DNA from: Thermodesulfovibrio sp.
GTDB lineage: Bacteria; Nitrospirota; Thermodesulfovibrionia; Thermodesulfovibrionales; Dissulfurispiraceae
Length of the DNA: 34,291 nucleotides
Assembly: GCA_013824325.1 (NCBI GenBank)
Contig: PNNP01000005.1
Coordinates: 1 to 34,291 of the forward strand
Direction: 5' to 3'
The position numbers and the translations under genes are program-made. The notes under the pieces are model-generated. The model was not told where the DNA came from, made no database searches, and saw only the letters and a list, made by a program, of their open reading frames with translations. Shown here one piece after another: positions 1-34,291 of the stretch. Every line of letters starts with the position of its first letter. Within the stretch, counting starts at the first letter, position 1.

Positions 1-2998
1 GGGAGAGGACTCTTCCTTTTCTATCTTTCAACCACTTCTCACAAACCTGATAACCGCCGATTTGGTATTCCCAAACTTCTTGAGGAATTCCTTCAAAATA
101 CTGGACATCGTTTATATAAAGATTGCCCCTTTCGTTTTTTAGCTTTTCAACTTTATCACTTCCTTCGCCCTGAAATTTGGCAATTGGTTTATCAAGCTCT
201 GATGATTTAAGAAGATGAAGCTCTACAAGCTTCTCGCCATATTCAGCCATTTTCTTGAAAAGCTTATAATCATTTGTGAATGGAATCCTCGGAAAATCTA
301 TCTTCAAAAACTCGGCATATTTTTTCCTGTAGATATTCGAGTAAAGCACTGCGTAAATGTAATAAAAAATATCTTCAGGAGATGGCGTCTTCTTGAACTC
401 CGCTGTTAATTTTTCAACAAACGCAAGTGATAGATTCGGTTTCTTTACGCCATACTCTGCCTGTTCCTCAAAAAGCATCATAACGCTGCTTAGAGATTTC
501 TTTTTAGGGTTATCTTTTTGTTTGTAAATGTAAAGTGGGAAAAGAAAGGGCGCCCCACCATAATCAGGAAGCACCCTAACATCTATGATAGCATCAGAAA
601 TAAAAATGTGGTTGAAAGGTATATTGTTTGATGTTGTACGGTTTGCAATTATCCCCAAATTATTTTTAATAAAATTCTTCATTACATCATATCGGTCTCT
701 ATCAATCAGTTCTGTTCTATAGCAGATAAATCTATTATCGAAGGGGCGATACGAGTATGACACTATTGATTCTTTCCAGTCTTCCTTTTTCAGCTTTGTT
801 CTGACTTCTTTTAGTTTGAAATCATGTGTGTCTTTCAAGTCCAATGCCTGTCTTACTAATTCGTCTGGCAAATTGCTGGTGAATGTTCTCATCTTTTGTA
901 TGATATCTTCTTTGGTGAAGCCAACCACGAAGTGATCGCGATGAGTTTTTACTCCGCTTGATGACTGAATAAATATATCCTGAATCGACAGAAATTGTTC
1001 ATATCCTGCCTGCTCTGCAAAATCTTTTTCCACAAAGAAATAATACGGTTCGGATGGTTGTAATTTTATCCATTTTGTTGAGGTAATGTCGTATTTGTTG
1101 AGATACGAATATTTCTTTTCATGAAGACCATAGACATCCTGATAAAATACCCGCCCTAATCCTTTGTGCTTTTTGTCTTTGACAAATATAGCTATCGATA
1201 CGCCTTGCTGAATGTCAAAGACATTTTCGTCCTTGCTTCCGTCATGGCACTTTTCTCCAATACGGCTGTTTCCATGAAGATTGAGAATACGAATCTCATT
1301 AAAACTTTCCATTAAACTTTTACGCATCCCGCGGTGAATCAAGCCAGATAGATAAGAGTTATTGGTAATCATCCCGATAATGCCTTTGCCTGCTTTGTCT
1401 ATCTTCCAGTGTGCAAATCGGATAAACTTGATGTAGTCATCAGACAAGGGCTGAATGTTCTTTTCATTACGAACATCTTCTTTATATACGTCCATCTCAT
1501 TTTCTATGAAATCAGATTTATTTGCAGAGCTTTTAGAATATGGTGGATTGCCGAGGACGATAAGAATTGGCTGTTCTTTTTTAACTTTACCCGCCAAATG
1601 TGATTCCTCTGAAAGTGACACCATGCCAGGAAGCTCGGTCTGATCAAGTTCATCCATCTCAAGAGTGTTAGTAAGATAAAGCTTGAACCTGTCGTCAGCC
1701 TGAAGTTTATAGCCAAGCTCTTCCAGAAGGAAAGACATCTTCAGATGACCTATTGCATAAGGCGCCATCATAAGCTCAAAGGCATAAAAGTTTTTGAGAA
1801 CATGTTCTTTAATAAACATCTCTTTTGCACCTTTTCCATATTTTGATGTGAACTCCTCCACTGCTAATTTGGCTGCCTCTGCCAAAAAGGTAAGAGTTCC
1901 TGCTGCGGGGTCTAAGACAGTGACTGATTGGCTCGCAAAACCATCTTTTTTGTCGAAGTGTTCTTTGAGGATATGGTGCAGAGAGCGGACAATATAAGAG
2001 ACAACCGGCTCAGGCGTATAATAAACGCCTCTTTTTTCGCGCATCTTCGGGTCATATTCGGCAAGGAAGGTTTCATAGAAATGGACAATAGGGTCTTTGC
2101 CCTTATGTTTATTAAAATACTCATCGAGTATTTTATAAACATCGGTGGTAGCCAGAACCTCTGATATATCATCAATTATCCATTCCATCTGTTGAGGCAA
2201 GTCTCCTAATGAAATGAATTTGAAGACATCCCTTAATATCCCGATTGTCCGAGGAATTCTGTCATAAGCAAGTTTTCTGTTAAAGCCATTTTTTGTACGG
2301 GTTCGAGCAGCAAAAAGTCCGTATGTGATAGTTTGTGAATAAAGGTCGGCAAATTCTTCTTTTGTAAGCCCGCTTATGAGATGCTTTTTGAAGACTTTAT
2401 AAAAACCGAGAATGTTTCCTTTCCCTTTTCTTTCTTCTTCTTCCAATTCCTGAGCAACCACTTCATCCTTTAAAAAGCGTGTTCTTTTTGCAAGTTCTAT
2501 TGCCAGAGCTTTAGCATCATAGACTTTCGGTAAAGAGAAGGAGAAAAATTTCTCAAAAAGTTTAAGAAAATTGGATTCTTTTTCTACAGGGGGTATTGCT
2601 TTTAGCTTATGCACAACAAATGGTCTGCCGATGAGAACCTTATCTATTAAAGCGCCGTTACGGTATAGCCTGAATTCAAGGAAGTTGGTTAATATCAAGT
2701 TTGGAAAAGTATGAAGATAGCGTTTTAGCTGTTCAGTTTCCTCTATCTGGTCTAAGTTTTCGACTGTTGGAGTTTTGGCTTCAATATACCCGACAATTTG
2801 CTGCTTTCCGTCCCAGATTCTAAAATCTGGATTCCCTGCTTCAGTCTTTTTAGGAAGAGTCGTTATAAAAATATTCTTTTTACTTGTTGATTCTACATAA
2901 TCTTCAATCAATCCCTCAAGGGCAGAGTAATAGCTTTCCTCTCTCGCATCTCCACGATTAGTAATCTCATAAATTTTTTTAAGATAAGATTTCAGCAT
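1..2998 (-). CDS. Type IIG / type ISP-like restriction-modification enzyme (3' end outside window)
   Basis: Single-chain DNA restriction and N6-adenine methylation enzyme. Reading the minus strand from ATG at 2998 gives an open frame of about 999 codons that runs off the left edge, so the C-terminus is missing. Near residues 54-73 a PD-(D/E)xK-type nuclease core is visible (NPDF ... GYIEAK). SAM-binding motif I is LDPAAGT near residue 362, and the catalytic N6-adenine motif IV is GNPPYS near residue 483. The C-terminal half resembles the specificity domain of type ISP/Eco57I-like enzymes, including EKWLKDRKGR close to the edge. No helicase motifs occur between nuclease and methylase, so the plan is IIG-like rather than full type ISP. 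The ATG directly follows the UbiA stop (TAA ATG) in the same frame and has no good ribosome-binding site, suggesting translational reinitiation. No separate modification or specificity gene is visible. Confidence 0.88.
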   Translation of the reverse strand, partial: MLKSYLKKIYEITNRGDAREESYYSALEGLIEDYVESTSKKNIFITTLPKKTEAGNPDFRIWDGKQQIVGYIEAKTPTVENLDQIEETEQLKRYLHTFPNLILTNFLEFRLYRNGALIDKVLIGRPFVVHKLKAIPPVEKESNFLKLFEKFFSFSLPKVYDAKALAIELAKRTRFLKDEVVAQELEEEERKGKGNILGFYKVFKKHLISGLTKEEFADLYSQTITYGLFAARTRTKNGFNRKLAYDRIPRTIGILRDVFKFISLGDLPQQMEWIIDDISEVLATTDVYKILDEYFNKHKGKDPIVHFYETFLAEYDPKMREKRGVYYTPEPVVSYIVRSLHHILKEHFDKKDGFASQSVTVLDPAAGTLTFLAEAAKLAVEEFTSKYGKGAKEMFIKEHVLKNFYAFELMMAPYAIGHLKMSFLLEELGYKLQADDRFKLYLTNTLEMDELDQTELPGMVSLSEESHLAGKVKKEQPILIVLGNPPYSKSSANKSDFIENEMDVYKEDVRNEKNIQPLSDDYIKFIRFAHWKIDKAGKGIIGMITNNSYLSGLIHRGMRKSLMESFNEIRILNLHGNSRIGEKCHDGSKDENVFDIQQGVSIAIFVKDKKHKGLGRVFYQDVYGLHEKKYSYLNKYDITSTKWIKLQPSEPYYFFVEKDFAEQAGYEQFLSIQDIFIQSSSGVKTHRDHFVVGFTKEDIIQKMRTFTSNLPDELVRQALDLKDTHDFKLKEVRTKLKKEDWKESIVSYSYRPFDNRFICYRTELIDRDRYDVMKNFIKNNLGIIANRTTSNNIPFNHIFISDAIIDVRVLPDYGGAPFLFPLYIYKQKDNPKKKSLSSVMMLFEEQAEYGVKKPNLSLAFVEKLTAEFKKTPSPEDIFYYIYAVLYSNIYRKKYAEFLKIDFPRIPFTNDYKLFKKMAEYGEKLVELHLLKSSELDKPIAKFQGEGSDKVEKLKNERGNLYINDVQYFEGIPQEVWEYQIGGYQVCEKWLKDRKGRVLS

Positions 2999-3859
2999 TT
3001 ATAACAATAATGCCCCCAGCGTAAATGCGAACACCGTAATACTTATATAACCGTTCATATTGAAAAAAGCCATGTTCAGCTTGCTCAGGTCATCCGGCTT
3101 TACAAGAGAATGTTCATAAAGCAATAGTCCCGTAACTACAGTAATTCCTATCCAATAGATAAAATTTAAATTAAAAATAACACCTGTGATAGCGAGCATA
3201 CATATAGTTATAAAATGAAATATTCTTGAAAAGACTATCGCCTTTTTTATGCCGAATCTTTGTGGTATGGAATAAAGTCTGTGACTTTTGTCAAATTCGA
3301 TGTCCTGCAAGGCATAAAGTGTATCAAAGCCGGCAAGCCAGAATACTACTCCGATACATAAAGGTATTATTTCAATATCGATTGTCCCTTTTACTGCAAT
3401 CCATGCACCAAGAGGCGCACTTGAAATTGCGAGACCCAGAACAAAATGTGATGCCCATGTAAATCTTTTGGTATATGAATATATGATTACAATCAGAATC
3501 GCCATTGGTGCAAGTTTGAAACAGAGAGGGTTTAGATTATAAGCAGCAAAAATAAGAACAGCGAAGGATATCAAAACAAAAATTGCTGCATCCCGCATCT
3601 TTATCTTGCCTGCGGGCAGCTCGCGTTGCTTTGTCCTCGGATTCTCTGCATCAATCTCCTTGTCTATTATCCTGTTCATTCCCATCGCTCCTGACCGCGC
3701 CCCGACCATGGCTGCCGCAATCCAGAATATCTGTTTAATGGGAGGGATTCCAGAAGCTGCCAGAATCGCGCTTGTGAAGGCAAAAGGCAGTGCGAATACC
3801 GAATGGGAAAATTTTATCATCTTAAGGTAGAGAATCGCCCTGTTTTTAACCATTTCCAT
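2999..3859 (-). CDS. ubiA: UbiA-family polyprenyltransferase (ubiquinone/menaquinone pathway type)
   Basis: Integral-membrane aromatic prenyltransferase that attaches a polyprenyl chain to a quinone precursor such as 4-hydroxybenzoate or, in the futalosine pathway, the MqnP substrate. The 286-residue protein has the two Mg-diphosphate-binding Asp motifs of the family: NRIIDKEID (N62, D66, D70) and LQDIEFD (D186, D190) followed by LYSIP. Eight or so hydrophobic segments surround them. Length is normal for the family. The sequence does not say whether the product is ubiquinone or menaquinone; menaquinone is the more likely quinone for the inferred organism. Translation may start at 3859 or at the second ATG at 3853; neither has a clear ribosome-binding site. 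The gene is divergent from gcvH and probably co-transcribed with the downstream restriction-modification gene. Confidence 0.9.
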   Translation of the reverse strand: MEMVKNRAILYLKMIKFSHSVFALPFAFTSAILAASGIPPIKQIFWIAAAMVGARSGAMGMNRIIDKEIDAENPRTKQRELPAGKIKMRDAAIFVLISFAVLIFAAYNLNPLCFKLAPMAILIVIIYSYTKRFTWASHFVLGLAISSAPLGAWIAVKGTIDIEIIPLCIGVVFWLAGFDTLYALQDIEFDKSHRLYSIPQRFGIKKAIVFSRIFHFITICMLAITGVIFNLNFIYWIGITVVTGLLLYEHSLVKPDDLSKLNMAFFNMNGYISITVFAFTLGALLL

Positions 3860-3866
3860 GTGGGTT

Positions 3867-3895
3867 ATGATAACATATTAAAACTTATCTCTCAA
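3867..3895 (-). promoter_or_regulatory. Candidate promoter of ubiA
   Basis: On the minus strand TTGAGA (3890-3895) and TATCAT (3867-3872) are separated by 17 bp, matching the sigma-70 pattern. The predicted transcription start, near 3860, falls right at the first ATG (3859). The messenger would then be leaderless or nearly so, which fits the missing ribosome-binding site. Confidence 0.4.
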
Positions 3896-3942
3896 AAATC
3901 CCCGTGAGAATTTTTGGAAATCAATCTTATTCATTTTTTTCC

Positions 3943-3973
3943 TTGACTAAAGAATGAAAACTATGTTTATTTT
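3943..3973 (+). promoter_or_regulatory. Weak candidate promoter of gcvH-lpdA
   Basis: TTGACT at 3943-3948 is followed 17-19 bp later by the AT-rich TTTATTTT (3966-3973), a poor -10 match. It is the only plausible promoter in the 153-bp divergent gap upstream of gcvH. Confidence 0.3.
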
Positions 3974-4012
3974 AATCCAAAATAGACAATAAAATAAGAC
4001 GGGAGGGATAAT

Positions 4013-4399
4013 ATGAATCCGGAAGATTTGAAATATCACAAAGAACACACATGGGTTAGAGTATCAGGCAAAAAAGCAACGATGGGAATAACACATTATG
4101 CACAGGACGCGCTGGGTGATATAGTGTACATAGATATTCCCGAACCGGATATCCACGTTGAAATAGGCACTGAAATGTCAGAGATTGAATCTACAAAGGC
4201 AACGTCATCGGTCATAGCTCCTGTCAGCGGTACGATTATAGAGGTCAACGAGAAGCTTGCTGACTCACCGGAGATTATAAACGAAGACCCGTACAACAAG
4301 GGCTGGATAGCAGTTATAGAAATGGATGACGTGTCAGAGCTGGATGAACTTATGGATGCAGATGAGTACGAAAGATATACAGAGGAAGAAGGCAAATGA
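4013..4399 (+). CDS. gcvH: Glycine cleavage system H protein (lipoyl carrier)
   Basis: Small lipoylated carrier that moves the aminomethyl group between the P and T proteins of the glycine cleavage system and is reoxidised by dihydrolipoyl dehydrogenase. It has 128 residues, normal for GcvH. The N-terminus has the family pattern YHKEHTWVRV, and the lipoyl-attachment lysine is K62 in IESTKA, followed by the turn APVSG. A strong ribosome-binding site (GGGAGG) lies upstream of ATG 4013. The stop overlaps the start of lpdA by four bases, so carrier and reoxidising enzyme are translationally coupled. The P and T proteins are not in the window, so a use with other partners cannot be excluded. Confidence 0.95.
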   Translation: MNPEDLKYHKEHTWVRVSGKKATMGITHYAQDALGDIVYIDIPEPDIHVEIGTEMSEIESTKATSSVIAPVSGTIIEVNEKLADSPEIINEDPYNKGWIAVIEMDDVSELDELMDADEYERYTEEEGK

Positions 4400-5781
4400 G
4401 ACTGACAATAATTGGAGCAGGACCCGGCGGATATGTAGCCGCATTAAAGGCGGTACAGCTTGGCGCACAGGTAACAGTCATAGAAAATACAGAAGTGGGG
4501 GGCACGTGCCTGAACAGAGGATGCATTCCGACCAAAGCACTGGTCGCCTCAATCGAAGCCATACATAAAGCTAAAAATTTTGAGGATCTCGGTATAGATG
4601 TCCCGGAACAGATTGTCCCGAATCTCTCAAGAATAATGGAGAGGAAAAATAAGGTCGTTTCTACTCAGGTTAAAGGCATTAGAGCCTTATTCAAAAGCTG
4701 GGGAGTAAACCTCATAGAAGGCAGGGGAATGATGCTTACACCCCAAAAAGTGGAAGTGCAAAAAAAAGACGGTTCCACGGAAATAATAGAAACAGACAAG
4801 ATAATAATAGCTACTGGCTCAAGACCTGCCCAGATACCCATATTCCCGTTTGACGGTGAACACATCATGTCAAGTGATGATGCTTTGAATATCAAATCCA
4901 TACCGAAGAGTCTGATAATAATAGGGGCAGGAGTAATTGGATGCGAATTTGCGTGCATATTCAAAGAGCTTGGCGCCGAGGTTACAATGGTGGAAATGAT
5001 GCCGAGGGCTGTTTCCACCGAAGACCCTGAAATATCAGAAGTGCTGGAAAAGGAATTAAAAAAGAAAAAAATAAAGCTGCTGACCGGCGTAAAAGTAGAA
5101 AAAGCCGAAAGTCAGCATGACGGCATCCATGTGTATCTTGGAGACGGTAAAGAAATCGTTGCGGAAAAACTGCTCGTGTCCATAGGCAGGGCATTGAATA
5201 CAGAGAGCATAGGACTTGAGACATTGGGAATTAAAAAGGGGCAAAGAGGAGAAATAGCAGTCAACGAAACGATGGAAACAAACATAGACGGAATTTATGC
5301 TGTAGGAGATGTTGTTGGAGGAATTCTCCTTGCACATGTTGCTTCAAAAGAAGGGATTGTAGCAGCATATAACGCCTGCGGCATCGAAAAGAAAATAGAT
5401 TATTCGGTGATTCCGGCCGGGATATTCACCTTACCTGAAATAGGGTCGGTCGGACTGAGACAACATCAGGCAGAAGAAAAAGGCATAAAGATAAGAACAG
5501 GTCATTTCCAGTTCAGGTCATCAGGCAAAGCCCATGCAATGGGGGAAATAGCAGGTATGATAAAAATAGTTGCCGATGCAGATACAGACAAGATTCTTGG
5601 AGTTCACATAATCGGGCCTCATGCGTCCGATCTCGTTCATGAAGGTGCATTGGCAATCAAGGCGGGGCTTACGGCAAGAGATGTCGCAGATATGATTCAT
5701 TCACATCCGACACTCGCTGAAGGCATTATGGAGGCTGCAGAGGATGTGCACGGCGAAGCAATACATGCACCAAAGAAATAA
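4396..5781 (+). CDS. lpdA: Dihydrolipoyl dehydrogenase
   Basis: FAD enzyme that reoxidises dihydrolipoyl groups on carrier proteins with NAD+. The 461 residues contain the FAD Rossmann motif GAGPGGYVAA at residues 8-17, the redox disulfide in GGTCLNRGCIPT (C38 and C43), the NAD-binding motif GAGVIGCEFA, the second FAD motif ending in YAVGD, and the C-terminal catalytic pair H437 and E442 in HPTLAE. All catalytic residues are present. The ATG overlaps the gcvH stop (ATGA). Because the carrier next to it is GcvH, this copy most likely serves glycine cleavage, although it could also serve 2-oxoacid dehydrogenases encoded elsewhere. Confidence 0.96.
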   Translation: MRLTIIGAGPGGYVAALKAVQLGAQVTVIENTEVGGTCLNRGCIPTKALVASIEAIHKAKNFEDLGIDVPEQIVPNLSRIMERKNKVVSTQVKGIRALFKSWGVNLIEGRGMMLTPQKVEVQKKDGSTEIIETDKIIIATGSRPAQIPIFPFDGEHIMSSDDALNIKSIPKSLIIIGAGVIGCEFACIFKELGAEVTMVEMMPRAVSTEDPEISEVLEKELKKKKIKLLTGVKVEKAESQHDGIHVYLGDGKEIVAEKLLVSIGRALNTESIGLETLGIKKGQRGEIAVNETMETNIDGIYAVGDVVGGILLAHVASKEGIVAAYNACGIEKKIDYSVIPAGIFTLPEIGSVGLRQHQAEEKGIKIRTGHFQFRSSGKAHAMGEIAGMIKIVADADTDKILGVHIIGPHASDLVHEGALAIKAGLTARDVADMIHSHPTLAEGIMEAAEDVHGEAIHAPKK

Positions 5782-5860
5782 TCAGTTAATGTATAAATGG
5801 GTTGAGGAGTAAATGAGCAAAAAATCACCGATCTACTCCATATGCCCATGCACTCATTAA

Positions 5861-7153
<1,293 letters not shown>

Positions 7154-7176
7154 AATAAAATTCGGACATATAATTT

Positions 7177-7518
7177 ATGAGTGGCGTAATAAAACCCAAA
7201 AACCTCAGGCAACAGGTAACCACCGAGAAAAGAAGGCGTAATATAATATTTTTCACATTAATCATTCTCGCCTTTGTCTACCTTTCAGTAACATTGCTCA
7301 TCGGGGATATGGGGCTGCCAAAATACTTTCATCTGCAGAAAAACAAAAAGAAAATAGAGACAGAGCTAAAAATCATGGAAAAAGAAAATAAAATGTTAAA
7401 GACCGAGGTGGAAGCATTAAAAAAAGACCCTTACTATATAGAAAAATCTGCAAGGGAGGAATTCGGGCTTGCAAAGCCCGACGAATTTATTTTTCAATTC
7501 CAGAAAAATGACAAATAA
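7177..7518 (+). CDS. ftsB: FtsB/DivIC-family septum formation protein
   Basis: Small bitopic division protein expected to join FtsL and FtsQ at the septum. The 113-residue sequence has a basic cytoplasmic start (about residues 1-22), one transmembrane helix at about residues 23-46, then a Lys/Glu-rich coiled coil (about 55-90) and the family's C-terminal motif YYIEKSAREEFGLAKPDE. It lies 23 bp after eno, the usual neighbour of this family. Its end overlaps the start of the GH57 gene. The cytoplasmic part is somewhat longer than in E. coli FtsB, closer to DivIC of Gram-positives. Confidence 0.85.
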   Translation: MSGVIKPKNLRQQVTTEKRRRNIIFFTLIILAFVYLSVTLLIGDMGLPKYFHLQKNKKKIETELKIMEKENKMLKTEVEALKKDPYYIEKSAREEFGLAKPDEFIFQFQKNDK

Positions 7519-9727
7519 CCCGCTTTACATCGCATTCTTCTGGCACATGCATCAGCCCTATTATAAAGACCCATTTACAGGTGTCTATATGCTTCCATGG
7601 GTGAGGCTTCACGGCACAAAAGACTATCTTGACATGGTAAAAATACTCGAAGAATTTCCTGATATCCATCAGACATTCAATCTTGTCCCCTCTCTTCTTG
7701 AACAGCTCAACGATTATACAGAAAACAGCGTCAAAGACAGATACCTTGAACTGACGCTCCTGAACCCTTCTGACCTGACAGAGGAAGACAGGCAATTCAT
7801 CATAGAAAATTTTTTCCTTGCCAACTGGGACAATATGATTAAACCTTTTCCGAGATATTACAAACTTCTTTTAAAAAGAGGGGTGAGGTTTACAAAAAGC
7901 GATATTGTAAGGGTATCCAAATACTTTACAGACAGCGATATAAGAGATCTTCAGGTTCTTTTCAATTTAAGCTGGATTGACCCGATGTTCAGAAACAGCG
8001 ACCCCTTTTTAAAAGACCTCTTTGAGAAGGAAAAAGATTTTACAGAGGAAGACAAACAACTCCTCATGAAGAAACAGTTTGAGATACTAAAAGAAATCAT
8101 ACCCGAGTATAAAAAAATGGCGCAGACAGGACAGGTAGAATATTCTGTTACTCCTTTTTATCACCCCATTCTTCCGTTACTATGGGATACTGATATTGCA
8201 AGGATAGCAACGCCTGATATAAAACTGCCGAAAAAGAGATTTTCACATCCTGAAGATGCCGTAAAACAGATTAAAATGGCGGTCGAGTATTTTGAAAAAA
8301 TCTTTGGCTATAAGCCTGCAGGAATGTGGCCCTCAGAAGGTTCTGTAAGCGAGGATGTCGTAAGAGCCATAGGCGCTGAAGGAATCAAATGGATAGCAAC
8401 TGACGAAGAGGTGCTGTCGAGAACCCTCGGCAGACCCCTCAGAAGTCCTGAAGGACATTTGATTGACGCTCCAAGCCTTTATAAGCCTCATCAGTTCAGC
8501 AATGTATCCATATTCTTCAGAGACCATAAACTTTCAGACCTTATAGGTTTTGTCTATTCGGGGTGGAAAACCCAAAAGGCGGTTGATGACTTTATGGACA
8601 GACTTCTGCAAATACGGAACACACTGCCTGATGATAGAGCTTATGTAGTTCCTGTAATACTCGATGGAGAAAATGCATGGGAATATTATCAAAATGACGG
8701 CCAGGATTTTCTGAGGGGTTTATATGGAGCACTGAGCAATGACAGCAGATTTAAAACTGTAACCATGTCTGAATTTATCGGGAAGCATGGTTATGGAGAC
8801 CCTCTTTTAGGGCTGCATGCAGGCTCCTGGATAAATGCGAACTTCAAAATATGGATTGGTCATGAAGAAGACAATCTTGCATGGGATTATCTCGCACAAA
8901 CAAGAGATGACCTTGAGACATTCGAAAAGGCTAATCCTGACAGGGACACCTCAGAGGCATGGAAGGCTATCTATGCTGCTGAGGGGAGTGACTGGAACTG
9001 GTGGTATGGCGATGAACATTCAACCGAAACGCAGGAAGACTTTGACGAGCTTTTCAGGGGCTATCTCATGAAGGTTTACAGGGTGATCGGCAAAGACATA
9101 CCTAATAATCTCTTTATACCTATACTGCTCGAAGACAGGAAGGTTATACCTGAGATGCAGATTCGCGGATTTATTTACCCTAAGATAGACGGACAGGTAA
9201 CAACTTATTTTGAATGGTTTCAGGCTGCACATATTGATGTAAAAATGTCCGGCGGGAGCATGCACAGATCTGAAAGCCTTGTTTCAACAATTCATTACGG
9301 TTTCAACAAAGATAACCTTTATATAAGAATTGACCCCGTGACACCGTTCATAGATTTGGAAGAACAGATTTTCATACACGTAAATATATTCCATCCCTGT
9401 ACTCGCAGGATTGTCTTTGACTCACAGGAAACCCCTCCAAAAGCAACTCTCTATGAAAAGTCTCTTGAGGAATGGGTTATTGTAAAATCCATTCAAAATG
9501 TTGCAATAAAAGATATATTCGAGATAGAGATTCCGTTTCCCGATATCAATGCAAAAGAAAACGATGAGATACATTTCTCTGTAGACATATTGAGAAACGG
9601 CAAACTCGCCGGCGCTCCAAAAGAACAGGGCATCTTTGCGGGTGAGAGCATGGAGAGATGCCCCTGCAGGGGGCATATAACTGTGATTGTCCCCTCACCC
9701 GACTATGAAAAGCTTATGTGGTACTGA
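7508..9727 (+). CDS. Glycoside hydrolase family 57 alpha-glucan enzyme
   Basis: GH57 retaining glycosidase, probably an alpha-amylase or 4-alpha-glucanotransferase acting on intracellular glycogen or other alpha-glucan. The start is taken at ATG 7508 (MTNNPLYIAFFWHMHQPYY, 739 residues) because the family domain begins immediately. An in-frame ATG at 7469 would add 13 residues that overlap ftsB. Visible family motifs are HMHQPYY at the N-terminus, WPSEGSVS with the candidate nucleophile E277, and DGENAWE with the candidate acid/base D386. The first ~460 residues form the catalytic barrel; the remainder, with beta-rich segments, is the usual C-terminal extension. There is no signal peptide, so it is cytoplasmic. 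Overlap with ftsB implies co-transcription. The exact substrate cannot be read from the sequence. Confidence 0.9.
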   Translation: MTNNPLYIAFFWHMHQPYYKDPFTGVYMLPWVRLHGTKDYLDMVKILEEFPDIHQTFNLVPSLLEQLNDYTENSVKDRYLELTLLNPSDLTEEDRQFIIENFFLANWDNMIKPFPRYYKLLLKRGVRFTKSDIVRVSKYFTDSDIRDLQVLFNLSWIDPMFRNSDPFLKDLFEKEKDFTEEDKQLLMKKQFEILKEIIPEYKKMAQTGQVEYSVTPFYHPILPLLWDTDIARIATPDIKLPKKRFSHPEDAVKQIKMAVEYFEKIFGYKPAGMWPSEGSVSEDVVRAIGAEGIKWIATDEEVLSRTLGRPLRSPEGHLIDAPSLYKPHQFSNVSIFFRDHKLSDLIGFVYSGWKTQKAVDDFMDRLLQIRNTLPDDRAYVVPVILDGENAWEYYQNDGQDFLRGLYGALSNDSRFKTVTMSEFIGKHGYGDPLLGLHAGSWINANFKIWIGHEEDNLAWDYLAQTRDDLETFEKANPDRDTSEAWKAIYAAEGSDWNWWYGDEHSTETQEDFDELFRGYLMKVYRVIGKDIPNNLFIPILLEDRKVIPEMQIRGFIYPKIDGQVTTYFEWFQAAHIDVKMSGGSMHRSESLVSTIHYGFNKDNLYIRIDPVTPFIDLEEQIFIHVNIFHPCTRRIVFDSQETPPKATLYEKSLEEWVIVKSIQNVAIKDIFEIEIPFPDINAKENDEIHFSVDILRNGKLAGAPKEQGIFAGESMERCPCRGHITVIVPSPDYEKLMWY

Positions 9728-9748
9728 AAAGTAAAGCTGCTTATAAGT

Positions 9749-10165
9749 TTAATAAGTAATACATGCGGCATTTAAAATGCCGACAGCAAGCGAAACAACG
9801 CCAAGAAATAATCCTTTTGAAACCTGGTTAGAAGGAATATCCGAAACAATTGACGGGAAGATTGTCTTTACTACAAAAAACGTAATAATCTGCACAAACA
9901 TGGCAATCATTCCCCATATAATCATATCAATTAACCCCACACTGTGGGCAACAGCACTCGCAAGAGGAATTGCAAAACCGAGCAGCGCACCGCTGAAGCT
10001 GTACGCTGCTGCAAGGTTTCCTTCGGAGATTAATTTAAACTCTCTGTAAGGCGTAACTCTGACGTAAACCGCCAGAAATAAAATTACGAGAATCACAGAT
10101 GAGCCGAAATATAATGCAAAATCTAAAAGACCTGAAACAGATGTAATAAATTTTTCTGCAATCAT
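9749..10165 (-). CDS. DUF350 (YjfL/UPF0719) inner-membrane protein
   Basis: A 138-residue hydrophobic protein with four transmembrane segments (about residues 13-33, 50-72, 80-100 and 115-136) and the DUF350 signatures GNLAAAYSFSGALLGFAIPLASA and SKGLFLGVVSLAVGILNAACITY (given in part; residues 48-70 and 116-138). Its molecular function is unknown. In E. coli the homologue yjfL sits beside yjfM (DUF1190) and yjfC (ATP-grasp ligase), and the same three families are adjacent here, so they probably act together at the envelope. It is the last gene of the minus-strand array and converges on the GH57 gene with only 21 bp between stops; no clear terminator is visible there. Confidence 0.88.
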   Translation of the reverse strand: MIAEKFITSVSGLLDFALYFGSSVILVILFLAVYVRVTPYREFKLISEGNLAAAYSFSGALLGFAIPLASAVAHSVGLIDMIIWGMIAMFVQIITFFVVKTIFPSIVSDIPSNQVSKGLFLGVVSLAVGILNAACITY

Positions 10166-10192
10166 TTTTAGTTCTCCTGTAATCTTTTGAAG

Positions 10193-11329
10193 TCAAGGTT
10201 TAAAATAATGCGGCACGAACTTGCTTGTATTTTTCGTTATCGGGGTAGCATCCTCGCGGATACAGATTCCTGCAGCAAGTCCGTTTACAATCCATGAGCC
10301 GACCAATGCATAACTTCCCTCAAAACAGGGAAGCTCCTTTGCCTCCTGATAGATATATCCTTCTGTTCCGTAACTTCCACCTGTATTCTCCACAGAGTAA
10401 GAGCCGTTATAAAAAGTTATATTCGCACCCTCTCTTGAAAACAGAGGTTTTTTAATGTATTTATTTTTCAATTTAGAAGGCTCAAAATAACTCGGCAGCA
10501 GATTCGGGTGCCCGGGATACATGTCCCATAAAATCGGGAGGATGCCCTTATTTGACAATACCATTTTCCACGGAGGTTCAAAAACCTTTACTGTTTCAAA
10601 TAAAACATACTTGCCGAACTGGTCGCTGATAATCCACTCCCACGGATACAATTTGAACAGAAATTCTATTTCATTATTATCAAGGTCGTAAAACATGTAT
10701 GTTTCAGAACTGTAACCGATATCTTCGATGAAGATATGCCTTGCCTCCAAGCCTGCCTGAACAGCAACATCCCGCATATATTCAACAGTAACAAAGTCTT
10801 CCTCGTGGTCTTTTACGCATGAAAAATAAACGGGCTTGAAAGGCGGCATGCTGCGATGCACCTGTTTAAAAGCATCTGTTAGTTTTTCATGAATGGAATT
10901 GAACTGATCGTAATCAGGAAACACATCTTCCAGCCAGACCCACTGGGCAATGCTCGATTCAAAAACCGATGTGGGAGTATCGGCATTATATTCGAGAAGT
11001 TTGGGTTCGCCCCGTCCGTCATACGAGAAATCGAAACGTCCGTAGATTGACGGGTCATGCCTTGCCCATGATTTTTTAATCAGGTTTCCGAATGCATCCG
11101 GGATTCCCAGCTTTGAAAAAAGATTATTATCAATAACGTAGCTTGCAGATTTAAGGCACATTTCGTGAAGTTCATCGGTAACTTCCTCAAGGTGGTCAAT
11201 TTCGTCGCTCGAAAATTCATAACAAACACCTTCATTCCAGTACAAGCCATCCATGGAATGATATGTAAAACCGAGCTTTTCAAAATTTTCAGCCCACTTA
11301 TCACGCTGTTTGACAGTTAACCGTTTCAT
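10193..11329 (-). CDS. Glutathionylspermidine synthase-like ATP-grasp ligase (YgiC/YjfC family)
   Basis: ATP-dependent carboxylate-amine ligase of the glutathionylspermidine synthase superfamily. The 378-residue length matches E. coli YgiC/YjfC, which lack the amidase domain of GspSA. Family landmarks are the N-terminal ENFEKLGFTYH and YWNEGVCYEF, the substrate-site stretch GRFDFSYD...KLLEYNADTPTS, the ATP-grasp lysine region KKPLFSREGANI, and the C-terminal VGSWIVNGLAAGICIRED. YgiC/YjfC proteins do not make glutathionylspermidine in E. coli and their true substrate is unknown. It lies 12 bp after the DUF1190 lipoprotein gene and 27 bp before the DUF350 gene. A peptide or protein C-terminus is a reasonable candidate substrate, but that is inference. 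Confidence 0.9.
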   Translation of the reverse strand: MKRLTVKQRDKWAENFEKLGFTYHSMDGLYWNEGVCYEFSSDEIDHLEEVTDELHEMCLKSASYVIDNNLFSKLGIPDAFGNLIKKSWARHDPSIYGRFDFSYDGRGEPKLLEYNADTPTSVFESSIAQWVWLEDVFPDYDQFNSIHEKLTDAFKQVHRSMPPFKPVYFSCVKDHEEDFVTVEYMRDVAVQAGLEARHIFIEDIGYSSETYMFYDLDNNEIEFLFKLYPWEWIISDQFGKYVLFETVKVFEPPWKMVLSNKGILPILWDMYPGHPNLLPSYFEPSKLKNKYIKKPLFSREGANITFYNGSYSVENTGGSYGTEGYIYQEAKELPCFEGSYALVGSWIVNGLAAGICIREDATPITKNTSKFVPHYFKP

Positions 11330-11341
11330 TAAGCAGTAAGC

Positions 11342-11722
11342 TTACGAACCTCCTCCGTGAAAAGCTGAGGATTTTCCGAAACCGCCGCGGCTGACATGTG
11401 TCACAGCAAAAGAACCTATTGAATGAGGCGACCTCATCCCTGGTTTTACGTTTGAAAAATTAGCGTCTTTGCTGACAGGAACAAGCTCTGTGCCCCCTGA
11501 GCGGTAATAGTGAGGATAACCACCATAAAAAAAATAACGCGGTCCAAAATAACGGTTGCTGCTTACATCCCTTTCGCATTCGTCACCAGCGCTCCAATCC
11601 CGAACGCATTGCTCCTTTGTAGCATAAATTTCACGCTGTGTCTGCTGTTCCTCGGAGCAGCTAAAAGCCGCTATGGAAACTGATGCCATCAGGGTTAATG
11701 CTATCTTCTTTGAACGCTTCAC
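11342..11722 (-). CDS. DUF1190 (YgiB/YjfM) lipoprotein
   Basis: A 126-residue probable lipoprotein. A basic start and hydrophobic stretch end in AAFSC, a slightly non-canonical lipobox with C22 as the lipid-modified residue. The mature part has two more cysteines (EQCVRDW and DECERD) that could form a disulfide, a Tyr/Phe/Gly-rich middle, and a C-terminal tail with the DUF1190 motif SRGGFG and the ending AFHGGGS. The function of this family is unknown, but it is genetically tied to YgiC/YjfC-type ATP-grasp ligases, as here. It probably sits in the inner or outer membrane facing the periplasm. Confidence 0.82.
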   Translation of the reverse strand: MKRSKKIALTLMASVSIAAFSCSEEQQTQREIYATKEQCVRDWSAGDECERDVSSNRYFGPRYFFYGGYPHYYRSGGTELVPVSKDANFSNVKPGMRSPHSIGSFAVTHVSRGGFGKSSAFHGGGS

Positions 11723-11760
11723 GAATTCCTTCTTTTAAAAGTTTCTGAATTATATCATAA

Positions 11761-12993
11761 TTATGGATTGTAATATTTCTTCTTCTTTTGCAGATAATCC
11801 TGTTCCACATGCCCGCCATAATCATGAGGATATTTATAACCCTCACCATGTCCAAGCTTCTCGGCGCCGGGATAATGGCTGTCCTTCAGATGGTCAGGGA
11901 CTTCCATAGTCTGCTCCTTTTCAATATCTGCCATAGCAGATTCAATGGCACGGTAACAGGCATTGCTTTTCGGCGCTTTTGCTATATAAATGGCGGCTTG
12001 TGCAAGAGGTATTCTCGCTTCGGGCATTCCCACGAATTCAACTGCCTTTAATGCAGATATGGCGATGACAAGCGCCATAGGGTCTGCATTGCCGACATCC
12101 TCTGATGCGCAGATTACAATCCTTCTTGCTATAAAACGCGGGTCTTCTCCTGCATAAAGCATCTTTGCAAGATAATATATTGCTGCGTCAGGGTCTGAAC
12201 CCCTCATGCTTTTTATAAAAGCTGAAATTGTATCGTAGTGCTGGTCTCCCTTTTTATCATAGACTATGACTTTTTTCTGAATGGATTCCTCTGCTATTTG
12301 AAGATTTATTTTTATATTGCTGTTTTCATCAGGCGGGGTTGTGAGTACTGCTATTTCGAGTGCTGACAGCGCCCTCCTTGCGTCACCGTCGGACATTCTG
12401 GCAAGATGTGCTAAAGCATCTCCATCAGCGATAATTTTCAGACTGCCAAAACCGCGCTCTTTGTCCTGCAGTGCATTATTCAAAACCCTGAGTATATCTG
12501 CCTCTGTCAGGGGTTTTAATTCAAATACCTGGCTCCTTGAAAGGAGCGCCGAGTTAACATAAAAAAAAGGGTTTTCCACGGTGGCGGCAATTAAAATTAT
12601 ATTGCCCTCCTCAACATCGGGCAATAAAGCATCCTGCTGGAGTTTGTTAAATCTGTGTATCTCATCAAGAAACAGGATAGTACGGATGCCCTTTGCCTTT
12701 CGCAAGTTTGCAGAACGGATTATTTTCCTCAATTCATCAATGCCTGCGGTAGCTGCATTCAACCATTCAAAGTGTGCTTGTGTTTTTGATGCGATTACCC
12801 TTGCAAGTGCAGTTTTGCCTGTGCCCGGAGGTCCATACAATATCAAAGAGGCAACCCTGTCAGACTCGATTGCCCTTCTGAGAAGCTTGCCCTCGCCGAG
12901 GATATGTTCCTGCCCTACATATTCATCAAGCGTCTGCGGACACAGCCTGTAAGCAAGCGGTTCTTTTAATGTCTCTGATTTAAAAAGGTCCAT
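11761..12993 (-). CDS. rarA: Replication-associated recombination protein A (RarA/MgsA)
   Basis: AAA+ ATPase of the clamp-loader-like RarA/Mgs1/WRNIP1 family, which acts at stalled replication forks. The 410-residue protein starts with RLCPQTLDEYVGQEHILG, has Walker A GPPGTGKT at residues 54-61, Walker B LFLDE at 107-111 followed by IHRFNK, a sensor/arginine-finger region (SRSQVFELKPL and SDGDARRALSALE) and the C-terminal MgsA tetramerisation domain (SFI/MRGSDPDAAIYYLAKML ... HYPGAEKLGHGEGYKYPHD, shown in part). Its ATG begins two bases after the stop of the CHAT gene, so translation is probably coupled. RarA is normally a housekeeping gene; its place behind a secreted CHAT protein is unusual. 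Confidence 0.96.
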   Translation of the reverse strand: MDLFKSETLKEPLAYRLCPQTLDEYVGQEHILGEGKLLRRAIESDRVASLILYGPPGTGKTALARVIASKTQAHFEWLNAATAGIDELRKIIRSANLRKAKGIRTILFLDEIHRFNKLQQDALLPDVEEGNIILIAATVENPFFYVNSALLSRSQVFELKPLTEADILRVLNNALQDKERGFGSLKIIADGDALAHLARMSDGDARRALSALEIAVLTTPPDENSNIKINLQIAEESIQKKVIVYDKKGDQHYDTISAFIKSMRGSDPDAAIYYLAKMLYAGEDPRFIARRIVICASEDVGNADPMALVIAISALKAVEFVGMPEARIPLAQAAIYIAKAPKSNACYRAIESAMADIEKEQTMEVPDHLKDSHYPGAEKLGHGEGYKYPHDYGGHVEQDYLQKKKKYYNP

Positions 12994-12995
12994 GG

Positions 12996-15900
12996 TTATT
13001 CAGGTTTCCCTGTCATCACAAATGCGCCCCAGTAAAATGGGTTTGATTTCTTTTTCATCATATTTAGTTTAGCCTCTCTTAACGCATCACTTTTGGATCT
13101 GCCTTCAGATATAAGTGTATAGAACTCTGTCATCAGCTCTGTTGTCTCTGCGCTCGGCACACTCCATAAACTCATTACCAATGTCTTTGCACCTGAGAGT
13201 ATAAATGCCCTTTTCAATCCAAATACCCCTTCTCCGTTTTTCACATCGCCAACACCTGTTTCGCATGCAGACAATACAACAAGGTCTGTGCCTTTCAGGT
13301 TCAGTCCGAGTATTTTTTCAGCGCTTACCATACCTTCATCCCTTCCCGCTTTCAAAGAGGCATTTACCCCTGCAAACACAATCCCTGAGCGGAGCATCGG
13401 GTTTTCAATATTGATTGTCTCATCTCTTATTTCAAAGCCTTCTTTCAGCTTTATTGTAATTCCTCTTGTCTCTTTGCTGCCTTTGAGTTCTTCGTCATTC
13501 AGGAAATATCCGTGTGTTGCAAGATGGAGTATTTTGGGCGTCTCTGTGGAGAACATCACTTCTTCAATCGCTTTTTTGTTCTGATAGTTCTTTACCTTGA
13601 ATTTCTTTTTTAAGACCTTCTCTATGGCGTCTGCCTCCAGCTTTGTGTCAGGTAGTCTTTCAAAGCTGAGGGTTGAAGCGTCCCTTGATACGCTGCCCCT
13701 TAGTGTCTGTGTTGTATTGATTGCCTGTGCAACTTGGGTTCTTTCGGTTAATCCCATGTCATAGTCAGGGTCTGCAATGATAAGGGCATCACCCTTGGCT
13801 GTGTTTGTATCGGTAAACCTGATTATGTCCCTTCCTGCGGCGATGTAATTAATTGTATGGTTCTCAATGAAGTACTTGTTATCAGGCGTTACCAACGCTT
13901 CAAAGGGTATGAGGTTGAGGTTCCCGTCAGGGCTTATAAATAACTGTTTCTTCCCTGCGATGTACTTCTCCAATGGTTTAATCGCAATATCATATATGGT
14001 GCGGGCGGCTTTGTCTAAAACAATTTTATTGGGAGTTTCGCCTGATGTCTTTATTTTGTTCATCTCCTGAAGATATGCCCTGACGTGTTTTTCTATCTCT
14101 TCGGCATCGGCTATTTCGATTAGTTTTACTTCAGGTATTTTGTGCGGTATCAGGACAAAAGCAAGGTATTTTGGTTTATCCCATTTGTTTGTCTTGAAGT
14201 TATAAAACTTAATCCTTGCAAAGTCTATATATGTTGAATCCTTTGGCAGTATCTCTGATATGTTTTTAACATCAGCCCTGCCGATTGTTTTTTCAAGGGC
14301 AAAGTCTTTGCTCAATCTGCTTAACTCGGCTTCGAGGGTTTCCTTTTGTTTTTGAAGTTCGGCAATCCTGTTTCTGTAATCTTCAAAACTCCCCTTATCT
14401 GGTTTTGATAACTGCATCTTTGCTATTTCCCTGCGGATGTTGGTGAGTTCATCAAACTTATTTTTTATTTCAGGGTCGCCGGATTGCATTGCCGCATCCA
14501 TATATCTACCCTGCGCCTCTGCAACAGCACCTTTCCATTTGAGCCATGCATTAAAGGTGTCGGTTATTGATTGAGATGATGATTGCATATGTTTAACTGT
14601 ATGAGACATAAAACCGTGAATAGTGCCTTCTTTCTGATTTATATAAGTGATTTTCTGCTTTTCATTGAGGAGCAGAAAAGTATTTTCTTTCACTATATCG
14701 TCAACAGTAATACCTCTTTTAAAAAAATAATGGCTTTCAGAATGTTTATCCATTCTCGCATAGAGCACTGCCAGATTGTTAAGACTTGCTGCTACAGAAG
14801 GCTGTTCATTGCCAAGTGCTTTCTCATATATCTCAAGCGACCTTTTAAACAATGGTTCGGCCTCTGCATACCTACCTGTGGATTCATAAAGCAATGCCAG
14901 ATTATTAAGGCTTCCTGCTGTATAAGGATGTTCTTTGCCAAGCGCTTTTTCCATTATCGCAAGTGACCTCTTATACAATGGTTCAGCCTCTGAATACCGA
15001 CCTGTTACTCTATAAAGCTCCGCCAGATTATTCAGACTTGTCGCTACATCAGGATGTTCTTTGCCAAGTGCTTTTTCCCTTATCCCAAACGATTTTTTAT
15101 AAAGAGATTCAGCTTCCGCATACATGCCTGTGGAATCATAGAGAAGTGCCAGATTATTAAGGCTTGTTGCTACAGAAGGATGTTCCATGCCAAGTGCTTT
15201 CTCCATTATCTCAAGTGACCTCTTATAAAGAGGGTCTGCTTCTGCATACCTGCCTGTGTTTCTATAAAGTTCTGCCAGATTATTCAGACTTGTTGCCACA
15301 TCAGGATGGTCTTTACCAAGTGCTTTCTCTTTTATCGCAAGTGACCTTTTATAAAGCGGCTCTGCCTCTGAATACCTGCCTGTTGATTCATAAAGCAATG
15401 CCAGATTATTAAGGCTTGTTGCTACATCAGGATGCTCGCTTCCAAGTATTTTCTCTATCATTCCAAGTGATCTTTTATACAATGGCTCTGCCTCTGAATA
15501 CCGACCTGTTACTCTGTAAAGCTCTGCCAGATTGTTAATGCTTGTTGCCACATCAAAATGGTCTTTACTAAGGGCTTTTTCCCTTATCTCAAGTGCCCTC
15601 TTATGCAATGGTTCAGCCTCTGCATACTTGCCGGTAGAGGCGTAAAGCAATGCCAGATTATTAAGGCTTGTTGCTACATCAGGATGCTCTCTGCCAAGTG
15701 TCTTCTCCCTTATCACAAGCGACCTCTTATGCAATGGCTCTGCCTCTGCATACCTGCCGGTAATTCTATAAAGCTCTGCCAGATTATTCAGACTTGTTGC
15801 CACATCAGGATGGTCTTTGCCAAGTGTTTTCTCGTATATCTCAAGTGACCTCTTATGCAATGGCTCTGCCTCTGAATATCTGCTCGTTAATCTATAAAGC

Positions 15901-16151
15901 ACTGCCAGATTGTGAAGACTTTCTGCTACATCAGGATGCTCTATGCCAAGTGCTTTCTCCACTATATCAAGCGACATTTTTATGTAATTTATTGCTTCAT
16001 TGTATCTTCCTTGGCTATACAGTTTTTCTGCTTTCTGATTGAGTTTGCGGGCTTCATCAAGCTCTTTCTTTATAACATCCTCTCCAAAAACAATTTGAGA
16101 CAATAATATTGCCACAAGAAAACAGATTGCTATTGTTATGACTTTTCTCAT
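12996..16151 (-). CDS. Secreted TPR-CHAT protein (caspase-like domain)
   Basis: A 1051-residue protein. Residues 1-23 form a signal peptide or membrane anchor (basic start, hydrophobic core, ending FGE). Residues about 71-490 hold ten 42-residue kinesin-light-chain-type TPR repeats with the recurring EHPDVATSLNNLA and GRYAEAEPL. A helical linker follows (about 500-660), then a C-terminal CHAT domain (about 720-1048). Its probable Cys-His dyad is H880 in LHLATHGYF and C963 in VLSACETG, followed by GVFGLKRAFILSGA and SLWSVPSAETTELM. The domain is therefore likely an intact caspase-type protease, exported or membrane-attached, with TPRs for partner binding. CHAT proteins are known as effectors in type III-E CRISPR (TPR-CHAT) and other defence modules, but no CRISPR component is present here and the export signal argues for an envelope role. 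Confidence 0.92.
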   Translation of the reverse strand: MRKVITIAICFLVAILLSQIVFGEDVIKKELDEARKLNQKAEKLYSQGRYNEAINYIKMSLDIVEKALGIEHPDVAESLHNLAVLYRLTSRYSEAEPLHKRSLEIYEKTLGKDHPDVATSLNNLAELYRITGRYAEAEPLHKRSLVIREKTLGREHPDVATSLNNLALLYASTGKYAEAEPLHKRALEIREKALSKDHFDVATSINNLAELYRVTGRYSEAEPLYKRSLGMIEKILGSEHPDVATSLNNLALLYESTGRYSEAEPLYKRSLAIKEKALGKDHPDVATSLNNLAELYRNTGRYAEADPLYKRSLEIMEKALGMEHPSVATSLNNLALLYDSTGMYAEAESLYKKSFGIREKALGKEHPDVATSLNNLAELYRVTGRYSEAEPLYKRSLAIMEKALGKEHPYTAGSLNNLALLYESTGRYAEAEPLFKRSLEIYEKALGNEQPSVAASLNNLAVLYARMDKHSESHYFFKRGITVDDIVKENTFLLLNEKQKITYINQKEGTIHGFMSHTVKHMQSSSQSITDTFNAWLKWKGAVAEAQGRYMDAAMQSGDPEIKNKFDELTNIRREIAKMQLSKPDKGSFEDYRNRIAELQKQKETLEAELSRLSKDFALEKTIGRADVKNISEILPKDSTYIDFARIKFYNFKTNKWDKPKYLAFVLIPHKIPEVKLIEIADAEEIEKHVRAYLQEMNKIKTSGETPNKIVLDKAARTIYDIAIKPLEKYIAGKKQLFISPDGNLNLIPFEALVTPDNKYFIENHTINYIAAGRDIIRFTDTNTAKGDALIIADPDYDMGLTERTQVAQAINTTQTLRGSVSRDASTLSFERLPDTKLEADAIEKVLKKKFKVKNYQNKKAIEEVMFSTETPKILHLATHGYFLNDEELKGSKETRGITIKLKEGFEIRDETINIENPMLRSGIVFAGVNASLKAGRDEGMVSAEKILGLNLKGTDLVVLSACETGVGDVKNGEGVFGLKRAFILSGAKTLVMSLWSVPSAETTELMTEFYTLISEGRSKSDALREAKLNMMKKKSNPFYWGAFVMTGKPE
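14682..15941 (-). repeat. Ten tandem 126-bp units encoding TPR repeats
   Basis: Ten consecutive 126-bp units within the CHAT gene each encode a 42-residue TPR. Units 2-9 alternate between two sequence types: NLAELYRxTG (units 2, 4, 6, 8) and NLALLYxST (units 3, 5, 7, 9). This indicates expansion by a 252-bp double unit. The regularity is coding repetition, not a CRISPR array. Confidence 0.9.
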
Positions 16152-16170
16152 AGTGTGCCTCTCAGAATTA

Positions 16171-16179
16171 ATTATATCA
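16171..16179 (-). promoter_or_regulatory. Extended -10 promoter of the CHAT array
   Basis: On the minus strand TGATATAAT is an extended -10 (TGn plus a perfect TATAAT), 20 bp upstream of the CHAT start codon, with a GAGAGG ribosome-binding site in between. The -35 position (16194-16199, GTTATA) is poor, as is usual for extended -10 promoters. The insertion at 16209-17375 begins about 30 bp upstream of this -10. Confidence 0.5.
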
Positions 16180-16216
16180 TTTAAATCAAACTTTATAACG
16201 ATTCTGGAGAAAGCTT

Positions 16217-16234
16217 GGTAGTGGGTCAGTTTGA
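16217..16234 (+). repeat. Left terminal inverted repeat of IS1-like element
   Basis: GGTAGTGGGTCAGTTTGA; all 18 bases are complementary to the right end at 17350-17367. It corresponds to the transposase-distal end of the parental element. Confidence 0.88.
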
Positions 16235-16300
16235 ATATATATCAGGCATTATTTTTGCTGTTGAAATTTGGACATCTGAATAAATACGCAAAAAAAATAC

Positions 16301-16327
16301 TTGACAAACGTATTATTATGCTATAAT
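16301..16327 (+). promoter_or_regulatory. Promoter of the toxin-antitoxin cargo
   Basis: A perfect -35 TTGACA (16301-16306) and a perfect -10 TATAAT (16322-16327) are separated by 15 bp. The short spacing is offset by a TG one base upstream of the -10 (TGCTATAAT). The predicted start lies about 58 bp before the first cargo gene. This is one of the strongest promoters in the window. Confidence 0.6.
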
Positions 16328-16392
16328 GAAACTATGATAACATCCCAGAATAAGAGGAAGGGTGTTGTTCCTGCCTGAAAAGCAAAAGAATT

Positions 16393-16836
16393 ATGAGTAC
16401 AATTACATTAGATGAATATAAAGCTCTTACGGCAAAGATATCTGCTGATAGTGATGTAGTAGCTTCTTTGGGCAAATCAGTTGCCGTATCTATGTCTTTT
16501 TCGAGTGTATTCATTCGTTCTCTATTTCTCGTTATTTTGAGTCACAGATTATTAAAAAGCATGAATCGAATGGAATCAGCCTGTTTTACATGTAATATAA
16601 ACTGTAACATTACTTTTGATTTTAAAAACAAATTAGAAGAAATTGTTACAACGTGGGATGAAGTAATTAAAAATAAAGAGCAAATTAATTTTCCTAAGCT
16701 AATTTTACGATGGGAAAATGATCTTTTAGAACAATTTGAAAATAAACTTGAAAATTATTGGATTGCTTCTGATAAGGAGATAAAAGATTTTGCTCATTCA
16801 ATATCTGACAAACTAAATAAGCATGCCCTTCAATGA
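16393..16836 (+). CDS. Unknown 147-aa protein, candidate antitoxin of the RelE-like toxin
   Basis: I do not recognise a family. The 147-residue protein starts MSTITLDEYKALTAKI, has a hydrophobic or amphipathic stretch at about residues 30-56 (FSSVFIRSLFLVILS), two close cysteines (ACFTCNINC) and a charged helical C-terminal half from about residue 75 (NKLEEIVTTWDEVIKNKEQ onward). Its stop overlaps the start of the RelE-like toxin gene by 14 bp, and it follows a strong promoter. This is the position and coupling expected of an antitoxin, but it is larger than most and shows no obvious ribbon-helix-helix, AbrB or HTH DNA-binding motif. The ribosome-binding site is weak. It lies wholly inside the IS1-like element. 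Confidence 0.6.
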   Translation: MSTITLDEYKALTAKISADSDVVASLGKSVAVSMSFSSVFIRSLFLVILSHRLLKSMNRMESACFTCNINCNITFDFKNKLEEIVTTWDEVIKNKEQINFPKLILRWENDLLEQFENKLENYWIASDKEIKDFAHSISDKLNKHALQ

Positions 16837-17218
16837 ACCCTTCCGGGCGACTTGTTTCACTAAACAATACGATTACCTTTTTAATAGCAAATTCCCAAAA
16901 TCTAAGAATAGCGTCAAAGCAATAATAGATGGTATCATCATTAACCCGCTTCAGGGTGATAGATTCCCCGGATTTGGTCAGAATACTCATATCAGAAAAT
17001 TAAGAATCGGATTAAAGGAATACCACATAAGCAAAAGAGATGGGCTTCGATTAATTTGGTTATTAAATGAAGATAAAAAGTGGATTTTAATGGTTTCGTT
17101 GTATCATGAGCGTGAATATAAGCGTGAACAAATAATTCAAGAGATGATTAGAGATAATTTAAGATCAATTATTTCATACATAGAGACAAGATATCCTCAA
17201 TCTCCCACAAGCGAGTAA
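16823..17218 (+). CDS. RelE/ParE-superfamily toxin
   Basis: A 131-residue protein resembling the RelE/ParE toxin fold, members of which cleave mRNA at the ribosome or poison gyrase. The core is IRKLRIGLKEYHISKRDG (about residues 54-71) then LRLIWLLNEDKKWILMVSLYHEREYKRE, matching the family's beta-strand pattern with basic residues and a late aromatic/histidine pair. It overlaps the upstream gene by 14 bp and has no independent ribosome-binding site, implying translational coupling. The last ~17 codons lie antisense to the transposase remnant, so its natural end has been replaced by sequence from the insertion element. Whether it is active is unknown. Confidence 0.7.
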   Translation: MPFNEPFRATCFTKQYDYLFNSKFPKSKNSVKAIIDGIIINPLQGDRFPGFGQNTHIRKLRIGLKEYHISKRDGLRLIWLLNEDKKWILMVSLYHEREYKREQIIQEMIRDNLRSIISYIETRYPQSPTSE

Positions 17219-17303
17219 CCCCAGCCGCCATTGCCGGAGTAATTCTTCCCTCTACTAAGGCCGCTATTATTTGCGCTTGTTTCTTTATGTCTAACTTGTT
17301 CAT
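17169..17303 (-). pseudogene. IS1-type transposase remnant with internal deletion (44 codons)
   Basis: Reading the minus strand from ATG 17303 gives a 44-residue ORF ending TAA at 17169-17171. Its first part, MNKLDIKKQAQIIAALVEG, is the typical N-terminus of IS1-family transposases; its second part, TPAMAAGVTRLWEIEDI, is the typical C-terminus. The DNA-binding and catalytic middle (normally some 170-200 residues) is missing, so the two ends have been joined in frame at about residue 19-20. A promoter-like pair for it (TTGCCA at 17332-17337 and TATAAT at 17310-17315, 16 bp apart) survives. Its 3' half overlaps the end of the toxin gene on the opposite strand. Confidence 0.75.
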
Positions 17304-17349
17304 GATTATATTATACTTGACAGCTCAAGCATGGCAATATCAGGAAAAA

Positions 17350-17367
17350 TCAAACTGACCCACTACC
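17350..17367 (-). repeat. Right terminal inverted repeat of IS1-like element
   Basis: TCAAACTGACCCACTACC, the perfect complement of 16217-16234, directly followed by the target duplication GAAAGCTT (17368-17375). It lies about 47 bp upstream of the transposase remnant's ATG, the normal place for the transposase-proximal end. Confidence 0.88.
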
Positions 17368-17376
17368 GAAAGCTTT

Positions 17377-17445
17377 AAATCCTTGACAATATTTGAAATT
17401 TATATGATAGTAAATTAAGGTTTAATTCTGATTCCTACAATTTTT
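17377..17445 (+). repeat. 69-bp direct repeat, copy 1
   Basis: Matches 18441-18509 at 67 of 69 positions by eye. It begins one base after the IS target duplication and contains TTGACA (17383-17388) with GATAGT 17 bp downstream, so a promoter-like signal is duplicated. No gene follows copy 1 closely; the next start codon is at 17705. Confidence 0.9.
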
Positions 17446-17562
17446 CCGGTTCTCATTTAATTATCCCCCCACAGAGACTTATAGCAATCTATTTATTTCA
17501 GCGTGAACTGTCAAACGATAGTTATATAAAATTCAAAACCATCTCTCCGCTATATTCCTTAC

Positions 17563-17590
17563 AAAAAGCGTGCAAAGACTTTTTTCAGTC
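17563..17590 (+). repeat. 28-bp direct repeat, copy 1
   Basis: Identical to 18074-18101 (core GCGTGCAAAGACTTTTTT). Here it is non-coding; the second copy forms the last codons of the truncated DUF5615 gene. AAAGAC and a following GTCTTT can form a short hairpin in both copies. Confidence 0.88.
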
Positions 17591-17645
17591 GTCTTTTACC
17601 CTTGAAAATTCATAATGTTATCGCGATTTTATGATACTGATTTTG

Positions 17646-17654
17646 TGCTATAAT
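17646..17654 (+). promoter_or_regulatory. Extended -10 promoter of the DUF433 module
   Basis: TGCTATAAT is a TGn extended -10 with a perfect TATAAT (17649-17654), 50 bp upstream of the DUF433 start. The -35 (ATTTTA) is poor. A strong ribosome-binding site (GGAGGTG) precedes the ATG. Confidence 0.5.
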
Positions 17655-17704
17655 GTGAACAGAGAGGCTCAAAGCAAGAAATAAAAAGTTAACGGAGGTG
17701 TTTT

Positions 17705-17938
17705 ATGATTGATAGAATAACTGTAAATCCAGCAATTCTCGGCGGAAAACCCATTGTAAAAGGCACAAGGATATCGGTAGAGTTTATTCTTGAGCTGCTT
17801 GCATCCGGCGTTACCGAGGATGAAATACTCAGGGATTATACACATCTTAAAAAAGAAGATATTCACGCCTGTCTTGAGTATGCTGCCCGTGCATTGAAAA
17901 ATGAGATAATTGTTGAACTGGAACCCGCTGCTGCATGA
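17705..17938 (+). CDS. DUF433-family antitoxin
   Basis: A 77-residue DUF433 protein, the usual antitoxin partner of DUF5615 PIN-like toxins. The family pattern is clear: RITVNPAILGGKPIVKGTRI at residues 4-23, then a winged-helix-type segment SVEFILELLASGVTEDEIL and YTHLKKEDIHACLEYAA. The ribosome-binding site GGAGGTG supports ATG 17705. The stop overlaps the start of the DUF5615 fragment (ATGA), so the pair was originally coupled. Because the partner is truncated, the antitoxin may now be an orphan. Confidence 0.88.
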   Translation: MIDRITVNPAILGGKPIVKGTRISVEFILELLASGVTEDEILRDYTHLKKEDIHACLEYAARALKNEIIVELEPAAA

Positions 17939-18108
17939 AATTTGCATCTCTTAAAATCCTCGTAGATGAAAATATCTCACCCCGTGTTGTATCTTTTCTT
18001 AGGCAGAGAGGAATAGATACCATTGATGTTAAAGAAGAGGGATGGCAGGGCAAGGATGATGAGCACCTCTTAAAAAAAGCGTGCAAAGACTTTTTTCAGT
18101 CTTTATGA
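17935..18108 (+). pseudogene. Truncated DUF5615 PIN-like toxin
   Basis: A 57-residue ORF starting in the ATGA overlap with the DUF433 gene. It has the N-terminal DUF5615 hallmark LKILVDENISPRVVSFLRQRGID with the first catalytic Asp at residue 11, then the DDEHLLKKA helix. It stops at the point where the family normally continues into a strand carrying the next catalytic acid (of the type VTHDxDF). Full-length members have about 110-120 residues. The truncation coincides exactly with a 28-bp sequence also found at 17563-17590, suggesting that a recombination joined unrelated DNA here. Probably inactive. Confidence 0.78.
18074..18101 (+). repeat. 28-bp direct repeat, copy 2
   Basis: Perfect match to 17563-17590. 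It overlaps the last codons of the DUF5615 fragment (KKACKDFFQS). Confidence 0.88.
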
Positions 18109-18167
18109 CACTTTCACCTATAATTCACAAACTCCATATGTATCCCCAAACCTTACTTATGCAACTC

Positions 18168-18310
18168 TTAAGCTGCTTTTGTCTTTTTCTGGATTTTAAT
18201 AACCAGTTTTGCGTCAAGGGCACTGGCTATTTTCTTCAATGTCTCTACTGTCGCCTTACTGAGTCCGCCCCGCTCCTGCCTTGAAATAACAGACTGTTTA
18301 GTTCCGATTT
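18168..18310 (-). pseudogene. XRE-family HTH antitoxin, C-terminal remnant
   Basis: Minus-strand reading gives the second half of an XRE/HigA-like helix-turn-helix domain: GTKQSVISRQERG (recognition helix), then LSKATVETLKKIASALDAKL and a basic end. About 40-50 N-terminal residues, including the first HTH helices, are absent. The frame continues upstream into a palindromic repeat (18333-18385) that translates to the low-information FPSLTRRGLRGG, so the gene has been broken there. No toxin partner is visible. Confidence 0.75.
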
Positions 18311-18332
18311 TCCGGGGACAAAATGGTTTTTG

Positions 18333-18385
18333 GCAACCTCCCCTCAATCCCCTCCTTGTTAATGAGGGGAATATAAAATTCTCCC
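18333..18385. repeat. Dispersed palindromic repeat (C/G-tract type)
   Basis: CCTCCCCTCAATCCCCTCC followed by a short AT spacer and GAGGGGAATATAAAATTCTCCC. It is a palindrome-rich interspersed repeat of the kind scattered through many environmental bacterial genomes. It lies where the XRE remnant loses its N-terminus. Confidence 0.6.
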
Positions 18386-18440
18386 AATTGCAAGTGATGT
18401 GAGCTTGAGAGTGTTTCACATTAATAATGAAGAATGTCTG

Positions 18441-18509
18441 AAATCCTTGACAATATTTGAAATATATATGATAGTAAATTAAGGTTTAATTCTGATTCCT
18501 GCAATTTTT
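18441..18509 (+). repeat. 69-bp direct repeat, copy 2 (contains EamA promoter)
   Basis: Second copy of the 17377-17445 repeat, with differences at two positions. It ends 16 bp before the EamA start codon. The repeats bracket about 1 kb that contains all the DUF433, DUF5615 and XRE material. Confidence 0.9.
18447..18475 (+). promoter_or_regulatory. Candidate promoter of the EamA transporter
   Basis: A perfect -35 TTGACA (18447-18452) and GATAGT (18470-18475) with 17-bp spacing. The predicted start is about 45 bp upstream of ATG 18526. The same signal is present in repeat copy 1 at 17383-17411. Confidence 0.45.
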
Positions 18510-18525
18510 TATTAAGATCGAATAA

Positions 18526-19380
18526 ATGTTCTACATATTAACTGCAATATTTCTCTGGAGCTCGCTCGGCATAATAATAAGGATATCCGGCGTGCCGATT
18601 CATTTATTGATATTCTTTGCCAGTGTTATATCAGTTTCAATAATATGGCTGTTTTTTTTGAAAAAAGAATACAGACAGCAGATTCCAAAAAGCAAACTCG
18701 TTTTTTGTATTCTGACCATTACACCGGTGGGACTTCTCAATACCTTCTCATTTTTTTATGCGTATGAGAATACCACCATAGCCAATGCCGTGTTGACACA
18801 TTACACCGCACCTATTGTTGTCGCCTTTCTTGCACCGATTTTTTTGAAAGAAAAATTTACGCTAAGATTGCTTCTTGCAATTGCTGTTGCAACCGCAGGG
18901 TTATGGATTATGCTTGATATTTCTGCAAGCCAGTTTATAAATTTAATGATCGCAGGAGACAAAAACACTGCGGGTATTTTAGCAGGGCTTCTTTCAGGAC
19001 TTGCCTATGCAATGCTGATAATACTTATAAGAATATTCGTCAAGGACCTAAATCCTGTAGTCATTACATTTTTCCAGAATCTGCTTATCGCCTTAATATT
19101 ACTGCCTTTCATTAAAATACCTGATAATTTCGGCTCTGTCTTATGGGCGTTTGCAATTATGGGCATACTCCACTGGACAATAGCCCCTATCCTATATCTA
19201 AAGGGGATGAAAAAGGTAACAGCGAGCAAAACAGCGATACTCGGGTATCTGGAGCCTGTCTGCGCAATCTTGCTGGGTGTGATATTTTTGAGTGAAAGCA
19301 TAAATTACCAGACAATAATCGGCGGACTAATGATACTCCTTTCGGGATACCTCACAATTTTTAGCTCAGATGTATCATGA
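18526..19380 (+). CDS. EamA/DMT-superfamily transporter
   Basis: A 284-residue inner-membrane protein with ten hydrophobic segments in two EamA halves (about residues 1-135 and 150-280), the standard drug/metabolite transporter layout. Landmarks are FLWSSLGIIIRI in helix 1, TTIANAVLTHYTAPIVVAFLAP in the first half (residues 86-107, shown in part) and VTASKTAILGYLEPVCAILLG in the second (shown in part). The substrate is unknown; relatives export amino acids or other metabolites. The ribosome-binding site is weak. The gene is not part of the downstream nuo operon, which has its own promoter. Confidence 0.92.
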   Translation: MFYILTAIFLWSSLGIIIRISGVPIHLLIFFASVISVSIIWLFFLKKEYRQQIPKSKLVFCILTITPVGLLNTFSFFYAYENTTIANAVLTHYTAPIVVAFLAPIFLKEKFTLRLLLAIAVATAGLWIMLDISASQFINLMIAGDKNTAGILAGLLSGLAYAMLIILIRIFVKDLNPVVITFFQNLLIALILLPFIKIPDNFGSVLWAFAIMGILHWTIAPILYLKGMKKVTASKTAILGYLEPVCAILLGVIFLSESINYQTIIGGLMILLSGYLTIFSSDVS

Positions 19381-19469
19381 CCTTATAACATTAACAGGCT
19401 GTATTGCGGTTGCCTTTAGGGAATAAAAAAAACTAAAAATAAAATTTCTAAAAAGTTAATAATAACCTC

Positions 19470-19498
19470 TTGACAAAATATTTAAAAATATATAAGAT
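19470..19498 (+). promoter_or_regulatory. Candidate promoter of the nuo operon
   Basis: A perfect TTGACA (19470-19475) and TAAGAT (19493-19498) at 17-bp spacing in a very AT-rich stretch. The expected start is about 30 bp upstream of nuoA. Confidence 0.5.
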
Positions 19499-19537
19499 AG
19501 CGCTTGAAATTTTTTTAGAAGGGTGTTTAACAAAATT

Positions 19538-19909
19538 ATGACACCAGGAAGTTACATACCGAGCGAATACCTGCCAGTTTTAATCATGATGATAGTTGCT
19601 TTTATTTTTGGCGCAGGTATAATCCTTTTCGGAAGCCTCGTAAGAATCAGAAGACCCTATAAAGATAAATTAACCCCTTATGAATCAGGAAACCCGCCTG
19701 TCGGAGAGCCGAGGGAAAGATTCAGCGTCAAATTCTATATTATTGCAATGCTTTTTGTGATATTCGATGTTGAAGCAGTTTTCTTATATCCATGGGCACT
19801 TGTGTATGACAAAATAGGGCTCTATGCCCTCGTTGAGATGATGCTATTCATTATTATATTGCTGGTTGGATATGTATACGCATGGAGAAAGGACGCATTT
19901 AAATGGTAA
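19538..19909 (+). CDS. nuoA: NADH-quinone oxidoreductase subunit A
   Basis: Small membrane subunit of complex I at the junction with the peripheral arm. From ATG 19538 it has 123 residues and three transmembrane helices, with the family motifs [17 protein letters not shown] and [27 protein letters not shown] (shown in part). An in-frame GTG at 19523 would add five residues, but it overlaps the AGAAGGG sequence that best serves as ribosome-binding site, so ATG is preferred. It heads the nuoABCDHIJKLMN operon. Confidence 0.93.
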
Positions 19910-19925
19910 CAAACAGGAGAAGTTT

Positions 19926-20450
19926 ATGATGATTATAGACGGCACAACAACAGTGATTGAATTAGAAGAGAGAGTAAAAGTAATTCCGGGCGCCAACACC
20001 ATAATAGCCGGCATTGATAAGCTGGTGAACTGGGGTAGATTATCTTCCTTATGGCCCATGACATTCGGGCTGGCATGTTGTGCTATAGAAATGATGGCAA
20101 CCGGTGCCTCACATTATGACCTTGACAGGTTCGGAATTGTGTTTAGAGGCTCGCCGAGGCAGTCAGACGCTATTATAGTTGCCGGAACGTTGACCAAGAA
20201 AATGGCACCTGTACTCAGGACAGTATATGACCAGACGCCTGAGCCAAGATATGTAATAGCCATGGGAAGCTGTGCATGCACAGGAGGCATTTACAATACT
20301 TACAGCACTGTTCAGGGAGTTGACAGCATTCTGCCTGTAGATGTTTATATTCCGGGCTGTCCCCCCAGACCCGAGGCACTACTGGAAGGGTTAATGAAAT
20401 TACAGGAAAAGATAAGGAAAGAACATTTCAAATGGAGCAGATGGAGATAG
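19926..20450 (+). CDS. nuoB: NADH-quinone oxidoreductase subunit B
   Basis: Peripheral-arm subunit that carries cluster N2, the last iron-sulfur centre before quinone. It has 174 residues from ATG 19926, preceded by an AGGAG ribosome-binding site. The four expected Cys ligands are visible: C51 and C52 (LACCAIE), C116 (GSCACTGG) and C145 (PGCPPRPE). The adjacent RGSPRQSD and [15 protein letters not shown] motifs are typical. It follows nuoA by 16 bp and is one base from nuoC. Confidence 0.97.
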
Positions 20451-20451
20451 A

Positions 20452-20988
20452 ATGACACCGCAAGAGATAGCTCAATTAATCAACGAAAAATTTCCCTCTG
20501 AAGTAATAGACATAAAAGAATTCCGCGATCAGGTATCCGTAACCGTTAAAAAAGAAAAAATAATAGAACTAATAAAGTATCTTCACGATACCCCTGAGTT
20601 ATATTTTGACCATCTGGCAGACTTGTGCGGTGCTGACTATCACGGCAAAAAAGATATAAGGTTTGAAGTTGTCTATAATTTATTTTCCATAAAGCACGGA
20701 CACATGATAAGGATAAAGGCTCAGGTGTCTGAAGATGACTGTAAAATAGACAGTGTTGTATCTATCTGGGCCGGAGCCAACTGGCATGAAAGGGAATGCT
20801 ATGACATGTACGGAATATCATTCACCGGACATCCTGATTTAAGAAGAATACTTATGCCGGAGGACTGGGAAGGATATCCTTTGAGAAAAGACTATCCATT
20901 AAAGAGCGACCTTGGCGAAAAGGAATGGAAGGGATACAAACAGGTTGTGGAAGTTTCTGAAAAGAACAAAGCATATGAGGTTCGATAG
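20452..20988 (+). CDS. nuoC: NADH-quinone oxidoreductase subunit C (30 kDa)
   Basis: Peripheral connecting subunit, 178 residues. The 30-kDa signature is [20 protein letters not shown] followed by [20 protein letters not shown] near the C-terminus. It is separate from nuoD rather than fused to it, as it is in E. coli. Its stop is immediately followed by the nuoD start with no gap. Confidence 0.96.
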
Positions 20989-22206
20989 ATGGCTGTCATA
21001 AAAGACCTGAAAACAAAAGAAATAACCATAAACATGGGTCCCCAGCATCCCGCCACTCACGGTGTTTTAAGATTAATGCTGGAACTGGACGGCGAGACAG
21101 TGGTCAAGTGCACACCGTATATCGGCTATCTGCATAGGGGCACAGAGAAACTCGGAGAAAACAAAACTTATGCAACCGCCCTGCCCCTTACTGACAGATT
21201 AGACTATGTGTCAAGCATGTCAAATAATATCGGTTTCTGCGTGGCAGTCGAAAAACTCCTCAGCATAAAGGTTCCTGAAAGAGCCCAATATATAAGGACT
21301 ATCATGGCAGAACTCACAAGAATAGCTAACCATATAGTATGGATTGCCACACATGCCCTTGATATTGGTGCAATGACAGTATTCCTGTATTCCATGAGAG
21401 ACAGGGAGTGGATACTTGATTTATATGAAATGACATGCGGGGCAAGACTCACTGTAAGTTATCCGAGAATAGGCGGGGTAAGATGTGACGTAACACGGGA
21501 ATTCATGGAGAGCTGCTATCAATTCACTGAGGAGTTCCCTGAAAAAATACTGCAGTATGAAACCCTTATTGACAAAAACAGAATCTGGCTTCAGAGAACC
21601 GTAGGGATAGGAATTATAAGTCCGGAAGATGCAATAAACTGGGGTCTTACAGGTCCTACTTTGAGAGGTTCGGGTGTTCCTTATGATGTCAGAAAATTTG
21701 CGCCGTACGATGCTTATGACAAAGTGGACTTTGAAGTTCCGATAGGAAAGAACTGCGATGTGTATGACAGGTATCGCTGCAGGATGGATGAGTTCAGACA
21801 GTCTGTTAAAATTATCAGACAATGTCTTGAGAAGATGCCTGAAGGTCTTGTTCTGGCTCCTGAAGCACCGGGTTACGATATGCCGGCAGTACCTCCTAAG
21901 AAGCCGGCAGCTCCGCCGCCCAAAACAGCAGAGGGCGAAGCTCCGCCACCACCGCCGCCACCGCCGCCGCCCGAAGAAACAGGACCGGTTTTTAATGAGC
22001 TTTATGTTGCCACAGAAGTTCCCAAGGGAGAACTGGGATTTTACTTTATAAGTGACGGAACAGGAAAGCCATACAGAATGAGGTTAAGAGCACCTTCATT
22101 TGTTCATGCCGGGGTATTGCCGAAATTGTGTGAAGGCTCTCTTGTAGCAGACGTAATTGCAAATATAGGAACAATTGATATTGTTCTTGGTGAATGTGAC
22201 AGATAA
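20989..22206 (+). CDS. nuoD: NADH-quinone oxidoreductase subunit D (49 kDa) with proline-rich insertion
   Basis: Quinone-site subunit of the peripheral arm, 405 residues. The N-terminal loop [11 protein letters not shown] carries the quinone-contacting His, and YLHRGTEKL and [11 protein letters not shown] follow. Between KMPEG and [15 protein letters not shown], where homologues have a short loop, there is a proline/alanine-rich insertion at about residues 287-340, including ten consecutive prolines at residues 319-328. The C-terminus returns to the family pattern ([10 protein letters not shown] ... DIVLGECDR). The core appears intact, so the insertion is probably a surface linker. The proline run should need EF-P for translation. 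Confidence 0.96.
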
Positions 22207-22221
22207 ATCAGGTGGGGTATA

Positions 22222-23268
22222 ATGGATTTTAATGGATTTTACGGATTTTTAGGTTGTCCACAAAACACAAGTCTTTGTGTCCAGATAATTATAATTCTTA
22301 TCAAAATAGCAGTTGTCATAGCCGTTACCATGCTCCATGTTGCGTATGCCACTTACTTTGAAAGGAAAGTAATAGGCCACATGCAGGTAAGGCTCGGACC
22401 TATGAGAGTAGGTCCTCATGGATTACTTCAGCCGATAGCCGATGGCGTCAAGCTCTTCTTCAAAGAAGATGTGATACCGCAGGCAGGAGATAAATGGGTA
22501 TTTCAGTTAGCACCTATTATAGCCGTTTTCGCCACATTAAGTGCCCTTGCCGTGATACCGATTTTTGAAGGCTTCATGATTGCCAATATAAATGTAGGGC
22601 TTCTCTATATCCTCGCTATGTCTTCATTGAGTGCTTACGGCATCATAATGGCAGGATGGTCATCCAACTCCAAATATGCCTTCCTTGGGGGACTTAGGTC
22701 ATCAGCACAGGTAATCAGTTATGAAATAGCCCTGGGCTTAAGCCTTGTCGGGGTTATGCTTATGTCTGGCTCTTTAAATCTTTATGAAATAGTCAAAGGG
22801 CAGCAGGAATACTGGTATGGAATGTATCTGATACCGCAGTTCCTGGGATATTTTATATTTCTGGTAGCAGCTTTTGCAGAAACAAACAGAACACCTTTTG
22901 ATTTACCAGAGGCTGAGAGCGAGCTGGTAGCAGGGTACTTTACTGAGTACAGCGGCATGAGATTTGCCCTGTTCTTCCTCGGCGAATATATAGCCATGAT
23001 AGTAATGGCATGCGTTGCAGTGATATGTTTCTGGGGTGGCTGGACTGCGCCGCCGATACTATTAAAATGGTTTCCTTTCCTTGCGGTTGTCCCGGGAATT
23101 GTCTGGTTCTTTATAAAGGTATATTTCCATATCTTCCTTTTTTACTGGGTGAGAGCAACAGTCCCCAGATACAGGTATGACTTTTTGATGAGACTGGGGT
23201 GGAAAGTGCTGATTCCGCTCGCATTACTGAATATCGTAGCAACTTCAATAATAAAGTATGCGTTCTGA
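22222..23268 (+). CDS. nuoH: NADH-quinone oxidoreductase subunit H
   Basis: Membrane subunit forming much of the quinone cavity and the first proton channel. It has 348 residues and about eight helices. Characteristic stretches are YFERKVIGHMQVRLGPMRVGPHGLLQP (given in part), the loop NRTPFDLPEAESELVAGYFTEYSG (residues 217-240 approximately, shown in part) and the C-terminal VRATVPRYRYDFLM. The ribosome-binding site is GGTGGGG. It follows nuoD by 15 bp, in the position where nuoE, F and G occur in full-size operons; those genes are absent here. Confidence 0.97.
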   Translation: MDFNGFYGFLGCPQNTSLCVQIIIILIKIAVVIAVTMLHVAYATYFERKVIGHMQVRLGPMRVGPHGLLQPIADGVKLFFKEDVIPQAGDKWVFQLAPIIAVFATLSALAVIPIFEGFMIANINVGLLYILAMSSLSAYGIIMAGWSSNSKYAFLGGLRSSAQVISYEIALGLSLVGVMLMSGSLNLYEIVKGQQEYWYGMYLIPQFLGYFIFLVAAFAETNRTPFDLPEAESELVAGYFTEYSGMRFALFFLGEYIAMIVMACVAVICFWGGWTAPPILLKWFPFLAVVPGIVWFFIKVYFHIFLFYWVRATVPRYRYDFLMRLGWKVLIPLALLNIVATSIIKYAF

Positions 23269-23286
23269 TAAAGGGGTGCATAAGCA

Positions 23287-23931
23287 GTGACACTGAAAGA
23301 CATAGTAAACAGATTTTTTCTAATCGAGATATTAAAGGGCATGGCTCTTACATTCAAGATGATGTGCACCCGTGCCGTTACCATACAGTACCCGAAACAG
23401 AGAAGAAAAATATTCCCCGGTTTCAGGGGAAAGCATGCGTTCGTTCGGGATGCTAAAACAGGCAAAGAGAAATGCATCGGCTGCATGAAATGCGCAAATA
23501 TGTGCCCTGCACAGTGTATTTATATAACCAAGACAAAGATAGAGAATAAAATGGTTGTTGAAAAGTATGATATAGAAGCGCTCAGGTGTATCTACTGCGG
23601 CTATTGCGTTGAAGTATGCCCGACATGCGCCCTTGTTCTTACTGAGGCATATGAATATTCTGCCTATACAAAAGACGAGATTTATTTCAATAAGGCAAAA
23701 CTGCTTCAGAACTGGGATGACTTTGCATCTACGTATCCTGCAGATGAATATTTCAACAAGTTCTGGAGACCTGACGGTATAGATACATCAAAGATGGTAA
23801 AGGCTAAAAAAGAACAGGGACCTGTACCGACAAGGCCAGTTCCTCAGCCGGCAGAACCTCAACCTGAAACACCTGCTGAAAAACCTCCGGAAAAGCCTGC
23901 TGAAAAGACTGAAACCAAGGAGACGGAATGA
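23287..23931 (+). CDS. nuoI: NADH-quinone oxidoreductase subunit I with extended Pro/Glu/Lys tail
   Basis: Subunit with two 4Fe-4S clusters (N6a and N6b). The 214-residue protein begins at GTG 23287. Two ferredoxin motifs supply all eight Cys ligands: CIGCMKCANMCP and CIYCGYCVEVCP. The sequence after the second motif is TCA rather than a common acidic variant. Residues about 175-214 form a tail of proline, glutamate and lysine (VPQPAEPQPETPAEKPPEKP, part) that ordinary NuoI proteins lack. The tail is reminiscent of the proline-rich insertion in NuoD of the same operon. Confidence 0.95.
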   Translation: MTLKDIVNRFFLIEILKGMALTFKMMCTRAVTIQYPKQRRKIFPGFRGKHAFVRDAKTGKEKCIGCMKCANMCPAQCIYITKTKIENKMVVEKYDIEALRCIYCGYCVEVCPTCALVLTEAYEYSAYTKDEIYFNKAKLLQNWDDFASTYPADEYFNKFWRPDGIDTSKMVKAKKEQGPVPTRPVPQPAEPQPETPAEKPPEKPAEKTETKETE

Positions 23932-23932
23932 T

Positions 23933-24439
23933 ATGCTGCCTGTGATATTTTTCATTTATTTTGCCGTAGCAATGACAGCTTTGTCGATATTAATAATAAC
24001 GAGGAAAAATCCTGTGCACAGCGTGCTGTGGATGCTGGCAATGTTTTTCCACATAGCAGCATTATATCTGTTCCTGAATGCTGAATTTTTAGCCGCCGTG
24101 CAGCTTATATTATATGCCGGTGCAATACTGGTGCTCTTCCTGTTCGTCATTATGATGCTCAATCTTAGAGAGGAGCTTTCGATTGAAAGGTTCATAGATG
24201 AATGGCCTATCGGAGTTGCACTTGCTGTGTCTATACTGCTTCTCATTTATTTTACGCTGGCAAAATTTGTACAGGGACCTTTGGGTCAATACAGCATAGA
24301 AGCTGTTAAGTCTGAAACACATACAAAAGCTCTCGGGAAGGTTTTATATACAGATTATCTGTTCCCGTTTGAAATTGCGTCCCTGGTGTTATTGATAGCA
24401 ATAGTGGGAGCCATAGTGCTCGCTAAAAAGAGGTCGTAG
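23933..24439 (+). CDS. nuoJ: NADH-quinone oxidoreductase subunit J
   Basis: Hydrophobic membrane-arm subunit, 168 residues with five transmembrane helices. Family features are [55 protein letters not shown] (key parts: [16 protein letters not shown]) in the first half and a C-terminal helix [16 protein letters not shown]. The start codon is one base after the nuoI stop, with an AAGGAG ribosome-binding site inside nuoI. Confidence 0.95.
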
Positions 24440-24447
24440 GGGGACAA

Positions 24448-24750
24448 ATGGTACCATTAGAATGTTATATAGGACTGAGCGCAATAATATTCATGATTGG
24501 AGTGGCAGGGTTTTTAATCAGGAGAAATATTATCATAATGCTCATGTCCATTGAACTTATGCTTAATGCTGTAAATATAAGCCTTGTGGCATTCAGCCAT
24601 TATTTACAGGACTTGAGGGGGCAGGTGTTCGTCTTTTTTATAATAACTGTTGCAGCAGCAGAAGCAGCGATAGGACTGGCAATACTTGTTTCATTGTTTA
24701 AGAACAAAGCAGCAGTGCATACAGACGAAATCACGGAGATGAAGGGATAA
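24448..24750 (+). CDS. nuoK: NADH-quinone oxidoreductase subunit K
   Basis: Small membrane subunit, 100 residues and three helices, with the conserved intramembrane glutamates in [10 protein letters not shown] and [16 protein letters not shown]. It couples NuoJ to the antiporter-like subunits. It has a GGGGG ribosome-binding site and lies three bases upstream of nuoL. Confidence 0.97.
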
Positions 24751-24753
24751 CCA

Positions 24754-26682
24754 ATGGAAAAATATGTTGTTTTAATCCCGTTATTACCTTTAATAGGATT
24801 TTTCATAAACATCTTATTAGGCAGGGCTGTAACTAAAGACAAGGCTCATTCAGTAGCTATTCTCGCTGTCTTTGGCTCGTTCCTTTTTTCATTGATGGCT
24901 TTTTATGAAGTTGCACAGGGTAATACTTTAAACTATGATGTTTATAGCTGGGTAGTATGCGGAAACTTTAAGGTAACTATCGGCTTTTTGATAGACCAGC
25001 TTACAGTCATAATGCTTATAGTGGTCACAACCGTAAGCCTCCTTGTCCATATTTATTCAGTTGGTTACATGCACGGAGACCCGGGATATTACAGGTTTTT
25101 CTCATATCTGAATCTGTTCACATTTTCAATGTTAATGCTCGTAACGAGCAATAATCTCCTGCAGTTATACTTAGGATGGGAAGCTGTCGGATTATGCTCA
25201 TATTTTCTTATCGGCTACTGGTATCAGAAGAAGACCGCTGCCGATGCCGGAAAGAAGGCATTTATAGTCAACCGTTTCGGTGATTTTGGATTCGGAATAG
25301 GCGTTATAGTGATATTCCTGACTATCGGCAGTATCCAGTATTCAGATCTATTCAGCAAGGTAGGCATGTTACAGGGGCAGACCGTATATATAATGGGATA
25401 TAATGTTGACCTGATAACACTGATTGCTTTGCTGCTCTTCTGCGGCGCTGTTGGAAAATCAGCGCAGATACCGTTGCATGTATGGCTCCCCGATGCAATG
25501 GAAGGTCCCACTCCTGTCAGCGCATTGATACACGCAGCGACAATGGTTACAGCCGGCGTATTCATGGTAGCCAGATTTAATCCGTTATTTAACCTGTCAG
25601 AAGTTGCAATGAATGTCGTTGCAATTACAGGGGCTCTTACTGCCCTCTTTGCAGCCACAATAGCTTTAGTTCAAAACGATATCAAGAGAATAATCGCTTA
25701 CTCTACATGCAGCCAGCTTGGATATATGTTTTTAGCCTGCGGCGTAGGTGCTTATGGAGCAGGTATTTTCCACTTATATACACATGCTTTCTTTAAAGCC
25801 TTATTATTCCTTGGTGCCGGTAGCGTAATGCATGCAATGGCTGGAGAACTTAATATACAAAAAATGGGCGGATTAAGGAAATATATGCCTGTAACATACT
25901 GGACATTTTTAATTGCATCTTTAAGTATAGCCGGCATACCGGGCCTTGCAGGTTTTTTCAGCAAGGATGAAATACTCTGGCTGGCTTATAACGGCGGAAC
26001 AACAGGCAAGATTGTCTGGATTATGGGCACAATCGTTGCAGGATTAACAGCATTTTACAGCTTCAGGATAATATGGCTTACATTCTTTGGTAAATTCAGG
26101 GGCACCCATGAACAGGAACATCACCTTCATGAATCACCAAAGGTGATGACAATTCCATTAATACTTCTTGCAATCGGCGCTGTAGCAGCAGGCTGGATTG
26201 GAATTCCAACCGTGCTTGGCGGCGGCAACTGGATTGGTCATTTCTTTGAGCCTGTCCTTGGTCATCCGCATGTACACGCCGGTCATGATGAGGAATGGAT
26301 GGTAATGGGCATCTCCGTTGCAGTAGCACTTACCGGCATATTTGTCTCAATATTATTCTATGTATGGAAACCCGATATACCCAAAACTCTCGGAGCAAAA
26401 TATAAAGCTATATATACAACGCTCTGGAATAAATACTACATTGATGAGCTGTATGACTTCATCATTGTAAGACCTGTTAAGTGGACAGCCTCCTGCCTGC
26501 TGGTCGATATAACAGATACCAAAATCATAGAAGGCATAGTCAACGGAATACCCAAAGGTATAGCAGCATTTGGAGAAAAGATAAGAAAGTTGCAGACCGG
26601 CTATTTACAGCATTACGCCATCAGCATGGCAATAGGTCTGTTTGTGATACTAACTTTAGTATTGATAGCGGCAGGGAAATAA
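24754..26682 (+). CDS. nuoL: NADH-quinone oxidoreductase subunit L
   Basis: Distal antiporter-like proton-pumping subunit, 642 residues with about sixteen helices plus the lateral amphipathic helix. The proton-path residues can be seen in LGWEAVGLCSYFLIGYW (Glu), GAVGKSAQIPLHVWLPDAMEGPTPVSALIHAA (Lys; part) and FFKALLFLGAGSVMHA (Lys). A His-rich segment occurs in the C-terminal half (HEQEHHLHE and HPHVHAGHDEE), between helices. It is of normal length and completes a canonical KLM order. Confidence 0.97.
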   Translation: MEKYVVLIPLLPLIGFFINILLGRAVTKDKAHSVAILAVFGSFLFSLMAFYEVAQGNTLNYDVYSWVVCGNFKVTIGFLIDQLTVIMLIVVTTVSLLVHIYSVGYMHGDPGYYRFFSYLNLFTFSMLMLVTSNNLLQLYLGWEAVGLCSYFLIGYWYQKKTAADAGKKAFIVNRFGDFGFGIGVIVIFLTIGSIQYSDLFSKVGMLQGQTVYIMGYNVDLITLIALLLFCGAVGKSAQIPLHVWLPDAMEGPTPVSALIHAATMVTAGVFMVARFNPLFNLSEVAMNVVAITGALTALFAATIALVQNDIKRIIAYSTCSQLGYMFLACGVGAYGAGIFHLYTHAFFKALLFLGAGSVMHAMAGELNIQKMGGLRKYMPVTYWTFLIASLSIAGIPGLAGFFSKDEILWLAYNGGTTGKIVWIMGTIVAGLTAFYSFRIIWLTFFGKFRGTHEQEHHLHESPKVMTIPLILLAIGAVAAGWIGIPTVLGGGNWIGHFFEPVLGHPHVHAGHDEEWMVMGISVAVALTGIFVSILFYVWKPDIPKTLGAKYKAIYTTLWNKYYIDELYDFIIVRPVKWTASCLLVDITDTKIIEGIVNGIPKGIAAFGEKIRKLQTGYLQHYAISMAIGLFVILTLVLIAAGK

Positions 26683-26685
26683 GAT

Positions 26686-28344
26686 ATGCACGACAACGGA
26701 CATAATTCAACGGAACATACAGTAGAGAACGGCAAGAAGGGACAGTCCTGCTATCAGGTATTAACAGCAGTATTTATAATACCTACGCTTGCTATACTGT
26801 TCTTTTTAGGGATCTTAAGCACAGAGCAGATAAAATATCCTGTTCTCAGCACGGTAATATTTTTACCAATAGCCGGGGCATTATTCATATTCCTGCTGAA
26901 CAGACAGAATGAATCACTGATAAAATGGTCATGTTTAGTGATAAGCATTGCTAATTTCATACTGAGCATGCCTTTGTATACCAGATTTGATAAAACCACA
27001 GCAAATATGCAGTTTGTTGAACGCCATGACTGGATACCGTCATGGGGAGTCAAATATGCATTGGGAGTTGATGGCATCAGCGTATTATTTGTATTGCTTT
27101 CAGCATTGCTAACGATCCTCTGCGTAACAGTGTCATGGACAAGCATCAAAGACAAGATAAAAGAATTCTATGCAGCCCTGCTCCTTATAGAAGGCTCAAT
27201 GATTGGCGTATTCTGCAGCCTTGACCTCTTCCTGTTCTATATATTATGGGAGGCAATGCTCATTCCGATGTACCTTTTGATAGGCGTTTGGGGAGGTCCG
27301 AACAGAATATATGCTGCAATAAAATTTTTCCTGTTCACACTGGTTGGAAGCTTACTGATGCTTGTTGGAATCATCGTCTTATACTTCAATACAGGCAATT
27401 CATTTGACATCCTGCAGATGATGAAGACCAACTATCCTTACAACATGCAGATATTACTGTTCTGGGCATTCTTTGCCGCATTTGCAGTCAAGGTGCCGAT
27501 GTTCCCTGTACATACATGGTTGCCTGATGCCCACACAGAAGCGCCGACAGCAGGCAGTGTAATCCTTGCCGGCATCCTTATCAAAATGGGAGCATACGGT
27601 TTTCTCAGATTCAATATGCCTTTATTCCCTGAGGCAACAAAGGCTCTTGCGCCTGCGATGATGGTATTATCAGTCGTTGCAATAATTTACGGCGCTGTGA
27701 TTTGTCTCGGACAGACTGATTTGAAGCGGCTTATAGCATACAGTTCTGTAAGCCATATGGGATTTGTAACATTAGGCTTATTCGCACTCAACCCGCAGGG
27801 AATACAGGGCGGGATACTCCAGATGGTAAATCATGGTATCGTAACAGGCGCACTGTTCTTGTGCGTAGGAATCATATATGAAAGAACCCATACGAGGCAG
27901 ATTGCTGATTATGGTGGTGCTGCAACGGTTTTCCCGATTTACTCCGCCTTTTTCATGGTATTTACCCTGGCATCTGTAGGATTGCCCGGAACAAACGGAT
28001 TCATCGGCGAATTCCTTATAATCCTCGGTGGCTTTACAGCATCAAATTTAATGGGTGTCCTTGCAGCAACAGGAGTGATTATAGGCGCAGCATATATGCT
28101 GTGGCTCTATCAGAACGTGTTCTTTGTTGAAACCAACCCCAAACTACTGGGACACGGATATGGAGATATGGACTCAAGGGAAATTCTTACACTTTTGCCG
28201 TTACTGATATTGGTATTCTGGATAGGGGTGTATCCGAATACATTCCTCAGCTTTATGGATGCATCCGTGCAGAACCTTATTGAAAGGGTAAATACCGCAG
28301 GCCAGCCTCAGGTAGCACAACAAATAATTGAGGTGATAAAATGA
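26686..28344 (+). CDS. nuoM: NADH-quinone oxidoreductase subunit M
   Basis: Second antiporter-like proton-pumping subunit, 552 residues. Key sites are LWEAMLIPMYLLIGVWGG (Glu), KVPMFPVHTWLPDAHTEAP (Lys) and RLIAYSSVSHMGFV. It begins with about 25 hydrophilic residues rich in His, Asn and Glu (MHDNGHNSTEHTVENGKKG) before the first helix, slightly longer than usual. Its stop overlaps the nuoN start (ATGA). Confidence 0.97.
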   Translation: MHDNGHNSTEHTVENGKKGQSCYQVLTAVFIIPTLAILFFLGILSTEQIKYPVLSTVIFLPIAGALFIFLLNRQNESLIKWSCLVISIANFILSMPLYTRFDKTTANMQFVERHDWIPSWGVKYALGVDGISVLFVLLSALLTILCVTVSWTSIKDKIKEFYAALLLIEGSMIGVFCSLDLFLFYILWEAMLIPMYLLIGVWGGPNRIYAAIKFFLFTLVGSLLMLVGIIVLYFNTGNSFDILQMMKTNYPYNMQILLFWAFFAAFAVKVPMFPVHTWLPDAHTEAPTAGSVILAGILIKMGAYGFLRFNMPLFPEATKALAPAMMVLSVVAIIYGAVICLGQTDLKRLIAYSSVSHMGFVTLGLFALNPQGIQGGILQMVNHGIVTGALFLCVGIIYERTHTRQIADYGGAATVFPIYSAFFMVFTLASVGLPGTNGFIGEFLIILGGFTASNLMGVLAATGVIIGAAYMLWLYQNVFFVETNPKLLGHGYGDMDSREILTLLPLLILVFWIGVYPNTFLSFMDASVQNLIERVNTAGQPQVAQQIIEVIK

Positions 28345-29723
28345 ACATACCCTTCCCTGATTTAACTCCTGCTATTCCAGAGATAATCATCTCCATGGTA
28401 GCTACATTCCTGCTTATTGCAGAACTTGTAGCAAAAAACAAGAGCCCTCTTGGATATATAGGAATCGCCACAGCAGCAATTGTGATGTATCTGCTTCCTG
28501 TAAGCCGCGGGGAAACCTTTGGGGGCATGTTCATAAGCGACAGTTACAGCACATATTTTAAACTCATATTCCTGATAAACCTCATACTGACCATTCTTAT
28601 ATCACTAAAATACATACACAAGGAAAAGGCGGATTACGGCGAATATTACAGCCTTTTATTGTTTGCCACTGCCGGCATGATGCTTATGGCATCAGCAAAA
28701 GACCTGATAATCCTGTATCTTGGATTGGAATTGATGGCTTTAAGCACATATATCCTCGCCGGTATAAAAAGACATGATATAAAATCAAACGAAGCTGCCA
28801 TAAAATATTTTCTGCTTGGAGGATTCTCATCTGCATTACTTTTGTATGGAATGTCCCTGTTATACGGTATCACGACCACAACAGATATTTATAAAATAGC
28901 ACAATACCTGCAGCAAAAAGAGACTACGCCGGTATTACTGCTGAGCATGTCATTAATAGCTGTAGCCTTTGCATTCAAGATAGCAGCAGCACCGTTCCAC
29001 ATGTGGGCACCGGATGTCTATGAAGGCGCACCCACATCAGTAACCGCCTTTATGTCAGTGGGACCAAAGGCAGCAGGTTTTGCAGTCATAGGCAGGGTAT
29101 TTTATGTAGCATTTTACAACTTGCAGACAGACTGGACAGCAGTATTTATAGCAATAGCCATACTCACAATGGCAGTAGGGAATATCCTTGCCATAGTTCA
29201 GACAAACATCAAGAGAATGCTCGCTTACTCATCCATAGCACATGCTGGATATGCCCTGCTTGGAGTAATAGCAGGGACAAACGAAGGCTTGAATGCAATG
29301 ATGACATATCTTTTAATCTATGCATTCATGAACATAGGTGCATTTGCCATAGTGATACTCCTCCACAAAGGAGAGGAGATAAAGGACTATGACGGACTCG
29401 CAAAGAGCCATCCATTAGTAGCAGCTATAATGCTCGTTTTTATGTTCTCACTTACAGGCATTCCGCCTACAGCCGGATTCATCGGCAAATTCAACGTCTT
29501 CATGGCTGCCATAAACGCAGGTTACACATGGCTGGTTGTAATAGCGGTTATATTCAGCGCCATATCAGCCTACTATTACCTGAGAATAGTGATGAATATG
29601 TATATGAAAAATATGACAGAGGAAGTAAAAATAATTTCATCGCTTGCCCTTTCCGGTGCAATCTTTATTACAGTAATAGCAGTGCTCGTTATCGGAATCA
29701 TTCCCTCATTGGTGATAATTTAA
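28341..29723 (+). CDS. nuoN: NADH-quinone oxidoreductase subunit N
   Basis: Third antiporter-like subunit, next to NuoK in the membrane arm, 460 residues. Motifs are YLGLELMALSTYILAGIKR, the channel Lys region FKIAAAPFHMWAPDVYEGAP and RMLAYSSIAHAGYALLG. It is coupled to nuoM by a four-base overlap and ends the operon; a strong terminator follows 20 bp later. Confidence 0.97.
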   Translation: MNIPFPDLTPAIPEIIISMVATFLLIAELVAKNKSPLGYIGIATAAIVMYLLPVSRGETFGGMFISDSYSTYFKLIFLINLILTILISLKYIHKEKADYGEYYSLLLFATAGMMLMASAKDLIILYLGLELMALSTYILAGIKRHDIKSNEAAIKYFLLGGFSSALLLYGMSLLYGITTTTDIYKIAQYLQQKETTPVLLLSMSLIAVAFAFKIAAAPFHMWAPDVYEGAPTSVTAFMSVGPKAAGFAVIGRVFYVAFYNLQTDWTAVFIAIAILTMAVGNILAIVQTNIKRMLAYSSIAHAGYALLGVIAGTNEGLNAMMTYLLIYAFMNIGAFAIVILLHKGEEIKDYDGLAKSHPLVAAIMLVFMFSLTGIPPTAGFIGKFNVFMAAINAGYTWLVVIAVIFSAISAYYYLRIVMNMYMKNMTEEVKIISSLALSGAIFITVIAVLVIGIIPSLVII

Positions 29724-29743
29724 TACGAATCGCTTTAATACAC

Positions 29744-29783
29744 AAAAGAGGGCCGGGTTATGAAACCCGGCCCTCTTTTATTT
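29744..29783 (+). terminator. Strong intrinsic terminator of the nuo operon
   Basis: A perfect 16-bp stem (29744-29759 with 29764-29779) with the four-base loop ATGA and a GC-rich core GAGGGCCGGG; the 3' arm ends in TTTT followed by ATTT. It is flanked by A and T runs on both sides and may act in both directions. Confidence 0.93.
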
Positions 29784-29797
29784 CACTTAAATTTTTG

Positions 29798-29827
29798 TTG
29801 CTTATATTTTGTGATTTCTGTTATAAA
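29798..29827 (+). promoter_or_regulatory. Candidate promoter of the structured RNA
   Basis: TTGCTT (29798-29803) and TATAAA (29822-29827) with an 18-bp spacer, located between the nuo terminator and the RNA. The predicted start is about 29834, just before the first long stem at 29846. Confidence 0.4.
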
Positions 29828-29833
29828 TATATA

Positions 29834-30016
29834 AGAAAATTTGCCTACCCTGTCCGTGATTAAGTGGAAAAATTGATCCGGACAAATTAGATTGCAAGGG
29901 GGCCGGGTAAGGTTAACGGTGTGCATGTCTCTGAGAGGAGAAAGCCTAAGTCCCTTCAAGGCGCCCGAATTTTAAAAATGCGGATCTAATTTTCGCTACA
30001 CGACAGGGTGGGTTAA
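29834..30016 (+). ncRNA. ssrS: Structured non-coding RNA, possibly 6S RNA
   Basis: No ORF covers this stretch, but its ends fold back on each other. Stem A pairs 29846-29858 with 29999-30010 (12 bp, one bulged C). Stem B pairs 29869-29880 with 29981-29993 (12 bp, one bulged T). Inside, AAATT (29884-29888) pairs with AATTT (29968-29972), leaving open sequence on both sides. An apical GC-rich domain follows (GGGGGCC near 29918 against GGCGCCC near 29960). The size, about 175-180 nt, and the plan of long closing stem, central bubble and apical stem are those of 6S RNA, the RNA polymerase regulator. From memory, 6S RNA lies upstream of rny in some Deltaproteobacteria. The identity is inferred; a different structured RNA is possible. 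Confidence 0.5.
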
Positions 30017-30025
30017 CAATAGGAA

Positions 30026-30064
30026 TTACCGGTAAAGAATAATATCCTTATTCTCTGGCGGTAA
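30026..30064 (+). other. Two-step hairpin downstream of the ncRNA
   Basis: Outer stem TTACCG (30026-30031) with CGGTAA (30059-30064) and inner stem AGAATAA (30036-30042) with TTATTCT (30048-30054), loop TATCC. There is no T-run after it, so it is not a typical terminator. It could be a 3' processing signal of the upstream RNA or the start of the rny leader. Confidence 0.5.
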
Positions 30065-30118
30065 CTGCTATATGGTGACGTGGATGGTTGTAATCAACTG
30101 ATGAAAGATATAAAGGAG

Positions 30119-30246
30119 TTAAGGACTTGAAAAAAGTTTTTGATAATAATTGCAAAATGGACGGGTTTAACAGCCTTTTATATAAAAATAAACTCAACAT
30201 TTATGCTAACAATGTCCGGCTCCATATAAACTCTTCAAGGTCTTAA
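30119..30246 (+). other. Leader region of rny with inverted repeat and possible 39-aa small ORF
   Basis: TTAAGGACTTGAA (30119-30131) and TTCAAGGTCTTAA (30234-30246) are complementary except for two central bases, and ATGGA (30157-30161) can pair with a downstream TCCAT nested inside. A TTG at 30127, nine bases after AAAGGAG, opens a 39-codon ORF (KKVFDNNCKMDGFN ... INSSRS) ending at 30246. It resembles nothing I know. Either a regulated leader or chance is possible; together with 30247-30358 it fills the gap before rny. Confidence 0.25.
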
Positions 30247-30358
30247 ACCATCTATCTTTTTGCCTTCCACTGTCATCATTAGCGGTAAAATGTAATGGGA
30301 TTTTTTTGCCGGAATTATACCCATTGCATTACATCATGCAACAGGAGGAGATTAAGCC

Positions 30359-31924
30359 ATGAATGATACTCTGATGTATATTCTGATTGCCGTTGCTGCT
30401 GGAATTGCAAGCGGACTGGCTTTTTTCTTGATATTTAAGAAGACCCTTGAATCTCAAAAGAGCAGCATCCAGAAAGAACGGGAGCATTTATTACAGGAAG
30501 CAAAGAGAGAAGCGGATACCATCAAAAAAGAAGTTGCAATTTCTGCCAAAGATGCAGCTTATCAGGCAAAAGTTGAAGCTGAAAAAGAAATCCGGGAAAG
30601 AACAAAAGAGCTTAATCAGCTTGATAAGAGATTAAGGCAGAAGGAAGAAGTGTTCGAAAAGAAATTAGACCAGCTTGAAAGAAAGGAACATGAATTAAAC
30701 AGGAAAGAGAGGGAATACAGCTCAAGGGATAGGGTATTACAGGAAAAAGAGAACCAGTATTCACATCTCATAAAGGAACAGATGCTGACATTGGAACGGA
30801 TATCAGGGATGCGTGCAGAAGAGGCAAAGCAGGAACTCTTCAAAAAGGTTGAAGAAGATGCAAAATTCGAGGCTGCTAAACTTTCAAAAAAGATTGAGGA
30901 TGAGACAAGGGAAAATGCTGAAAAAAAAGCAAAGGAGATTATAAGCTTTGCAATTCAGCGATACGCAAGCGAGTATGTGGCAGACGCTACAATCTCTGCT
31001 GTGAGTCTTCCCAGTGACGAGATGAAAGGAAGAATCATCGGAAGGGAAGGAAGAAACATAAGGACATTCGAATCAGTTACAGGAGTTGATATCATTGTAG
31101 ATGACACACCCGAACTTGTAACCCTTTCTGCCCATGACCCCGTAAGGAGAGAGATTGCAAAAATATCACTTGAAAGACTTGTATCTGACGGAAGGATACA
31201 TCCAGCAAGAATCGAGGAAATCGTTGAAAAGGTCAAAAAAGAAGTTGAAGCAATAATAAGGGAAGAAGGGGAAAAGGCTGTATTCGACCTCGGTATCTCG
31301 GGCATACACCCTGAGCTTATAAGAACAATCGGGAGATTAAAATACAGAACCTCTTACGGTCAGAATATACTGCAGCACTCAAAAGAGGTAGCCTATTTTG
31401 CCGGAATGATGGCAGGAGAACTGGGTGTTGATATAAAACTTGCAAAACGGTCAGGACTGCTTCATGACATTGGCAAGGCTGTAGACCATGAAATGGAGGG
31501 TTCACATCAGGAGATAGGAGCAGTGCTTGCAAAAAAATACGGTGAACATGATGAAGTTATAAATGCCATCCTTGCCCACCACGGCGAGGTTGACCCGATA
31601 TGTGTTGAATCAGCCCTTGTAACAGCAAGCGATGCACTGTCTGCGGCAAGGCCCGGCGTAAGAAAGGAAAGTATAGAAAATTATCTGAAACGCCTTGAGA
31701 AACTGGAAGAACTGGCAATGTCCTTTGAAGGTGTCGAAAAATGCTATGCAATCCAGGCAGGCAGAGAAATAAGAATCATTGTAAAGCCTGAAAATGTAAA
31801 CGATGAGATGAGCGCAATGATTGCGAGGGACCTCGGGAGGAAGATTGAAACGGAATTAACATATCCGGGTCAGATAAAGGTTATGGTTATACGCGAGTCC
31901 AGATATGTTGATTATGCAAAATAA
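30359..31924 (+). CDS. rny: Ribonuclease Y
   Basis: Membrane-anchored endoribonuclease that begins mRNA decay. The 521-residue protein has an N-terminal transmembrane helix (about residues 5-25), a long Lys/Glu-rich coiled coil (about 30-200), a KH RNA-binding domain with the [15 protein letters not shown] loop near residue 225, and an HD domain with the metal-binding [12 protein letters not shown] near residue 367 and a later HHGE. Length and order match the family. A strong AGGAGG ribosome-binding site precedes the ATG. The YmdB-type phosphoesterase gene follows two bases after its stop, the usual rny neighbour. Confidence 0.97.
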
Positions 31925-31926
31925 AT

Positions 31927-32709
31927 ATGAAAGTTTTATTCATAGGTGACATAGTAGGCAAAATCGGAAGGCAGGCTGTCAAAAATCTTCTGCCCAATCT
32001 TGTGAGCAGGTACAAGATAGATATTGTCATTGCAAATGGAGAAAATGCAGCAGGCGGTTTTGGCATAAACGAAAAAACAGCATCGGAACTTTTTAGTTAC
32101 GGCATTCACATTATAACCACAGGCAATCACGTATGGGATAAAAAAGAGGTTATTCCATATCTTGCAAAAGAGAATAGAATATTAAGGCCCCTCAATTATC
32201 CTGCAGGCATTCCCGGCGTAGGAAGCATTATATTCAACACCTCCAATAATAAAAAATTTGCTGTAATGAATGTATCGGGCAGGATATTCATGAATACTCT
32301 TGACTGCCCCTTCAGAACCAGCAGGGCTGAACTGGAAAAACTCAGGGGGTCTGCAAAGATAATAATTATAGATTTCCACGCAGAAGCCACATCAGAAAAA
32401 ATTGCATTCGGTTATTACATGGACGGACAGGTGAGTGCAGTCATCGGAACCCATACCCATGTTCAGACCGCAGATGAAAAAATACTGCCGGGCGGTACAG
32501 CCTATATTACCGATGTTGGCATGACAGGCCCTTCTGTTTCAATTATCGGAATAGAAAAAGAACAGATAATAGAAAGATTTCTTTCTCATATGCCAAGAAA
32601 GTTTGAAGTAGCAGGCGGAAAAGGCATGCTTTCTGCTGTTGTTATAGAAATAGACGAAGACAGTGGCAAAGCCACTGCAATACAAAGACTGCAATTAACT
32701 AACCCTTAG
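31927..32709 (+). CDS. YmdB-family metallophosphoesterase (TIGR00282)
   Basis: Dinuclear-metal phosphodiesterase of the YmdB type; relatives hydrolyse 2',3'-cyclic nucleotides or cAMP and influence RNA levels with RNase Y. The 260 residues contain all metal ligand motifs: MKVLFIGDIVG (D8), ANGENAAGG, TTGNHVWD, DFHAEATSEK and GTHTHVQTADE, then YITDVGMTGP. Length is normal. It is encoded two bases after rny, so the pair is probably translationally coupled and acts in RNA turnover. Confidence 0.94.
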   Translation: MKVLFIGDIVGKIGRQAVKNLLPNLVSRYKIDIVIANGENAAGGFGINEKTASELFSYGIHIITTGNHVWDKKEVIPYLAKENRILRPLNYPAGIPGVGSIIFNTSNNKKFAVMNVSGRIFMNTLDCPFRTSRAELEKLRGSAKIIIIDFHAEATSEKIAFGYYMDGQVSAVIGTHTHVQTADEKILPGGTAYITDVGMTGPSVSIIGIEKEQIIERFLSHMPRKFEVAGGKGMLSAVVIEIDEDSGKATAIQRLQLTNP

Positions 32710-32718
32710 GAGGTAAAA

Positions 32719-33141
32719 ATGGCTCTGAATGCAAAAGTAAAATGGATTGAAGGTCTTCAGTTTGTTGGCGAGTCAGGGACAGGTCACGCAATTATTATGG
32801 ACGGCGATGCCCAATTCGGTGGTCAGGATACCGGAATGAGACCGATGGAGCTGCTTCTTGTCGGTGTAGGCGGCTGCTCAGGGATGGATGTAATATCAAT
32901 CCTGAAGAAAAAGAAACAGAACGTAACAAGTATTGAAATAAATGTAAAAGGCGAAAAGGCTGAATCTTATCCTAAAAAGTTTACAGAGATAAATATTGAA
33001 TATATAATTAGCGGCAAAGACCTCTCAGAAGATGCTGTGAAAAGAGCGATTGAACTCTCAATGGACAAATATTGCTCTGTTAAAGCTACGATTGAAGGTG
33101 CTGCAAAAATAAATTATAGCTATAAAATCATAAACAGTTAG
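32719..33141 (+). CDS. OsmC-family protein
   Basis: A 140-residue OsmC/Ohr-like protein. The two cysteines of the family are present in VGGCSGMDV (about residue 54) and DKYCSVKATI (about residue 116). Members of the OsmC/Ohr family reduce organic hydroperoxides with such a pair, but many small OsmC-like proteins have no assigned substrate. GMRPMELLLVGVGGC is a typical start of the central helix. It has a TAGGAGG ribosome-binding site and follows the phosphoesterase gene by 9 bp. Confidence 0.88.
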   Translation: MALNAKVKWIEGLQFVGESGTGHAIIMDGDAQFGGQDTGMRPMELLLVGVGGCSGMDVISILKKKKQNVTSIEINVKGEKAESYPKKFTEINIEYIISGKDLSEDAVKRAIELSMDKYCSVKATIEGAAKINYSYKIINS

Positions 33142-33191
33142 ATGCCTAAGCAGTCACGATTCAGATCAAGGTTAAGCCAAGTTCTTTTCTG

Positions 33192-33220
33192 TAGACAGCA
33201 TATTTAAAGCTTGATATACT
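33192..33220 (+). promoter_or_regulatory. Candidate promoter of the ACT-domain gene
   Basis: TAGACA (33192-33197) and TATACT (33215-33220) with a 17-bp spacer; the expected start falls near 33227, at the AAGGAGG ribosome-binding site. The gene is therefore likely transcribed separately from the OsmC gene, with a very short leader if this is the main start. Confidence 0.4.
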
Positions 33221-33241
33221 TACTTTAAGGAGGTGTCGGAT

Positions 33242-33655
33242 ATGGCGAACGTTGTCAAAAAGGTTGCATATTTTGCGATGGATATCCCCAACAAACCGGG
33301 AGAGGGAGCACGGGTATTGGGGGCATTGGCTGATGCAGGAGTAAACTTGTTGGCATTCACTGGCTTCCCAAGCGGTAGGAAGTCGCAGATCGACCTAATA
33401 CCTGAGGATGTGGCAGTGTTTAAAAAAGCTGTCAGGGCAGTGAAGATAAAGACACGCCCGCAGAAATTTGGATTCTTGGTCCAGGGCGATGACCGGAAAG
33501 GTGCTGTTGCAGACCTGCTCAAAATACTCGCGAAGAAGAAAATCAACATTACAGCTATTAATGCCGTGTCAGCCGGTGCAGGTCGATATGCTGCTATTCT
33601 CTGGGTTGATTCGAAGAATGTGAGCAAGGCCGCGCAGGCGCTAGGTGCGAGTTAG
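33242..33655 (+). CDS. Tandem ACT-domain protein
   Basis: A 137-residue protein made of two ACT domains (about residues 1-68 and 69-137), small-molecule-binding modules that often sense amino acids. Domain 1 shows the ACT loop in DIPNKPGEGARVLGALADAGVNLLA (given in part: NKPGEGARVLGALADAG); domain 2 shows VQGDDRKGAVADLLKILAKK then INITAINAVSAGAGRYAAILWV (shown in part). ATG 33242 is chosen because AAGGAGG is 8 bp upstream; an in-frame GTG at 33233 overlaps that site. There is no catalytic domain, so it is probably regulatory. The gene is visibly richer in G and C than its neighbours, which may indicate transfer. Confidence 0.82.
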   Translation: MANVVKKVAYFAMDIPNKPGEGARVLGALADAGVNLLAFTGFPSGRKSQIDLIPEDVAVFKKAVRAVKIKTRPQKFGFLVQGDDRKGAVADLLKILAKKKINITAINAVSAGAGRYAAILWVDSKNVSKAAQALGAS

Positions 33656-33697
33656 ACTCACTATTTGTCAACAACTCCTAAGTTTTCCGATTATGAC

Positions 33698-33727
33698 GAA
33701 GGGCTTGTCAACTTAGACAAGCCCTTC
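33698..33727 (+). terminator. Perfect 12-bp hairpin after the ACT gene
   Basis: GAAGGGCTTGTC (33698-33709) and GACAAGCCCTTC (33716-33727) pair perfectly around AACTTA. No T-run follows on either strand, so termination may be inefficient or need a factor; an RNA-stabilising hairpin is the alternative. Confidence 0.55.
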
Positions 33728-34093
33728 CCATGAGTAAGGATGAAAGCAGCAATATCAGACTTTTGCCTGCTTGGCCCTCGCCTCTTTCTTCCTATAATCA
33801 AGCGTCTACAAGCCCTCCAAAATTCTGTATATTTCAAATGGTAATTGCTATCATTAATTAAACTTTGCATGAGGGTAGACGAACAGGTGTCAATACTATT
33901 AACCGCGTTATTTAGTCTGGTCAGCTTTCATAAAAAGAAACTGGATGCATGAAGGATTAGGTATCCATTATGACATCCGAGTCACTCAAGCATAATTAGT
34001 CTTTAAATTATACGATTGCAATATAATATTTTAATTTTAATTATGGAACTCTGATGTTGTCAAAATTAACCCTAATTTTCAGGCAAACTAAGC
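33728..34093. other. Non-coding stretch, nothing recognised
   Basis: AT-rich intergenic DNA between the ACT gene's hairpin and the next promoter. Only short chance ORFs (under 60 codons) occur on either strand. I see no tRNA, riboswitch or repeat. Confidence 0.5.
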
Positions 34094-34122
34094 TTGACAA
34101 AGACTTATATTTGCCGTATTAT
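34094..34122 (+). promoter_or_regulatory. Promoter of the 3'-terminal secreted protein gene
   Basis: A perfect TTGACA (34094-34099) and TATTAT (34117-34122) with the ideal 17-bp spacer. The predicted start is near 34129, about 47 bp upstream of ATG 34176. Confidence 0.6.
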
Positions 34123-34175
34123 GACAATTAAATACAATAGTATAAAAATAAATGTTAGACCCATAAGGTTACGTT

Positions 34176-34291
34176 ATGAAAAGATTTATTCAATCGACAA
34201 TCAGGTTTTTATTCGTAACAGCAGTGCTGATGTTTGGAGGCATTCTTCCATCATTTGCTGCTGATTTGCAAATGTTTTCCAATGCAAGATT
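34176..34291 (+). CDS. Secreted protein, N-terminal part only
   Basis: 38 codons are visible before the window ends. MKRFIQSTIRFLFVTAVLMF followed by GGILPSFAAD forms a classical signal peptide (basic start, hydrophobic core, AxA-like cleavage site near residue 28, SFAA-D), so the product is exported. The mature part begins LQMFSNAR and is too short to identify. AAGG upstream could serve as ribosome-binding site. Confidence 0.7.
   Translation, partial: MKRFIQSTIRFLFVTAVLMFGGILPSFAADLQMFSNAR

Follow-up and report, generated by a model that had tools for sequence, protein, structure and literature searches.

A 6S RNA gene upstream of rny in a Thermodesulfovibrio genome and its paralogues among the Thermodesulfovibrionales

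The 6S RNA gene and its surroundings

The window analysed here is a stretch of 34,291 nucleotides from Thermodesulfovibrio sp. (contig PNNP01000005.1), and all of its features described below lie on the forward (+) strand. Upstream of rny the gene order runs from nuoN through a terminator to a 6S RNA gene, and then to rny itself (30359-31924), a neighbour conserved in synteny and assigned to RNase Y by its Pfam domains RNase_Y_N, KH_1 and HD. The nuo genes upstream end in an intrinsic terminator (29744-29779) made of a 16-pair stem and a following T run. Beyond it lies a promoter read by eye at 29798-29827 (-35 element TTGCTT at 29798-29803, an 18-nt spacer and an extended -10 element TGtTATAAA at 29819-29827), with a predicted transcription start near 29834. 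A simple promoter scan did not list this TTGCTT/TGtTATAAA site; the same elements stand upstream of the 6S RNA in most relatives, in agreement with the candidate promoter after a strong terminator put forward in a preliminary description of this DNA. The 6S stretch is unlikely to contain a gene of at least 60 aa; the 111-aa frame at 29528-29863 overlaps nuoN in another reading frame. A search for tRNA and tmRNA found none. A zapA or other gene between 6S and rny was considered and rejected, as 30019-30358 holds no frame of at least 60 aa.

An Rfam covariance-model search of the window matched the 6S/SsrS family (RF00013) at 29839-30018 with 53.5 bits, above the curated cut-off of 46.4 bits, and the match spans model positions 1-187, the full model. 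This is the sole Rfam match above threshold in the whole window; other families gave sub-threshold matches alone, nearly all at the upstream terminator region. The score is a modest one, on the low side for the order Thermodesulfovibrionales; RF00013 matches were found in 57 of 60 relatives and exceeded the cut-off in 56. A second RF00013 match was not found in the window's genome, which is 66.6% complete. The preliminary description, which had drawn the limits at 29834-30016 (within 5 nt of the Rfam match), had favoured 6S RNA over a new RNA and proposed a search of this kind. Its first choice is borne out by the end-to-end match above the cut-off, the single genomic locus and the covariation in relatives, and its alternative, a new RNA, can be dropped for this stretch, although the element that follows is structured and unlisted. 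It had also pointed to some Deltaproteobacteria as having 6S RNA next to rny; a deltaproteobacterial placement of this DNA would be wrong, because the best relatives of rny are from Nitrospirota, including Thermodesulfovibrionales.

Both of the end-joining stems noted earlier appear in the fold of the stretch, which has a minimum free energy of -66.7 kcal/mol compared with -47.7 kcal/mol (sd 4.25) for shuffled sequences (z -4.47; none of 200 shuffles was as good). The closing stem, stem A, pairs 29843-29858 with 29999-30013 and contains one bulge, while stem B pairs GATCCG (29875-29880) with CGGATC (29981-29986), and an A/T-rich helix (29863-29870/29990-29997) sits below it. In an alignment of 53 rny-type copies from relatives, which was not fitted to the structure, 94.2% of the cells of stem A, stem B and the apical arm are paired, and half of the pairs (16/32) show compensatory changes on both sides. 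Ten of these pairs lie in the apical arm and three in each of stems A and B, the two stems whose lack of such changes would, according to the preliminary description, have counted against the RNA. None of 500 alignment shuffles reached any of five covariation measures, a comparison that is inflated by the relatedness of the sequences. Slid versions of the structure pair in 36-47% of cells, the unslid version being favoured here by the origin of its pairs, since the alignment's own RNAalifold consensus supplied those of the closing stem and apical arm. Two loci (L118 and L147, from genomes G047 and G035) have an rny-type 6S RNA with an enlarged apical part, giving a length of about 245-249 nt rather than about 185 nt.

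In length, and in having a closing stem, a central bubble and an apical arm, the window RNA agrees with RF00013 6S RNAs. Of the conserved motifs around the bubble and the apical arm, GGTGTGCA and AAGCCTAA are present, but the nearly invariant CCCAC has been lost, as has the small hairpin in the 3' strand of the bubble, both of which are kept by most relatives in the alignment of rny-type copies. The window RNA differs, too, in adjoining rny and an unlisted rod. The identification is based on covariance-model membership, the conserved closing stem, the apical arm, the bubble-flanking helix, covariation, the promoter block and the linkage to rny, and we put the probability that the stretch upstream of rny is a 6S RNA gene at about 0.96. 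The window RNA is an ordinary member of the known 6S family, with an unusual neighbour.

A predicted product RNA and a proposed bubble collapse

6S RNA is known to tie up RNA polymerase. By analogy with this biology, the window RNA would imitate an open promoter and so sequester the housekeeping polymerase, which on recovery would copy a short product RNA from a template with stem B 5' strand GATCCG as its putative core. The predicted start lies opposite C29883, yielding 5'-GUCCGGAUC..., with GG at positions 5/6, a reported feature of 6S RNAs (PMC8414754). Synthesis of the product RNA would open stem B (GATCC/GGATC), and the freed 3' strand would then pair with AAATTAGATT, leading to bubble collapse and release of the enzyme. 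Product-RNA-induced collapse of this type has been described in other 6S RNAs (PMC4227106).

The 3' strand CGGATCTAATTT (29981-29992) has two alternative partners, GATCCG (29875-29880) or AAATTAGATT (29884-29893), the latter forming ten base pairs; both partners are strongly conserved and both pairings fit the alignment. The predicted collapse helix joins the conserved 5' arm AAATTAGATT to the conserved 3' arm GATCTAATTT (29983-29992). It formed in 46 of 50 sequences when the 14-nt predicted template was held single-stranded, compared with 6 of 50 when folding was free, an outcome that is partly forced because blocking the template removes a competitor. The folding test thus shows that the alternative helix is built into the RNA, not that the cell uses it.

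The companion element and the link to rny

Between the 6S RNA and rny lies a structured element (30021-30279) for which Rfam gave no match. It is composed of a hairpin (30021-30070), paired by eye, which is kept in close relatives and replaced in some, and a rod of about 200 nt (30073-30279) with conserved ATAAAGGAG, the inner helix of which adopts a shifted register in the window. In seven loci (L017, L020, L022, L025, L027, L028 and L116) a repeat-like TAGTTCATAGTTGATAG...CTATGAACTA, possibly a dispersed repeat, stands in place of the first hairpin. Across 54 loci, the post-6S regions have a mean folding z of -2.61, with 70% below -2, whereas regions upstream average -0.57 (Mann-Whitney p 4e-10) and control regions, mostly coding, average 0.13 (p 2e-14); both p-values overstate independence, given that the loci are related. 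The rods recur although their sequences have strongly diverged between families. RNAalifold on MAFFT spacer alignments recovered part of the outer helices and missed the remainder of the rod because the inner helix shifts register; the rod structure is therefore taken from folds of individual sequences.

While the 6S-rny order is conserved across the Thermodesulfovibrionales, six loci (L005, L008, L015, L019, L115 and L118) retain both the 6S RNA and the rod with no adjacent rny. From this arrangement the rod appears to go with 6S and not with rny, and our best guess is that it is a processing or stability element for the 6S RNA. A less probable view, which we consider unlikely while still giving it some weight, is that the element lies outside the 6S transcript unit, serving rny as a leader or holding a short coding frame that starts at TTG 30127. 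It does adjoin rny on the upstream side in most loci, and by eye several relatives have a frame of about 35-39 codons preceded by AAGGAG; the six loci in which it stays with 6S away from rny nevertheless disfavour a leader. The 39-aa TTG-start frame was likewise set aside, since a by-eye count of substitutions between L025 and L028 found them mostly amino-acid-changing with pairing kept, which argues for RNA structure over coding.

No terminator-like site was found between the 6S RNA and rny, so a single 6S-rod-rny transcript from which 6S is excised is likely. The 6S RNA would form the 5' part of this transcript and RNases would cut it out, as happens to the joint ssrS-ygfA transcript of E. 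coli. Here, as in E. coli, the 6S RNA probably heads a transcript that continues into a protein gene; unlike in E. coli, that downstream gene is rny and a structured element stands in between. In B. subtilis, RNA polymerase has been reported to bind rny mRNA (PMC11077062).

Two further accounts of the RNA itself fare less well. The lost CCCAC motif and low score of the window copy, together with the additional 6S paralogues of relatives and the 66.6% completeness of this genome, would fit a decaying 6S RNA whose role has passed to other paralogues; the promoter, closing stem, stem B and apical arm are nevertheless intact and the fold is strong, and we regard decay as very improbable. Least credible of all is the proposal that the structure is chiefly an rny 5' leader controlling RNase Y synthesis, on the model of the E. 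coli rne, rnc and pnp leaders that control synthesis of the enzymes they precede, and resembles 6S by descent or chance alone: rny does lie directly downstream with no terminator found in between, but the full-length 6S model match exceeds the cut-off, and an element expected solely where rny follows directly is kept in the six loci where it does not.

6S paralogues in rRNA leaders and elsewhere in the order

Weaker RF00013 matches in the relatives were sorted by eye into two further classes, B and C, alongside the rny-type class A. The class B paralogue (L157-L184, for example L159 at G005:C1:2241274-2241469; L137-L145, L150, L152, L199, L205 and L206) immediately precedes 16S rRNA and follows the rRNA promoter, an arrangement seen in at least 28 genomes that span several of the order's families. 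The structure obtained from twelve copies has 46 pairs, of which 18 show compensatory changes, and a covariance model built from these copies and used to search 150 genomes of the order found strong matches in about 46. In a sample of the phylum, strong matches were nearly confined to this order. A 16S start follows shortly downstream on the same strand in 27 of the best 30 class B loci, L173 and L174 included, and the count of 28 adds L170, which is the same site as L137 and has a truncated 16S start where its contig ends; L185 and L186 show no 16S start before their contigs end. Four copies (L137, L161, L162 and L173) exceed the RF00013 cut-off themselves. In the complete genome G005, class B is present on one of the two rRNA operons, where it is flanked by the promoter and a boxA-like GTTCTTTGAAAAC; the other operon lacks it. 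16S was not found in the window's own genome at 66.6% completeness.

A shortened rRNA-leader copy, L192 (G022:C65:30190-30324), is missing most of the apical arm and ends 78 nt before 16S; it is a decaying or minimal form. In another order of the same phylum, L190 and L191 (G181 and G203) are class-B-like 6S RNAs with no 16S start on the fetched stretch, and the rRNA-leader position may thus not be ancestral. The open-access literature searched contained no description of the class B position; as that search did not cover the key surveys (Barrick 2005; Wehner 2014), its novelty is provisional.

Class C (L141, L146, L148, L149, L151, L153-L156, L193, L196, L198, L201, L202, L204 and L207) is a third kind of 6S-like RNA that stands on its own; in most cases a second rod comes after it, with the form GAGCCAT...ATGGCTC and a T-rich end. 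All three classes occur together in G061, G143 and G131. More than one 6S RNA per genome is also the case for 6S-1 and 6S-2 of B. subtilis (PMC11077062); the relatives differ in that the leader of 16S rRNA holds one paralogue while another, the third, stands free with its own rod, and the window's genome in that a single 6S RNA is seen. It appears slightly better than an even chance that the Thermodesulfovibrionales possess a multi-6S system, made up of an rny-linked 6S RNA with a companion rod on the same transcript, a 6S RNA in the rRNA leader and a free-standing 6S RNA with its own rod; only the first part is visible in the genome of the window.

With the window locus, an uncultured lineage of Nitrospirota gains a well-supported 6S gene for which a product-RNA start is proposed. 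The window 6S is itself a known-family RNA, and the surprising part is the 6S RNA in the rRNA leader. Placed inside the leader of an rRNA operon, a 6S RNA would link polymerase sequestration directly to rRNA output, and, if the multi-6S reading is true, ribosome production would also yield an inhibitor of the polymerase, a direct feedback that is testable in the one complete genome that carries class B on one rRNA operon and not on the other.
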